Assembly: GCF_000428825.1 (NCBI RefSeq)
Contig: NZ_AUAR01000013.1
Location: forward strand, 1 to 64,000
Direction: 5' to 3'
From: Desulfomicrobium escambiense DSM 10707
GTDB taxonomy: Bacteria > Desulfobacterota > Desulfovibrionia > Desulfovibrionales > Desulfomicrobiaceae
Length of the DNA: 64,000 nucleotides
Below the pieces are notes generated by a model, which was not told where the DNA came from, did no database searches, and saw only the letters and a list, made by a program, of their open reading frames with translations. Shown in pieces: positions 1 to 64,000 of the stretch (its first letter is position 1; the number at the start of each line of letters is the position of its first letter). A program made the translations under genes and the position numbers.

Positions 1-2
1 TC

Positions 3-59
3 ATTGCCCACAAGGCCCTCAAGGACCGTTTGGTCGTACACGGAATGCGTGATCTATGA
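3..59 (+). pseudogene. 3' remnant of a lipase-effector-like gene
   Basis: The first 59 bases carry an open frame that reads IAHKALK and eleven further residues before a TGA at 57-59. The first 23 bases are nearly identical to bases 1375-1397 inside the complete lipase gene downstream, where the same IAHKALK peptide occurs. This is therefore either the end of a second copy of that gene entering from the left or a truncated relic. Only the shared N-terminal domain junction is visible; the rest lies outside the window. It may be an intact protein with a different C-terminus rather than a relic. Confidence 0.5.
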
Positions 60-105
60 TTCCGCCTATTCCTGCATTTCAAGTCTGAACGAACGGAGGC
101 GCATT

Positions 106-1041
106 ATGACCAAGTTCAAATGGGTATTGCTGGCCGCGTTTCTCGTCTTCCTTGCCTTCGTGTTCGACACGCAGCTCATTGTCCTGCGCGACGAGGGGAT
201 GTTCAACCTGCGCTATGAGGTGCCCAAGGAAATGGAAGGCAAGATGTTCACGTCCGCATACTGGACCAGCGACTCCTTCATGTGTCGGCAGCTCAGTTTC
301 GGGTCAGGAAAATTCGGGCCCCATAGATATGGGGCATCCGCTCGTAATGTGGAAGAAAAGCCGGGAATATGGGTTTCTCACATTCCCACCAGGATATGGC
401 ACCCGTTCTGTCAGTGGGAACTCGACCTCATGACCATTGGCGTACACTCCAATGCAGAGAAAACTAGCTATCATCAATTGGCTTATGCCTTCCTTTACGA
501 ACCCAGAGACCCGAAGCCTGACGATGAAGTCAAGCAAGGAGATCCACGGACTCGAAACAACGAGTCGATTCTGGTTTGCGACGTATCGGAACATAACATA
601 ATAAGAATATACGATAATGGTAATTATACCAATAAATTTTATTCATACAATTGCAAAAATCCAACTGCACGTGGAGCGAATAAATCTTCAGGAACACCAT
701 ATGTTGGATTTACACACAAGGATTCAGGAAAAATTAAAATAAATTATTCTAATAATAAACTACAATATTTTAGAAAAAATTACTTTGACGAAAAAGTGAA
801 CAAAAAAAAATCATATGAAAAAGAAATTAAATATTTAAATAGCATAATTGATAGCATGCACACAACAATAGGCTTCGAAAAATATTGGTCAGTAAACACT
901 GAGAGTGGACAATACAAAATTCGAATAGGCATCCCAGGAAATAAACCTGAATCTGAAATTTCAATCCAACTGACTCAAGAACAGCTTGCGCTCCTGGCAT
1001 CGGAAGATGTGTGGGAGTTGCCGGATTTCATTCATCAGTGA
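106..1041 (+). CDS. membrane-anchored hypothetical protein, possible immunity protein for the adjacent lipase
   Basis: 311 residues. I do not recognise a family. The ATG at 106 follows a GGAGG at 95-99. Residues about 5-22 form one hydrophobic segment (signal anchor or uncleaved signal peptide) after a short positive N-terminus; the rest is hydrophilic and probably periplasmic. The gene sits between a lipase-gene remnant and a complete lipase gene, with only 20 bases to the latter, which fits a toxin/immunity arrangement; this is inference. Composition changes sharply inside the gene: bases about 106-590 match the GC-rich neighbourhood, while about 590-960 are strongly AT-rich and encode many Lys, Asn and Tyr residues. 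This suggests a mosaic gene whose 3' half was acquired from elsewhere. Confidence 0.6.
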   Translation: MTKFKWVLLAAFLVFLAFVFDTQLIVLRDEGMFNLRYEVPKEMEGKMFTSAYWTSDSFMCRQLSFGSGKFGPHRYGASARNVEEKPGIWVSHIPTRIWHPFCQWELDLMTIGVHSNAEKTSYHQLAYAFLYEPRDPKPDDEVKQGDPRTRNNESILVCDVSEHNIIRIYDNGNYTNKFYSYNCKNPTARGANKSSGTPYVGFTHKDSGKIKINYSNNKLQYFRKNYFDEKVNKKKSYEKEIKYLNSIIDSMHTTIGFEKYWSVNTESGQYKIRIGIPGNKPESEISIQLTQEQLALLASEDVWELPDFIHQ

Positions 1042-1061
1042 CAGAAGAAGGAGAACGCATC

Positions 1062-3206
1062 ATGCAGTTGAGCCCCATTCAATGCTTTCAAAAACGCTGT
1101 CTGCGTCTCAAGATCGTCGATTTTGAAAACACGCCCATCACCGGCCTTGTTCATCCCGACAGCGGCGAAGAAGTCGGGAATCTGCTGATCAAGGCTTACG
1201 ACGCGGGAGGCATGCTGTTGAGTGAGCACGTGTACGCCAAAGGCAAACCGATACTCGACCTGTGCCATGTGGGCCGCGGCTGGATGTACCTGGAATTCAA
1301 TCCCCTGCCTCGTACCAAGCCGCAAGGCTACCCGGACGACGAGGAATGGGATCAATTGACCCTGGCGGCGGACATCATCGCCCACAAGGCCCTCAAATCG
1401 TCTTCCCGTAATGGAGTGCGACCGAACCGTCAGGTTCTGAGCGAAGAGCACCGCATCGGATGGTCGTATCATCGCGTGGCTCACGGAACCCTTAACCTGC
1501 CGCGACGACTGGAACACATCGACGACAGGTTGGAGGAGACCCGGCCCAAGCAGCGTTGCGCCCTGCGCTTCATGATGACCGAAAACGAACGCCGCTGTCC
1601 GTCATGCCACAACCTGCAAACCGGGTACCTGCTGGAACTCGCGCCCCTCTTCTGCTGGATTCCCGCACTGGTCACGTCCAAACTCGGCGCCCCGGACGAC
1701 TGGGACAGCATCACCGCGAACAATCTGGCAGTCTTTTCCACCCTGGCCTATGCGGATCCAGACACCAGAAACAAAGGCACCCGGCCCGAAGACAACACGA
1801 AAGCACCATACGACAAGACAATCCTCCATACTCTCGACAATCTCCGCACTCAGCGTGCCAGGCCATACCAAGTCGGCGGCGAGTGGGTGGATATGGTTCT
1901 CCACGAGATGCCCTATGACTGGAATTACCACGACATGAGATTTTTTCGCATTGCGAACAAATCGAAAAATCCCACGGATACCCAGGCCTTCATGGCCACC
2001 AACAGGAACACCATCATCATTTCCGTTCGAGGAACAGAAGGCCCGTTCAGTCAAGACCTCATCCAAGATGTTAAGATCTCAATGAAATCTTGCCCGGAAC
2101 CACTCGCGCAGATTGGCTCTGCGCATACGGGTTTTTTGCAAGCCTTCGAGTATTTATGGGAATTTGTACATAGTTATTGCGAAAATCACAGCAAAGCGCC
2201 TGATGGCACGCTCAAACGCATCTTTGTGACCGGCCACAGCCTGGGAGGGGCGGTGGCTTCGCTCCTGGCATGCGCGATCTCCTCGGATTTTTCCAACCCC
2301 GTCACCCTCTACACCTACGCCGCCCCCCGAATCGGCGACACCGTGTTTGCCCGCTACTGGAATTTTCAGGTGCCGCACATGCGCCATGTCTATCGCAACG
2401 ACATCATTCCCGCCGCTCCGCCGGCATTTCTGGGTTACCGGCACTTCGGGCACCTGCGGCAAATGAGCCTCGTGAAAGCCAAAGGGACTGTTCTGCCCTG
2501 GATCGGGGACTATGGGCTGCACCAGATGGAGAGTGCCATCACTCGGCAGCGTCGCTACACGGGAGACAACGCCCCCTGGGGGCCTGCGGAGATGACCGGA
2601 TACGAGCAGACGGAAAAGGGATTTTTCGAATTTTTCGAGAGAAAACTTCGGGGAGGCTTCAGACACGTCAACAGCGCCGTCGATCTGGCCGGGGTCATGT
2701 TTCATTTCATGGCCAGCAATTACATCACGTTTCTGCAGAATGAACTGCGGCAGCGTTACGAATACGCCAGCAGGGGAGGGGCCATGCTCTCGCGGCACAT
2801 CACCCCTCGCCACTTGGACCCGGATGACGACTACGATCAGGAACTGCTCGCCTACATGCAGCCCGTCTCACTGGCCGAACTGCTGGACAGGCATGTCTCG
2901 GAGCTTGTCTCGCGGTCTGCGGTGGAGGAGGAAGTCAAGCGATTCTGCCGCGACACGGGACGCCTCGCCGACATGGCCCGCCAGGAGTATCTCCAGACCC
3001 GGCAGGAAAAAGCCACTCGTGCGTCATGTCATCTAGGCCCTGAACTCGACCTGCTGTCACCATCGCAAACGCGGGAAGGAAGCCCCTTGGCCGCTCATCA
3101 GTCCTCGTACGAGACGGAAAGAATGGCTACAATGAAAAAGGCCGGGGAAACCCTGCGGCAGTACATCCTCGTGCCGCCAAAAATTGAAGGCCGGCCGCTC
3201 ATGTAA
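1062..3206 (+). CDS. class-3 (fungal-type) lipase domain protein, putative secreted lipase effector
   Basis: 714 residues from the ATG at 1062, behind AAGGAG at 1048-1053. Residues 391-396 are the nucleophile elbow GHSLGG with Ser393. TYAAPRIGD follows, then RNDIIP (candidate catalytic Asp447) and GLHQ (candidate His487), a Lipase_3-like triad arrangement. The first ~110 residues form a separate N-terminal domain whose end is duplicated at the left edge of the window. No signal peptide is present, so export would need a dedicated system. Lipase_3 domains occur in type VI secretion phospholipase effectors; the swapped-partner context here favours that role, but no secretion-system gene lies in the window. 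It could also be an ordinary intracellular lipase. Confidence 0.8.
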   Translation: MQLSPIQCFQKRCLRLKIVDFENTPITGLVHPDSGEEVGNLLIKAYDAGGMLLSEHVYAKGKPILDLCHVGRGWMYLEFNPLPRTKPQGYPDDEEWDQLTLAADIIAHKALKSSSRNGVRPNRQVLSEEHRIGWSYHRVAHGTLNLPRRLEHIDDRLEETRPKQRCALRFMMTENERRCPSCHNLQTGYLLELAPLFCWIPALVTSKLGAPDDWDSITANNLAVFSTLAYADPDTRNKGTRPEDNTKAPYDKTILHTLDNLRTQRARPYQVGGEWVDMVLHEMPYDWNYHDMRFFRIANKSKNPTDTQAFMATNRNTIIISVRGTEGPFSQDLIQDVKISMKSCPEPLAQIGSAHTGFLQAFEYLWEFVHSYCENHSKAPDGTLKRIFVTGHSLGGAVASLLACAISSDFSNPVTLYTYAAPRIGDTVFARYWNFQVPHMRHVYRNDIIPAAPPAFLGYRHFGHLRQMSLVKAKGTVLPWIGDYGLHQMESAITRQRRYTGDNAPWGPAEMTGYEQTEKGFFEFFERKLRGGFRHVNSAVDLAGVMFHFMASNYITFLQNELRQRYEYASRGGAMLSRHITPRHLDPDDDYDQELLAYMQPVSLAELLDRHVSELVSRSAVEEEVKRFCRDTGRLADMARQEYLQTRQEKATRASCHLGPELDLLSPSQTREGSPLAAHQSSYETERMATMKKAGETLRQYILVPPKIEGRPLM

Positions 3207-3494
3207 ATGCACGCATGAAATCACGCTGAGCACGAATTGTGGCGAAAACGGACCATTCAGACTCCGGGACGCACAAATTTCAAAACAAAGAGCGTTTGGA
3301 TGATCCCGTTTCGTCCGAAAACGTCGCGGACCGCACGGCACCGTGTGTTCGGCGGATTCCCGTGACGTGAACGGAGCGGAAACTTCTGTCGTTCTCCACG
3401 TGCCGAGACGCGATGAATCGCGTTTGGAGAGCCTTTGCCTTAGGACTTCCGCTTCCCGCGCTCCGGCCCGAATTGTCTGCGCGGCATGCGTGGC

Positions 3495-4406
3495 CTATCC
3501 CTTCTGCGTCAGCAGCACCGAAGCAAGCACCACCCCGGCCGCGGCCAGTTGGATCAAGCTCATAGTTTCTCCCAGGAAAAGGAAGCCGCAGGTCACGGCC
3601 ACCACGGGTATGAGGTTGATATGGGCCGAGGCCGTGCCGGCCGGCATGCGGGTGATGGCCCAGTTGTAGAGGGAGAAGGCGCCGAGGGTCACGCCTGCAC
3701 CGAGGAAGAGCAGGATGAGGATGAGCCGGGTGTCGAAGGTTCCGGCCGGAACGTCGAGCAGGCGCAGGGCCCCGGGGGAGAAGAAGAGGCAGCCGGTGAC
3801 CACCTGCATGACGGTCAGGGTCCAGGCGCCGTAGCGACGGCCCAGGAAGCGGATGAGGATCATGTTCGCCGCGGCGCAGACCATGGCCCCCAGCTCCAGA
3901 CCGTTGCCCAGAAGCGGCGAGGGCGCCGTTTCCGTCGCCTCGCCCGAGAGGCTCAGCACAGCCACGCCCGCCAAGGACAGGAGCAGGGCGAACACCGTGC
4001 GTCCGTTCAGGGGCTCGCGCAGGGTCATCCATGCTCCCACGCCGACCAGCAGCGGCACAGAAGCCGAGATGACGCCGGCCTGGGCCGAGGTGGTCAGCCC
4101 CAGGGCGGCAGATTCGAACCAAAAGTACAGGCACGGCTGCAGAATGACGGCCGGTATCAGCAGTTTCCAGTCGCCGCGCCGGTACATGGACAGGTCGATG
4201 CTGCGGTACATGGGCAGGATGCAGGCCAGGGCCACGATCATGCGCAGCCACATGACGCTCCATGGGTGCAGGTCTGCCAGGGCGGCGCGCATGGCCGAGA
4301 AGGATGCGCCCCAGAGCAGGACGGCGCCCAGCACGGCCAGGCGCGGGGCCAGACCGATGGAAAGGGTTTCGATGACGTCAGGTGCGGCGACGGATTCGGA
4401 TTTCAT
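3495..4406 (-). CDS. EamA/DMT-family transporter
   Basis: 303 residues made almost entirely of hydrophobic segments, about ten, in two repeated halves, as in EamA drug/metabolite exporters. Typical features are LLWGASFSAMRAAL near the N-terminus and GAFSLYNWAITRMPAG with the following VAVTCGFLFLGE in the second repeat. It is an inner-membrane transporter; substrate cannot be read from sequence, with small metabolites or amino acids typical of the family. It lies 15 bases after an AraC-type regulator on the same strand, so that regulator probably controls it. Confidence 0.85.
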   Translation of the reverse strand: MKSESVAAPDVIETLSIGLAPRLAVLGAVLLWGASFSAMRAALADLHPWSVMWLRMIVALACILPMYRSIDLSMYRRGDWKLLIPAVILQPCLYFWFESAALGLTTSAQAGVISASVPLLVGVGAWMTLREPLNGRTVFALLLSLAGVAVLSLSGEATETAPSPLLGNGLELGAMVCAAANMILIRFLGRRYGAWTLTVMQVVTGCLFFSPGALRLLDVPAGTFDTRLILILLFLGAGVTLGAFSLYNWAITRMPAGTASAHINLIPVVAVTCGFLFLGETMSLIQLAAAGVVLASVLLTQKG

Positions 4407-4421
4407 GGCATGTCTCCCGTA

Positions 4422-5255
4422 TCAGAGTGAAGTCGAGGGGGTATGGGCGATGCGTGCGGCGTAGTGCCCAGGCGTGACCCCGGTGTAGAACTTGAACGTG
4501 TTGGTGAGGTGGGGTTGGTCCGCAAAACCCGCCAGCTGCGCCACCTCGGACAGCGGCGTGCCGCGTCGGACCAGGCTTCTGGCCAGTTCAACCCGGCGCT
4601 GGGTGCGGAAGACGTGGGGCGGCACGCCCGTCTGGCGCTTGAAGGCGCGCAGGAAATGGTACTGGCTGACCCCCAGGGCGGACGCCATGTCCCGGATGGT
4701 GACCTTGCGGTCCAGGTCCGCGGCCAGCAGTTCCCTGGCCCGGCGGACAAAGGTCCGATCATGGACATCGCTATCCCTCGGCACCCCGCCGTGGGCCCGC
4801 AGCACGTTCCCGAGGGTCCGCACCAGGGCCGACTCGGTCTGCAGATCGTCCTCGCTGCCGAGGCTCGTCACGAGCTGTTGCAGGGATTCGCACACGTCCG
4901 GCCGGTCGCTGATCAGGGCCGTGAACTCCGGAGCCGCCTGGGACCTTCGGCTTACATCCTCGGCCAGGCTCCGGACCAGATCGAGGCCCAGATAGAACAT
5001 GGTGTAGGAAAACACGCCGTCACGGGCCGGACCGCCGGCATGGACCTGGCCGGGGTTGATCAGGCAGGCCTGGCCCTGCCGCACGGTGGCGTCGTCCCTG
5101 CCCGGACCCAGGCATTGGCACGCCCCGCGGTGCATCAGTCCCACGGAGTAGAGGTCGTCGTGAAAATGCCGCGGGAAGACGTGCGTGCTGAACGACGCCC
5201 GGCAGATCTCGATGCCGGGCATGCTGGCGATGAATTCGAAAGAGGGGGCGTCCAT
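4422..5255 (-). CDS. AraC-family transcriptional regulator
   Basis: 277 residues from the first in-frame ATG at 5255; an upstream TTG at 5267 would add four residues. The N-terminal half is a cupin-like sensing domain containing FPRHFHDDLYSVGLMHRG and NPGQVHAGG. The C-terminal ~100 residues are the double helix-turn-helix of AraC proteins (VTIRDMASALGVSQYHFLRAFKR, then PLSEVAQLAGFADQPHLTNTFK). It is probably co-transcribed with the EamA exporter downstream and may respond to that exporter's substrate. A 7-bp inverted repeat at 5320-5345 upstream is a candidate operator. Confidence 0.88.
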   Translation of the reverse strand: MDAPSFEFIASMPGIEICRASFSTHVFPRHFHDDLYSVGLMHRGACQCLGPGRDDATVRQGQACLINPGQVHAGGPARDGVFSYTMFYLGLDLVRSLAEDVSRRSQAAPEFTALISDRPDVCESLQQLVTSLGSEDDLQTESALVRTLGNVLRAHGGVPRDSDVHDRTFVRRARELLAADLDRKVTIRDMASALGVSQYHFLRAFKRQTGVPPHVFRTQRRVELARSLVRRGTPLSEVAQLAGFADQPHLTNTFKFYTGVTPGHYAARIAHTPSTSL

Positions 5256-5319
5256 GGCCGGGATCAATAGACCATGGAGGGGCGGGCCGTCTTGGAAAAA
5301 ATTGCGTTGCGGTGCCGCA

Positions 5320-5345
5320 GACTCAAAGTCGGGACAAATTGAGTC
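5320..5345. promoter_or_regulatory. inverted repeat upstream of the AraC-type gene
   Basis: GACTCAA and TTGAGTC form perfect 7-base arms separated by 12 bases, 65-90 bases upstream of the AraC-type start. This is a candidate autoregulatory site; binding is inferred only from position and symmetry. Confidence 0.35.
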
Positions 5346-5547
5346 GAAACGCGTGCAGAAAGTCGCCGGGGCAAAGTACGGGCAGATCTCCGCATACCTT
5401 TGCCGGGAAGTGGGCCAATTTTTCGGTTATGAGGCCGCCCAAACACGGCGGAATCAATAAGGACACAACCAACATTTTCGACATGAAGTCTGCGTATCCT
5501 CCGGGAAGATTGGCGGGCATGGCTCGCGAAGTTCCGGTTAATGACTT

Positions 5548-5592
5548 GACTAGGTTTAGTCGATTTAATATTTGAGCAATCTTTCAAATGTT
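5548..5592. promoter_or_regulatory. candidate ArsR/SmtB-type operator
   Basis: Two dyads lie just before the metal regulator. GACTA-N4-TAGTC spans 5548-5561. AATATTTGA and TTCAAATGTT form a longer imperfect palindrome at 5567-5592. The second resembles the TGA/TCA-centred dyads bound by SmtB/CadC-type repressors and lies 25-50 bases upstream of the ATG at 5617, where a bound repressor would block transcription of the regulator-permease pair. Confidence 0.55.
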
Positions 5593-5616
5593 GAATGTCA
5601 TTTCTGTGAGGCAAGC

Positions 5617-5976
5617 ATGGATGAGATCTGTGAAGTCCGTTGCATCCACCCGGCCAATGTTGCCCGGGCCAATCTGGGGCGGACGGAGGCGCGGGAGCTG
5701 GAGGAGGCTGCGGCGCTGCTGGGGGCCATGGCCGACCCGACCAGGGTCAAGATCCTAGACGCCCTGCGCATGGGGGAGCTGTGCGTGTGCGACCTGGCGG
5801 CCGTGCTGCAGATGACCGTCTCCGCCGTCTCGCATCAGCTTCGGCTGCTGAAGGCCGCACGACTGGTGCGGGGCAGGAAGGACGGCAAGGTGGTCTTCTA
5901 CACGCTGGACGACGAGCACGTGGAGAGGATTCTCGACACGGCCCTGGAACATTGCCGGGAAAGGGGGGCACAATGA
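5617..5976 (+). CDS. ArsR/SmtB-family metal sensor, CadC-like
   Basis: 119 residues from the ATG at 5617 with GTGAGG at 5606-5611; a TTG at 5572 in the same frame is less likely because it overlaps the operator dyad. Cys5, Cys9 and the ELCVCDL motif (Cys56 and Cys58) reproduce the alpha3N metal site known in CadC, which binds Cd, Pb or Zn. The C-terminal helix DDEHVERILDTALEHCRE also has the spacing of the alpha5 zinc site. The winged-helix DNA-binding part is SAVSHQLRLLKAARLV. The stop overlaps the start of the efflux permease (ATGA), so the pair forms a metal-inducible operon. Predicted action: repress until metal binds. Confidence 0.9.
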   Translation: MDEICEVRCIHPANVARANLGRTEARELEEAAALLGAMADPTRVKILDALRMGELCVCDLAAVLQMTVSAVSHQLRLLKAARLVRGRKDGKVVFYTLDDEHVERILDTALEHCRERGAQ

Positions 5977-7136
5977 GCGGGTTTCTCAAGGTCTGCTGGG
6001 ACATCCTCGTCGACTCGTCGGTCTGGATGCTTTTCGGCTTTTTCATGGCCGGACTGCTGCGGGCATTCGTGCCGGCGGACATCGTGGCCCGACACCTCGG
6101 CCGCGGCCGCTCCGGCAACGTTTTCAAGGCGGCTCTCTTCGGCGTGCCCCTGCCGCTGTGCAGCTGCGGCGTCATTCCGGCCGCGGCCGGCCTGCGACGG
6201 ATGGGCGCCAGCAAGGGCGCGACAGCCTCCTTCCTCATCTCCACGCCCGAGACCGGCGTCGACTCCATGTCCGTGAGCTGGGCGCTGCTGGACCCGCTCA
6301 TGACCGTCCTACGGCCCCTTTCGGCCTTCGTCACGGCCATGGCCGCAGGCCTTTTCATCGACGCCGCGGACAAGGGGGACGAACCGGGCAAAGCCCCGGC
6401 CGAGAGCGATCTGCCCCAGGCTCCGGCCTGTTCCTCCGGGTGCTGCTCCTGCTCGGGCGCGACGAAGCCCACGCCGGCGGGGATTGTCGTGCCCTCGGGG
6501 GCTCCGGGGCCCGAACCGGGCGATCCTTTTGCCGCGCCCGGAAACGGGGGGGCGAAGCATGTCGCGACCGTGTCCAGTTGGAGGCGTTTCCTGGATGGAC
6601 AACGCTTCGCCTTTGACGACCTCATGGGCGACATCGCCCCGTGGTTCGGCCTGGGCATCGTCCTGGCAGGGCTCATCACCCTCTACCTGCCCGAGAACCT
6701 GGGAGCCATGCTGCCTGGGGGCGGGGCCATGCTGGCCATGCTCCTCATTTCCATGCCGATGTACGTCTGCGCAACTGCCAGCACCCCCATCGCCGCGGCC
6801 CTGGCCCTCAAGGGCTTCTCACCCGGGGCGCTTCTCGTCTTCCTCCTGGCCGGGCCTGCCACCAACGCGGCCACGGTCCTCATGGTCGGCAAGCTTCTGG
6901 GGCGCAGGTCCGCTGTCATCTACGTCACGACCATCGCCGTCGTGACCATGGCCTGCGCCGTGGCCGCCGACGCCGTGTACGCGGCGCTGGGTTTTCACAT
7001 CCACTCCTGGCTCGGGGGATCCGGAGCGGAGGAGGGCGGTCCCCTCTCCGTTGCCGCCGCCCTGCTCATGCTTGCGATCCTCGTCCGTGCGGTGGCGCGT
7101 TTGGCGGTCAGGCGGTTCGGGCCGCGTACGAACTGA
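5973..7136 (+). CDS. SO_0444-family Cu/Zn efflux permease
   Basis: 387 residues and two blocks of membrane segments (PF03773-type permease). The first block contains PLPLCSCGVIPAAAGLRRMG and STPETGVDSM. A cytoplasmic Cys-rich loop with CSSGCCSCSG follows near residue 150, then the second block with YVCATASTPIAAAL and AGPATNAATVLMVGK. Paired Cys motifs in the helix and the Cys cluster in the loop fit heavy-metal binding and match the SO_0444 group of copper/zinc exporters. The start overlaps the sensor gene's stop by four bases, so translation is probably coupled. The exact metal is unknown; Zn, Cd, Cu and Pb are all possible. Confidence 0.85.
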   Translation: MSGFLKVCWDILVDSSVWMLFGFFMAGLLRAFVPADIVARHLGRGRSGNVFKAALFGVPLPLCSCGVIPAAAGLRRMGASKGATASFLISTPETGVDSMSVSWALLDPLMTVLRPLSAFVTAMAAGLFIDAADKGDEPGKAPAESDLPQAPACSSGCCSCSGATKPTPAGIVVPSGAPGPEPGDPFAAPGNGGAKHVATVSSWRRFLDGQRFAFDDLMGDIAPWFGLGIVLAGLITLYLPENLGAMLPGGGAMLAMLLISMPMYVCATASTPIAAALALKGFSPGALLVFLLAGPATNAATVLMVGKLLGRRSAVIYVTTIAVVTMACAVAADAVYAALGFHIHSWLGGSGAEEGGPLSVAAALLMLAILVRAVARLAVRRFGPRTN

Positions 7137-7242
7137 GTACCCCGGCACCAACGTTCCCGACCAACCTCCCGCACACGCGGGCGACCATCGATCCGGATGT
7201 GGCCATTCGGGTCAGTCGATGCCGAATTTGCACCACATCATG

Positions 7243-7284
7243 AAAAAATCCCCCGGCCGCATCGCGCAACCGGGGGATTTTTTT
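7243..7284. terminator. bidirectional intrinsic terminator
   Basis: A-rich and T-rich tracts flank AATCCCCCGG and CCGGGGGATT arms. It lies between the convergent permease and lysA genes and can serve both strands. Confidence 0.85.
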
Positions 7285-7303
7285 GATATGCGTGAAGCTT
7301 CGG

Positions 7304-8575
7304 CTATTTCTGCAGCTCGTCGATGAGCGACAGCCCTTCCTCTTCCAGCTCCACCAGATCGTTGTAGACCTCGCGCTTGCGGATGAGCACGTGCTTGTCG
7401 CCCTCGACCATGATCTCCGCGGCCCTGGGGCGGGAGTTGTACTGCGAGGACATGACGAAGCCGTAGGCTCCGGCCGAGAAGGCGGCCAGCAGGTCGCCCT
7501 GGGCTACCTTGGGGAAGGTGCGGTTCTTGGCCAGGAAGTCGCCCGATTCGCAGATGGGCCCGACCACGTCGGCCGTCATCTGCTCGCCGTTGCCTTCCTT
7601 GACGGGCGCGATGCGGTGGTAGGAGCCGTAGAGCGACGGGCGCACCAGATCGTTCATGGCCGCGTCCACGATGACGAAGGTCTTGTCCTCGTTGGTCTTG
7701 GTGTACTGGACTTCGGCCACCAGGATGCCCGTGTTGCCGGCGATGACGCGGCCGGGTTCGAGGATGAGAGTCACGTCCATGCCCTTCAGGGACTCGACCA
7801 GGGCCCGGCCCAGATCCTCGGGGTGGGGCGGCTCCTCCTCGTTGTAGGTGATGCCGAGGCCTCCGCCCAGGTCCAGATACTTGATCTTGATGCCCATCTC
7901 CAGCAACTGCCCGTGGAAGGCCTTGAGACGGTCCAGGGCTTCCAGGAAGGGGGAGAGTTTGGTCAGCTGGGAGCCGATGTGGCAGTCCATGCCGATGGGG
8001 TCGACGTTGGGCAGGCTCTTGGCCAGGGCGTAGGTCTCCAGGGCGTCGGGCCGGGACAGGCCGAACTTGTTTTCCTTGAGGCCCGTGGAGATGTAGGGGT
8101 GGGTCTTGGGGTCCACGTCGGGGTTGATGCGCAAGCTGATGCGCGCAACCTTGTCCAGATCGGCGGCGATGGCGTTGATGCGCTCCAGTTCCTGCCGCGA
8201 CTCGACGTTGAACATGAGGATGTCGGCCAGCAGCGCCTCCTGGATCTCCACGGCCTTCTTGCCCACGCCCGAATAGACGATCTTGTTGCGGGGCACCCCG
8301 GCGCGCAGGGCGCGGAAAAGCTCGCCGCCGGACACGATGTCCGTGCCCGCGCCTTCCTTGGCCAGGATCTTCAGCAGGCTCAGGTTGGAGTTGGCCTTGA
8401 CCGAATAGCACGTCAGGTGGTGGATGCCCTCGAAGGCCGAGTCAAAGGCCTTGAAATGGCGTTTGAGCGTCGTGGCCGAATAGATGTAGAGGGGCGTGCC
8501 GTATTCCCGCACCAGATCGGCTACGGGGATGTCTTCGGCATGAAGGTGTCCGTCCTTGTATTGAAAGTAGTGCAT
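7304..8575 (-). CDS. lysA: diaminopimelate decarboxylase
   Basis: 423 residues. It converts meso-diaminopimelate to L-lysine, the last step of lysine synthesis, using pyridoxal phosphate. YSVKANSN near residue 60 holds the PLP lysine. HIGSQ, LDLGGGLGI and EPGR form the phosphate-binding parts of the alanine-racemase-type barrel. CESGDFLAKNR near the C-terminus carries the catalytic Cys and substrate residues, and GAYGFVMSSQYNSRPR the C-terminal barrel signature. AGAGG precedes the ATG. It is the last gene of a leftward cluster, 17 bases after a lipoprotein gene. Confidence 0.96.
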   Translation of the reverse strand: MHYFQYKDGHLHAEDIPVADLVREYGTPLYIYSATTLKRHFKAFDSAFEGIHHLTCYSVKANSNLSLLKILAKEGAGTDIVSGGELFRALRAGVPRNKIVYSGVGKKAVEIQEALLADILMFNVESRQELERINAIAADLDKVARISLRINPDVDPKTHPYISTGLKENKFGLSRPDALETYALAKSLPNVDPIGMDCHIGSQLTKLSPFLEALDRLKAFHGQLLEMGIKIKYLDLGGGLGITYNEEEPPHPEDLGRALVESLKGMDVTLILEPGRVIAGNTGILVAEVQYTKTNEDKTFVIVDAAMNDLVRPSLYGSYHRIAPVKEGNGEQMTADVVGPICESGDFLAKNRTFPKVAQGDLLAAFSAGAYGFVMSSQYNSRPRAAEIMVEGDKHVLIRKREVYNDLVELEEEGLSLIDELQK

Positions 8576-8592
8576 GAGGTTTCCTCTCAGGG

Positions 8593-9009
8593 TCAGGGGG
8601 TCGAGGGTTCGAGGGTGATGATCTCCGACAGGGCCGGTTGGATGATGTGGTAGGTGTTGTCCGCCTTCAGGCGGATGCGCAGGGTCTTGCCCGGCAGGGG
8701 CTCGCAGATGGTGAAGATGAAGCTGTTCTCCTTGCGGTACAGGCCCGCGCTGTAGGGGAAGAACTTCTGGGTGTAGGACGGCGTGAAGGGGCAGGTGGGG
8801 CAGCCTTCCTGCTCGATCTCCACCAGAAAATATTCGAGGTTGGCCAGGCGGCCGCCGAGCTTGGCGTTGATCAGGATGCAGCCCTGGTCGTAGCGCGCCT
8901 CCATGTGGTTGATCTGGATCAGCTCTTCGCTGGCCACGGGCTGGGGCCATTCCTTCTTGCCGCAGGCCGCGGCCGACAGGAGGAGGATGCACAGCAGCAG
9001 ACGTTTCAT
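8593..9009 (-). CDS. small lipoprotein of unknown function
   Basis: 138 residues. The N-terminus MKRLLLCILLLSAAACGKK is a lipoprotein signal with lipobox SAAC, so the mature protein should be lipid-anchored from the Cys at about 16. The mature part contains GCPTCPF, a CxxC pair that could form a disulfide, in an otherwise beta-rich region. It lies between mutS, whose end it overlaps by four bases, and lysA. No function is recognised; position next to lysA is common in related genomes but does not give a role. Confidence 0.8.
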   Translation of the reverse strand: MKRLLLCILLLSAAACGKKEWPQPVASEELIQINHMEARYDQGCILINAKLGGRLANLEYFLVEIEQEGCPTCPFTPSYTQKFFPYSAGLYRKENSFIFTICEPLPGKTLRIRLKADNTYHIIQPALSEIITLEPSTP

Positions 9010-11630
9010 GAGTTTCCTGCCATAGCCTTCCACTGGTGGAGCAGGGTAAGTGCGTCCAGGGGGGAAAGCTCGTTGACGTTCAGGGACTGAAGGGCCGCGA
9101 GCACGGGATGCATGCCTGCCGCCTCCTCCCGGGGTTGGGCCGCCTTGGCCAGACCAGGCAGGCCCACCTGGCGGCTGATGACCTCGCGCCGCTTGGCGCC
9201 GCCTGGGGCGTGGCGCTCCAGGGCCGTCAGGATTTCCTTGGCCCGGGCCACCACGGGGGCCGGGACGCCGGCCAGGCGGGCGACCTCGATGCCGTAGCTG
9301 CGGTCGGCCGGGCCGGGCACCATGCGACGCAGAAAGACGATGTCGCCCTTCCATTCCTTGATGGCGATATTGTAATTGCGCACGCCGGGCAACCTCTCTT
9401 CCAGCACCGTCAGCTCGTGGTAGTGGGTGGCGAAAAGGGTGCGGATGCCGCCCTGGCGCCGGGCCAGTTCCTCGGCCACGGCCCAGGCCAGGGAAAGGCC
9501 GTCGAAGGTGCTCGTGCCCCGGCCGATCTCGTCGAGGATGACCAGGGAGCGCTTGCCTGCCTGGCGCAGGATGCGCGCCGTCTCGGTCATCTCGACCATG
9601 AAGGTCGACTGGCCCATGGCCAGGTTGTCCGAGGCGCCCACGCGCGAGAAGATGCGGTCGCACAGGCCCAGGCGGGCCGAGGCCGCCGGCACGAAGGAGC
9701 CCATCTGCGCCAGGATGCAGATCAGCGCCGCCTGCCGCAGCACCGTGGACTTGCCGGCCATGTTCGGGCCCGTGATGAGGAGCACGCGGCCGTCGTCGCC
9801 CATGGTCAGGTCGTTGGGGATGTAGTTCGAGCGGCCCTGCACGGCCTCGACCACGGGGTGTCGTCCGGCCCGGATGGCGATCTCCAGGCCCTCGTGCAGT
9901 TCTGGCCTGCGCCATTCCCATTTGCGCGCAGCGTGGGCCAGGCCCTGGGCGAAATCCAGTTCGGCCAGGATGCGGGCCATGGACATGAAGCGGGCGCGGT
10001 GCCCGGCTACCTCGTCGCGCAGGGCCAGGAAAAGTTCGTACTCGCGGGCCTTGCGGCGGTCCGAGGCGCTCATGAGCCGGTCTTCCAGGACCTTGAGCTC
10101 CTCGGTGATGTAGCGCTCGGCGTTGACCAGGGTCTGGCGGCGGATGAAGTGGGCCGGCGGCTCGGCGGCCCCGGCGGCGCGGCTCAGCTCGAAGTAGTAG
10201 CCGAAGACCTTGGTGAAGCCGAGCTTGAGCTTGGGCAGGGCGCAGGCCGCGCGTTCGCGTTCGAGCATGGCCGTCAGGGCCGCCTCGCCGTGGTCCGTCA
10301 GCTCCATGAGCTCGTCCAGGGTCCGGTCGTAGCCCTGGCGGAAGAGCCCGCCCTCGGTGATGACCGGCGGCAGAGAGTCGGCCAAGGCGCGGGACAGCAG
10401 GCCGTGCACGTCGTCCAGGTCGTCCCAGTCGCGCAGCAGCCGGGCCAGCAGGGGCGGCACGGAATCCAGGCGCTCCAGGTCGCGCCGCATGCGCGGCAGT
10501 TCGGCCAAGGACGCGCACAGGGCACCGAAATCCTTGGGCGTGGAGCGGTTGACCACGATGCGCGTACACAGGCGCTCCAGGTCGTAGACCTTGTCCAGGG
10601 CGCGGCGCAGGCCCTCGCGGGCGTCGTCGCCGTCGGCCAGGAAGGCGACCAGCTCCTGCACGGGCAGGATGGCGGACAGGTCCTTGAAGGGCTGGTGCAG
10701 GCGCGTGGCCAGGAGGCGTCCGCCCATGGGCGTCTGGGTCTGGTCCAGGACGTTCCACAGGGTGCCCCGGCCCTTGCCGCCGTCCATGGTGCGGAAAAGC
10801 TCCAGGTTGCGTTCCGTGACCTCGTCCAGGAGCAGGGTCGTCGAGAGGTCCAGGGGGGCGAAGGGGGCCAGATGGCCGAGGTCGCGCTTCTGGGTCAGCT
10901 CCAGGTAGGTCAGGAGCGCCCCGCAGCAGCGCGTCAGGGCCGGCTTGTCGTCCAGGTCCAGAGAGGACAGGGTGGCCACGCCCTGGGCGCGCACGATCTT
11001 GTCTTCGGCCCCACGGCCGTCGAAATAGGATTTCTCGGGGAAGCGCGATATCCGCGGCCGCCACTGCTCCAGATCTTTGGGCAGCTGCTGGGCGTCGGTC
11101 AGGAGCAGCTCGCGCGGGTTCATCTTGACGAGCCACTGCCAGAGCACGGCTTCGCTCTTGGTCTGCAGGCCCGACCAGGCGCCCGTGGAGAAATCCACCC
11201 AGGCCAGGCCCCCGCCCAGCTCCGCGTCCCAGAACAGGGCCCCCAGGAAGTTGTGTCCCTTGGCGTCGAGGTTGATGTCCTCGACCACGGTGCCGGGCGT
11301 GAGAACGCGAGTCACTTCGCGGCGAACCAGGCCCTTGGCCTGCTTGGGGTCCTCGACCTGGTCGCACAGGGCCACCTTGTAGCCCTTGTCCAGAAGCTGG
11401 CGCAGGTACTCGTCGATGGCGTGGTGGGGCATGCCGCACATGGGCACGGGGTTCTCGGCCCCGGGGTTGCGGCTGGTCAGGGCGATCTGCAGCTCGCGGG
11501 CCGCCACCTCGGCGTCCTCGAAGAAAAGCTCGAAGAAGTCGCCCATGCGGAAAAAGACGAGGGTGTCCGGATGCTCCTCCTTGACCCGCAGGTACTGCTC
11601 CATCATAGGCGTCAACTTGACCGTGCTCAT
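9006..11630 (-). CDS. mutS: DNA mismatch repair protein MutS
   Basis: 874 residues, normal family length. It recognises mispaired bases and recruits the MutL repair step. The N-terminal mismatch-binding motif is RMGDFFELFFEDA, with the Phe-x-Glu wedge. The C-terminal ATPase has Walker A GPNMAGKST (from residue 621), Walker B ILDEIGRGTSTFDG and FATHYHEL. The start overlaps the stop of the upstream LapB-like gene (ATGA), so translation is coupled. The final ~30 residues resemble the MutS C-terminal oligomerisation helix region (LNVNELSPLDALTLLHQWK). Confidence 0.97.
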   Translation of the reverse strand: MSTVKLTPMMEQYLRVKEEHPDTLVFFRMGDFFELFFEDAEVAARELQIALTSRNPGAENPVPMCGMPHHAIDEYLRQLLDKGYKVALCDQVEDPKQAKGLVRREVTRVLTPGTVVEDINLDAKGHNFLGALFWDAELGGGLAWVDFSTGAWSGLQTKSEAVLWQWLVKMNPRELLLTDAQQLPKDLEQWRPRISRFPEKSYFDGRGAEDKIVRAQGVATLSSLDLDDKPALTRCCGALLTYLELTQKRDLGHLAPFAPLDLSTTLLLDEVTERNLELFRTMDGGKGRGTLWNVLDQTQTPMGGRLLATRLHQPFKDLSAILPVQELVAFLADGDDAREGLRRALDKVYDLERLCTRIVVNRSTPKDFGALCASLAELPRMRRDLERLDSVPPLLARLLRDWDDLDDVHGLLSRALADSLPPVITEGGLFRQGYDRTLDELMELTDHGEAALTAMLERERAACALPKLKLGFTKVFGYYFELSRAAGAAEPPAHFIRRQTLVNAERYITEELKVLEDRLMSASDRRKAREYELFLALRDEVAGHRARFMSMARILAELDFAQGLAHAARKWEWRRPELHEGLEIAIRAGRHPVVEAVQGRSNYIPNDLTMGDDGRVLLITGPNMAGKSTVLRQAALICILAQMGSFVPAASARLGLCDRIFSRVGASDNLAMGQSTFMVEMTETARILRQAGKRSLVILDEIGRGTSTFDGLSLAWAVAEELARRQGGIRTLFATHYHELTVLEERLPGVRNYNIAIKEWKGDIVFLRRMVPGPADRSYGIEVARLAGVPAPVVARAKEILTALERHAPGGAKRREVISRQVGLPGLAKAAQPREEAAGMHPVLAALQSLNVNELSPLDALTLLHQWKAMAGNS

Positions 11631-12718
11631 GACGCCTCGTCGCTCAGGAGCTGCCGCAGGGTGATGGAGTGCCAGGACATGCACTTGGGGCAGCAGAAGA
11701 AGATCTGGCCGCGTTTGAGGCCGCAGCGGCCGCAGACGAAGCGCTTGGCCTCGCGCGCGCGGCGCAGCAGGAAGTCGAGCTGCAGGGTGAAGACCTGCGT
11801 CATCCGCTGCTCGGGCAGGGACATGGTCAAGAGCTCCAGCCGCGAGGGCCAGAAGGCGGGATTCAGCAACAGCGCCTTCTCCTGCCAGGTCTTGGCCTCC
11901 TCGACGCGGCCATGGGCGCGCAGCAGGCAGCCCGCGCTGTGGAGAGATGATAGTTCCGGGGGGTGGCGGTCAATGACGGCCAGCAGGGAGTCCAGGGAGG
12001 AGGCCGGGAGGATCGCCCTGGCGGGTTCGGCCGGGTCCTCGTAGTCGAGCAGGGGATCGAGGAGCACGAAGCCCAGGTGCGGCCCGACGGCCCCGAGCCC
12101 CTGGTCGAGGTGCGTGATGACCTCGTCCCAGTCGTCCCGACGGATGCGGTGCATGATCCCTTCCAGCCACGCTTCCGGCGATGCCGGGTACACGTCGCGG
12201 GCCTCGGCGATGAGGCCCGGGTCGGCGGGTTCCCGGGACGTGGCGGCGCGGACCAGGTAGTGGGCGGCCTGGGGGGCGTGCCCCATCTTCCGGTACTGCC
12301 GGCTGGCGGCCAGGAAATCGCCGCCCTTGGAGTGCAGCAGGGCCAACTCCAGTTCGAGGGCGGGGTGGTCGCCGCCGATCTCGCGGCACTGGCGCAGGGC
12401 CTCGTGGGCCCGGTCGAGGATGCCGGCGCGGGAGTAGTCGCGGCCGAGCTCGAACCAGATCCGGGCCTGGTCCTCGCGCCCGAGGTCGGGACGGGCCAGG
12501 AGGGAACTGCGCATCTGGATGGCCCGGTCCAGCTCCCCGCGCATGCGGTAGAGGTTGCCCAGGGCCGAACAGGTCTCCACGGCGCCGTGGTGGTTCTTCA
12601 TGGCGCGCGACAGGTCGTCGATGGCGGCCAGGGCGTCCTGGGCCGGGTTGGGCGGCACGGGGAGGAAGAGGTCCGTGTGGTCGTCGCGCAGTCCCAGCAG
12701 GGACTTGAGCCATTGCAT
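11627..12718 (-). CDS. LapB/YciM-like TPR protein with C-terminal zinc ribbon
   Basis: 363 residues. The middle consists of tetratricopeptide-like helical repeats. The C-terminus ends in a rubredoxin-type ribbon FVCGRCGLKRGQIFFCCPKC with two Cys pairs, the same layout as E. coli LapB, which controls LPS synthesis by steering LpxC degradation. The N-terminal membrane helix of E. coli LapB is not evident, so this protein may be held at the membrane by a partner. A LapA-like membrane protein is encoded about 1.1 kb upstream, which supports a Lap-type role. It sits directly between a sugar epimerase gene and mutS. Confidence 0.72.
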   Translation of the reverse strand: MQWLKSLLGLRDDHTDLFLPVPPNPAQDALAAIDDLSRAMKNHHGAVETCSALGNLYRMRGELDRAIQMRSSLLARPDLGREDQARIWFELGRDYSRAGILDRAHEALRQCREIGGDHPALELELALLHSKGGDFLAASRQYRKMGHAPQAAHYLVRAATSREPADPGLIAEARDVYPASPEAWLEGIMHRIRRDDWDEVITHLDQGLGAVGPHLGFVLLDPLLDYEDPAEPARAILPASSLDSLLAVIDRHPPELSSLHSAGCLLRAHGRVEEAKTWQEKALLLNPAFWPSRLELLTMSLPEQRMTQVFTLQLDFLLRRAREAKRFVCGRCGLKRGQIFFCCPKCMSWHSITLRQLLSDEAS

Positions 12719-12727
12719 GGTGGTCTC

Positions 12728-13735
12728 CTAGGTCAGATGCCGGGCGTACCACTGGCCGGCCCGGGCCAGCCCTTCACGCACGCCGTAGGCCGGGTCGTAG
12801 CCGAGCAGGGCGCGGCTGCGGGAGATGTCCGCCAGGGAGTGGCGCACGTCCCCGGCGCGGAAGTCCCGGTACGAGGGCGCCATGTCGGCGCATCCGGGAT
12901 TGAATTTCACGGCCTCGTCGCGGATGAGGGCGAAGAGTTCGTTCAGGGAGGTGCGCTGGCCGTAGGCCACGTTGAAGACCTTGCCCGGCACCTCGGGGTT
13001 GCGTGCGCATGCTGCCAGGATATTGGCCTGGACGCAATTGTCGATGAAGCAGAAGTCTCGGCTGGTCTCGCCGTCGCCGTTGATCCAGACGGTCTCCCCG
13101 CGCAGGAGCCCCGCGAACCATTTGGGGATGACGGCGGCGTAGGCGCCCTCAGGGTCCTGGCGTTTGCCGAAGACGTTGAAGTAGCGCAGGCCCGCGCTGT
13201 CCAGTCCGTAGGTTCGCAGGAAGACCTCGGCATAGAGTTCGTTGACGTACTTGGTCACGGCGTAGGGCGACAGGGGCTTGCCGATGACGTCCTCGACCTT
13301 GGGCAGGCCCGGGTGGTCGCCGTAGGTGGAACTGGAGGCCGCGTAGACGAAGCGCCTGACCCCGCAGTCCCGGGCGGCCACGAGCATGTTCAGGAAGCCA
13401 GTGACGTTGTTTGCGTTGGTCAGCAGCGGGTCGGTGATGGAGCGGGGCACCGAGCCCAAGGCCGCCTGGTGCAGGACGAACTCCGCGCCGGTGCAGGCTT
13501 CCACGCAGTTCTGCGGGTCGCGGATGTCGCCCTCGATCATGCGAAAGCGCGCCCACTGCGCGGGCGTGACGGAGCCCCGGACCTCGTCGAGGTTGTGGCG
13601 GTGACCCGTGGAGAAATTGTCGAGCCCCGTGACCTCCTGGTCGTGAGCCAGCAGGGTCTCCAGCAAATTGGAGCCTATGAAGCCGGCCACGCCCGTGACG
13701 AGCCAGCGGCGGCGTGTTTCAAGTAAAGTGTGCAT
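12728..13735 (-). CDS. WbpP-type UDP-N-acetylglucosamine 4-epimerase
   Basis: 335 residues, short-chain dehydrogenase fold. GVAGFIGSN is the NAD-binding glycine motif. [16 protein letters not shown] followed by YAVTK gives the catalytic Ser/Thr and Tyr-x3-Lys, and RYFNVFG is the typical substrate loop. The [13 protein letters not shown] stretch is characteristic of WbpP/VipB-like UDP-GlcNAc to UDP-GalNAc epimerases used for O-antigen or polysaccharide precursors. The neighbouring LapB-like gene links this segment to the cell surface. A UDP-glucose epimerase is the alternative. Confidence 0.85.
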
Positions 13736-13755
13736 CTGCGGTCCCCCGGTGCAGG

Positions 13756-13793
13756 AAAAAAATTGCGTCCCGAAGGGTGGCCTTGGGGACGCA
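13756..13793 (-). terminator. intrinsic terminator after the lapA-like gene
   Basis: On the minus strand TGCGTCCC pairs with GGGACGCA, with an inner AAGG/CCTT pair, and a run of Ts follows. It separates the transporter-HIT-lapA operon from the epimerase-lapB-mutS-lysA group. Confidence 0.75.
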
Positions 13794-13819
13794 CTGTGGA
13801 AGGTCTTGCGACGGAGAGA

Positions 13820-14170
13820 TCAGTTCTGGATGTTCTCGGTCGATTCCGCCGTGGTGTACGGCTCTTCCACGGTCTTGGGGCGCAGGGAGGCGGCTTCGCG
13901 CTCCAGGGCGTCGACCTGCTTTTTCAGCTGGCGGGCCTGCTTGGACAGGCGCACGCGTTCCAGGAAGAAGTACAGGGTGCACAGCAGGGCGCCAACCACG
14001 AAGGCCATGAGGATGACCAGATAGAAGGGTACGGCTTCGGTCGTGTAGTGAAGGCCGAAAACCTTGAGCTCCAGCGCCAGTTCCTGGACCAGAATGTCGT
14101 GGTTCTGGACGAAGAACAGCATGGAGAAGAAGAAGAGAGCCACCAGGCCCAACACTTTGAGATAACGCAT
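13820..14170 (-). CDS. LapA-domain (DUF1049) membrane protein
   Basis: 116 residues with two membrane helices (about 5-20 and 50-70) and a charged coiled-coil tail from about 75. This is the layout of LapA/YciS proteins, partners of LapB in envelope assembly. It is the last gene of the leftward amino-acid transporter operon, 11 bases after the HIT gene, and a terminator follows. The LapB-like gene is close but in the next transcription unit. Confidence 0.72.
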   Translation of the reverse strand: MRYLKVLGLVALFFFSMLFFVQNHDILVQELALELKVFGLHYTTEAVPFYLVILMAFVVGALLCTLYFFLERVRLSKQARQLKKQVDALEREAASLRPKTVEEPYTTAESTENIQN

Positions 14171-14181
14171 CCGAGGTACCT

Positions 14182-14670
14182 CTACCGTTGAAGGTTGTCG
14201 AAATATGGTTTCAGGCGCTCGTACGTCGAGCGCAGGTGCTCGGGAAGAACGCTCGTTTCGGACATGACGGCCATGAAGGAGTGGTCTCCGTTCCAGCGGG
14301 GGACGAGGTGCACGTGCAGGTGCTCCCTGATCCCGGCGCCGGCGGCCTCGCCGATGTTCACGCCGATGTTCAGGCCGTGCGGCTTGAAAGCTTGTTGTAG
14401 GATAAAAGCGCACTTTTGTACATAGTCCATGACTTCGTGGCTTTCCTCGGCGGTCAGCTCCGTGATGTTGCTGACGTGCCTGAAGGGCGTGACCATGAGA
14501 TGCCCGTTGGAGTACGGGAAGATGTTCATGATCACAAAACAGTGCTCGGCGCGGTGCAGCACGCAGCGCTTTTCGTCCTCGTGCGTGCCTTCGGGCAGGC
14601 AGAAGACGCAGGTGTCGGGCTTGGGGCCCAGGATGTAGTCGATGCGCCAGGGCGCGTGGATTGTCTTCAT
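14182..14670 (-). CDS. HIT-family nucleotide hydrolase
   Basis: 162 residues. HLHVHLVPRW near residue 115 is the histidine triad (HxHxH) whose middle His attacks the alpha phosphate of nucleotide substrates. CVFCLPEG near residue 20 has a Cys pair typical of the Fhit/Ap4A-phosphorylase-like branch, which often binds zinc. Likely substrates are dinucleoside polyphosphates or AMP conjugates. It starts 2 bases after the ABC ATPase gene stop, so it is in the same operon. Confidence 0.88.
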   Translation of the reverse strand: MKTIHAPWRIDYILGPKPDTCVFCLPEGTHEDEKRCVLHRAEHCFVIMNIFPYSNGHLMVTPFRHVSNITELTAEESHEVMDYVQKCAFILQQAFKPHGLNIGVNIGEAAGAGIREHLHVHLVPRWNGDHSFMAVMSETSVLPEHLRSTYERLKPYFDNLQR

Positions 14671-14672
14671 GG

Positions 14673-15413
14673 CTACAGGATCTGGCTGAGGAACTTCTGG
14701 GTGCGCGGATGTTCCGGGTTGGTGAAGAAGTGCTCGGGCGTGCCCGTCTCGACGATCTGGCCGTGGTCCATGAAGATGACGCGGTCGGCCACCTCGCGGG
14801 CGAAGCCCATCTCGTGGGTGACCACGACCATGGTCATGCCCTCGCGGGCCAGGGTGACCATGACGTCCAGGACCTCGCCGATCATCTCGGGGTCCAGGGC
14901 CGAGGTGGGCTCGTCGAAGAGCATGATCTTGGGGTTCATGGCCAGGGCGCGGGCAATGGCCACGCGCTGCTGCTGCCCGCCCGAGAGCATGGACGGGTAG
15001 ACCTCGGCCTTGTCCTTGATGCCGACCTTGTCCAGGAGGGCCAGGGCCCGCTTCTTGGCTTCCAGCTCCGGCACCTTCTTGAGCTTCATGGGCGCCATGG
15101 TCAGGTTGCCCATGACCGTCTTGTGCGGGAAGAGGTTGAAGCTCTGGAAGACCATGCCCAGTTCCTGGCGGATCAGGTTGATGTCGCTGCCCGCGGCGCT
15201 CACGTCCTTGCCGTCGACGACGATGCTGCCGCTGTCGATGGTCTCAAGGCGGTTGATGGAACGCAGCAGGGTGGACTTGCCCGAGCCGCTGGGACCGATG
15301 ATGACGACCTTCTCGCCCGGATTGATGGACAGGCTGACGTCGTTCAGCGCCTGCAGCTGGCCGAAGAACTTGTAGACGTTCTTGATGTCGATGATGGGCC
15401 TAATCCCGTTCAT
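14673..15413 (-). CDS. polar amino acid ABC transporter ATP-binding protein
   Basis: 246 residues, GlnQ/HisP type. Walker A is GPSGSGKST, signature LSGGQQQR, Walker [13 protein letters not shown], and the H-loop VVVTHEMGF. All catalytic elements are intact. The start overlaps the end of the permease gene by 14 bases. It powers uptake of a polar amino acid together with the next two proteins. Confidence 0.94.
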
Positions 15414-16206
15414 AATAGTTCAACCTCTGCTCCATTTTGCTGACGCCCTTGGACAGGAAGAGCGTGATGACCAGGTAGACCAGGGCCACCATGGTGTAGG
15501 CCTCGAAATACAGGAAGGATTCGCTGGCGAACTCGCGCCCGCGCCGCATGAGGTCGGCCACGGCCAGCACGGACACCAGGGAGCTGTCCTTCAGCAGGGC
15601 GATGAACTCGTTGCCCACGGGCGGGAGGATGGTCCGCCAGGCCTGGGGCAGGATGACGTACATCATGGTCTGGGCGCGGTTGAAGCCCAGGGAGCGCGAC
15701 GCCTCGGACTGCCCCTTGTCGATGGAGTCGATGCCGGCGCGGAAGACCTCGCCCATGTAGGCCCCGTAGCAGATGCCCATGGCGGCCACGGCCGCGGCCA
15801 TGGGCGGCAGGTCCTTGAAGAATTCCAGGCGGCCCAGGGCGTAGTAGATGTAGAAAAGCTGCACCAAGAGCGGGATGCCGCGGATGATCTCGACGTAGGT
15901 GGACGCGATCAGGTTGACGACCTTGTTCCGGGACAGGCGTCCCAGTCCGGTGACGAGCCCCAGGACCAGGGACAGGAGGATGGACAGGATGGTGACCTGG
16001 AAGGTCACGTACACGCCGTCGGGCAGAAATTTGAGCACCCTCCAGTAGGGTTCGGGCTGGGTCACGCAGAGGTAGACGATGACGGCGATGGCGCCGAAGA
16101 AGGTCATCCACCAGGCCGTGAACAGCCCTGCGTCTTTCTTGACGGGAATGGCGGCGCCGTCGCCGATGTCGATCTTGACGGCTTTCTTGTGGAAATGTTG
16201 GTTCAT
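15400..16206 (-). CDS. polar amino acid ABC transporter permease
   Basis: 268 residues, HisM/GlnP type. Several membrane helices are seen; the EAA loop is [20 protein letters not shown], which docks the ATPase. An N-terminal extension of about 30 residues precedes the first helix. A single permease suggests a homodimeric channel. It lies downstream of the binding-protein gene, with a strong terminator hairpin in between. Confidence 0.93.
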
Positions 16207-16230
16207 GACAGGCCTTGTCGGGGTCGGGTG

Positions 16231-16266
16231 AAAAAAATGGCGAACCGGGGAATTCCCGGTTCGCCA
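16231..16266 (-). terminator. terminator/attenuator between binding-protein and permease genes
   Basis: A perfect 12-base stem (TGGCGAACCGGG with CCCGGTTCGCCA, loop of 5) is followed on the minus strand by seven Ts. Partial read-through would give more binding protein than membrane components, as is usual for such importers. Confidence 0.88.
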
Positions 16267-16275
16267 TGGCTCATG

Positions 16276-17016
16276 CTATTTGGATCCGAACCATTTGGCG
16301 TAGATCTTGTCATACTCGCCGTTCGCCTTGATGGCGGCCAGGCCCTTGTTGATCAGGTCGGCGATCTCCTTGTTGCCCTTGTTCACGGCGAAGCCCAGGT
16401 ATTCGGGCTTTTCGGGGGCGATGAGGAAGGCCAGGGTCAGTTTCTGGGAATACTGCTCGTGCTGCAGGGCGTAGTTGGAGGCCACGGCGTCGTCGGCGAT
16501 GACGGCGTCCAGGCGGCCGTTGTAGAGGTCTTCCACGGCCAGGCCGATCTCGTCGTAGGACTTGGCGGTGGCGCCTTCGATCTTCTTGCACACGAAGTAG
16601 CCGGTGGTGCCCATCTGGGAGGCGATGGTCTTGCCCTTCAGGTCTTCAACGGTCTTGATGGCCGCGTCCTTGGCGGTCACGACGCCCTGCTTCACTTCAA
16701 AGTAGGGGTCCGTGAAGTCCATGGTCTGCTTGCGTTCGTCGGTGATGGACACCGAGGAGGCGATGGCGTCGTACTTGCCGGAGGCCAGACCCGCGAAGAT
16801 GCCGTCCCAGGCGGTGTTCTTCAGGACGGGATTGAAGCCGGCGGCCTTGCCGATGGCGGCCACGATTTCGGGACCGAAGCCGACGATGTTCTTGTTGGCG
16901 TCGACCATTTCCATGGGCGGATAGGTCGCGTCCACCGCGAAGACGACATCCTTGGCCAGGGCGTTACCGGCCATCAGGAAAAGAGCCAGCAGAGCAAGAG
17001 CAATCCGAGTGCGCAT
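16276..17016 (-). CDS. polar amino acid ABC transporter periplasmic binding protein
   Basis: 246 residues with a Sec signal peptide (cleavage likely after GNALA, near residue 22). FAVDATYPPMEM, AWDGIFAGLASGKYDAI and DFTDPYFEV are typical of the family-3 solute-binding proteins for Glu, Gln, His, Arg or Lys. The exact ligand cannot be read. GGAGG precedes the ATG. It is the first gene of the transporter operon. Confidence 0.94.
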   Translation of the reverse strand: MRTRIALALLALFLMAGNALAKDVVFAVDATYPPMEMVDANKNIVGFGPEIVAAIGKAAGFNPVLKNTAWDGIFAGLASGKYDAIASSVSITDERKQTMDFTDPYFEVKQGVVTAKDAAIKTVEDLKGKTIASQMGTTGYFVCKKIEGATAKSYDEIGLAVEDLYNGRLDAVIADDAVASNYALQHEQYSQKLTLAFLIAPEKPEYLGFAVNKGNKEIADLINKGLAAIKANGEYDKIYAKWFGSK

Positions 17017-17105
17017 ACGTCCTCCAAACCAGGTTGATGATTTCCGTAAAAAGAGTCCCACGGACCAAAACGACAAAAAATTGTTAAAGAATTGCCACCC
17101 TCCGG

Positions 17106-19775
17106 TCAAGAAAGTGCTGCGGCGTCGCGCGCTTCCCCAGCCAGGGAATTGGCCAGGCGCTGCGCCAGGGCCAGCTGCTCCTCGCGCGTCGCGACTTCGG
17201 CGTTGAGCACCGCGCACTTCACGGCGCGCAGGATGGTGGAGTAGTGGGGGCCCGGCGGCAGGCCCAGGGCGGCGATGTCGCGGCCTGAGACGGCGATCTG
17301 CACGTCCTGCAGATGGGTCAGGTACTGGGACACAGCCTTGCGCAGCTCTTCCTTGCGCTGCCGGGCCATGGTGTAGAGCAGCCCCTCCAGGGAGAGCGGG
17401 GCGAGGATCTCGTAAAGGTCCGCCGGCCGCCCTTGGTTTCTGGCCCACTGGGCCAGCTGCATGGCCGTGAAGCGCAGCTGCCGGCGCGTGGACTCGACCA
17501 GTTCCACGCGACGCGGCGGGAACTGCAGGCGCGCCGTCAGGGCCAGGACCTGGTGGGCGTCGAAGCCCGAGACCAGCCCCAGGAAGTAGACGATCCAGAT
17601 GTCCGGAGCCTCGCGGCGAAACAGGAGCTTGTACCACGTGATGACCTTCTCAATCTCCTCCAGCAGGGCTTCCTTGGTCTGGGGGAAGTGGAGCAGGGGG
17701 CTGATCTCCTGCAGCAGGCCCAGGTCGCGCATGCGCACCAGGGCGTCCACGGGCGCGCTGTCCTCGGCCAGGAGCCGCAGTTCGTGGCGGATGCGCGCCC
17801 CCGAGAGCCGCTGGAAGATGTTGAGGCGCACGGCGTTCTTGATGAGCCGCTCGGTCTGGCTGCCGATCTTGAACTGGAAGCGCTGCTCGAAGCGGATGGC
17901 GCGGATGATGCGCGTCGGGTCCTCGACGAAGGACAGCGAGTGCAGGACGCGGATGATGCCGTCCTTGATGTCCTGCTGGCCGCCGAAGAAGTCCACCAGC
18001 CGGCCGAAGGTCGGCGGGCAGAGGTGCACGGCCAGGGTGTTGATGGAGAAGTCGCGGCGGTAGAGGTCCATCTTCAGGGACGATAGCTCCACGATGGGCA
18101 GGGCGGCCGGGTATTCGTAGTATTCCAGGCGGGCCGTGGCCACGTCGATCTTCTGGCCCGATGGCAGGATGAGCACGGCCGTGCGGAACTTGAGGTGCGG
18201 CCGCACCCGGGCCTGGAGCCGTTCGCCCAGGGCGTGGGCGAAGGCCACGCCGTCGCCCTCCACCACCAGATCGATGTCGTCGTTGGGGATGCCCAGCAGC
18301 ATGTCGCGCACGAAGCCTCCCACGGCGTAGACCTCCACGCCCATGTCCTGGGCCGTCTGCCCGGCCAGCTGCAGCAGCGCGACGGTGGCTCGCGGCAGCC
18401 GTTCGGACAGCACGTGGCGGATGCTCTTCTCCTGGCGCTTGTCCGAGAGGAGGGACTCGGGGATGCGGGCCGGCTCCTGGACCATCAAATTGATGAGGTC
18501 GGTGCGCGTGATGACCCCGACCATGGCGTGATCGCGCAGGACCGGCACCAGGCGCTGGCGACGTCCGAGGATGATCTCCATGACCTGGTAGAGGTCCTGG
18601 TCCTCGGACACGGCCTGGAAGTCCTCGAGCATGTACTCCGTGACGCGTTCGGAACCCAGGCCGTGCCCCACGGCCTTCTCCGCCAGGCTGCCCTCGATGA
18701 TGCCGCAGACCTGGTCCCCGAACTCGACCACGGGCAGGGCCTTGAGGCCGTAGCGGGTCATGACCTCCGCGGCCTGGGCCACGGTCTGCGCGGCCTCGAT
18801 GCGCACCACGGGCGCGGACATGAAATCCCTGACCACGAGCTGCGGATTGATGTGGGAGTAGAGCAGCGCGAAAAGTTCATCCCTTACTTGAGATATCGTG
18901 CGATCCTTGATGGAGGCCGACGCGGCGTAGGCGTGGCCGCCGCCGCCGAAGGAGGCGCAGACCACGCCCACGTCCACCTCCGGGGCCTTGCTGCGGGCCA
19001 CGAGCTGGATGCGGTCGCCCATGCGGCCGATGGCGAAGAGGACGCGGATGTTCTCCATGTCCATGAGCTTGTGGGTCAGCAGGGCGAAGTCGCCGACGTA
19101 GGACTCCAGGGAGACCTCGGTCAGCACGATGTCCACGCCGTTTATGGTATGGGTCGCGGCCGACTCGATGAGTTCCGAGAGGATGGCCACCTGTTCCGTG
19201 GACAGCTCGCGGCTCATGATGTCGCGGACGACGTCGAGGTCCATGCCCATGGTCCGCAGCCAAGCCGCGGCCTCGAAGTCGTGCTCCGTGGTGGACTTGA
19301 AGGTGAAGCCGCCCGTGTCCTCGAAAATCCCCAGGCCCAGGATGGTGGCCTCGTCGGCGTCCACGGTCAGGCCTTTGGCCTTGAGCATGTCAACGATGAT
19401 GGATGTGGTTGCGCCCCAGGGCAGGTACACGTCCACGACGCCGCGCAGGCCTTCGTCGTCGGGCGGGTGGTGATCGTAGATGTGGATCTCCAGGCCCGGC
19501 ACGGCGAAGAGGGGCTCCACGTGGACCAGGCGCGAGCGCTGGCGGGTGTCCACCACGACGAGCTTGCGGATCAGGGCCGGGTCGATGTCCTTGAGCGTCG
19601 TGAAATTGAAGAGGTACATGGCGCTCTGGATGAAGTAATCCTTAAGGGAGCTCTCCTGGGTGCCCGGGAAGACCAGGGCCGCGCCGGGGTAGAGCTTGCT
19701 TACGGCGATCATGGCGGCCAGGGCGTCGAAGTCGGCGTTGGCGTGGCAGGTGATGACCGTTGTCGGATGACTCAT
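17106..19775 (-). CDS. DHH phosphoesterase - CBS pair - tRNA nucleotidyltransferase fusion (A-adding type)
   Basis: 889 residues in three parts. Residues 1-~300: DHH/DHHA1 phosphoesterase-like domain (CHANADFDALAAM, VVVDTRQ, IYDHHPPD, SFGGGGHAYAAS). Residues ~315-430: two CBS repeats, a possible adenine-nucleotide sensor. From ~475: class-II nucleotidyltransferase with VGGFVRDMLLG, DDIDLVVEGDG, the RRDFSINTLA motif and the DPTRIIRAIRFE helix. Long proteins of this build are known as A-adding enzymes that cooperate with a CC-adding enzyme to finish tRNA 3' ends; a CC-adding partner is not in this window. The roles of the DHH and CBS parts are not established. One base separates it from xerD upstream. 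Confidence 0.9.
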   Translation of the reverse strand: MSHPTTVITCHANADFDALAAMIAVSKLYPGAALVFPGTQESSLKDYFIQSAMYLFNFTTLKDIDPALIRKLVVVDTRQRSRLVHVEPLFAVPGLEIHIYDHHPPDDEGLRGVVDVYLPWGATTSIIVDMLKAKGLTVDADEATILGLGIFEDTGGFTFKSTTEHDFEAAAWLRTMGMDLDVVRDIMSRELSTEQVAILSELIESAATHTINGVDIVLTEVSLESYVGDFALLTHKLMDMENIRVLFAIGRMGDRIQLVARSKAPEVDVGVVCASFGGGGHAYAASASIKDRTISQVRDELFALLYSHINPQLVVRDFMSAPVVRIEAAQTVAQAAEVMTRYGLKALPVVEFGDQVCGIIEGSLAEKAVGHGLGSERVTEYMLEDFQAVSEDQDLYQVMEIILGRRQRLVPVLRDHAMVGVITRTDLINLMVQEPARIPESLLSDKRQEKSIRHVLSERLPRATVALLQLAGQTAQDMGVEVYAVGGFVRDMLLGIPNDDIDLVVEGDGVAFAHALGERLQARVRPHLKFRTAVLILPSGQKIDVATARLEYYEYPAALPIVELSSLKMDLYRRDFSINTLAVHLCPPTFGRLVDFFGGQQDIKDGIIRVLHSLSFVEDPTRIIRAIRFEQRFQFKIGSQTERLIKNAVRLNIFQRLSGARIRHELRLLAEDSAPVDALVRMRDLGLLQEISPLLHFPQTKEALLEEIEKVITWYKLLFRREAPDIWIVYFLGLVSGFDAHQVLALTARLQFPPRRVELVESTRRQLRFTAMQLAQWARNQGRPADLYEILAPLSLEGLLYTMARQRKEELRKAVSQYLTHLQDVQIAVSGRDIAALGLPPGPHYSTILRAVKCAVLNAEVATREEQLALAQRLANSLAGEARDAAALS

Positions 19776-19776
19776 C

Positions 19777-20655
19777 TCAGGCCCGTGGGTGGAATTTGCG
19801 GTGCAGGGCGATCATGCGCGCCGACTGCACGTGGGTGTAGATTTCCGTGGCCATGATGTCGCTGTGCCCCAGCAGGATCTGCACGGTGCGCAGGTCGGCC
19901 CCGCCTTCGAGGAGATGCGTTGCGAAGGAGTGGCGCAGGGTGTGGGGTGACACGGTGCGCGCGATGCCGGCCTCCAGGGCGTAGCGGCGGATCATCTTCC
20001 ACACGCCCTGGCGCGAGAGGCCCAGGCCCGAGCGGTTCAGGAAGGCCTCGTCGCACTTGGGGCCGAAGAGGGGGCGCCAGCGGCGCAGGTAGTCCAGGAG
20101 AAAACCTATGGCTCCGTCGTGCAGGGGCACGAAGCGCTCCTTGCTGCCCTTGCCCAGGACGCGCATCAGTCCGGTCTGGGGGTCGAAGTCCTGGGCCGTC
20201 ATGGCCACCAGTTCGGACACGCGCAGACCGCAGGCGTAGAGGAGTTCGAGCATGGTCCGGTCGCGGAAGCCCAGGCGGTCCGAGGTGTCGGGCCGCGCCA
20301 GAAGCGCCGTGACCTCGTCGCGGGACAGGACGTCGGGCAGCTTGCGCGAGAGTTTGGGACTGTCCAGCAGGGCGGCCGGGCTGCCCGTCAGGACGCGCTC
20401 CTGCACGAGATGGTCGAAGAAGCCCCGCAGGCTCGACAGGTTGCGGGCCAGGGAGGTGTTTTTGAGGCCCTTGCGCCGCAGGTGCACGAGGTAGAGGAAG
20501 AGGGTGTGCTCGTCCACGGAATCGAGGCTCCCGCCCAGTTCCGTCATGAAATCGCGGAAGAAGAGCAGGTCCGAGCCGTAGGCCTCGACGGTTTTTTCGG
20601 ACAGGCCGCGGATGACGGTCAGGTGTTGGAGGTAGGCGTCGATTTCGTCGTGCAT
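19777..20655 (-). CDS. xerD: XerD-type tyrosine recombinase
   Basis: 292 residues from the ATG at 20655. The N-terminal SAM-like core-binding domain begins IDAYLQHLTVIRGLSEKT. The catalytic domain has the first Arg in ACGLRVSEL, Lys in GKGSKER, HTLRHSFATHLLEGGADLR, LLGHSDI and the nucleophile Tyr in EIYTHV. This is the chromosome-dimer resolution family; context (operon with tRNA nucleotidyltransferase, no element ends) favours a housekeeping enzyme over a phage integrase. XerC versus XerD cannot be fully settled from sequence reading alone. Confidence 0.9.
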   Translation of the reverse strand: MHDEIDAYLQHLTVIRGLSEKTVEAYGSDLLFFRDFMTELGGSLDSVDEHTLFLYLVHLRRKGLKNTSLARNLSSLRGFFDHLVQERVLTGSPAALLDSPKLSRKLPDVLSRDEVTALLARPDTSDRLGFRDRTMLELLYACGLRVSELVAMTAQDFDPQTGLMRVLGKGSKERFVPLHDGAIGFLLDYLRRWRPLFGPKCDEAFLNRSGLGLSRQGVWKMIRRYALEAGIARTVSPHTLRHSFATHLLEGGADLRTVQILLGHSDIMATEIYTHVQSARMIALHRKFHPRA

Positions 20656-20717
20656 TTCCGCCAAGGTACATCTGCCCCCTTGCCTGCACAAGATGAAAAA
20701 GGTAGCTTTTTCGGGCT

Positions 20718-21245
20718 ATGCCACACCACACGGTCACCCAAGCCTATCTCGGCCTGGGCTCGAACATGGGCGACGGGCCCGCCAACCTGCGCCGCGCACT
20801 GGAACTTCTTGGCGCCATCCCGGGCCTGACCGTGGAGGCCGTGTCCCCGATCTTCCGAACGGAGCCCCAGGGCCTGACGGATCAGGCTTGGTTCGCCAAC
20901 TGCGCGGCCCACGTCCGTTTGGAGGGCGCCTGGACGCCCGAAACGCTCCTGGACGCCACATCCGGCGTCGAGGACGCCATGGGAAGGGTGCGCACGGTGG
21001 TCTGGGGACCGCGCGTCATCGACATCGACATTCTGCTTCTGGACGGCTGCGAATGGCTGTCGGACCGGCTGCAGATCCCGCATCCGCGCATGTGCGAGAG
21101 GGCCTTCGTGCTCGTCCCGCTCATGCATCTCGCCCCGGACCTTCGCATCCGGGACGCAAGCCCATCACAGTGGCTGTCGCGGCTTACGTACTCCGTCGAG
21201 GGGGACATCATCCGCCAGCCCTCCAAACCATTTCGAGGTGAATGA
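20718..21245 (+). CDS. folK: 2-amino-4-hydroxy-6-hydroxymethyldihydropteridine pyrophosphokinase
   Basis: 175 residues. It transfers pyrophosphate from ATP to the pterin in folate synthesis. YLGLGSNMGD at the N-terminus, VWGPRVIDIDILLLDG (Mg-binding Asp pair) and the downstream IPHPRMCERAFVLVPL are the family hallmarks. It diverges from xerD and its stop overlaps the next small gene. The Shine-Dalgarno sequence is weak. Confidence 0.95.
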   Translation: MPHHTVTQAYLGLGSNMGDGPANLRRALELLGAIPGLTVEAVSPIFRTEPQGLTDQAWFANCAAHVRLEGAWTPETLLDATSGVEDAMGRVRTVVWGPRVIDIDILLLDGCEWLSDRLQIPHPRMCERAFVLVPLMHLAPDLRIRDASPSQWLSRLTYSVEGDIIRQPSKPFRGE

Positions 21246-21499
21246 TGCTCAAGTTTCTCGTGATCGCCGCCGCCTGCTTCATCCTGTACAAGTTGCTGAC
21301 CAACGACCGTAAGAAGAAGGTCGAAGTCAAGAAGAACAATGACGAGCAGCTGGCTAAGGAAGGGGTGCTGGTCAAGGATCCCGTCTGCGGCACGTACGTT
21401 TCCAAGGATTCGGACATCCGGATCAAGGAAGGGGGGCAGGTCAGGTGTTTCTGCAGCTATGAATGCCGGGACAAGTACCTGAAAATGATCAAGGAATAA
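21245..21499 (+). CDS. small membrane-anchored YHS-like protein
   Basis: 84 residues. One N-terminal hydrophobic helix (about residues 2-14) is followed by a Lys-rich linker and a Cys domain: DPVCGTYV, then CFCSYECRDKY. This is the YHS/TRASH-like pattern of small metal-binding domains. Two adjacent ATGs exist (21242 and 21245); GAGGTG at 21235-21240 fits the second better. It is translationally close to folK and 9 bases before the aldolase gene. Function unknown; a membrane-surface metal-binding role is inferred. Confidence 0.75.
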   Translation: MLKFLVIAAACFILYKLLTNDRKKKVEVKKNNDEQLAKEGVLVKDPVCGTYVSKDSDIRIKEGGQVRCFCSYECRDKYLKMIKE

Positions 21500-21508
21500 G
21501 GGGGAACC

Positions 21509-22156
21509 ATGCAGTTCTTCATCGACACCGCCAACCTGGACGAGATCCGGGCGGCCATGGACATGGGCCTGGTGGACGGCGTGACCACGAACCCGTCGCT
21601 CATGTCGAAGGAGGCGTCCGACTGGCGCGAGATCGCAACCGAGATCTGCCGCCTGGTGTCGGGGCCCGTCAGCCTCGAAGTCATCGCCCTGGACGCCGAG
21701 GGCATGGTCCGCGAGGCCCGGGATCTCATGCAGTACGGACCCAACGTCGTGGTCAAGGTGCCCATGACGGGCGAAGGGCTCAAGGCCGTGCGCATCCTCA
21801 AATCCATGGACATCGAGACCAACGTGACCCTGGTCTTTTCCGCGGCCCAGGCGCTGCTGGCCGCCAAGGCCGGCGCGGCCTACGTCAGCCCGTTCCTCGG
21901 GCGCCTCGACGACGTGGGCCAGGACGGCATGGAACTCGTGCAGCAGATCCTGACGGTCTACGCCAACTACGGCTTTTCCACCCGCGTCATCGCCGCAAGC
22001 GTCCGCCATCCGCTGCACGTCCTGGATGCGGCCCTGGCCGGCGCGCACATTGCCACGGTGCCGTTCAAGATCCTGAGCCAACTCTTGAGCCACCCCCTGA
22101 CGGACAAGGGGATTGCCGCGTTTCTCAAGGATTGGGAGAAGAAAGAAGGAAAATGA
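21509..22156 (+). CDS. transaldolase / fructose-6-phosphate aldolase family protein
   Basis: 215 residues, the short single-domain transaldolase type. [14 protein letters not shown] and [12 protein letters not shown] start the barrel; VVVKVPMT holds the Schiff-base Lys; NVTLVFS and [11 protein letters not shown] follow. AAG-GGGG precedes the ATG. It acts in the cytoplasm in the non-oxidative pentose phosphate route or cleaves fructose 6-phosphate; the two activities are hard to separate by sequence. Confidence 0.93.
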
Positions 22157-22174
22157 CCGGCTTTGTGGTTGTTG

Positions 22175-22340
22175 TGGACGTTATGGACGGCATGGACCGT
22201 ATGGACTGAAATGGACGAGCCCTCAGTCAGCCCGGTCGGCGCAGCAATGCGCCGGGCCGGGCTTTTCTTTTTACAGGCGCCGCATGTCCATCAGGGCGGC
22301 TCCATTTTGTCCATCCCGTCCATAAGGTCCATCCAGTCCA
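22175..22340. repeat. inverted pair of 9-bp-period repeats flanking a terminator
   Basis: TGGAC recurs at 22175, 22184, 22193, 22202 and 22212 (period 9, last step 10). The reverse complement GTCCA recurs at 22309, 22318, 22327 and 22336, again with period 9, plus one at 22286. The two arrays are imperfect reverse complements of each other and enclose a terminator hairpin. A related copy lies after the next gene (23061-23086). Confidence 0.8.
22229..22272 (+). terminator. intrinsic terminator after the aldolase gene
   Basis: AGCCCGG pairs with CCGGGCT and GGCGCA with TGCGCC inside, followed by TTTTCTTTTT. It ends the folK-YHS-aldolase unit. Confidence 0.85.
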
Positions 22341-22369
22341 CCATTCTCGCGCGCCTTTTTTTTAGTCCC

Positions 22370-22400
22370 ATAATGAAAATTATGTTAACTTTAATAATCG
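22370..22400 (+). promoter_or_regulatory. AT-rich probable promoter region of the lipoprotein gene
   Basis: A short AT-rich island in GC-rich DNA, with the dyad ATAAT-GAAA-ATTAT at 22370-22383, lies about 150 bases before the lipoprotein start. I cannot place -35 and -10 boxes with confidence. Confidence 0.3.
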
Positions 22401-22538
22401 TGAAGGTTCAGCAATCCCGCGCCATTGCCGAAGGCACCGCTCTTTTGGTACTGTTCTCTTTGCCTGCGCCGCAGCTTTCGCGCTGCGAAGCTCACTGGCC
22501 GGCCGTTGCGGCTTTTCCATCAACATGAGGATATTCAC

Positions 22539-23033
22539 ATGAAGCGCGTCCTGACTTTGCTGATCACATTGTGTCTCGTCGGCCTGGCTGGCTGTGCCTG
22601 GGCTCAGTCCGCAGACAATTCGACGCTGAACATCTCCAAGCCCGCACAGACACCTGAAACCGCGCCTCCGTCCGGCGCCATCGGCAAGTTCCCCCTGGAC
22701 ATCCAGTCCCGCGGCTCGGACCAGAGCGGCACGCTCCTGTCGTTCAAGCTCAAGGAGGAAGTCATCGCCAGCAGGCTTTTCGAGCTGACCGCGTCGGAGA
22801 AAAAGAAGTTCGTCCTGCACATCATGAGCCAGCCGGAATTCCCTGACCGCCCGGAAATCGCCTCGATTTATTCGATAGTTCTTGTTTATCAGGAGGATGC
22901 CGGCGCGTTGACCTATTACCTGAACCAGTATCAGGGGCAGGTCCATCCCGAGGCCGTGCCGGCCGAGATGCGCAAGATTCTGGAGTGGACGTATTCAAAT
23001 CTCAAGCGTTTCAACTACTTGCTTGAAGAATAA
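22539..23033 (+). CDS. lipoprotein of unknown function
   Basis: 164 residues from the ATG at 22539 with GAGG about 8 bases upstream. The signal peptide ends in LVGLAGC, a lipobox. The mature part starts with a Pro/Ser/Thr-rich linker to about residue 50, then a helical region rich in Glu, Lys and Tyr. No family is recognised. It stands alone between two terminators that share the 9-bp-period repeats. Confidence 0.75.
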   Translation: MKRVLTLLITLCLVGLAGCAWAQSADNSTLNISKPAQTPETAPPSGAIGKFPLDIQSRGSDQSGTLLSFKLKEEVIASRLFELTASEKKKFVLHIMSQPEFPDRPEIASIYSIVLVYQEDAGALTYYLNQYQGQVHPEAVPAEMRKILEWTYSNLKRFNYLLEE

Positions 23034-23060
23034 GGTTGCCCGGGTTCTTGCACTGACGTG

Positions 23061-23086
23061 TTGGACTTTATGGACTGAAATGGACG
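23061..23086 (+). repeat. related copy of the TGGAC repeat
   Basis: The 18 bases at 23069-23086 are identical to 22200-22217, and both are followed within about 15 bases by a GCCCGG-type terminator hairpin. Confidence 0.75.
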
Positions 23087-23097
23087 CGGTCCAGGTC

Positions 23098-23137
23098 GGC
23101 CCGGTGCGGCGCAACTTTGCGCCGGCCGGGCTTTTTT
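23098..23137 (+). terminator. intrinsic terminator after the lipoprotein gene
   Basis: GCCCGG pairs with CCGGGC, with an inner GGCGCA and TGCGCC stem, then TTTTTT. It is closely similar to the terminator at 22229-22272. Confidence 0.85.
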
Positions 23138-23214
23138 CTGTCCGGGCTTCATAGCGGCGGCCCGTCCTCGAGCCCTCGAAGAACGCTGTCCAATGACCGT
23201 GGTGCGAGTCGCCT

Positions 23215-24393
23215 TCAGCTTTCCGTCTGGTCCGTGTTCCGGGGCGTGCCGCCGCCCTTGACCATGACCGGTTCGTCCACATGGCCGTTGCGGGCGGTCT
23301 GGCGGATGAAGAGGATGGTCGTGCGGGACAGTTCGTAGCCTTCGGGCGCCAGGACCATGCTTTTGCCGTCGCGTGTCCCGGTCACGGGCCGGGCCAGGAC
23401 CATGCCTGGTTGCAGCGCCTCCAGGCCGACCGGCGTTTCGGCCTGATCGCTGGCCGCGATCTGCGCCTCGAGGGCCTGGAGCATGGAACTGGCGTACAGG
23501 CCCCGCTCGCGCATGCGCTCCATGAATGCCGCTGTGGGGAGATTTTCGAACAGGGACATCCGGTATTCCATGACCAGGGCCAGGATGGGGGAACCGCAGG
23601 GCATGTCCGGCATGTCCGTCGCATCGTCGGAAGCCGGCATGAGGCTCAGGTGCAGAAAATTGGAATATCCGCGCAGGATCTCGGCCACGTCCCGCATCTT
23701 GGGGATATGGCGCAGCAGTTCCACCGCGTGCTCAGGATGCCCTGCGAAGGCGAGCTTCTGGGCGTCGCCCAGTTCCCGTCCGGAGACGACCGCATCCAGC
23801 GTCTGTGCCGGCAGGGCGATGAAACCTACGACGGAGGCGAGGAATGCCGTCTCCGTCAGCACCGGATCCGGGTCGTTGAGCCGCTGGCATAGCCCGCGCA
23901 GGAGCGGCAGTACGGAGCTCAGCAGATCGCGCAGGTCGGCGCGCAGCCAGCACACGATCTCGTGCACGGCCTTGGCAAAAAGGGCGCAGGTGTCCCGCAT
24001 GTCGCGCGAGGATGTCCACATTTCCTCGTATTGCCGGACACCCTTGCCCACGGCGTCCAGCAGCGGTTGATCGTCGCACGAGGCGGGCAGGACGTGAAAG
24101 ACGCCTGCCTCGTTGACCGCGCGCAACAGGTCGGCCACTCCCATGGACGTTCGGCTGAGCAGGATTCTTGAAGTCTGGGGGCTCACGGTGCGCACGCGCG
24201 CCAGAAACTCGATCCCGTCCATGTCCGCCATGGAGAATTCGGCGATGACCGCCGCGTACGGACCCTCTTCCACAAGCCGCTGCAGCCCCGAGCGCGCTCC
24301 CAGGGCGATGTGCGTCTCGAAATTCCTGCGCAACCTGCGGTGGGCGGCCGTCAGGGCCTTGCCGTCGGAGTCCACGACGAGAATGGTGTTCAC
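23215..24393 (-). CDS. degenerate receiver domain fused to degenerate HD-type domain
   Basis: 392 residues from a GTG at 24393 preceded by AGGAGG; the start overlaps the topB stop (GTGA). Residues 1-~120 match a response-regulator receiver, but the phosphate-accepting Asp is Glu52 (in VIAEFSMADMDG) and the conserved Lys is Ala104 (LPASCDD). Residues ~190-260 align with the HD-GYP fold around AGHPEHAVELLRHIPKM, yet the metal-binding HD pair is replaced (ASVVGFIALPA) and the HHE motif reads GYSNF. A C-terminal tail resembles the second half of such proteins (GLEALQPGMVLARPV). It is probably a non-enzymatic signalling protein; the partner is unknown. Confidence 0.75.
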   Translation of the reverse strand: MNTILVVDSDGKALTAAHRRLRRNFETHIALGARSGLQRLVEEGPYAAVIAEFSMADMDGIEFLARVRTVSPQTSRILLSRTSMGVADLLRAVNEAGVFHVLPASCDDQPLLDAVGKGVRQYEEMWTSSRDMRDTCALFAKAVHEIVCWLRADLRDLLSSVLPLLRGLCQRLNDPDPVLTETAFLASVVGFIALPAQTLDAVVSGRELGDAQKLAFAGHPEHAVELLRHIPKMRDVAEILRGYSNFLHLSLMPASDDATDMPDMPCGSPILALVMEYRMSLFENLPTAAFMERMRERGLYASSMLQALEAQIAASDQAETPVGLEALQPGMVLARPVTGTRDGKSMVLAPEGYELSRTTILFIRQTARNGHVDEPVMVKGGGTPRNTDQTES

Positions 24394-26255
24394 GAGGCCA
24401 CCTCCTTGCTGCGTGCGTTTCGTTGCGGGGCGACGGGGCAGCGCGGCGGACGCGCGGAGCTGCCCTTGACCAGACTCACCCCACCGGCGACCATGTCCCG
24501 CACCTGGCGCATGAATACCCCATAGGCATAACTGCCCTGCTCCATCTCCTTGAGGCGCTTCTCCCACTCGCCCGTCAGCTCCGGCGAGGCCACCTGGGGG
24601 ATCATGGCGCAGACCACGTCCACGGCCCAGCACCCCAGGTCCGAGGCCACGAGGCGCTTGCCGTCCTTGGCGATATATTCCCGCGCAAGCAACGTTTCAA
24701 TGATTTGGGCGCGAGTGGCCGGAGTGCCTAGCCCCCTCTCCTTCATGGCCTCGCGCAGTTCCTCGTCCTCCACGAGCTTGCCGGCCGTTTCCATGGCCGC
24801 CAGCAGGGTCGCGTCGGTGAAGTGCGCCGGGGGCTTGGTCTTGTGCGCCGCCAGAGTCAGTTCCACCACGTCTACCGCCCCGCCCTTCTTCAGGTCCGGC
24901 AGGGGGTTGTCCTCGGAGGCCCTCCAGGGCTCGGCCTCGAGCCAGCCGCGGTCGCGGAAGATCTTGCCCGTGGCGCGGAAGCGGTGCCCGTTCACGCCGA
25001 TCCACAGGGTCGAGGCGTCGAACACGGCATCGTCCATGAAGGCCGCGGCGAAGCGCCGGCAGATCATCTCGTACACGGCCCACTCGTCCGCGCCCATGCC
25101 CGCGCGGTTGGCCTTGACCGTCGTCGGGATGATGGCGTGGTGGTCCGTGACCTTGCCGTCGTTGACGCACTCGAACTTCTTCTTGCCGCCCTTGATGTTG
25201 GCCGCAGCCTTGCTCGAAATCTCCGGGAAATGCCCGTACACGGCCCGCAGGTTCTCCAGACACTCGGCGAAAAGCTCCTTGGTCAGGTGTCTGGAGTCGG
25301 TGCGCGGATAGGTGATGACCTTCTTCTTCTCGTACAGGTCCTGGGCGATGGTCAGGGTCTGCTGGGCCGAAAGGTTCAGGCGGGAGTTGGCCTCCTTCTG
25401 CAGCGTGGTCAGGTCGAAGAGCAGCGGCGGCTTCTGGCGGCCCTTCTTCTTCTCCATGGCCAGCACCTCTCCCCTGCCCCCGGCGCAGGCCTCCACCACC
25501 TCGCGCCCTTCCGCTTCGGTCCAGACCTTGGAGTCCTTGAACTCGGGCGGGGCGAACCAGGTTGCCCGGAAGGTCGTCTCGCCTTGGGCGAAGTCCCCTT
25601 CCACAGTCCAGTAATCCTTGGGCTCAAAATTCTCGATCTCGCGCCGCCGGTCCACCAGGAGCTTCAGGACCGGCGTTTGGACCCGGCCCACGGTGATGAG
25701 GCTGCCGGCGCGCAGGGTGAAGAGGCGGGAGAAGTTCATGCCCACCAGCCAGTCGGCCTCGGCCCGGGCAAAGGCCGCGTGCCCGAGGTTGCGCTTCTGC
25801 TCGCCGTCCACGAGGCCGGCGAAGGCCTTCTGCAGGCCTTTCTCGGTCATGTCGTTGGCCCACAGGCGGCGGATGGGCTTGGTGCTACCGGCCAGAAGGT
25901 AGATGCGCCGGAAGATGAGCTCCCCTTCGCGGCCTGCGTCCGTGGCGTTGATGACCTCGGTGATGTCGTCGTCCAGAAGGTAGCGGCGGATGATTTCGTA
26001 CTGGCTGGCCGTGGACGGCAGGATGCCCAGGGTGAAGCGCGCCGGGAGCATGGGCAGCTGGCCCATGGCCCAGCGGCCTGCCCAGGCCGGGTTCTGCTGC
26101 GCCGGCTCGGCGATGTTGACCAGATGCCCCACTGCCCAGGTGACCACGTGCCCAGGCCCTTGCAAGCAGCCCTCGCCACGTCCCCTGACGCCCAGCACGG
26201 CGGCCAGTTCGCGGGCCACGGAGGGTTTTTCGGCAATGATCAGCGTTCTGGGCAC
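24390..26255 (-). CDS. topB: DNA topoisomerase III
   Basis: 621 residues if translation starts at the GTG at 26255 (MPRTLIIAEKPS, close to known N-termini); a TTG at 26276 would add seven. The TOPRIM part holds IIAEKPSVAREL and NATDAGREGELIFRR; the active-site Tyr is in VITYPRTDSRHL. It is a type IA enzyme that decatenates DNA and resolves recombination intermediates. The C-terminus is short and lacks obvious zinc fingers. A terminator separates it from the ParA gene upstream, and its end overlaps the receiver-like gene. Confidence 0.93.
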   Translation of the reverse strand: MPRTLIIAEKPSVARELAAVLGVRGRGEGCLQGPGHVVTWAVGHLVNIAEPAQQNPAWAGRWAMGQLPMLPARFTLGILPSTASQYEIIRRYLLDDDITEVINATDAGREGELIFRRIYLLAGSTKPIRRLWANDMTEKGLQKAFAGLVDGEQKRNLGHAAFARAEADWLVGMNFSRLFTLRAGSLITVGRVQTPVLKLLVDRRREIENFEPKDYWTVEGDFAQGETTFRATWFAPPEFKDSKVWTEAEGREVVEACAGGRGEVLAMEKKKGRQKPPLLFDLTTLQKEANSRLNLSAQQTLTIAQDLYEKKKVITYPRTDSRHLTKELFAECLENLRAVYGHFPEISSKAAANIKGGKKKFECVNDGKVTDHHAIIPTTVKANRAGMGADEWAVYEMICRRFAAAFMDDAVFDASTLWIGVNGHRFRATGKIFRDRGWLEAEPWRASEDNPLPDLKKGGAVDVVELTLAAHKTKPPAHFTDATLLAAMETAGKLVEDEELREAMKERGLGTPATRAQIIETLLAREYIAKDGKRLVASDLGCWAVDVVCAMIPQVASPELTGEWEKRLKEMEQGSYAYGVFMRQVRDMVAGGVSLVKGSSARPPRCPVAPQRNARSKEVAS

Positions 26256-26320
26256 GGGCGTTCCGTTCGCGGGCAATCGAGAGTCATGGGGAAATTCATC
26301 GTCATGGGACGGCTAGGTAC

Positions 26321-26355
26321 GAAAAAATCCCCGCGCACGCAAATGCGCGGGGATT
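26321..26355 (-). terminator. intrinsic terminator after the parA-like gene
   Basis: AATCCCCGCGCA pairs with TGCGCGGGGATT (12-base perfect stem), followed by Ts on the minus strand. Confidence 0.88.
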
Positions 26356-26379
26356 GGTCGCCACGGGGCGCGGACAGCC

Positions 26380-27282
26380 TCAGGCGAACAGGTCCGTGCG
26401 GCCGGTTATCTTGCGCACCAGGTCGCGGTAGTCCTGGGAGCCGTGGGAGCCGGGGGCGTACTCATAGATGGTCTTGCCGTAGGCCGGAGACTCGGACAGG
26501 CGCACGTTGTAGCGGATCGGCGTGCACACGTACTCGCCGTACAGGTCCTTGAGCTTGTCCAGGATGGCGTCGGGATTCTTGATGCGCTTGTCCAGGAATG
26601 TCGGCAGGATGTAGTTCAGGGTCACGTCGGCGCGGTATTTCTGGATGGACGACAGGCTCTTCAGGAACTCAACGAGGCCCTGCAGGGTCATGACCTCCAG
26701 GGACACGGGCGTGATGAGTTCGTAGACGTAGAAGAGCACGTTGACCGTCAGCGGGTCCCAGCCCGGCGAGGTATCGACGATGACGTAGTCGTAATCCTTT
26801 TCGATGGGTTCGAGGGCCTCGACCAGGGTCAGCTCGCCGCCGAAATCCTTGCGGTCGATGAGGCGCTTGATGCCGGCGAGGGAGCGTCCGCCGGCCAGGA
26901 GCCAGAGATTTTCCCGGGCCTGCACGATGGTCTCCTCGGGCGGAAGTTCGCCCGTGACCAGTTCCGTCAGGCCCGCCTTGGGCTTCATGCCCAGGACATA
27001 GGCAGCCTGCCCCTGGGTGTCCGTATCGACCAGAAGCACCTTGTATCCGGCCAGGGCGAGACCGGCGGCCAGGCTGACGGCCGTGGTGGTCTTGCCCACG
27101 CCGCCCTTGCTGAGGGTCACGCCGATCCTGCGGACCTTGGGTTTCTCCGGCTCGGCGGCAGCCGGTTCGAACAGCGGGAAACGGTGCCCGCAAGCCCGGC
27201 ACTGGGCGACCTTGGCCCCGGCCGGGATTTTGGATTCATCGACGTTGTGCTCTTTTCTGCACTGCGGACAGATCACCTTCAT
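26380..27282 (-). CDS. ParA-family ATPase with N-terminal zinc ribbon
   Basis: 300 residues. The N-terminus is a MJ0042-like ribbon (CPQC at 5-8 and CRAC at 28-31). The deviant Walker A is SKGGVGKTTT near residue 60, with DTDTQGQAAY and VIVDTSPGWDP as the switch regions. ParA ATPases position DNA or protein clusters using a partner that stimulates ATP hydrolysis. The partner here may be the small protein encoded 15 bases upstream. The PilZ gene in front of both suggests cell-pole or motility positioning rather than plasmid partition; this is inference. Confidence 0.88.
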   Translation of the reverse strand: MKVICPQCRKEHNVDESKIPAGAKVAQCRACGHRFPLFEPAAAEPEKPKVRRIGVTLSKGGVGKTTTAVSLAAGLALAGYKVLLVDTDTQGQAAYVLGMKPKAGLTELVTGELPPEETIVQARENLWLLAGGRSLAGIKRLIDRKDFGGELTLVEALEPIEKDYDYVIVDTSPGWDPLTVNVLFYVYELITPVSLEVMTLQGLVEFLKSLSSIQKYRADVTLNYILPTFLDKRIKNPDAILDKLKDLYGEYVCTPIRYNVRLSESPAYGKTIYEYAPGSHGSQDYRDLVRKITGRTDLFA

Positions 27283-27297
27283 GAACAGCCTCCGCCG

Positions 27298-27690
27298 TTA
27301 CTCAATTTTTCCAAGGATGGATTTGACAAGGGGGCCATCGAGGCCTTTCTCCTCGATCTCCCGCAGCAGTTGGTTGACCGCGTGGTTGACCAGATTGGAC
27401 TTGGACGCTTTGGCTTTCGACCCGTCGGGCAGGAGCCGCAGGAGGATGTCCTTGGCCTGGGTCAGGCCGTCGAAGACGTCCTCGCGCAGGTAATGGGTGG
27501 TTTTTCGCTTGGTTGCGTTGGGCTTGCGTTTCAGGGGCAGAAGCTTGGCGTTGGGCTTGGTTCCGGGTTCGGCCTTGGGCAGGCAGACCCGGATGAGGGC
27601 TTCAAGTTCCTCCAGGCCCGCTACGGGCCCGGAGCCATGTTCGCCCCGAAACAATTCACCGAGGATGTCGGGATGTGCTCGTCCGTTCAT
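27298..27690 (-). CDS. putative ribbon-helix-helix-like partner of the ParA protein
   Basis: 130 residues. The N-terminal half is low-complexity and basic in the middle (KPNAKLLPLKRKPNATKRK). The second half, from TTHYLREDVFDGL to SKSNLVNHAVNQLL, has the strand-helix-helix pattern of RHH DNA-binding proteins. It is placed between PilZ and ParA genes with gaps of 13 and 15 bases. Small basic RHH proteins often serve as ParB-like partners, so this is a reasonable candidate; no named family is recognised. Confidence 0.6.
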   Translation of the reverse strand: MNGRAHPDILGELFRGEHGSGPVAGLEELEALIRVCLPKAEPGTKPNAKLLPLKRKPNATKRKTTHYLREDVFDGLTQAKDILLRLLPDGSKAKASKSNLVNHAVNQLLREIEEKGLDGPLVKSILGKIE

Positions 27691-27703
27691 GTGCGTCCCC
27701 GAT

Positions 27704-28129
27704 TCAGGAGGATTTCACGACAGCGCCCAGGACCGATGTCTTGATTTCGGATATGACCCGCGTCATCCAGTCGATGTAGCCGGAGTCGTGGGTGTGGATG
27801 ATCTCCATCCCGCAGATGAGACTGTCGCCTTCGTAGGCCGAAATGTGCACCACCCGCACGTCGACCAGAAAGGTCTTGTCGGGGAAGGTGATCCGGACGC
27901 TCTCCAGGACTGCGCCGACGCTGAAGTCGTCGGGGCTTGTCACGGCAAGGCCGACCCCGTACATGGAGAGGTCCTTGACCGCGTGTTTCCGCCCGCCGTG
28001 GTCCAGGGTGACAAGCCCCTGCGGGATCGGCACGCGGAAGGATTTGCGGACGAAGTGCTTCTCCTCGTTTTCGCTGGCGATCAGCAGGCTCGAGTCGTCC
28101 CCTGCATCCTGTCCTGGCTTGCTGCTCAT
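27704..28129 (-). CDS. PilZ-domain protein (candidate c-di-GMP receptor)
   Basis: 141 residues, GGAGG before the ATG at 28129. The RKSFR motif near residue 30 and DLSMYGVGL near residue 53 correspond to the RxxxR and (D/N)xSxxG motifs that bind cyclic di-GMP in PilZ domains. A short N-terminal tail precedes the domain, which ends with a helix. It is the first gene of the PilZ-RHH-ParA unit, which ends at a strong terminator. Confidence 0.82.
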   Translation of the reverse strand: MSSKPGQDAGDDSSLLIASENEEKHFVRKSFRVPIPQGLVTLDHGGRKHAVKDLSMYGVGLAVTSPDDFSVGAVLESVRITFPDKTFLVDVRVVHISAYEGDSLICGMEIIHTHDSGYIDWMTRVISEIKTSVLGAVVKSS

Positions 28130-28303
28130 GCGACACCTCCAAAGACCGTGGCTGAAGTGACCGTGAACCCTGGTCCTGGCGATCACGGAGCGGAAATACT
28201 GGCAACGATGTATCATTGCCCTTGATTTCATTCAAAATCAATCCCTCCGGACGCCTGCTCTTGTCAGGGATTGATCCTATTTGCTCGGGAACTCAGGTGA
28301 AAC

Positions 28304-28768
28304 ATGTACCGAATCAAAATTGTCTGCGTCGGAAAAATCAAAAAGAAATACTGGGTTGAGGCCATCGGGCACTACGCGAAAATGCTCGGCCCCATGGTGC
28401 GCATCGACGCCGTCGCGGTCAAGGACTGCCCGGGGGCGGAGGGCGAGGACAGGAAGCGGGCCGAATCGGCGCGCATTCTGGAAAAAATTGGTGCCCGCGA
28501 CACCACGGTGGCCTTGCACGAGACAGGGAAACTCATGAATTCCAGAGAATTTGCAGCGTTCGTGCGTCCCCTGTTCGAGAACCCCCAAGGGGAATGCTGC
28601 TTCGTCATCGGAGGAGCTTTGGGCCTTTCGCAGGAGCTCCTCGCGCGGGCCGACTGCCTGCTGAGCCTGAGCCCCATGACCATGCCCCACGAACTGGCCC
28701 AGGTGGTGCTCTACGAACAGCTTTTCCGGGCCATGACCATCCTGGCCAACAGGACATACCACTACTGA
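28304..28768 (+). CDS. rlmH: 23S rRNA (pseudouridine-1915-N3)-methyltransferase
   Basis: 154 residues, the normal family length. It is a SPOUT-fold enzyme that methylates pseudouridine 1915 in helix 69 using S-adenosylmethionine. FVIGGALGLSQELLARAD is the cofactor-binding knot, and LSLSPMTMPHELAQVVLYEQLFRA with terminal YHY is the C-terminal signature. It stands alone after a 170-base gap. Confidence 0.95.
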   Translation: MYRIKIVCVGKIKKKYWVEAIGHYAKMLGPMVRIDAVAVKDCPGAEGEDRKRAESARILEKIGARDTTVALHETGKLMNSREFAAFVRPLFENPQGECCFVIGGALGLSQELLARADCLLSLSPMTMPHELAQVVLYEQLFRAMTILANRTYHY

Positions 28769-28793
28769 GGGCGGGTACATAGGGCGCATGGGG

Positions 28794-28926
28794 ATGGATT
28801 CCCGCCTGCGCGGGAATGACTTCGAGGCGAGGCGAATGGTCGCATATTTTCCGGTCGTCAGCATGGTGCAAATGGCAGAGGCGTAAGGCTTGTAACGGAG
28901 TCATTCCCGCGCAGGCGGGAATCCAT
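28794..28926. repeat. REP-like inverted pair
   Basis: ATGGATTCCCGCCTGCGCGG, continuing into GAATGACT, at 28794-28821 reappears as its reverse complement at 28900-28926. Each arm is itself a small palindrome (TTCCCGCCTGCGCGGGAA). About 78 unrelated bases lie between them. This is the common intergenic REP/BIME pattern of many proteobacteria. No transposase is encoded nearby. Confidence 0.8.
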
Positions 28927-28995
28927 GTCTTCATTGCTGCCTCAAATCCGGAGGGTCATGACCGTTCGATACCGAATCGAAAGCGCCCCGTTCGT

Positions 28996-29847
28996 TCATC
29001 CTTCCGCTTCAGTGCCCTTCCCCCCTGCCGGAACTTCCCGGTACGCAATCCCGAGCCCGGCCAGCCCCTCGCTAAGCTCCGCGCAGGCCGCGTCCAGCAG
29101 CCCCTCCCGCTCCCCCGCCCCGCCTCCGGTGACGGTCAGGGTGATATCCAGCTCCGGGCTTTCGCCAACCGTGGTGGCCAGTGACTTGATGTAGACCTTC
29201 GGGTGCCTCGGCACCACCCAGCCCAGGACCGGTTCCAGCACGGACTCGTCGTTGCAGCGTACGCGCAGCGTCCTGGCCAGTGATCCGCCGGCCCCGAACG
29301 TGCGGTCCAGAAAGTCCTGCAGGGAGGCCTCGATGATGCCCCTCAGTTCCGACGGCACGCCAGGAAGGGAGATGATCGACGTCCGGTTGACCTGCAACAG
29401 CACCCCGGGCGCCGTTCCGCCGGGATTGTACAGGGGCAGTCCGCCTTCGGGCAGCCAGGCCATCTTTTCCCGCCCCGGGTTGAGGCCGCCCTGCGCCATG
29501 ATGCCCATGGCGTGGAAACGGTCGTACTGCTCCCTGACCATGCGCAGGGCCTCCTCATGCGGCCGCAGGGGCAGTCCGGCTCCCTTGGCCACGGCGGCCA
29601 GGCTCAGGTCGTCGGCCGTGGGCCCGAGACCACCGGAGGTGAAGATGACGTCCGGACCGCGCTCCAGGGCCAGCCGCACCTCGGCGGCGATGACGTCCAG
29701 GTCGTCGCGCAGCATGGTCCCGCGGGAAACGTGGCCGCCGCGCGAGTTGACCAGCCGGCAGAGCCAGCTGGTGTTGGTGTCCTGGATGTCGCCGATGAGA
29801 ATCTCGTTGCCGATGACCAGGATCTCCGCGATGGCCGAATATGTCAT
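28996..29847 (-). CDS. CinA-type molybdopterin-binding domain protein
   Basis: 283 residues from the ATG at 29847, with GGGAGGG upstream. GNEILIGDIQDTN at the N-terminus, TSGGLGPTADD near residue 70 and SLPGVPSE identify the MoCF/CinA nucleotide-binding fold. The C-terminal nicotinamide-nucleotide amidase domain of full CinA is absent. It may act as an ADP-ribose or NMN-related pyrophosphatase (COG1058) or bind a cofactor; the true substrate is not given by sequence. Confidence 0.85.
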   Translation of the reverse strand: MTYSAIAEILVIGNEILIGDIQDTNTSWLCRLVNSRGGHVSRGTMLRDDLDVIAAEVRLALERGPDVIFTSGGLGPTADDLSLAAVAKGAGLPLRPHEEALRMVREQYDRFHAMGIMAQGGLNPGREKMAWLPEGGLPLYNPGGTAPGVLLQVNRTSIISLPGVPSELRGIIEASLQDFLDRTFGAGGSLARTLRVRCNDESVLEPVLGWVVPRHPKVYIKSLATTVGESPELDITLTVTGGGAGEREGLLDAACAELSEGLAGLGIAYREVPAGGKGTEAEG

Positions 29848-29936
29848 GATGCCCTCCCCTGCCCGGATGAATCCGCCGCAACGATGCCGAAGGCGGCGAT
29901 CCTCTCCCATACATGCCAACCCCCCAGCACGCCAAC

Positions 29937-29965
29937 AAAAAAGGGAGCGCCCGAAGACGCTCCCT
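29937..29965 (-). terminator. intrinsic terminator after glpV
   Basis: AGGGAGCG pairs with CGCTCCCT, and Ts follow on the minus strand. It closes the leftward glp transport operon. Confidence 0.8.
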
Positions 29966-29988
29966 CGCATGTGACGGTTGTCCGAAAC

Positions 29989-31728
<1,740 letters not shown>

Positions 31729-31812
31729 ACGGACCTCCAGTTGCAGTTATACCAACAAACCCCCAAACACCGCTTCCGTTCCTTTCCCGGACACCGCGCA
31801 GGTGCCCTGATC

Positions 31813-32091
31813 TCAGCCCCAGCGCATGACGGTGACGAGAAAGGCGACGGATATCACAGTTGCGATCCAGACGGCCAGATCCGTCAGGCCCAGCCAGGCC
31901 AGATGGATGTAGGCGCTGCCCAGAAGGCTTATGAACAGACGGTCCCCGCGGGTGGTGACGATGGGCAGGAAGCCCCGGCGGGCGATGCTCGGGGAGACGA
32001 TCTGCCACACGGTCATGCCGGCGAGCATGAGCGCGATGAAGACGAAGAATGCGGCCGTGACCGGGGTCCAGGCCATCCATCCGATATTCAT
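31813..32091 (-). CDS. glpU: small membrane protein of the glycerol transporter (DUF2160)
   Basis: 92 residues with three hydrophobic segments. The N-terminus MNIGWMAWTPVTAAFFVFIA and the following hydrophobic spans match DUF2160. This small protein is conserved only within glycerol ABC operons, where it is named GlpU; its molecular role is not known. It lies 9 bases after glpQ. Confidence 0.85.
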   Translation of the reverse strand: MNIGWMAWTPVTAAFFVFIALMLAGMTVWQIVSPSIARRGFLPIVTTRGDRLFISLLGSAYIHLAWLGLTDLAVWIATVISVAFLVTVMRWG

Positions 32092-32100
32092 GACACCCTC

Positions 32101-32898
32101 CTAGACCCGGCCCAGGGCGAAGCCCTTGGCCAGGTGGTTGCGGACAAACCAGATGACCAGGGCGCCGGGCACGATGGTCAGGACGCCGGCCGCGGCCAGC
32201 AGGCCCCAGTCCAGCCCCGAGGCGCTGACCGTGCGGGTCATGGTCGCGGCGATGGGTTTGGCCACGGTGGTGGTCAGGGTGCGGGCCAGGAGCAGCTCGA
32301 CCCAGCTGAACATGAAGCAGAAGAAGGCCGTCACGCCGATCCCTGCCCGGATGAGCGGGATGAAGACGGCCAGGAAGAAGCGCGGGAAGCTGTAGCCGTC
32401 GATGAAGGCCGTCTCGTCGATCTCGCGCGGCACGCCGGACATGAACCCTTCCAGGATCCAGACCGCCAGGGGCACGTTGAACAGGCAGTGGGCCAGGGCC
32501 ACGGCGATGTGCGTGTCGATCAGGTTGAAGGTGGAATAGAGCTGGAAGAACGGCAGCAGGAAGACGGCCGGCGGGGCCATGCGGTTGGTCAGCAGCCAGA
32601 AGAAGACGTGCTTGTCGCCGATGAAGCGGAAGCGCGAGAAGGCGTAGGCCGCCGGCAGGGCCGTGACCAGGGAGATGACCGTGTTGATGGACACGTAGAT
32701 CATGGTGTTGATGTAGCCCGAGTACCACGACGGGTCCGCGAAGATCTTGGCGTAGTTCTCCAGGGTCATGTCGTGGGGAAAGAGCTGGAAGGAGCGCATG
32801 ATGTCCGCGTTGGTGCGCAGGGACATGTTGAGCATCCAGTAGATGGGCAGGAGCAGCACCACTAGGTAGAAGACAAGGACGAAATGGCGTTTTCTCAT
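32101..32898 (-). CDS. glpQ: glycerol ABC transporter permease GlpQ
   Basis: 265 residues, MalG/UgpE-type permease with about six helices. The EAA-type loop is PREIDETAFIDGYSFPRFFLAV, which contacts the ATPases. Its start overlaps the glpP stop (ATGA). It forms the membrane channel with GlpP. Confidence 0.9.
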   Translation of the reverse strand: MRKRHFVLVFYLVVLLLPIYWMLNMSLRTNADIMRSFQLFPHDMTLENYAKIFADPSWYSGYINTMIYVSINTVISLVTALPAAYAFSRFRFIGDKHVFFWLLTNRMAPPAVFLLPFFQLYSTFNLIDTHIAVALAHCLFNVPLAVWILEGFMSGVPREIDETAFIDGYSFPRFFLAVFIPLIRAGIGVTAFFCFMFSWVELLLARTLTTTVAKPIAATMTRTVSASGLDWGLLAAAGVLTIVPGALVIWFVRNHLAKGFALGRV

Positions 32899-33764
32899 GA
32901 CTTGTCCCCCGTGCCCACGGCCTGCAGGGCCTGATAGAACAGCCAGCAGAACAGCAGGACGATGAGGAAGTAGATGATGGAGAAGGCCGCGGCCGGTCCG
33001 AGGTCCATGGCCGTGGACAGCTTGACCAGGTAGATGGATAGGAAGGTCGTGGCGTTGCCGGGGCCGCCGCCCGTGAGGACGAAGGGCTCGGCGTAGATCA
33101 GGAAGCTGTCCATGAACCGCAGCAGCACGGCGATGGTCAGCACGCCGCGCATCTTGGGAAGTTGGATGAAGCGGAACACGGCCCAGCGGCTGGCGCCGTC
33201 GATCTTGGCCGCCTGGTAGTAGGCGTCGGGGATGGAGCGCAGGCCGGCGTAGGCCAGCAGGACGACCAGCGGCGTCCAGTGCCAGACCTCCATGAGCATG
33301 ACCGTGATCCAGGCGTCCAGGGGGTTGGCCGTATGGTCGAAGGGAAGGCCCAGACCGTTTATGGTGGCGCCGAAGAGGCCGATGTCCGGCCGGGTGAAGA
33401 TGATCCAGATGGTGCCGATGACGTTCCAGGGGATGAGCAGCGGCAGGGCCAGGAGCACGAGGCAGGCCGAGGCCGTCCAGCCCTTGGCCGGCATGGTCAG
33501 GGCGATGCCGATGCCCAGCGGGATCTCGATCAGGAGCACCAGTCCCGAGAAGATGAGCTGCTTGACCAGGGCGTCGTGCAGGCGCGGGTTGGTCAGCATG
33601 TCGCGGAACCACTCCGCGCCGACGAAGATGCGCTGACCCGGACCCAGGATGTCCTGGACCGAGTAGTTGACCACGGTCATGAGCGGCACCACGGCGCTGA
33701 AGGCCACGATGACGAAGACGGGCAGGATCAGAAACCAGGCCCGGTTGTTTTCCCATTTATCCAC
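32895..33764 (-). CDS. glpP: glycerol ABC transporter permease GlpP
   Basis: 289 residues from a GTG start at 33764, MalF/UgpA-type permease with about six helices. The EAA-type loop contains PDAYYQAAKIDGASRWAVFR. It follows glpT by 9 bases and overlaps glpQ. Confidence 0.9.
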   Translation of the reverse strand: MDKWENNRAWFLILPVFVIVAFSAVVPLMTVVNYSVQDILGPGQRIFVGAEWFRDMLTNPRLHDALVKQLIFSGLVLLIEIPLGIGIALTMPAKGWTASACLVLLALPLLIPWNVIGTIWIIFTRPDIGLFGATINGLGLPFDHTANPLDAWITVMLMEVWHWTPLVVLLAYAGLRSIPDAYYQAAKIDGASRWAVFRFIQLPKMRGVLTIAVLLRFMDSFLIYAEPFVLTGGGPGNATTFLSIYLVKLSTAMDLGPAAAFSIIYFLIVLLFCWLFYQALQAVGTGDKS

Positions 33765-33773
33765 GCCTTCCTC

Positions 33774-34853
<1,080 letters not shown>

Positions 34854-34865
34854 GAAAAGCCTCGC

Positions 34866-35954
<1,089 letters not shown>

Positions 35955-36035
35955 GCGGCTCCTCCGTAAGGCGGGATGGGACGGCGGGCGCGATCGCCCG
36001 GCGTCATGTTCGCTAGCCTGTAGCAGACGAAATAA

Positions 36036-36045
36036 ATTTTCTCAA
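36036..36045 (-). promoter_or_regulatory. candidate GlpR-type site before glpS
   Basis: TTGAGAAAAT on the minus strand, in an AT-rich segment (36025-36060) about 85 bases upstream of glpS. The same ten bases occur upstream of glpA at 36965-36974. Shared occurrence in two promoters of one regulon suggests a regulator site. Confidence 0.4.
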
Positions 36046-36090
36046 CTGAAAATGAAAATTGGTCAGCTAACCTATTTTTTTCGGAAATGC

Positions 36091-36918
36091 TCAGCTTTCC
36101 GATTCGCCCTCCCCGCCCACATACAACTCGACGTCGCCGCGGCGCATCTGCTCCTGGACGCTGGCCGGCGGGGCCTGGTCCGTGAACAGGGCGTCGATCT
36201 CGTCGATGTTGCCCAGACGGACCATGGCGTTGCGGCCGAACTTGGTGTGGTCGGTGACCAGGAAGACCTGGCGGGAGTTCTCCATGATGGCCCGGGCGGC
36301 GCGGACCTCGCGGTAGTCGAAGTCCAGGAGAGTGCCGTCCATGTCGATGCCGCTGATGCCAATGATGCCGAAGTCGACTTTGAACTGGCGGATGAAATCG
36401 ATGGCCGCCTCGCCGACAATGCCGCCGTCGTGGTGGCGGATCAGGCCGCCAGCGACGATGATCTCGACCTCGGGATTGCCGGTCAGGATGGTGGCGACGT
36501 TCAGGCTGTTGGTGATGACCCGCAGATTCTTGTGGCCGCCCAGGGCCCGGGCCACCTCCTCGGTGGTCGTGCCTATGTTGATGAACAGGGATGACTTGTT
36601 GGGGATGGCCTCGGCCACCATGCGGCCGATGACCTTCTTCTCGGCCAGGCAGAGGACCTTGCGGTCCAGGTAGTCCATGTTCTCGGTGCTCAGGCAGGGG
36701 CCCGCCCCGCCGTGGTAGCGCTGCAGCAGGCCCTTGGCGCTCAGGGTGTTGATGTCGCGGCGCACGGACTGCGGGGTGATGCCGAAGTGCTCGGCCAGGG
36801 ACTGGATGGTGGCGAAGCCCGTCTCCCGGACCATGCGGATCATCTCGGCGTGCCGCTGACGGACGGTGACGTGCCGGGCGCCGGTATCCTGCTCCTCGGG
36901 GCCAAATGCTTCGGTCAT
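36091..36918 (-). CDS. glpR: DeoR/GlpR-family repressor of the glycerol regulon
   Basis: 275 residues, AAGGAG before the ATG. The N-terminal helix-turn-helix contains TIQSLAEHFGITPQSVRRDI; the sugar-phosphate-sensing C-domain has INIGTTTEEVARAL, NSLNVATIL and GIIGISGIDMDG. GlpR proteins repress glycerol genes until glycerol 3-phosphate binds. The gene lies between the divergent glpS and glpA operons, which is the expected place for their common regulator. Confidence 0.92.
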   Translation of the reverse strand: MTEAFGPEEQDTGARHVTVRQRHAEMIRMVRETGFATIQSLAEHFGITPQSVRRDINTLSAKGLLQRYHGGAGPCLSTENMDYLDRKVLCLAEKKVIGRMVAEAIPNKSSLFINIGTTTEEVARALGGHKNLRVITNSLNVATILTGNPEVEIIVAGGLIRHHDGGIVGEAAIDFIRQFKVDFGIIGISGIDMDGTLLDFDYREVRAARAIMENSRQVFLVTDHTKFGRNAMVRLGNIDEIDALFTDQAPPASVQEQMRRGDVELYVGGEGESES

Positions 36919-36964
36919 GACAACTCCTTTCGATTTCGAACAAAAAAATAAAAGAAATGTCGTT

Positions 36965-36974
36965 TTGAGAAAAT
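36965..36974 (+). promoter_or_regulatory. candidate GlpR-type site before glpA
   Basis: TTGAGAAAAT in the AT-rich glpR-glpA gap; identical to the site before glpS. Nearby TTTCGATTTCGAAC at about 36929-36942 resembles the TTTCG half-sites of DeoR-family operators. Confidence 0.4.
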
Positions 36975-37177
36975 AAATCTGGCAGAGTCCGGAAGCGTGT
37001 GCTACAAGGCGCCGCAACGGGGTCAAAATCGGCCCACGAATGCCTCTAGCACGGCTTTACGCTGATGACCAGCAGGATTTGTCCGGGTTGCGGAGGCGGC
37101 TGGTCGACGGGCTTTTCTGTTCGCTTTGTTCGCTTTCATTCATTCTTTTGCGGCGTTTCACGCCAACCGGGGAAAGC

Positions 37178-38791
37178 ATGACCACCCTCCACACCCGCGT
37201 CCTGATCATCGGCGCCGGCGCCACGGGCGCGGGACTGCTGCGCGACCTCGCCCTGCGCGGGGTGCCGGCCCTGCTCATCGAACAGCGCGACGTCAATTCC
37301 GGGGCGTCGGGAGGCAACCATGGGCTGCTGCACAGCGGCGCGCGCTACGTGGCCTCGGACCGGGAGGCGGCCGAGGAATGTCGCGAGGAAGGCGACATCT
37401 TGCGCCGTCTGGCGCCGCAGTGCATCGAGGACACGGGCGGCCTCTTCGTGGCCGTGCGGGGCGACGACGAGCGCTACGTGGCCGATTTTCCCGGCCTCTG
37501 CGCCGCAAGCTCCGTGCCCTGCCGCGGCCTCGACCTGGGCACGGCCCGGGTCATGGAGCCCGCCCTCTCCCCGGACCTCGTGGCTGCCTTTGCCGTGCAG
37601 GACGGTGCCGTGGACCCCTTCATGCTTTCCCTGGACAACATCGCCCAGGCCCTGAGCCTGGGCAACTCCATGCGCCGCAACCTGGCCGCGCGGTCCATGG
37701 AGGTCGAGAACGGGCGCATCGTGCGCGTGCTGTGCCGGGACATCACCACGGGCGAGGATGTGCGCATCGAGGCCGACCTGGTGCTGAACGCCGCCGGGGC
37801 CTGGGCCGCGCGCGTGGCGTCCCTGGCCGGGGCGCGCATCGGCATGCTCTTCTCCATGGGGAGCCTGCTGATCACCCAGGACCGCATCGCCACGCGCGTC
37901 ATCAACCGCCTGCGACGCCCGTCCGACGCCGACATCCTCGTGCCCGGCGGCACGGTCTCCATTCTCGGCACGACCTCCATCCGCGTGGCCTCGCCCGACG
38001 GCTGCCGCCCGAGCGTGACCGAGGCCGACCGGATCATCGACGACGCCCGGGCCATGCTGCCCATCCTCGATCGCACGCGCTACATCCGCGCCTACGCCGG
38101 GGTGCGGCCCCTAGTCTCCCTTGGCCCGGCCGGCGACGACCGCGCCGTGAGCCGCGGCTTCGCCCTCGTGGACCACGCTGCCGACGGTCTCGAAAATTTC
38201 ATCACCATCACCGGCGGCAAGCTGACCACCTACCGCCTCATGGCCGAGAAGGCCGCGGACCTGGCCTGCGCCAAGCTGGGCGTCGCGGCTCCCTGCCTGA
38301 CAAGGACGGAACCCCTGCCCGCCTCGACTCTGGGCCAGTGGACCGAGCCCGGCAAGGGCCCACGGGCCTGGGTCGACAGCCGCACCGAGGACGACCTGGT
38401 GCTGTGCGAGTGCGAGATGGTCTCGCGCGGGGTCATCGATTCCATCATCGACGAGGCCGGGGCCATGCGCGGCCGCTCCATGCTCAAGGCCATCGGCATG
38501 CGCAGCCGCGTGGGCAAGGGCCCCTGCCAGGGCGGGTTCTGCGGCCAGCGCGTGACCGGCCACCTCTACGACCGGGGCATGGTCGCCGGGATGCAGGGGC
38601 TGGCCGAGCTGAAAACGTTCACCGAACGCCGCTGGCGGGGCTTTTCGCCCATCCTGTGGGGCGTGCCGCTGATGCAGGCCGACCTGCAGGAGGCCCTGTA
38701 TTGCGGCTCCATGGACCTCGAGTTCGGGCCGCCCCCCTCCACCCGTGACGACGATGGCGCCTGCGCGCCGGTCGCCAAGGAGCCGGCATGA
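37178..38791 (+). CDS. glpA: anaerobic glycerol-3-phosphate dehydrogenase subunit A
   Basis: 537 residues from the ATG at 37178 after GGGGAAA; close to E. coli GlpA (542). It oxidises glycerol 3-phosphate to dihydroxyacetone phosphate. FAD motif LIIGAGATGAGLLRD near residue 10, then SGGNHGLLHSGARY and ITGGKLTTYRLMAEKAAD. The C-terminal BFD-like [2Fe-2S] domain has LCECEMVSRG and GPCQGGFC. Its stop overlaps the glpB start. Confidence 0.95.
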   Translation: MTTLHTRVLIIGAGATGAGLLRDLALRGVPALLIEQRDVNSGASGGNHGLLHSGARYVASDREAAEECREEGDILRRLAPQCIEDTGGLFVAVRGDDERYVADFPGLCAASSVPCRGLDLGTARVMEPALSPDLVAAFAVQDGAVDPFMLSLDNIAQALSLGNSMRRNLAARSMEVENGRIVRVLCRDITTGEDVRIEADLVLNAAGAWAARVASLAGARIGMLFSMGSLLITQDRIATRVINRLRRPSDADILVPGGTVSILGTTSIRVASPDGCRPSVTEADRIIDDARAMLPILDRTRYIRAYAGVRPLVSLGPAGDDRAVSRGFALVDHAADGLENFITITGGKLTTYRLMAEKAADLACAKLGVAAPCLTRTEPLPASTLGQWTEPGKGPRAWVDSRTEDDLVLCECEMVSRGVIDSIIDEAGAMRGRSMLKAIGMRSRVGKGPCQGGFCGQRVTGHLYDRGMVAGMQGLAELKTFTERRWRGFSPILWGVPLMQADLQEALYCGSMDLEFGPPPSTRDDDGACAPVAKEPA

Positions 38792-40044
38792 AAACATATG
38801 ATGTCATGGTCATCGGCTCGGGCTTCGCCGGCATGGCGGCCAGCCTGTTCGCCGCAAAGCGGGGGCTGTCCGTGGTCCAGGCCGGCGGCACGGGCGGCAT
38901 CGACTTCAGCACGGGCTTCATCGATCTCCTGGCTGTGCACCCCGTGGCCGAGCAGCGCGTCTGGGAGGACCCCTTCGCCGCCCTGGTCGCCCTGCGCCGG
39001 GACCTGCCGCTGCACCCCTATGCCCATGTGGCCGACGACGAGATTGCGGCCGCCCTGGAGGAGTTCACCGGATTTCTCGAAGAGAATGGCCTTTGCTACA
39101 CCGGCCGCCCAGGGCGCAACACCCTGGCCCTGACCTCGGCCGGCACCGTCAAGCCCACGTACCTGCTGCCCTGCTCCGCTTGGGGCGGGGTGGAGGCGCT
39201 GGAGGCCAAGGCTCCAACCCTGCTGGTCGACTTTCACGGCCTCAAGGGCATCTCGGCCCGGCAGATCGCCGAGGTGCGCGCGGACTGGCCGGGGCTGCGC
39301 ACGGCCCGCGTCCGCTTCCCCGGCATGGGGGGCGAGCTGTATCCCGAACACATGGCCTGGAGCATGGCCGACCAGGCCAGGCGGATCGAACTGGCCGAGG
39401 CCGTCCGGCCGCTGCTGGGAGACGCGCGCTTCGTCGGGTTCCCGGCCATCTTCGGCATGACCGACACCATGGCCGTGGTCCGGCACATGGAGGAACTGCT
39501 GGGGCGCCGGGTCTTCGAGATCCCCACCCTGCCGCCGTCCATCGCCGGGCCCCGCCTGCGCGCGGCCTTCGATCGGGGCTTGCCCGCCCTGGGGGTGCGG
39601 ACGTACACGCAGAAGCTCGTCAGCGCCGCCGAGGTGTCCGGCGAAATGTTTCATTTTACGGCTGGCAGCGGCTCCACGGCGGTGCGCATCGCCGCGCGGG
39701 GCGCCGTCCTGGCCAGCGGCCGCTTCTTCGGAAAGGGGCTCAAGGCCGACCGGCACGCCGTGCGCGAGGCCGTGTTCGACCTGCCCGTGCGCCAACCCGA
39801 AAAGCGGGAGGACTGGCACAGGGCCGAGTTCTTCGACCCGCGCGGCCACGAGATCAACCAGTCAGGGCTTGAAACCGACGCCGCCCTGCGGCCCCTCGGC
39901 GCCGACGGACGGCCATTCCACCCGCGCCTCCACGCCGCCGGGGCCATCCTGGCCCACCAGGACTGGATGCGTATGAAGTGCGGCGCGGGCCTGGCCATCG
40001 CCACGGCCTGCAAGGCGGTGCGGGAGCTGAGCCAAAATCTCTAA
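38788..40044 (+). CDS. glpB: anaerobic glycerol-3-phosphate dehydrogenase subunit B
   Basis: 418 residues, E. coli GlpB has 419. The N-terminal flavin motif is VMVIGSGFAGMAASLFAA; ALTSAGTVKPTYLLPCS and FGKGLKAD are typical GlpB stretches. It carries a second flavin and passes electrons from GlpA toward the Fe-S subunit. ATGA overlap with glpA, AAGGAG upstream. Confidence 0.94.
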   Translation: MKTYDVMVIGSGFAGMAASLFAAKRGLSVVQAGGTGGIDFSTGFIDLLAVHPVAEQRVWEDPFAALVALRRDLPLHPYAHVADDEIAAALEEFTGFLEENGLCYTGRPGRNTLALTSAGTVKPTYLLPCSAWGGVEALEAKAPTLLVDFHGLKGISARQIAEVRADWPGLRTARVRFPGMGGELYPEHMAWSMADQARRIELAEAVRPLLGDARFVGFPAIFGMTDTMAVVRHMEELLGRRVFEIPTLPPSIAGPRLRAAFDRGLPALGVRTYTQKLVSAAEVSGEMFHFTAGSGSTAVRIAARGAVLASGRFFGKGLKADRHAVREAVFDLPVRQPEKREDWHRAEFFDPRGHEINQSGLETDAALRPLGADGRPFHPRLHAAGAILAHQDWMRMKCGAGLAIATACKAVRELSQNL

Positions 40045-40059
40045 ACACGCGGGAGCGGC

Positions 40060-41643
40060 ATGGACTTCTTTTCCGCCGGACTCGGCCTTGCCTGTCTGAG
40101 CTTCGTCCTGGGTTTCGCCTGGCGCGTCCACGGCCGCCCCGGTAGCCGCCTGCCCGCCGCCTCCGAACAGGACCGCAGGAAAAGCGGCCTGGCCGCCGGT
40201 CTGGTGGACATCATCCTGCTGCGCCGCACTCTGCGCACCGGCAAGCTCCGCTGGGCAGGGCACACGCTCCTCATCCTGGGCTTCCTGCCCCTGCTTTTCC
40301 TGCACGCCATGGACGGGATCGTCACCCGCCCCCTCTTTTCCGGCTACGAACCGACCCTGGAGCCTTGGCAGTCGGCCCGCAACGCCCTGGGCCTGGCCGC
40401 CCTGGCGGGCCTTGGCCTGCTGGTCTGGCACAGGGGGCGGCGGCTGCGCGCCTTCAGCCGCGTCCAGGACTGGGCGCTTCTGGGACTGCTGGCCGCCGTG
40501 CTTCTGACCGGCTTCGTGCTGGAGGCCGCAAAGATGGCCTCGCCCGCGGACTTCGAGCGCATGGTCGCCGACTTTTTCCCCGAGGCCGACGGTGACGAGT
40601 TCATCGCCCTGCAGGCCCACTGGGCGCGGGAGAACGGCGTGCGCTTCGAACGCTTCCTGCCGACGGCCCCGGAAATCCTTGAGCAGGGCCGCGAACTGCA
40701 CGAGGACCGCTGCGCCGGGTGTCACGCGCCAACCGCCACGGCCTTCGCCTCCCGGACCCTGGCCGACGCCCTGCCCGCAGGCGCCGTGCTTCCGCGGACC
40801 ATGGCCCCGATCTTCTGGCATCTGCACGTCGGTCTGGCCTTTCTTGTCCTGGCCCTGCTGCCCTGGGGCAAGTTCCTGCATCCCCTGGCCTCACCGGCCA
40901 ATCTCCTGGTCCGGGGAGGCCGTTGGGACAGCGGGTTTCCCGCCGCGCCTCCGGCCCGGAACCTGGCCTTGGAGGCCTGCACGCGCTGCGGCCAGTGCAG
41001 CCTGCACTGCAGCGTGGCGCCGAGCCGCCGCGTCCTCGGCAATGTCGACATCCTGCCCATGGACAAGCTCGCGGACCTGCGCAGTTGGCTGGACCGCAGC
41101 CTGGATGGCGCGCGACTGGCGGACCTGGTCGAAGGCAGCCACGTCTGCACCGAATGCCTGCGCTGCACCCAGGTCTGCCCGGCCGGCATCGACCTGCAGG
41201 ATCTCTGGATATCCTCCAAGGCGGCGTTGTCGGAGGCCGGCAGGGCCGGGGTGGACGGCGAGATCCGCAAGCGCACGGCCGGCGAGTGGGCTCACGAGCT
41301 TGCCTCGCGCCGCCTGGGCAAGGTCGGTGCCAGCGGCTCCGGTCTGGCCGACCACGCCGAGTCCTTCTGGGGCTGCGTGCAGTGCACGACCTGCACGGGC
41401 GTCTGCCCGGTCGTGGCCGTGAGCACGGACCCGCAACGCGACTTGGACCTGACACCCCAGCAGATCATGAACTACCTGCGCATGGGCCTCAAGGCCCAGA
41501 CCCTGGGCGCGCGCATGGTCTGGAGCTGCACGACCTGCTACAAGTGCCAGGAGCACTGTCCCCAAGGCGTGCCCGTGGCCGACATTCTCTATGAACTGCG
41601 CCAGCTCGGCGCCCGGACCCTGCGCCACAGGGGGAAGCCGTGA
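40060..41643 (+). CDS. GlpC-position membrane cytochrome/ferredoxin fusion (HdrE/HdrC-like)
   Basis: 527 residues, unlike E. coli GlpC (396). The N-terminal ~290 residues have about five membrane helices with several His residues (GHTLLILGFLPLLFLHAMDG, IFWHLHVGLAFLVLALLPWG), as in NarI/HdrE-like b-type cytochromes. Inserted before the last helix is CAGCH (218-222), a c-type heme motif. The C-terminal part has four cluster motifs starting at Cys307, 363, 439 and 490, i.e. two ferredoxin-like pairs for up to four [4Fe-4S] clusters. The CCG domains of normal GlpC are absent and are encoded by the next gene. Likely role: take electrons from GlpAB and reduce menaquinone. Confidence 0.82.
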   Translation: MDFFSAGLGLACLSFVLGFAWRVHGRPGSRLPAASEQDRRKSGLAAGLVDIILLRRTLRTGKLRWAGHTLLILGFLPLLFLHAMDGIVTRPLFSGYEPTLEPWQSARNALGLAALAGLGLLVWHRGRRLRAFSRVQDWALLGLLAAVLLTGFVLEAAKMASPADFERMVADFFPEADGDEFIALQAHWARENGVRFERFLPTAPEILEQGRELHEDRCAGCHAPTATAFASRTLADALPAGAVLPRTMAPIFWHLHVGLAFLVLALLPWGKFLHPLASPANLLVRGGRWDSGFPAAPPARNLALEACTRCGQCSLHCSVAPSRRVLGNVDILPMDKLADLRSWLDRSLDGARLADLVEGSHVCTECLRCTQVCPAGIDLQDLWISSKAALSEAGRAGVDGEIRKRTAGEWAHELASRRLGKVGASGSGLADHAESFWGCVQCTTCTGVCPVVAVSTDPQRDLDLTPQQIMNYLRMGLKAQTLGARMVWSCTTCYKCQEHCPQGVPVADILYELRQLGARTLRHRGKP

Positions 41644-42470
41644 TGCGTTACGCCTATTTCCCGGGCTGCAAGATCGCCCACCACCTGCCCGCCCACGGAC
41701 TGAGCGTCGAAGCCGTCTGCGACCGTCTTGGCATCGGCCTGGAGCGGACGGAGTTCGCCTGTTGCGGCTACCCCGTGCGCCACGAGAGCCAGGACGCCGC
41801 GGTCTACTCCGCCCTGCGCGGCCTGGCCCAGGCCCAGAGCCTCGGGCTCGACCTCATGACGCCGTGCAAGTGCTGCTTCGGCAATTTCCAGCACGCCCGG
41901 TACCAGGCCGCCCAGGACGAAAACCTCATGCAGCGCATGAAGGATCTGTTGGCCGAGGAAGGGCTCCCCTTTCCCGAAACCGTCCGCGTCCGCCATCTGC
42001 TGCAGGTCCTGGACGAGAGCCTGGACGCGGTGTCGCAGGCCGTCACGCGCCCCCTGCGCAACCTGCGGCTGGCCTGCCACTACGGCTGCCACGCCCTGCG
42101 TCCGGCCGCCGTCACCCATTTCGACGACCCCCTTGGGCCGACCATTTTCGAACGCGTCGCGGCGGCGACCGGGGCCGTCCCGCTGCCCTGGGAGCTGCGC
42201 CTGGAGTGTTGCGGCTACCCCTTGCGCGGTCGCGACGAATCCATCTCGGACCTGCTCATGGCCAAGAAGCTGGCCAGCGCGGCGACTTCGGGCGCGGACG
42301 TGCTGGCCACGGCCTGCACCTACTGTCAGCTGCAGTTCGGCCAGGGCGAGGGACGCACCATCCCGGCCGTCCTTTTTTCGCAGATTCTGGGCCTGGCCCT
42401 GGGCCTGCCGCCGGAAGACCTCGGCCTGGCCCCCGACGCCCCGTGGCTCGGCCGCCTTGAGAAAGAATGA
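41643..42470 (+). CDS. HdrB-like CCG-domain subunit of the glycerol-3-phosphate dehydrogenase
   Basis: 275 residues from the ATG at 41643 (a GTG at 41640 is also possible). Two Cys-rich CCG units are present: FPGC with ACCGYP and CKCCFGNF, then CHYGC with ECCGYP and CTYC. HdrB-type CCG domains bind non-cubane Fe-S clusters or heterodisulfide-like sites; in E. coli GlpC such domains are part of the same chain. The start overlaps the preceding stop (TGATG). It completes a GlpABC-like complex split between two genes. Confidence 0.85.
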   Translation: MRYAYFPGCKIAHHLPAHGLSVEAVCDRLGIGLERTEFACCGYPVRHESQDAAVYSALRGLAQAQSLGLDLMTPCKCCFGNFQHARYQAAQDENLMQRMKDLLAEEGLPFPETVRVRHLLQVLDESLDAVSQAVTRPLRNLRLACHYGCHALRPAAVTHFDDPLGPTIFERVAAATGAVPLPWELRLECCGYPLRGRDESISDLLMAKKLASAATSGADVLATACTYCQLQFGQGEGRTIPAVLFSQILGLALGLPPEDLGLAPDAPWLGRLEKE

Positions 42471-42518
42471 TTTTTCTGTAGAGTCACCGCACCGCAAACC
42501 CTTTCTTCGGAGGAGAAC

Positions 42519-44030
42519 ATGGCCCGCTACGTAGGAGCAGTCGACCAGGGGACAACCAGCAGCCGCTTCATCATCTTCGACGAGCACGGCCGCATCGTGG
42601 CCATGGACCAGAAGGAGCACGAGCAGATCTACCCCCGGCCCGGCTGGGTCGAGCACGACCCCATGGAGATCTGGAACAACACCCAGGACGTCATCCGCGG
42701 GGCCCTGGCCAAGTCCGGCATCAAGGGTTCCGAGCTTTCGGCCGTGGGCATCACCAACCAGCGCGAAACCACGGTGGTCTGGGACCGCTTCACGGGCAAG
42801 CCCTACTACAACGCCATCGTCTGGCAGTGCACGCGCACCCACGACATCTGCAAGGAGCTCACGGCCGACGGCGGCCAGGACCGCTTCCGGGCCGTGACGG
42901 GCCTGCCCGTGGCCACGTATTTCTCCGGCCCCAAGATCCGCTGGATCCTGGACAACGTGCCCGAGGCCCGCGCGGCCGCCGACAAGGGCAACGCCCTGTT
43001 CGGGACCATCGAGACCTGGATCATCTGGTGGCTGACGGGCGGACCCAAGGGCGGCGCCCACGTGTCCGACGTGACCAACGCCAGCCGGACCATGCTCATG
43101 GACCTGAAGACCCTGGCCTGGGACGAGGACATCCTCAAGGTCATGGGCATCCCGGCCCAGGGTCTGCCGCGCATCGTGCCCTCGTCCGACAGCGCCACCT
43201 GGGGCCCGACCAGCGAGGACGGCCCCCTGGGCGCGCGCGTGCCGGTCTGCGGCGCCGTGGGCGACCAGCAGGCGGCCCTTGTCGGCCAGACCTGCTTCGC
43301 GCCGGGCGAGGCCAAGAACACCTACGGCACGGGCTGCTTCCTGCTCATGCACACGGGCCACGAGCCCATCCAGTCCCGCCACGGCCTCATCACCACCCTG
43401 GCCTACCAGTTCAGCGGCCGCAAACCCTCCTACTGCCTGGAAGGCTCCATCGCCATCGCCGGCGCCCTGGTGCAGTGGCTCCGCGACAACCTGCAGATGT
43501 TCTCCTCGGCCCCCGAGATCGAGCACCTGGCCCGCCAGGTCGAGGACACGGGCGGCATGTACATCGTGCCGGCCTTCTCGGGCCTCTACGCCCCCTACTG
43601 GCGCCCCGACGCACGAGGCGCCATGGTCGGCCTGACGCGCTACATCAACCGCAACCACATCGCCCGCGCCGTGCTCGAAGCCACGGCCTACCAGACCAAG
43701 GAGATCGTCGAGGCCATGAACAAGGACTCGGGCGTGGAGCTGAAGACCCTCAAGGCCGACGGCGGCATGGTCTTCAACGAGCTGCTCATGCAGTTCCAGG
43801 CCGACATCCTGAACGTGCCCGTGGTGCGCCCCAAGGTGGCCGAGACCACCTGCCTCGGCGCGGCCTACGCCGCCGGCATCGCGTCCGGCTTCTGGTCCGG
43901 CCGCGAGGAACTCTACAACAACTGGGAAGAGGACAAGCGCTGGATCCCCGACATGGAGGAAACCCGCCGCGCGGCCCTCTTCGCCGGCTGGAAGAAGGCC
44001 GTGACCCGGACGTTTGACTGGGTGGAATAG
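42519..44030 (+). CDS. glpK: glycerol kinase
   Basis: 503 residues, normal length, GGAGGAG before the [23 protein letters not shown] begins the ATP-binding domain; [16 protein letters not shown] binds glycerol, and [27 protein letters not shown] and [19 protein letters not shown] follow. It phosphorylates imported glycerol, feeding GlpAB. It is the last gene of the rightward glp operon, with a terminator 20 bases on. Confidence 0.97.
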
Positions 44031-44049
44031 GAGCATTCGACCGATATTG

Positions 44050-44090
44050 AAGGGGGGCGTGATTTCCGCATTGAAATCACGCCCCCTTTG
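44050..44090 (+). terminator. intrinsic terminator after glpK
   Basis: A long stem (GGGCGTGATTTC with GAAATCACGCCC) is flanked by A/G and C/T tracts and followed by TTT. Confidence 0.8.
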
Positions 44091-44216
44091 CTATGGACTT
44101 TGGACATGTCAGGGGTACAATCCGGTCTGATCCGTGCCGATGCACGTTCCGCGTGAGCAGCGGGGCGCATCCGCCGGTGCGGGATCCGATTTTCGAAGCA
44201 TGAAAGGAGCGCCCCC

Positions 44217-45965
44217 ATGTTCCGCATCCGCCCCATCTACGACACCACGGTGCCCATCGACGCCCAGCGCGTCGAGCAGGTGCAGGCCATTCTGGCCGAA
44301 CGGTTTCCGCTCATCGCGGCCTCCGAGGTGGCGAGCCTCCCGGCCACCCTCAAAAACCCGCTGGGCAAGGGGTACCGGACCATCGTCTTCGTGGCCGAGG
44401 GTCAGCGCCGGGTGGTGCAGGGATTCGCCCTGCTGTGCCATTTCTCGGACCTGCGCTTCTGCTACCTGGACTACCTCTCGGTCAGCCTGCGCCACGGCGG
44501 GCGCGGCGTGGGTTCGGCCCTGTACGAACGGGTGCGCGAGGAGGCCAGGGCCCTGGGCGACACGGCCCTCTTCTTCGAATGCCTGCCCGACGACCCGGCC
44601 CTGTGCCGGGACCCGGAGCTGCTGCGCGAGAACGTGGCGCGGCTGCGCTTCTACGAACGTTACGGGGCGCGGCCGGTCGTCAACACGGCCTACGAGACCC
44701 CCCTTTCGCCCGAGGACGACTGCGCGCCCTATCTGGTGGCCGACCCGCTGGACAAGCCCTTCCGGCTGACGCGCGACCGCGCCCGGCACGTCATCCGCGC
44801 CGTGCTGGAGCGCAAGTACAAGGGGAAATGCTCGCCTGAGTACGTGCGCATGGTCCTCGACTCCATCCCGCCCGGCCCCCTGGCCTTGCGCGATTTCCGC
44901 TACGCCAGGGAGACCGTTCCCGTGCGGCCGCAGGTCATCAGCGCCGACCGGCGCATCGCCCTGGTCTGCAACGAGAAGCATTCCATCCATCATGTGCGCG
45001 AGCGCGGCTACGTCGAATCGCCGGTGCGCATGAGCACCATCCTGCGCGAGATCGAGAAGTCCGGGCTGTTCGACCGCCGCGAGGCACGGCATTTCTCGGA
45101 GCGGCACATCACGCAGGTCCATGACCGTCAGTTCGTGTCCTATTTCAAGACAGTCTGCGCCGCGCTGCCCGAAAAGAAATCCGTCTACCCCTACGTCTTC
45201 CCCATCCGCAACGCGACCCGGCCGCCCAAGGAGCTGGCCGTGCGCGCGGGCTACTACTGCATCGACACCTTCACCCCCCTGAACGGCAACGCCTACGCCG
45301 CGGCGCGCGGGGCCGTGGACTGCGGCCTGACAGCGGCCGAGGAGATCCTGGCCGGCCGGCGCCTGGCCTACGCACTGGTCCGCCCGCCCGGACACCACGC
45401 CGAACGCCGGGCTTTCGGCGGCTTCTGCTATTTCAACACGGCCGCCGTGGTGGCCCAGCGCCTCTGCGCCCACGGCCGGGTGGCGGTCCTCGACGTGGAC
45501 TACCACCACGGCAACGGCACCCAGAACATCTTCTACGAGAGAGGCGACGTGCTGACGGTCTCCATCCACGGGCACCCGAGCTTCGCCTACCCGTATTTCA
45601 GCGGCTTCGCGGACGAGATCGGCGAAGGGCCCGGTTACGGTTTCAACCGCAACTACGCCCTGCCCGAGAAGATGGACGGCGAGCGGTACGCCGAGGTGCT
45701 GCGCCGCGCCCTGGCCTTCATCGCCGACTTCGACCCGGCCTTCCTGGTCGTCGGCCTCGGGCTGGACCCGGCCAAGGGCGACCCGACGGGCACCTGGGAC
45801 CTGCAGGCCAGGGATTTCCTGCGCAACGGGAAGCTGATCGGGGGCCTCGGAAGGCATACGCTGGTGGTGCAGGAAGGCGGCTACCGCATCCGGTCCCTGG
45901 GCGTGAACGCCGCCAACTTCTTTCAGGGGCTTTTCGAAGGCGCGGCCGTGGCGCGGAGGCGCTGA
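44217..45965 (+). CDS. GNAT acetyltransferase fused to histone-deacetylase-family enzyme
   Basis: 582 residues, AAGGAG before the ATG. Residues ~1-165 form a GNAT domain: SVSLRHGGRGVGSALYERV is the acetyl-CoA-binding A motif, and VARLRFYERYGARPV the B-type motif. A linker with a small helical region follows. Residues ~240-580 are a class-II-like deacetylase with all catalytic elements: RPPGHHAERR (His393, His394), DVDYHHGNG (zinc ligands Asp426 and His428-region), Asp517 in GLGLDPAKGDP and Tyr556 in EGGYRIRS. Bacterial members of this family act on acetylated polyamines, acetoin-related compounds or proteins. The substrate is unknown. It stands alone between terminators. Confidence 0.88.
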   Translation: MFRIRPIYDTTVPIDAQRVEQVQAILAERFPLIAASEVASLPATLKNPLGKGYRTIVFVAEGQRRVVQGFALLCHFSDLRFCYLDYLSVSLRHGGRGVGSALYERVREEARALGDTALFFECLPDDPALCRDPELLRENVARLRFYERYGARPVVNTAYETPLSPEDDCAPYLVADPLDKPFRLTRDRARHVIRAVLERKYKGKCSPEYVRMVLDSIPPGPLALRDFRYARETVPVRPQVISADRRIALVCNEKHSIHHVRERGYVESPVRMSTILREIEKSGLFDRREARHFSERHITQVHDRQFVSYFKTVCAALPEKKSVYPYVFPIRNATRPPKELAVRAGYYCIDTFTPLNGNAYAAARGAVDCGLTAAEEILAGRRLAYALVRPPGHHAERRAFGGFCYFNTAAVVAQRLCAHGRVAVLDVDYHHGNGTQNIFYERGDVLTVSIHGHPSFAYPYFSGFADEIGEGPGYGFNRNYALPEKMDGERYAEVLRRALAFIADFDPAFLVVGLGLDPAKGDPTGTWDLQARDFLRNGKLIGGLGRHTLVVQEGGYRIRSLGVNAANFFQGLFEGAAVARRR

Positions 45966-45970
45966 AATGG

Positions 45971-46010
45971 CCGGACGGCCGGCGCTCCTGCGAGAGCGCC
46001 GACCGTCCGG
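45971..46010. other. GC-rich stem-loop between convergent genes
   Basis: CCGGACGG pairs with CCGTCCGG, with inner CGGCGCTC and GAGCGCCG. No T-run follows on either strand, so termination activity is uncertain. Confidence 0.55.
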
Positions 46011-46057
46011 GGATGGGGAATTTCACCGTGGCGGGCCTGTTTGCCCGCGGCCGTTCA

Positions 46058-46705
46058 TCAACCGAGCAGGTCCAGAAGCTCCATGGGGTGGTCGATGATC
46101 ACGGCCGCGCCCGAGGCCCGCAACTCGTCCTCAGCCCGGAACCCCCAGGTCACGCCCACGGGGAACATCCCTGCGCCCACGGCGGTGCGCATGTCCACGT
46201 CCGTGTCGCCGAGGTAGAGGATCTCCTCCGGGGCCACGCCCAGGTGTCGGATGACCTGCCGCGGCCCGGCCGGGTCCGGCTTGACCGGGACGCCCGGCAT
46301 CTGGCCCAGGGTCAGGGCGAAGTCCCAGTCCGGGAGGAACGCGCCCATGCACAGCTCGGCGAACTCCTGAGGCTTGTTGGTCAGCACGGCCATGGGGATG
46401 TTCCTGGCCGTCAGGGCGTCGAGCAGTTCGGCCACGCCGTCGTAGAGACGGGTCTTGACCTTCCAGTTCGCCTTGTATTCCCGCAGGAAATCCTGCAGAC
46501 ACTCCGCGGCCAGGTCCTGCCGGTCGGCAGGGAGCGTGCGCAGCACGAGGTTCCTGGCCCCGCTCCCGACGAAGAAGCGGTAGGCGTCCACGGGGTGGAC
46601 GGGCAGGTTCCTGCCCGCCAGGACCCGGTTCATGGCGTCAGCCAGGTCGTCCAGGGTATCGAGCAGGGTGCCGTCCATATCAAAAACAACAGCCTTGTAT
46701 TTCAC
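46058..46705 (-). CDS. HAD phosphatase, Gph-like
   Basis: 215 residues from a GTG start. DMDGTLLDTLDDL is the nucleophile motif, VLTNKP motif II, KPDPAGPRQVIRHLG motif III and LGDTDVDMRTAVGAG motif IV; the helical cap lies between. This matches phosphoglycolate phosphatases, though many such enzymes act on other small phosphate esters. It converges with the GNAT-deacetylase gene. Confidence 0.88.
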   Translation of the reverse strand: MKYKAVVFDMDGTLLDTLDDLADAMNRVLAGRNLPVHPVDAYRFFVGSGARNLVLRTLPADRQDLAAECLQDFLREYKANWKVKTRLYDGVAELLDALTARNIPMAVLTNKPQEFAELCMGAFLPDWDFALTLGQMPGVPVKPDPAGPRQVIRHLGVAPEEILYLGDTDVDMRTAVGAGMFPVGVTWGFRAEDELRASGAAVIIDHPMELLDLLG

Positions 46706-46875
46706 CGGTCTTTCCTTGTTTTCATGTTCTTTCCGGGTGTCATGCTAAGCCATGGGGGCGGCCCGGCAGCAGGCCGCTCCCGAATTTCCCCGGTTGGCGC
46801 GCCCTTCCCGGCTTCGGGTCCGATGACCGTTACGATCCGGGGAATATATTAGACAAGGTTAATCTTTTACTTGAC

Positions 46876-46894
46876 GAGAATGATTACTATTAAT
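46876..46894 (+). promoter_or_regulatory. Fur-like box before the peroxiredoxin gene
   Basis: GAGAATGATTACTATTAAT matches 13 of the 19 bases of the Fur consensus and lies in an AT-rich promoter segment, next to a TTGACG at 46871-46876 that could be a -35 box. PerR, a Fur relative, often controls peroxiredoxins and is an equally good candidate. Confidence 0.4.
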
Positions 46895-46950
46895 AAGAGC
46901 TTTCCATCACACATGCACAGCACTCTCGAACACGCATAAGGAGCATAACC

Positions 46951-47550
46951 ATGAGCGTACTCGTCACCAAAACCGCACCCGACTTCACCGCCCCCTGCGT
47001 CACCCCCGGCGGCGGAATCGACGATTTCACCCTTTCTTCCCTGCGCGGGAAATATGTCGTTCTTTTCTTCTGGCCCCTGGACTTCACCTTTGTCTGCCCG
47101 ACGGAGATCATCGCCCACGACAAGCGCCTCAAGGAGTTCCGCGAGCGCGGCGTGGAACTCGTCGGCGTGTCCATCGACTCGCAGTTCACCCACTTCGCCT
47201 GGCGCAACACGCCCATCGAACAGGGCGGCATCGGCCCCATCGGCTTCCGCATGGTCGCCGACGTCAAGCACGAGATCGCCAAGGCCTACGGCATCGAGCA
47301 CCCCGAGGCGGGCGTGGCCCTGCGCGCGTCCTTCCTTATCGACCGCGACGGCGTGGTCCAGCACCAGCAGGTCAACAACCTGCCCCTGGGCCGCAACGTC
47401 GACGAGATGATCCGCCTCGTGGACGCCCTGCAGTTCACGGAAAAATACGGCGAGGTCTGCCCGGCCGGCTGGCAGAAGGGCGACACGGGCATGAAGCCCG
47501 ACGCGGGCGGCGTGGCCGACTTCCTGTCGAAGAACGTCGAAAAGCTTTAA
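46951..47550 (+). CDS. 2-Cys peroxiredoxin (AhpC/Prx1 type)
   Basis: 199 residues, AAGGAG before the ATG. FTFVCPTEI holds the peroxidatic Cys49; EVCPAGW near residue 170 the resolving Cys. It reduces hydrogen and organic peroxides with a thiol donor in the cytoplasm, relevant to oxygen tolerance of an anaerobe. It has its own promoter and terminator. Confidence 0.95.
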   Translation: MSVLVTKTAPDFTAPCVTPGGGIDDFTLSSLRGKYVVLFFWPLDFTFVCPTEIIAHDKRLKEFRERGVELVGVSIDSQFTHFAWRNTPIEQGGIGPIGFRMVADVKHEIAKAYGIEHPEAGVALRASFLIDRDGVVQHQQVNNLPLGRNVDEMIRLVDALQFTEKYGEVCPAGWQKGDTGMKPDAGGVADFLSKNVEKL

Positions 47551-47568
47551 GTCATCCCTTCCCTCCCT

Positions 47569-47607
47569 GGGCGGCCGGTCTGACAGGAACCGGCCGCCCG
47601 TCCTTTT
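47569..47607 (+). terminator. intrinsic terminator after the peroxiredoxin gene
   Basis: GGGCGGCCGGT pairs perfectly with ACCGGCCGCCC over a 9-base loop, followed by TCCTTTTCC. Confidence 0.82.
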
Positions 47608-47688
47608 CCGGCCTCCCGCTTTCTTGCCAAACCGCCCTTGCGGGTTATGGTTAGAAGGATCGACCCAACCGCTTCCGGGAGGTCATCC

Positions 47689-48825
47689 ATGAGCTTGCCC
47701 GCCATCCTTACGGGACTCCTTCCCGCCCTTCTTCTTGTCCTCGTCTGCGCAGTGCCCGATGCACCCGCGCAGGACTACTCGTCCACCCATCACCGCTTCC
47801 GGCTCTCGGTCGCGGCCGACGGCCTCGCCCATCCCTGGGCCCTGGCCTTTCTGCCCGACGGCGATATCCTGGTCAGCGAACGCGAGGGACGGCTGCGCGT
47901 CATCCGCCACGGCCGTCTGCTGCCCGAACCGGTGCGGGGCCTGCCCGACGTGCGCGTCATGGGCCAGGGGGGCCTCTTGGACCTGCTGCCCCATCCCGAC
48001 TTCCGCACGAACCGTCTGCTCTATTTCAGCTACGCCGCCGACCTGGACGGCGGGGTCACCACCCACGTGGCCCGAGCCAGACTCGAAAAGGACACGTTGT
48101 CGGACATCGACGTGCTCTTCCGTGCCGAACCGGCCTCCGGGGGCCGGGTGCATTTCGCCGGCCGGCTGGCTTTCGACCCCCAAGGCCACCTCTACGTCAG
48201 CGTCGGCGACCGGGGTGAGATGGAGCGCGCCCAGCGCCTTGGGGACCTGGCCGGCAAGGTCGTCCGCCTCCACGACGACGGCCGCGTCCCTGCAGACAAC
48301 CCCTTCGTGGACACGCCCGGCGCCCGGCCCGAGATCTTCAGCTACGGCCACCGCAACATCCAGGGCATGGCCGTCCATCCCGGGACGGGCGAAGTCTGGA
48401 CCCATGAGCACGGCCCGCGGGGCGGCGACGAAATCAACGTCATCCGGCCCGGAATGAACTACGGCTGGCCCGTGGTCACCCTGGGCATCGACTACACGGG
48501 CTTCACCATCGGCGACGGACTGAAACACGTGCCGGGCATGGCCGACCCGCTGCATTACTGGATTCCGTCCATCGCTCCGTCGGGCATGGCCTTTTACGCT
48601 TCGGACAGGTTCAGCCGCTGGAAGGGGGATCTGTTCGTCGGGGCGCTGGTGCAGCGCCACCTGGTCAGACTGCGGCTGGCCGGCGAGGTGGTGGTCGAGG
48701 AGGAACGCCTGCTGGAGGACCTGGGACGGCGCATCCGCGACGTACGGGTCGGGCCCGACGGCAGCCTGTGGCTCCTGACGGACCACGACCTCGGACAGGT
48801 CCTGCGGCTCGACCCCCTGGACTAG
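47689..48825 (+). CDS. PQQ-type aldose sugar dehydrogenase (YliI/Asd-like)
   Basis: 378 residues from the ATG at 47689 with GGGAGG at 47677-47682. A signal peptide ends near PDAPAQ, so the enzyme is periplasmic. The six-bladed propeller has GLAHPWALAFLPDGDILVSEREGRL, GGRVHFAGRLAFDP, YGHRNIQGM, HEHGPRGGDEIN and the C-terminal PSIAPSGMAFY. The family oxidises aldoses with pyrroloquinoline quinone. No PQQ synthesis genes lie in the window, so cofactor supply is open. Confidence 0.88.
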   Translation: MSLPAILTGLLPALLLVLVCAVPDAPAQDYSSTHHRFRLSVAADGLAHPWALAFLPDGDILVSEREGRLRVIRHGRLLPEPVRGLPDVRVMGQGGLLDLLPHPDFRTNRLLYFSYAADLDGGVTTHVARARLEKDTLSDIDVLFRAEPASGGRVHFAGRLAFDPQGHLYVSVGDRGEMERAQRLGDLAGKVVRLHDDGRVPADNPFVDTPGARPEIFSYGHRNIQGMAVHPGTGEVWTHEHGPRGGDEINVIRPGMNYGWPVVTLGIDYTGFTIGDGLKHVPGMADPLHYWIPSIAPSGMAFYASDRFSRWKGDLFVGALVQRHLVRLRLAGEVVVEEERLLEDLGRRIRDVRVGPDGSLWLLTDHDLGQVLRLDPLD

Positions 48826-49045
48826 AAGCGGAACCGCCCCCCCAGCTCCTGCAGGTGCCCGGCCAGTGCCGCCAGACTTTCGGCGCGCTGAAGGACCACC
48901 GCGCTTTCGGCCCGCATGGAGTCGGCGGCGGACGCTTCCGACCTCGATGGGGCCGCGTGAGGCGGGGAAAGGCGGGGTCTGGAGGGGTGAGCTTCTCCTC
49001 CCTCATCGACTGCGTTACGGACGCACCGATAGGGAGGAGACCGGC

Positions 49046-50998
49046 TCAATCGGAAAGCCAGAAGAAGGACAGGGGAGCGATGACGATCTCTCCTTCCTGC
49101 ACGCGTACCGTTTCTCCTGTGCAGAGATCCGTCATGGCGCCGTGCTGGAAGAATCCGTGCACGGAGATGTCCTGGACCGCCATGGCCTGGGGCTCGACGT
49201 TGAAGTTGGCGGCCACCAGCACCCGGGACCTGCAGTTTTCGGGGTCCGTGCGCGCGTAGACCAGCAGGTTCGGGTTGCCCACGGCGATGATCTGGCGGTT
49301 GTCGAAGTCCGCGAAGGCCGGGATTTCCTTGCGCAGGGCGATGAGGTGCTTGAGGCCAGAGAAGATGCGCTGCTCCACCGTGCCGTTCTCGTGGCGCTTG
49401 TCCGCCTTGTCCCAGTCGAAGCGCGAGCGGTGCAGCCAGCGCGTGTCGTGCTGGGTGGCGGGGTTTTCCAGGAAATCCATGTTGTTCAGGGTGCCGATGG
49501 CGTCGCCGTAGTACAGCAGCGGCATCCCTCCGAAGGACAGGATGACGCCGTGCAGGAGGAGAATCGTCTTCACGGCCGCATCCACGGCCCCTTCGTCCCC
49601 GCTTTTCAAGGCCGTTTCGAGGCCCACGAGGGAGGCCAGGGAACCGGCGATGCGCGCGTCGCCGGTCTTTTCGTTGGTGCCGAAGGGCATGCCGCAGGAC
49701 GGCGAGGCCGGGTAGTCCCCGGTGAAGTAGTCGATGAGGAAGGAGCGATGCAGGGCGGGATCGTAACCGGCCGCGCGCACGTCCTCGTCGTCGAAGCCCA
49801 GGCCGATGTCGTCGTGGCAGCGCACGTAGTTGAGCCATGTGGCCCGCTCCAGCTTCTGCGGCAGGTTGCCGACGCCCTGGACCAGGAGTTTCGCGTTCTT
49901 GGTGGCCACGGCGTCCCACAGCAAAGCCATGAGGGTGGCGTTGTAGGCGATCTCGCACTCCTTGGAGTAGATGGCATGCTCACCGAAGTACTTGGCTATC
50001 TCGCTCGGGGCGACGATGGCCTCGGCGATGAACAGCACGCCCGGAGCCGTAACCTGGCAGCAGTCCTTCATCAGGCGCAGGATGAGGTGCGCCTCGCGCT
50101 CGTTCTGGCAGGTGCTGCCGATCTTCTTCCAAAGAAAGGCCACTGCGTCGAGGCGCAGGATGTCGGCCCCCTTGTTGGCCCAGAAGAGGATGATGTCGAT
50201 CATTTCGATGAGCACGGCCGGATTGCGGTAGTTCAGGTCCCACTGGTAGGAGTTGAAGACCGTCATGACCCACTTGCCCATGGCCTCATCCCAGGTGAAG
50301 TTTCCCGGTGAGGTGGCCGGAAAGATTTCGGGCATGGACTCCTCGTAGGCGTCGGGGGTCGCGCGGTCGTCGAAGGCGTAGTAGTACTCCTGATACGTCT
50401 TCTCCCCTGCCCTGGCCCGCGCGGCCCACTCGTGCTCATCCGAGGTGTGGTTGACCACCACGTCCAGAACCAGCAGCATCTCCCTGCTGCGCATGGCCCC
50501 CGATAGCTCCGTAAGGTCGTTCATGGTGCCGTACCGTTCGTCGATCTTCCTGAAGTCGCGCACGGCGTAGCCCCCGTCGTTGTTCCCGGTGGGACAGTCG
50601 AGGATGGGCATGACGTGAACCATGTTCACGCCGAGTTCCTGCATGTAGGACAGCCTGTCCTTGAGTCCCTTCAGGTCGTCGGCGAAGCGGTCGCAGTACA
50701 GGGTCATGGCCACCCACTTCTGGTTCAGGAACCAGTTGTAGTTGACCTCACGGGCTATGTCCGAGCGCCGCAGGACCGGACCGCGCTCGATGTAGCGCAA
50801 GGCCAGGGTCTCCACCAGCCGGACCATCTGGCTCTTGAAGTCGGGTCGTTCACCGTAGAGGAGCTTGAACAGCGAATAGATGGCGTAAAAGTTCGCCCCC
50901 AGGCGCGTGTAAAAGCGGCGTAACCTGTATTTGCCGATCTCGGGGTTGAGCTTGGCTAGAATTTCGTTCAGCAGTGCGTGGGATGCCTGTTCGTACAT
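49046..50998 (-). CDS. ams: amylosucrase
   Basis: 650 residues from the ATG at 50998. GH13 barrel: VVNHTSDEHEWA, nucleophile Asp in LRLDAVAFLWK, acid Glu in FIAEAI and transition-state Asp in VRCHDDIGLG. The N-terminal helical extension and CGMPFGTNEKTGDARIAGS segment fit amylosucrase more than alpha-amylase. It transfers glucose from sucrose to an alpha-glucan, or hydrolyses sucrose. Last gene of frk-sps-spp-ams; it overlaps the spp stop by one base. Confidence 0.92.
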   Translation of the reverse strand: MYEQASHALLNEILAKLNPEIGKYRLRRFYTRLGANFYAIYSLFKLLYGERPDFKSQMVRLVETLALRYIERGPVLRRSDIAREVNYNWFLNQKWVAMTLYCDRFADDLKGLKDRLSYMQELGVNMVHVMPILDCPTGNNDGGYAVRDFRKIDERYGTMNDLTELSGAMRSREMLLVLDVVVNHTSDEHEWAARARAGEKTYQEYYYAFDDRATPDAYEESMPEIFPATSPGNFTWDEAMGKWVMTVFNSYQWDLNYRNPAVLIEMIDIILFWANKGADILRLDAVAFLWKKIGSTCQNEREAHLILRLMKDCCQVTAPGVLFIAEAIVAPSEIAKYFGEHAIYSKECEIAYNATLMALLWDAVATKNAKLLVQGVGNLPQKLERATWLNYVRCHDDIGLGFDDEDVRAAGYDPALHRSFLIDYFTGDYPASPSCGMPFGTNEKTGDARIAGSLASLVGLETALKSGDEGAVDAAVKTILLLHGVILSFGGMPLLYYGDAIGTLNNMDFLENPATQHDTRWLHRSRFDWDKADKRHENGTVEQRIFSGLKHLIALRKEIPAFADFDNRQIIAVGNPNLLVYARTDPENCRSRVLVAANFNVEPQAMAVQDISVHGFFQHGAMTDLCTGETVRVQEGEIVIAPLSFFWLSD

Positions 50999-51840
50999 CA
51001 GTTCTCCTTGTTGCGTATGATTTCGCGCAGCCACGCGTCGATCTCGGGCCAGAAATGCGCGGCGCCCTCCAGAATGCCCGCGGCGTAGTTGCCGTTCATG
51101 CCCAGGTAGCCCCCGGCGACGTGCAGGGCGGCCCCCTTCTCCCGCGCCAGCAGCGTCTTGATGTCCCCGTCCGCGTTGGCCACCAGCACCGCCGGGATGT
51201 CGCTGGCCAGCACGTCGAGGTCGTTGCCGCTGTCGCCGGCGAACAGGGTGTCGCGGGGCCCGAAGCCCTCCCGGTCCATGAGAAAGCGGATGGCGGGCAG
51301 CTTCCCGGCCCGGGCCGGAAGCACGTCCAGAAGCCCCGCCCCGGCCAGGGTGTCCACGCTCCAGACCAGCCTGGCCCTAAGATGCGCCCGGCGCAGCCGA
51401 AGCCTCGCCTCGTCCATGAGCGTCCTGTGGTCGGCCTCCAGGGACACGTAATAGCTCAGCTTGTGCCGGCCCTGCTTCTCGTGTTCCTGCAGCTGCAGGC
51501 CGCCCAGGTCCGAGAGCAGGTCGTGAAGGTCCATCGAGGCGAGGCCCGCCCAGTCCGGGGCGAGGTGCTCGCTCCACTCGGCCCAGGGAGTCCACGGGTC
51601 CGTGCCGGTGAGATAGATGGTCGAGCCCACGTCGGCCACGGCGAAGTCCGGACTGGGCAGCCCGAATTCGAGGATGGCGCTCTCGACGAGTTCGCGGTGG
51701 CGGCCCGTGACATAGGCCAGACGGACGTCCGGGCGGGCCGCCAGGGCGGCGAAGAGGTCCGGGGCCTCGGGCGACAGGGGCTGCGGCCCGTTGGGGATGA
51801 GCGTCCTGTCGAGGTCGGTGCAGAGCAGGCGGCGCGTCAC
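50998..51840 (-). CDS. spp: sucrose-phosphate phosphatase
   Basis: 280 residues from a GTG at 51840. CTDLDRTLIPNG is the intact HAD DxDxT motif; YVTGRHRELV, GRHKLSYYV and AGDSGNDLDVLA are typical of sucrose-phosphatases (S6PP family). It removes phosphate from sucrose 6-phosphate made by the neighbouring synthase. Start overlaps the sps stop (GTGA). Confidence 0.9.
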   Translation of the reverse strand: MTRRLLCTDLDRTLIPNGPQPLSPEAPDLFAALAARPDVRLAYVTGRHRELVESAILEFGLPSPDFAVADVGSTIYLTGTDPWTPWAEWSEHLAPDWAGLASMDLHDLLSDLGGLQLQEHEKQGRHKLSYYVSLEADHRTLMDEARLRLRRAHLRARLVWSVDTLAGAGLLDVLPARAGKLPAIRFLMDREGFGPRDTLFAGDSGNDLDVLASDIPAVLVANADGDIKTLLAREKGAALHVAGGYLGMNGNYAAGILEGAAHFWPEIDAWLREIIRNKEN

Positions 51841-53990
51841 TCCCGCTTCTCCCCGGCTCCAAAGCCGTAGTACTCCATGGCCTCGAGGACCCCTTCGGCG
51901 TGGGAGGCCTTGGCGAAATAGATGTTGTCGACGCTGGCCAGGCCGGAAAGTTCCATGATGTGCCGGCTGTCCACAACGGTGCCCAGGGTGTTGCCGCGCA
52001 GCATGTCGGCGTCGGCGCCCGTGACCCCGGCGACCATGGTGTTTTCGAGGGGGAAGTCCAGATGCTCGGCGCACCAGCGCAGGGCGAGCCCCTTGGAGGC
52101 GCGCACGGGCAGCACGTCGAGGTACTGCTCGAAGGAGACGAAGACGTTCACGGCCTGATCGGCGCGCTGCAGGGTCTGTCTTATCTCCTGCTCGCCGACG
52201 ATGTTGGTGTCGATGTAGTAGCTGATCTTGAAGTCGCTCTGGTGCTGCTTGGGCTGGCGGGTCAGGCCCGGCACGTCGCGCAGGGCGGCGCGCACCAGCC
52301 TCGGCGTCCAGAGGTGGTTGATGTGGCGCTGCCAGGTGGAGTCCTCGGTCAGGTTTGGGGCGTAGTGGATCTCGGTGCCCTGGCCGGAGATGAGGATGTC
52401 GGGCTGGGGCATGCGGTGCCTGCGCAGGGTGGCCAGGGCGTCGTCCAGGCGGCGGCCCGTGGTGATGCCGAAAATGACGGACTTGCGCAGGCGGTGAACG
52501 GTTTCCAGCAGCCGCCGCAGGGACGCCTCGTCGCCCAGCAGGCTCAGGTCCAGCTCCACGAACAGGGCCTGCCGACGCGTCAGCCCCTGCAGGATGAGTG
52601 GGCACGCCCGGGGCAGGGGTTCCGTCTTGTCCACCAGCGGCCGGATCACGTCGAGGTATTTGTCCACGTGGGCCTTCCAGGAGTAATGCCGGCTCACTCC
52701 CGCGATGCCGTTCGCGGCGAAACGCCTCCAGGACGCCCTGTCCGTGATGACGCGGAGCATGGTTTCGGCCATGGCCTCCTTGTCCAGAGGATCGACGAGA
52801 TACCCGTTGCCGCAGTTGCCGATGATGTCCCGCGGTCCGCCGTCCTCGGTGGCCACCAGCGGCAGGCCGCAGGCCGCGGCTTCGAGCAGGGTCAGGCCGA
52901 AGGGCTCCGTCAGGGCGGGGTTGACGAAGACGCCGCGCGTCGCGGCGGCCAGACGGTAAAGAACGGCCACGTCGTCGGGCCGGTGATGCCTGGGATAGGC
53001 GACGCTGCCGTACAGATCGTGGCGGTCCACGGCCAACAGGATGTCCGTCAGCACCTCCCTGGCCCCTTCGTCCATGTCCTGGATGTCGTCGCGGTTGCCG
53101 GCCACGACGACCAGATTGGCGGCCTCGCGCAGCCGCGGCGATTCGCCGAAGGCGTCGATGAGGGTGACGATGTTCTTCTTCGGGTCCGGCCGTGACAGGG
53201 CCAGGATCATGGGCTTGGAGCTGCGCTTCAGGAACCGCCTGAGTTCCCGCCCGATGTCCGTGCCCCACTCGTTTTCCCGCGACGGGTAAAAGCGCGACAT
53301 GTCCGTCCCGGGCGGGACGACGCGCATGCGCTCGGGCTGGTAGAAGTCATAGAGGCCGTACTGTTCCTCGACTTCCTGCCGGGTGCTGGTGATGACGCGC
53401 TCGGCCACGCTCAGGGTCGTCTCCTCGGCCTCAATGCGGCGCGAAATGTTGTACGTGCCTTCGAGCTGGAGGCGAGTGGCGCCGCTTGCCAGCAGCCGCA
53501 GCCGCTTGCTGCGGCCCAGCGAGTGGCCGGTGTGCACCAGCGGGATGCCGAGCTGGTTGGCCAGCCGTGCGCCGACGTACCCGGCGTCGGCATAGTGGCT
53601 GTGGATGACGTCGGGCATGCGGTCCTGACTGCGCAGGAAGGTCACGACGTTGTCGGAGAAGCTGTCGAGGTGGTCCCAGAGGAGCTCCTTGCGGATGTAC
53701 CCTTCCTCGCCGCACTCGATGCGCACGATGGTCGCCTTTTCGGTCAGGGGCTCTTCCACGACGGCGTAATCCGGGCTGACCGCCGGGTCCACGACGCGCC
53801 GGGTCAGCAGCACCGCCCTTTCGACCTCCCGGCTCTCGCCCAGAGCCCGGGCCAGTTCCACTACGTACTTGACCTGCCCCCCCGTGTCCGCATCGCGGCC
53901 CAGTTCGGGGTCACGCCCACGGACCAGGCCGTGCACGCTCAGCAGCACGATGAACAGGGGCGCCTGCGTCATGCGCCTGCGGGCGCTCAT
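51837..53990 (-). CDS. sps: sucrose-phosphate synthase with inactive phosphatase-like tail
   Basis: 717 residues from the ATG at 53990. The glycosyltransferase part has DTGGQVKYVVELARAL, SHYADAGYVGARLA, LALSRPDPKKNI and NPALTEPFGLTLLEAAACG (the E-x7-E site). It joins UDP-glucose and fructose 6-phosphate. From ~residue 465 a phosphatase-like domain follows, but its DLDxT motif reads ELDLS and GDSGND reads GVTGAD, so it looks non-catalytic. The start overlaps the fructokinase stop (ATGA). Confidence 0.93.
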   Translation of the reverse strand: MSARRRMTQAPLFIVLLSVHGLVRGRDPELGRDADTGGQVKYVVELARALGESREVERAVLLTRRVVDPAVSPDYAVVEEPLTEKATIVRIECGEEGYIRKELLWDHLDSFSDNVVTFLRSQDRMPDVIHSHYADAGYVGARLANQLGIPLVHTGHSLGRSKRLRLLASGATRLQLEGTYNISRRIEAEETTLSVAERVITSTRQEVEEQYGLYDFYQPERMRVVPPGTDMSRFYPSRENEWGTDIGRELRRFLKRSSKPMILALSRPDPKKNIVTLIDAFGESPRLREAANLVVVAGNRDDIQDMDEGAREVLTDILLAVDRHDLYGSVAYPRHHRPDDVAVLYRLAAATRGVFVNPALTEPFGLTLLEAAACGLPLVATEDGGPRDIIGNCGNGYLVDPLDKEAMAETMLRVITDRASWRRFAANGIAGVSRHYSWKAHVDKYLDVIRPLVDKTEPLPRACPLILQGLTRRQALFVELDLSLLGDEASLRRLLETVHRLRKSVIFGITTGRRLDDALATLRRHRMPQPDILISGQGTEIHYAPNLTEDSTWQRHINHLWTPRLVRAALRDVPGLTRQPKQHQSDFKISYYIDTNIVGEQEIRQTLQRADQAVNVFVSFEQYLDVLPVRASKGLALRWCAEHLDFPLENTMVAGVTGADADMLRGNTLGTVVDSRHIMELSGLASVDNIYFAKASHAEGVLEAMEYYGFGAGEKRE

Positions 53991-54946
53991 GGGCTCCACT
54001 CCCGGAAAAAGGGCCGGTAAAACTCTGCGCTGTCCGGCACGGCGCCGCGAAGGCCGCAGATGGCCCTGGCGAAGGCGTCGGCCCGGTTCAGGGTTTCCGG
54101 CAGGGGCCAGCCGGACACGGCGCCGAGGATGCACACGGCAGCGAACCCGTCCCCGGCGCCCACGGCGTCGACCACGTCCGGCTGCTCGAAGGCCAGGGGC
54201 GTCGCGGTCCACTCCCCTCCATCCACAACCTGCCAGGCGCCCTCCTCGGCGCAGGTCACGATGGCGCGGCCGATACCGAAGTCGCGCATCAGCGCGCGTA
54301 CGCGGTCTTCCTGGTCCTCCCCGTCCAGCCCGAGCAGGCGTCCGAGGGTCATGAGCTCCTCGGCGTTGATCTTGATGATGTCGGCCTGCGACAGCGAAAA
54401 GCGGATCGTGTCTTCCGTGTACCAGGGGGTGCGCAGGTTAAGGTCAACGAACCGGGGTGCGGGGGCCGCCGCGAGGACGGCTTCCAGGGCGCTACGCGAA
54501 ACGCCCCCGCGCTGGCTGAGGGTGCCGAAGTAGACCATGGACGGCTCGCTGGCGGCCGCAGCCGAGCGAGCCGCTTCGGGATCGATGAAGTCGAACGCCT
54601 GTGCGGGCGGGATTTCGAAACGGTGCCCCCCCGTCTCCATGCGCACCTGCACCCGCCCCGTGGGGCGGTCGCCGTCGATCTGCACCGCCCGGGCATCCAT
54701 GCCTGCCGAGGCCATGGCCGCGAGGATTTCCCGGCCCAAGTCGTCGTCGCCAACGCGGGAGACGAGCAGCGTGTCCAACCCGAAAGCGGCCAGATGCCGC
54801 GCGACGTTGAAGGGCGCGCCGCCGAGGACGCTGCGGTCGGGAAACACGTCGGCCAGGATCTCTCCGAACAGGACGACGGTTCGCCTTTTGGGTGCGGCGG
54901 AGTCCGTCTCTTCGGCATTGCGCCGGGGAATCTGTCGTGTGGTCAT
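53987..54946 (-). CDS. PfkB-family fructokinase
   Basis: 319 residues. GGAPFNVARHLAAFG is the sugar-binding glycine-rich motif, and DAVGAGDGFAAV holds the catalytic Asp. About 20 extra residues precede the first strand VVLFGEILADVFPD. In the operon it would phosphorylate fructose released by amylosucrase or invertase activity. First gene of the frk-sps-spp-ams set, which matches clusters known from sucrose-making methylotrophs. Confidence 0.9.
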   Translation of the reverse strand: MTTRQIPRRNAEETDSAAPKRRTVVLFGEILADVFPDRSVLGGAPFNVARHLAAFGLDTLLVSRVGDDDLGREILAAMASAGMDARAVQIDGDRPTGRVQVRMETGGHRFEIPPAQAFDFIDPEAARSAAAASEPSMVYFGTLSQRGGVSRSALEAVLAAAPAPRFVDLNLRTPWYTEDTIRFSLSQADIIKINAEELMTLGRLLGLDGEDQEDRVRALMRDFGIGRAIVTCAEEGAWQVVDGGEWTATPLAFEQPDVVDAVGAGDGFAAVCILGAVSGWPLPETLNRADAFARAICGLRGAVPDSAEFYRPFFREWSP

Positions 54947-55387
54947 GCTCTCAATCCAATTCGTATGAGGTGAATGTTCCTGAAATACAATGTCATTATC
55001 GACTTCTCTATATTCTCAGCAAAAATGGTGCTCACAATGACGCAGCGATGGGCAGGAACCGAATGTCTGCGGGAAGCCCTGTCTGAAGGAAAAGGCGGAG
55101 GTGCGGCGAAGCGATGAATGCACAATGCGCTGGGTATATATTTTAGACCCATACATTGCGTTTTCGGATCGTGTCAACCTTGCGGTGATTGTCGGCACAT
55201 GCCACGATATCCGGCCAAAGGTGCAGAACCCGGAAACCACGCTTTGCAAGGTTGGAAAGAATATTTGGACTGACGGGCGACATGCGTTTATGCCTCTGGC
55301 CACTGCCAGGGAGCCCGAAGTGACGGCATGTCGGATACTTTACGCTGTAATTTCGGTTTGTTGCAACATAAACAAGGATGAAATTGT
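54947..55387. other. intergenic region without a convincing gene
   Basis: About 440 bases of lower GC than the flanks. It must hold the promoters of the divergent fructokinase and flavodoxin-ferredoxin genes. A 96-codon open frame at 55101-55391 has no recognisable features or good ribosome-binding site. No RNA structure or repeat was recognised. Confidence 0.5.
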
Positions 55388-56215
55388 ATGAATATGAACT
55401 CCGCTGAACTCGTGTATTTTTCTCCGACGGGCACGACGAAAACCATTGTCGCGGGCATCGCGGAGGGTCTTGGCGCGCGGCCTTCGTTCCACGACATGAC
55501 CGCCCAAAGCGGGTTAAGGGAAGGCCACTCCGCCGGTGAAATCGTCGTCATCGGCGTTCCCGTGCACGCCGGGCGCGTGCCGGAGCTGGCTGCGGCCCGT
55601 CTGCGCGCAGAGGTGCGCGGCGAGGGGCGGCCGGCGGTTCTGGCTGTGGTCTACGGCAATCGGGCCTTCGAGGACGCCCTGCTCGAACTGCGCGACCTGG
55701 CCCTGGAACTGGGCTTCGTCCCTGTAGCCGGCGCGGCCTTCATCGGCGAGCATTCCTTCTCCACGCCGCAGTGGCCCGTGGCCCAGGGCCGACCCGACGC
55801 CGCGGACCTGTACAAGGCCCGTGCCTTCGGCCGCTCCGTGCGCGAGCTGTTGGACGGGGTGCCGAAGCCGGCCGACCTGCGGCCCCTGGAGGTGCCCGGC
55901 AACTTCCCCTACCGCCAGGGCGTGCAGCCTTCGCCCATCTGCCCCGAAACCGACGCGCAATCGTGCATTCTGTGCGGCGAGTGCGCCCGCACCTGCCCTT
56001 CCGGGGCCATCGCCCTGGCTGAAGACAGCGTGCTGACGGAGGCCTCCCTGTGTCTGCGCTGCTGCGCCTGCACCCGCGCCTGCCCCACCGGGGCCCGGGT
56101 CATGCGCCACGAAAAAATCCTTGAATTCGGCCGGATGCTGTCGACGCAGTACGCGCAACGCAGGGAGCCGGAGTTTTTTCTGGACAATGAGGACGGTGCC
56201 CCCCGGTCCGCATAG
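55388..56215 (+). CDS. EFR1-type flavodoxin-ferredoxin protein
   Basis: 275 residues, AAGGA 9 bases before the ATG. The N-terminal ~165 residues form a flavodoxin fold with FSPTGTTKTIV as the FMN-phosphate loop. The C-terminus has two [4Fe-4S] motifs, CILCGECARTCP and CLRCCACTRACP. Such proteins link flavin and ferredoxin electron transfer in anaerobes; the partner is not known. It is alone, upstream of the pst genes. Confidence 0.88.
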   Translation: MNMNSAELVYFSPTGTTKTIVAGIAEGLGARPSFHDMTAQSGLREGHSAGEIVVIGVPVHAGRVPELAAARLRAEVRGEGRPAVLAVVYGNRAFEDALLELRDLALELGFVPVAGAAFIGEHSFSTPQWPVAQGRPDAADLYKARAFGRSVRELLDGVPKPADLRPLEVPGNFPYRQGVQPSPICPETDAQSCILCGECARTCPSGAIALAEDSVLTEASLCLRCCACTRACPTGARVMRHEKILEFGRMLSTQYAQRREPEFFLDNEDGAPRSA

Positions 56216-56320
56216 CACGCGCCGATACATTCATTGCAGATCCATTTGCCCTATCGATTTGTTTCGACCCATCCTTTTGGGATAATTGCTCGAATAAATC
56301 ATTTCCCAAGGGAGGCATCG

Positions 56321-57148
56321 ATGAAACGTTCCATGCATTTTGCGGTCCTGGCGGCCCTCTTTCTCTTCACGTGCACGGCGGCGCGGGCCGACATGCTCCA
56401 GCAGTTCGCGGGCCAGAAGGGCAAGATCGACATCGCCGGCGGCACGGCGCACATCCCGGTCATGAACGAGGCGGCCAAGCGGATCATGACCGTCAACCCG
56501 GACATCCGCATCACCGTCGAGGGCGGCGGGACCGGAGTGGGCGTGCAGAAGGCGGGAGAGGGCCTGGTGGACATCGGCAACACCGGCCGCGCCCTGTCCG
56601 CGGAAGAGGTCGCCAAGTACGGCCTGGTCTCCTTCCCCTTCGCCGTGGACGGCGTGACCGTCGTCCTGAATCCGGCCAACGCCGTGAAGGAGCTGACCGC
56701 CGCGCAGGTTCAGGACATCTTTGCCGGCAAGATCACCAACTGGAAGGACGTAGGCGGGGCCGACGCGGCCATCACCCTCTACACCCGCGACGAGGCCAGC
56801 GGCACGCGCGAAGTGTTCTGGGAGAAGCTGCTGAAGAAGGGCGCCGTGGCCGACAAGGCCAACGTGGTCGCCTCCAACGGGGCCATGAAGGTCGCCGTCT
56901 CCCAGGACGCATCCGGCATCGGGTACATGAGCATCGGGTTCGTGGACGCCACGGTCAAGGCGCCCCTGCTCGACGGCGTGGAGCCCTCCCAGGCCAACGC
57001 CACCTCCGGCGCCTACAAGGTCGCCCGCAAGCTGTTCATGAACACCAAGGGCGCCCCCCAGGGCCTGACCAAGCTCTTCATCGACTACGTGACCGGTCCG
57101 GAGTGCACGGACATCATCTCCAAGGCCGGGTACATCCCGCTCAAGTAG
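56321..57148 (+). CDS. pstS: phosphate ABC transporter binding protein
   Basis: 275 residues, AAGGGAGG before the ATG. Signal peptide to about ARA at residue 23. GGGTGVGVQKAGEGLVDIGNTGR binds phosphate; TLYTRDEASGTREVF is also typical. First gene of pstS-pstCA-pstB. No clear Pho box was seen upstream. Confidence 0.92.
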   Translation: MKRSMHFAVLAALFLFTCTAARADMLQQFAGQKGKIDIAGGTAHIPVMNEAAKRIMTVNPDIRITVEGGGTGVGVQKAGEGLVDIGNTGRALSAEEVAKYGLVSFPFAVDGVTVVLNPANAVKELTAAQVQDIFAGKITNWKDVGGADAAITLYTRDEASGTREVFWEKLLKKGAVADKANVVASNGAMKVAVSQDASGIGYMSIGFVDATVKAPLLDGVEPSQANATSGAYKVARKLFMNTKGAPQGLTKLFIDYVTGPECTDIISKAGYIPLK

Positions 57149-57152
57149 GCGC

Positions 57153-58961
57153 GTGCGACAGACTCACACCTGCCGGCAAAATTCCACCCGGTTTTGCCGG
57201 CAGCTTTTTTACGACCGGGCGGCCAGGGCCCTGTCCTGCGGCGCGGGGTTCGTCTCCCTGGCGACGCTGGCCGCCATTTTCGCCTTCCTGGCGCTCTTGA
57301 GCCTGCCCCTCTTCACCCAGGGGCAATGGGACAGCGTCCTTCAGACGGTCTGGCGTCCCTTCGAGGGCCGGTACGGCATCGGGCCCATGGTCGCCGGATC
57401 CCTGATCCTGAGCTGCTCGGCCTTCGCCCTGGCCTACCCGCTGGGCGTCGGCGTCTGCCTTTTCGTTCTCGGGACCAAGGGCGGGCTCCTGCGCCGCGCG
57501 ACCATGGGGGTGGTGACCTTCATGACGGCCATCCCCACCGTGGTCTACGGCTTCGTGTCCGTCTTCCTCCTCGTGCCGCTCCTGGGCAGGGCCTTCGGCG
57601 GCAGAGGCCCGTCGCTGCTGGCCGCCGTCCTGACGCTGGCCCTGCTCGTCCTGCCGACCATCGTCCTGTTCCTGCACGGGTCCATGCGCGAGACCGAGGA
57701 ACGCACCCGCCTGACCAGCGCGGCCCTGGGGTTCACACCCATGCAGGCCCTGCTTCTGGTGGTCCTGCCCGGATCGGCTGCCGGGCTGCGCACGGCGGCG
57801 GTCATGGGCTGGTGCCGGGCCCTGAGCGACACCCTCATCCCCCTCATGCTGGCCGGCAACGCGCCGCAGTTTCCGGAGTCCCTGTTCGACTCCGTCCGCA
57901 CCCTGACGGCGCACATCGCCCTGGTCGTGGCCATGGACAACAGTTCACCGGCCTTTCACTCCCTCTTCGCCTGCGGACTGACGCTCTTCGGCGTCAGCCT
58001 CGCCGCGCAGGCCGCGTTGCGTCCGCGGTCCGGAACGTCCGGACCCATGAGTGATTGGACCCTCGACCTGCTGTCCTTCATGGCGGCGCGCCCCGCATGC
58101 CGGGCCCTGGTCTCGGTCTGGGCCTTCCTGTCCGCCGCGGCGGTGCTGGCGTCCGTCGGCGCCCTGCTCGTCTTTCTGCTGTCGCGCAGCCTGCCCGTCC
58201 TCGACCTGCGCCTGTTTTTCGGCGACACGCCCATATTGTCTGCGCTCCTTGGGCGGCAGCCGGTCTGGGACGGGCTTTTCGCCGCCTGCGCCGGAACCCT
58301 GGCCCTCGTAATCCTGGCCTCGCTCATGGCCATCCCCGTGGGCATCGCCGGGGGCGTCGCCCTGTCCCAGTACCTGCGGGGCCCGTCGGCCGCGGCCCTG
58401 CGCTTCTCGGCCAACGCCTTGGCCGGCGTGCCGTCCATCGTCATGGGCCTTTTCGGCTTCTCGCTGATCATCCTCCTGCGGCACACCGTCGCGCCAGAGG
58501 CCAACACAAGCCTGCTGCTCTCGGCCGTGTGCATCGCCCTGCTCGTCCTGCCGTACACCATCAACGCCACGGCCCAGTCCCTGGACACCCTGCCCAAGGA
58601 GCTGCGCCTGCTGGGCCCGAGCCTGGGCATGACCTCCTGGCAGAGCCTGCGGCGCATCCTGCTGCCCGCCGCGGGCCGGGGGATTCTCGGCGGCGTGGTC
58701 CTGTCCATGGGCCGCGCGGCCGAGGATACGGCCGTCATCCTCCTGACCGGGGTCGTGGCCCACGGCGGCCTGCCGCGCGGGCTCTTCGACAAGTTCGAGG
58801 CCCTGCCCTTCACCATCTACTACCTGGCCGCCCAGTACCAGAGCGCCCACGACCTGGCCAAAGGCTTCGGCGCGGCCCTGACCCTGCTCGCCCTGACCGT
58901 CCTGCTGTTCTGCATCGCGCGGGCCCTGCAGGGCCGCATGGAGAGGGAATGGAAACACTGA
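57153..58961 (+). CDS. fused PstC-PstA phosphate permease
   Basis: 602 residues in one frame from a GTG at 57153. The first ~290 residues are PstC-like (IPTVVYGFVSVFLLVPLLG, SAALGFTPMQALLLVVLP, VMGWCRALSDTL). Residues ~300-602 are PstA-like (IPVGIAGGVALSQYLRG, GVPSIVMGLFGF, ARGILGG-type stretch then MGRAAEDTAVILLTG). Separate genes are usual. A terminator hairpin lies inside the first 20 codons, so the exact start is uncertain. It begins 4 bases after pstS and overlaps pstB by 13. Confidence 0.88.
   Translation: MRQTHTCRQNSTRFCRQLFYDRAARALSCGAGFVSLATLAAIFAFLALLSLPLFTQGQWDSVLQTVWRPFEGRYGIGPMVAGSLILSCSAFALAYPLGVGVCLFVLGTKGGLLRRATMGVVTFMTAIPTVVYGFVSVFLLVPLLGRAFGGRGPSLLAAVLTLALLVLPTIVLFLHGSMRETEERTRLTSAALGFTPMQALLLVVLPGSAAGLRTAAVMGWCRALSDTLIPLMLAGNAPQFPESLFDSVRTLTAHIALVVAMDNSSPAFHSLFACGLTLFGVSLAAQAALRPRSGTSGPMSDWTLDLLSFMAARPACRALVSVWAFLSAAAVLASVGALLVFLLSRSLPVLDLRLFFGDTPILSALLGRQPVWDGLFAACAGTLALVILASLMAIPVGIAGGVALSQYLRGPSAAALRFSANALAGVPSIVMGLFGFSLIILLRHTVAPEANTSLLLSAVCIALLVLPYTINATAQSLDTLPKELRLLGPSLGMTSWQSLRRILLPAAGRGILGGVVLSMGRAAEDTAVILLTGVVAHGGLPRGLFDKFEALPFTIYYLAAQYQSAHDLAKGFGAALTLLALTVLLFCIARALQGRMEREWKH
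57170..57210 (+). terminator. terminator/attenuator hairpin at the start of the pstCA frame
   Basis: CTGCCGGCAAAA pairs perfectly with TTTTGCCGGCAG over a 10-base loop, followed by CTTTTTT. It is 22 bases after the pstS stop and inside the predicted pstCA coding start. Confidence 0.85.
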
Positions 58962-59710
58962 ACCCGCATTTCACCCTGCGCGGCGTGGGCGTGACCCTGA
59001 ACGGCCGCCGCATCCTCGAAGGCATCGACCTCGATATCCCCAAGGGGCGCGCGACCTTCATCATGGGACGCTCCGGGGCCGGCAAGACCACCCTGCTGCG
59101 CGTGCTGAACCGCCTCAATGAATGCTTTCCCGGCAGCGAAACCTCCGGAGAGGTGCTGCTGCACCTGGATTGCGGCATCGTCCGGCCCTACGCCGGCGAC
59201 ATAGCCCTGCCGGAGCTGCGGCGCCTGGTCGGCATGGTCTTCCAGCACCCCAACGTCCTGCCCATGAGCATCGCGGGCAACATCGCCATGCCACTGACCA
59301 CGGTCCGCGGCTGCGGCCGCGGCGAGGCCATGGAGGCGGCCCGCGTGGCCCTGCAGGAGGCGCGGCTCTGGGAGGAGGTCCGCGACAGGCTGGATGCCGA
59401 CGCCCGCACCCTGTCGGGCGGCCAGCAGCAGCGCCTCTGCCTGGCCCGGACCCTGGCCATGAAACCAGATGTCCTGCTCCTGGACGAGCCCACGTCGTCC
59501 CTCGACTTCATGGCGGCCAGGGGCATCGAGGATCTGCTTGCGGGGCTGAAGGGCCGCTACACGCTGGTGGTCGTCTCCCATGGGAGGGAGTTTGCGGCGA
59601 GACTGGCGGACGACATCGTCATCCTGCGGGACGGACGGGTGCACGGGCATTCCGGGGACATCGACGCAGACCTCGAGGCTGGTCAGGAGGGACTTGAAAC
59701 GCGTCCTTGA
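58949..59710 (+). CDS. pstB: phosphate ABC transporter ATPase
   Basis: 253 residues from the ATG at 58949 (GAGAGGG upstream). Walker [18 protein letters not shown], Walker B VLLLDEPTSSLD and H-loop VVVSHGREF are intact. RVLNRLNECFPGSETSGEVL is the PstB-like segment after Walker A. No phoU gene follows. Confidence 0.9.
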   Translation: METLNPHFTLRGVGVTLNGRRILEGIDLDIPKGRATFIMGRSGAGKTTLLRVLNRLNECFPGSETSGEVLLHLDCGIVRPYAGDIALPELRRLVGMVFQHPNVLPMSIAGNIAMPLTTVRGCGRGEAMEAARVALQEARLWEEVRDRLDADARTLSGGQQQRLCLARTLAMKPDVLLLDEPTSSLDFMAARGIEDLLAGLKGRYTLVVVSHGREFAARLADDIVILRDGRVHGHSGDIDADLEAGQEGLETRP

Positions 59711-59794
59711 AAGCAGCGGCCTTCGCGCCGCATGCGATACGGCGCCCACCAATCACCTGACCGGTGAAACGACGGGCACCGGCTCGTTCCAGCG

Positions 59795-60055
59795 CTATTT
59801 CTTCAGTTCCTTGTGGCAGAACCACCAGTCGTAGCATTCGTGTTCTTCCATGCGCTTCTTCGCATCCTTTTCACTGGTCGCCGGGGGAATGATTACCCGG
59901 TCGCCGATAAGCTCGTTATGGGGCCACCCGGCAGGTATCGCACCCTGCTTGTCCGAAACCTGCAACGCCTTCACCGTGCGGACGATCTCGTCCATGTTCC
60001 GACCGATCTCCTGCGGATAGTACATGATGAGCCGCACCTTTCCGTCCGGGTCGAC
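59795..60055 (-). pseudogene. C-terminal fragment of a Prx6-type peroxiredoxin
   Basis: On the minus strand 86 codons and a TAG encode VDPDGKVRL, then YYPQEIGRNMDEIVRTVKAL, SDKQGAIPAGWPHNELIGDR and ECYDWWFCHK. This is the C-terminal third of a one-Cys/archaeal-type peroxiredoxin. The N-terminal part with the peroxidatic Cys is missing: at 60050-60055 the frame runs into formate dehydrogenase sequence read backwards. Confidence 0.88.
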
Positions 60056-61633
60056 AAGAGCGTCAACTGGAAGCAGCACCAGCCCAAGTACATGGCCAGT
60101 CTGCTCAAGGCCATGTTCAAGGACGCGGACCTCGACACCGGCTACTCGTGGCTGCCCAAGCTCGACGACGGCCAGGACGCCTCCTGGCTGGTCCTCTTCG
60201 ACGAGATGCTCAAGGGCAAGTTCAAGGGCTTCTTCGCCTGGGGCATGAATCCGGCTGTCAGCGGCGCCAACAGCCACAAGACCCGTGAAGCCCTGACCAA
60301 GCTGGACTGGATGGTCAACGTCAACATCTACGAGAACGAGACCGGCTCTTTCTGGAAGGGCCCGGACATGAACCCCAAGGACATCAAGACCGAAGTCTTC
60401 TTCCTGCCATGCGCGGTGTCCGTGGAGAAGGAAGGGTCCATCACCAACACCGGCCGATGGGTGCAGTGGCGCTACGCCGGCCCGAAACCCATGGGCAAGT
60501 GCCGTCCCGACGGTGACCTGATCTATGAACTGGCCCTGAAGCTCCAGGAGATGTACTCCAAGGACAAGGGCGCCTTCCCCGGACCAATCCTGGGGCTGAA
60601 CACCCAGGATTGGGGCAACGGGCATGAGTTCGAGCCGCGAAAGGTGGCCAAGCTCATCAACGGCTACTACCTCAAAGACACGGTGGTGAAGGCCGCCGAC
60701 GGCACCGAGACCGTCATGAAGGCCGGCAGCCAGGTCAACGGCTTTCCCAGCCTGAAAGACGACGGCTCGACCTGCTCCGGCAACTGGATCTATTGCGGCG
60801 GCTATACCGACAAGGGCAACCTTTACGAGCGCCGCGACAAGACGCAGACGCCCGAGCAGGCCACGGTCGGCATGTTCCCCAACTGGTCCTGGGCTTGGCC
60901 AATGAACCGGCGCGTGCTCTACAACCGGGCCTCGGTGGACCTGAACGGCAAGCCCTACCAGCCAAACAAGCCTGTTTTGGCCTGGGACGGAGCGAACAAG
61001 AAGTGGCTCATCGACGTGGTCGACGGAGGCGGCGACGCCGGCGCCAAGCACCCGTTCATCATGCAGCAGCACGGCATGGGCGCCCTTTACGGCCCCGGCC
61101 TGAACGAAGGCCCGTTCCCGGAGCACTACGAGCCCATGGAATGCCCCGTGGCCGAGCACCCGTTCTCCAAGACGCTCAACAACCCCGCAGCGCTCATCTT
61201 TGCCGGCGAGGAGAAGAAGCGCGCCGTGTGCGACCCGCGCTACCCCTTCATCTGCACTTCCATCCGCGTCACCGAGCACTGGCAGACCGGCCTCATGACC
61301 CGCTGGCAGCCCTGGCTGGTCGAGGCCCAGCCCCAGATGTTCTGCGAGATGAGCGAGGAACTGGCAGAAGTCAAAGGCATTAAAAACGGCGAGAAGGTCA
61401 TTCTGGAGAACCCGCGTGGCCAAACCTGGGCTATAGCCATCGTCACCAAGCGCCTGAAGCCCATGAACATCATGGGCACGCCGATGCATCTCGTCGCCAT
61501 CCCCTGGCATTATGGCTGGATCTGGCCCAAGGAAGGCGGCGACGCGGCCAATCTGCTGACGCCCAGCGTCGGCGACGCCAACACGAGCATCTCGGAAACC
61601 AAGGCCTTCATGGTCAACGTGAAGAAAGCGTAA
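60050..61633 (+). pseudogene. fdhA: formate dehydrogenase alpha subunit, 5'-truncated
   Basis: About 525 codons from SVNWKQHQPKYMASLLKAM to the TAA match the C-terminal half of the Mo/W-bisPGD formate dehydrogenase large subunit (usual length about 1000). The missing N-terminal half carries the Tat signal, first [4Fe-4S] cluster and active-site Sec/Cys. The C-terminal cofactor-binding domain is complete (HWQTGLMTRWQPWL, PMHLVAIPWHYGW). The open frame continues leftward only as antisense of the peroxiredoxin fragment. The first in-frame ATG is 60092. AAGGAG for fdhB overlaps its stop. Confidence 0.88.
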
Positions 61634-61642
61634 GGAGCGAAC

Positions 61643-62377
61643 ATGTCCGGAAAATCATTCTTCGTCGATCTGACCAAATGTACGGCCTGCCGCGGCTGCC
61701 AGGTGGCCTGCAAGCAGTGGAACAAGCTCCCGGCCGAGGAGACCAGAAACCACGGGTCCCATCAGAACCCCATGGACGTCTCGGCCATCACCTACAAGAC
61801 CGTGCACATGAAGGAAGTGGCCGACGACAAGGGCTTCATGGCCGCCTGGCTGTTCTTCCCCGAACAGTGCCGGCACTGCACCGAACCCCCGTGCAAGATG
61901 ACCGCCGACGCTTACGACGACAAGGCGATCATCCAGGACGAGGCCACGGGTGCAGTCATCTTCACGGAAAGGACCAAGGATCTCCCGGATTTCGATGAAA
62001 TCCGAGAGGCCTGTCCCTACAACATTCCGCGTCAGAACGCGGAAACAAAGGTCATGACCAAGTGCACCATGTGCCTTGACCGCGTGCAGAACGGCCTGAA
62101 GCCAGCCTGCGTGCAGTCATGCCCCACCGGAACCATGAACTTCGGAGATCGGGACGAAATGCTGGCGTTGGCCGAAAAACGACTGGCCGAGGTGCAGAAG
62201 AAATACCCGGACGCGGTGTTGGGCGACGCCGAGTCCACCAGGGTCATCTATCTGTACCAGGTTGATCCCAAATCGTACCACCCGTACTCGGTGGCCGACG
62301 CGTCGATGCCCGGCCTCATGAACCGCAAGGCCATGTTCGCCAGACTGTTCGGCTCGAGATCCAGAAGCAAGGCCTAA
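61643..62377 (+). CDS. fdhB: formate dehydrogenase beta (Fe-S) subunit
   Basis: 244 residues, AAGGAG at 61632-61637. Four [4Fe-4S] clusters are predicted from CTACRGCQVACKQW, CRHCTEPPC, CTMC and CVQSCP with ACPYNIPRQ. The C-terminal membrane anchor of E. coli FdnH is absent, as in the soluble periplasmic enzymes of sulfate reducers. It is intact, though its alpha-subunit gene is truncated. Confidence 0.93.
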   Translation: MSGKSFFVDLTKCTACRGCQVACKQWNKLPAEETRNHGSHQNPMDVSAITYKTVHMKEVADDKGFMAAWLFFPEQCRHCTEPPCKMTADAYDDKAIIQDEATGAVIFTERTKDLPDFDEIREACPYNIPRQNAETKVMTKCTMCLDRVQNGLKPACVQSCPTGTMNFGDRDEMLALAEKRLAEVQKKYPDAVLGDAESTRVIYLYQVDPKSYHPYSVADASMPGLMNRKAMFARLFGSRSRSKA

Positions 62378-62394
62378 GGGCCTCCTCCATCGGC

Positions 62395-62425
62395 AGGCCG
62401 GGAAGGCAACTTCCCGGCCTTTCTT
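62395..62425 (+). terminator. intrinsic terminator after fdhB
   Basis: AGGCCGGGAA pairs perfectly with TTCCCGGCCT over a 6-base loop, followed by TTCTT. Confidence 0.82.
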
Positions 62426-62557
62426 GCGTGCCACTGGCGTGTTCGACATGCCACAAGCGATAGGAGTTTTCGATTGCGGCCCGGCGCATCCATCGCATCA
62501 ATCGTTTTGACATAGCCCCAGGTTGCATTCACAGGCTGAATGAAGGAGCACGCCGCA

Positions 62558-63349
62558 ATGCATATCGAACACATTCTCGAACAGGGCTCCGGAGCCCGCA
62601 ACGAAGACTGCCTGATCATGGACGGCAACATCTTCGGTGTGTTCGACGGCGCCACCAGTCTGGACGGGGCCTGTTTCGGGGACGGTGAGAGCGGCGGATC
62701 CCTGGCTTCTTCCATCGCCGGGCAGGCATTTCTGCGCAACCATCATCCCCTGCTGCGGCTCGGAGTGGAGGCCAACGACGCCATCAGGGCCGGCATGGAG
62801 TCCCGCCGGGTGGACATGTCGAGTCGCCGCGGACTGTGGAGCGCCAGCGCCGCCGTGGTCCGGCTCCGGGACGGGGCCGTCGAGTGGTTCCAGACCGGCG
62901 ATTGCCAGGTGGTCTTCATCGACGGGGACGGAGGCTTCAGGCTGCCGGCTGTCAGGGAAGACCACGATTATTCGACCCTGTGCATGATCAGGGAGCGAGG
63001 TCGCTTTCACCCGGAGGTGCAGGCGCTGATTGAGACGGTGCGGGAAGGCATGAACCGCGACTATGGCGTGCTCAATGGAGAGCGGGAGGCGATCGGCTTT
63101 TTCCGTGCGGGCACGGAGCCTGTCGGCAACGTGAAGAGCGTGCTCCTGTTCACCGACGGGCTGGACGTGCCGTGCTCGTCCCCCGCGCGGAAAAAGGACT
63201 ACTCATGTCTGGTGGGCATGGCGTGCGAACTCGGACTGCGCGGACTTCGCGACCACGTGCGCGGCCGCGAGGCTGCCGACCCCGATATCGAGTACTATCC
63301 GCGCTTCAAGATGCACGACGACATCGCCGCTGTCGCAATCCATTTCTAA
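62558..63349 (+). CDS. PP2C-family protein phosphatase-like protein
   Basis: 263 residues from the ATG at 62558, with GAAGGAG at 62541-62547; an ATG at 62540 is the alternative. GARNEDCL with GVFDGAT, TGDCQVVFI, LLFTDGLD and HDDIAAVAI match the metal-binding Asp motifs of PP2C enzymes in order. It may dephosphorylate Ser/Thr proteins; no kinase is encoded nearby. It converges with the next gene, overlapping by four bases. Confidence 0.78.
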   Translation: MHIEHILEQGSGARNEDCLIMDGNIFGVFDGATSLDGACFGDGESGGSLASSIAGQAFLRNHHPLLRLGVEANDAIRAGMESRRVDMSSRRGLWSASAAVVRLRDGAVEWFQTGDCQVVFIDGDGGFRLPAVREDHDYSTLCMIRERGRFHPEVQALIETVREGMNRDYGVLNGEREAIGFFRAGTEPVGNVKSVLLFTDGLDVPCSSPARKKDYSCLVGMACELGLRGLRDHVRGREAADPDIEYYPRFKMHDDIAAVAIHF

Positions 63350-64000
63350 ACCTCCGCTTGAGCGTTCATGGCGTTCCCGTACACCACTTCGACGCGGGCG
63401 TAGATGCCCTCCCAACCGAAGGGCTCCGTGGTTATGCGGACATAGTCCTGGTCAATTCCCACTCCCCTCGTCACATCCGCGACGGCGTCCCGCAGCGCCC
63501 GCGACAGCCGCAGTTCCAGCAGCGGTTCGTCGGCCTTGAACGGTCTGTCCACGGTCTCCAGGGGTGGCAGTTCCACCATGCGCACCATGGGCGGCGGCGA
63601 GTCGCCGAACAGCTCCCTGGAACCGGGCAGGTCCGTGGTCACGATCCGGCAGCCGCAGGCCATGGCTTCCAGCAGGACCAGCGGCAGGCCCTCGAAGAAC
63701 GAGGGTAGCACGAAGATGTCGCTTAGCCGCATGAGGCCCCCGAGTTCCCGGTGGGACAGAACGCCGTGAACCGTGACCCGGTCACCGTGCTCGGCGGCCA
63801 GCCGCAGGCACAGGTCCCGTTCCGCCCCGCTGCCGCCGCCCACCAGATGCAGGTGCCACGGCGCCTCGACCTGGCGCAGGCTGCGCAGGAGCCAGGGCAC
63901 GCCCTTGGAGGAATCGAGCTTGCCCGCGTAGAGTAGCTGCACCCGGCCGGGAATCCGGTCCCGGCCCTCGGAGAAAAAACACAGTTCGTTGTACCCGCCG
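63346..64000 (-). CDS. GT4 family glycosyltransferase, partial
   Basis: The C-terminal 218 codons are in the window; the start lies beyond base 64000. YAGKLDSSKGVPWLL, HLVGGGSG and FVLPSFFEGLPLVLLEAMAC (E-x7-E) are the nucleotide-sugar domain of family 4. Donor and acceptor are unknown; wall or capsule polysaccharide synthesis is typical. Confidence 0.88.
   Translation of the reverse strand, partial: GGYNELCFFSEGRDRIPGRVQLLYAGKLDSSKGVPWLLRSLRQVEAPWHLHLVGGGSGAERDLCLRLAAEHGDRVTVHGVLSHRELGGLMRLSDIFVLPSFFEGLPLVLLEAMACGCRIVTTDLPGSRELFGDSPPPMVRMVELPPLETVDRPFKADEPLLELRLSRALRDAVADVTRGVGIDQDYVRITTEPFGWEGIYARVEVVYGNAMNAQAEV

Follow-up and report, generated by a model that had tools for sequence, protein, structure and literature searches.

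The locus and its two gene ends

The DNA studied here, which we call the window, is the stretch of bases 1–64,000 of a contig of 135,682 bases (C11) from Desulfomicrobium escambiense DSM 10707, a sulfate-reducing bacterium. Its draft genome (G000) has 3,782,107 bases in 38 contigs and is rated 100% complete and 0.54% contaminated. In this window the 3' ends of two genes on opposite strands are joined to each other. The features of the locus are the following, with identities to other genomes of the genus (G002, G010, G023):

57153–58961, plus strand: permease-type gene of the left flank, which we take to be a fused PstC/PstA gene; identity of 74% with its positional counterpart in G002 and 96% in G023
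58949–59710, plus strand: ATPase gene of the left flank, presumably pstB; 93% identical to G023 and 76% to G002
59795–60057, minus strand: 3' end of a Prx6-type peroxiredoxin gene (prx stump), last 86 codons and stop; NF009668 positions 132–223 of 224
60055–60057, no strand: joint where the two sides share about 3 bases at most (CAA), placed by the alignments of both sides with relatives and by their limits
60056–61633, plus strand: 3' end of fdhA (fdhA stump), last 525 codons and stop; TIGR01553 positions 491–1009 of 1009
61643–62377, plus strand: intact fdhB, iron-sulfur beta subunit of 244 amino acids, open frame
62540–63349, plus strand: PP2C-like phosphatase gene of the right flank (Pfam PF13672); it also follows fdhB in G002 and G010

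The sequence-only reading had described a minus strand coding only for the last 86 or so residues of a Prx6-type peroxiredoxin, and a plus strand coding only for the last 525 or so residues of a formate dehydrogenase alpha subunit. Both descriptions are correct. The prx stump (59795–60058 in the match) aligns almost to the end of the NF009668 (PRK13189) model and covers positions 125–215 of the best PDB peroxiredoxin chain. Its score of 122.1 bits is below the cut-off of 211, and it thus falls outside the Prx6 type as defined by this model. Its only Pfam domain is 1-cysPrx_C. The full-length protein of G002 matches AhpC-TSA, the domain which carries the peroxidatic cysteine and is absent from the stump.

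The fdhA stump (60053–61630 in the match) has 688.8 bits against the curated TIGR01553 cut-off of 814.2, so that it does not qualify as an alpha subunit. It aligns with residues 454–977 of 977 in PDB 1h0h_A, the periplasmic formate dehydrogenase FdhAB, presumably from D. gigas: as in that enzyme it reaches the C-terminal end, and an intact fdhB then follows (135 bits with TIGR01582, under the cut-off of 334.7). It differs from 1h0h in having no N-terminal half, and hence neither Fe4S4 domain nor Cys/Sec position, and is therefore a fragment. In the stump Molydop_binding is above its cut-off and Molybdopterin below. A match to Molybdop_Fe4S4 occurs in P0001 alone, the half which is lost here and in which the ICHSST or I-TGA-HSAT position is located as well. 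We take this Cys/Sec position and the AhpC-TSA positions of the peroxiredoxin to be catalytic. Since they lie in the lost halves, together with the Fe4S4 domain, both stumps are probably inactive: neither prx nor fdhA should work.

The intact locus in relatives and the missing sequence

In G002 both genes are full length, prx at L024:5397–6053, and the flanks are the same. Window positions 56394–59638, 59795–60057 and 60056–63482 align with L024:1989–5236, 5397–5659 and 14826–18266, in the same order and on the same strands: both ends of the joint are collinear with an intact relative, as in a chromosomal deletion scar. The two stumps are thus the collinear ends of one ancestral locus, which speaks for an internal deletion and makes a random chimeric contig unlikely. 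A full-length FdhA stands beside fdhB and the PP2C gene at this locus in both G002 and G010.

The two break points are separated by 9.17 kb in G002. This interval contains the rest of prx, two HGD-D family genes, an activator-like gene, ABC transporter genes, including one for an NMT1-like binding protein, and fdhA up to codon 486. The HGD-D genes (PF06050) and the NMT1-like gene (PF13379) have Pfam matches in their G000 copies; the names of the activator and ABC transporter genes are our presumption. By the lengths in G002, G000 lacks 394 bases of the prx gene and 1458 of fdhA, plus intergenic DNA. The earlier suggestion that sequence has been lost between the two genes is thus supported, as both 5' halves are missing.

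The same reading proposed a search for these halves in the rest of the genome, which we have carried out. With G002 L024:5600–14900 as a DNA query, the best 40 of 173 candidates in G000 were scored and gave 26 matches. They correspond to a block at C11:75356–81467, to fdhA genes on contigs C36 and C1 and to both flanks of the joint; the rest, none longer than 528 bases, fall within the block and mostly in its ABC ATPase gene. Among these best 40 candidates there was no prx 5' sequence, and the fdhA 5' half was represented only by the two paralogues. In protein searches of G000 all candidates were scored, so that absence is firmer there than in the DNA searches, which scored the best candidates only. 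The N-terminal half of the G002 FdhA found full-length matches on C36 and C1 and eight weaker partial ones elsewhere; the full G002 Prx found the stump and five distant places with 30–39% identity. Beyond the stumps these searches gave only paralogues: the prx and fdhA 5' halves are absent, as in a deletion scar.

The block between prx and fdhA of G002 is present in G000 at C11:75356–81467 (L053), 15 kb downstream of the joint. It was moved rather than lost. It is found downstream of the PP2C gene in G000, G023 and G003 and between prx and fdhA in G002: it has changed place as a unit. A move of this block (two HGD-D proteins and the ABC transporter) as the single event which caused the joint is not supported, because G023 and G003 also have it downstream of PP2C and lack the joint.

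Sixteen genomes of the genus were compared: G000 and 15 others, among them G002, G003, G004, G007, G009, G010, G021, G022 and G023. With window positions 59600–63400 as a DNA query and up to the best 18 candidates scored per genome, all 16 had some match, and only G000 matched across the joint. The other matches which reach it start at query positions 456–459 on the fdhA side or end at 434–458 on the prx side. A wider search of 21 genomes including G000 (19 with a match, up to the best 23 candidates scored per genome) also found G000 alone across the joint. None of 27 plasmid records covers 80% of the query; the eight listed cover 13–16%, inside fdhA.

The locus is variable within the genus. 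In G023 and G003 pstB adjoins PP2C, with 136 bases between the matches in each, and no prx or fdhAB lies at this place. In the stretches read of G021, G007 and G022, the HGD-D/ABC genes, or part of them, precede PP2C without fdhAB. The stretch read of G010 has the HGD-D genes, fdhA, fdhB and PP2C and no prx; this genome is presumably a published assembly from Illumina and Nanopore reads (PMC10190684). Among the 15 other genus genomes, close full-length prx genes are found in G002, G021 and G004 (86–100% identical to the G002 query), and a more distant one in G009 (66%); the best matches in the rest do not exceed 39%. A contig scan gave 290 confirmed relatives of the prx stump, and no title among the best 80 of them names Desulfomicrobium.

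DNA identity between G023 and the window contig is 93% over 55.5–59.7 kb, 83% over 62.6–71.2 kb and 95% over 75.4–79.3 kb. The PP2C protein of G000 is 72% identical to that of G023 and 75% to that of G002; ten other marker proteins of G000 and G023 are 77–99% identical, nine of them 86–99%. As G023 lacks the whole segment and PP2C is divergent, the segment could be a product of recombination, in which case the deletion may have taken place in the donor.

Formate dehydrogenase isoforms and the retained fdhB

The fdhA stump has 87% amino acid identity with the FdhA at this locus in G002, 89% with that of G010 and 78% with the paralogue on C36. It groups with the G002 and G010 proteins with a support of 1.000 (FastTree, 16 sequences). 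These two proteins read ICHSST, whereas I-TGA-HSAT, with an in-frame TGA, is found in C36 and in the other copies inspected (G002 C9, G010 at 1.1 Mb, G023, G022). The FdhA at this locus is therefore a Cys-type isoform. Both G002 (L024:13368–16403) and G010 (L026:10417–13449) have it besides a TGA-containing (selenocysteine-type) FdhA, and its locus is the one which is broken or missing in other genomes. The mention of Desulfomicrobium that we found in PMC13397495 concerns a hydrogenase.

As the sequence-only reading had noticed, fdhB is kept here without a full alpha gene; it did not include the two other full-length FdhA genes of G000, on C36 and C1, with one TGA each. Elsewhere in G000, the copy nearest to the fdhA stump is 85% identical at the DNA level. 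The locus FdhB has 96% identity with the FdhB encoded next to the C36 fdhA (window 61643–62377 versus L056:6474–7205), as compared with 78% for the FdhA C-terminal halves, and 88.5% with those of G002 (C6) and G010 at the locus. Unlike the fdhA stump, it groups with the fdhB genes of C36, G023 and a further genome, G008; in a tree of 15 sequences these four have a support of 1.000. From these identities it looks like fdhB only, without fdhA, underwent gene conversion between C11 and C36. The different grouping of the two genes suggests conversion inside the clade, and thereby that the locus has been resident there for some time. One could imagine that the stump locus has been kept because its fdhB doubles the beta subunit dose for the selenocysteine FdhA of C36: the beta subunit of one isoenzyme would have been rewired after loss of the Cys-type alpha subunit, and the conversion restricted to fdhB would be its trace. 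We consider this quite improbable.

The joint, its age and its origin

In the alignments with relatives the prx side ends at 60055 or 60057 and the fdhA side starts at 60055–60058. On the prx side the relatives read GTCAACAAT, ATCAACAAT or ATCAACGAT, compared with GTCGACAAG in the window; on the fdhA side we find GACCCCAAG in C36 and G023, GACCCCAAA in G010 and GACCCAAAA in G002. The bases common to both sides are CAA (60055–60057) when G010, C36 or G023 guides the fdhA side, and only AA with G002. By formula, at least three shared bases are expected by chance in 5% of random joints. A break at about 60050–60055 had been proposed in the sequence-only reading: it is present, but the limits of the alignments place it at 60055–60057. 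The hexamer GTCGAC (60050–60055) had been thought to fit both genes. It nearly fits prx, which has GTCAAC in G002 and ATCAAC in G021 and G004, but not fdhA: the four homologues aligned have GACCCC (three) or GACCCA (one) in its position. An event by microhomology, also proposed there, may thus have used a few bases, about three at most, and not the hexamer.

Over its 525 codons the fdhA stump is free of stops. On its branch dN/dS is 0.093 (bootstrap 0.061–0.134, 200 replicates), as compared with 0.064 (0.036–0.116) on the G002 branch and 0.041 (0.016–0.135) on the G010 branch: it is not clearly above them and corresponds to purifying selection. The prx stump gives no usable dS versus G002 or G021. 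An open frame with purifying selection means that the break is either young or artefactual. Under simulated neutral change of 0.05 substitutions per site (uniform sites, kappa 2), the fdhA stump remained free of stops in 4% of 600 runs. Pairwise dS between G000 and G023 is 0.094 for pstA and 0.165 for pstB, so that the break should be at most about as old as the split of these two genomes.

We conclude that a recent chromosomal deletion in a Desulfomicrobium lineage has very probably left the joint as its scar. The ancestral order would have been that of G002: pst-like genes, prx on the minus strand, fdhA and fdhB on the plus strand and the PP2C gene. A deletion would then have removed the 5' ends of both genes, by the G002 lengths 394 bases for prx and 1458 for the Cys-type fdhA, together with any DNA that separated them, and the two 3' stumps would have been joined with about three shared bases or fewer. 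We infer a single event by illegitimate joining, in real DNA.

The main alternative is an assembly or library artefact: the strain would have intact prx and fdhA genes, and the assembler or a chimeric template would have dropped about 2 kb or more. The undecayed fdhA frame, without a stop codon or a clear sign of relaxed selection, fits it equally well; the genome is a 38-contig draft, and the joint is matched in none of the 15 other genus genomes (best candidates scored, up to 18 per genome). Against it, the two sides belong to a single collinear locus, the contig ends lie 60 kb and 75 kb away from the joint, and the searches did not recover the missing halves elsewhere in an assembly rated complete. 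Repeat collapse is unlikely, with only about three shared bases and no repeat seen at the joint in a self-comparison of C11:1–97000. The sequence-only reading had left the choice between loss and a chimeric assembly: loss is favoured by the missing sequence and its collinear counterpart in G002, and a chimera is weakened since both stumps come from one locus. An artefact is therefore unlikely, with a minor share of the probability.

It is far less probable that the joint belongs to a real fused gene. A plus-strand frame of 606 amino acids is indeed open across it (59813–61633), antisense prx running into the FdhA frame, and its product would combine an N-terminus from antisense prx with the C-terminal half of FdhA. 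Nevertheless the joint is not crossed by any match in the other genomes, 20 in the wider search and 15 in the genus (best candidates scored), matches to protein families start at residue 2 of the FdhA portion, which lacks the Fe4S4 domain, and no promoter-like site was found in 59650–62600, a weak test with 0.7 expected by chance. Least credible of all is a cloning artefact at GTCGAC, which we take to be a SalI site: it stands at the prx-side end, but the fdhA side has no such site in any of the four homologues, and the hexamer is one synonymous third-codon change away from the G002 prx.

The deletion scar agrees with the ordinary deletion pseudogenes known in bacterial genomes: two stumps that share few bases or none where they meet, and an intact locus in a relative. 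We found no difference from them, and the locus is most likely a case of ordinary gene loss with two dead stumps. It matters little beyond annotation, where automatic pipelines might report an active formate dehydrogenase or a fusion protein, neither of which is likely. For the genus, it shows that several Desulfomicrobium genomes have no Cys-type FdhA locus at this place, and D. escambiense keeps two TGA-containing FdhA genes.
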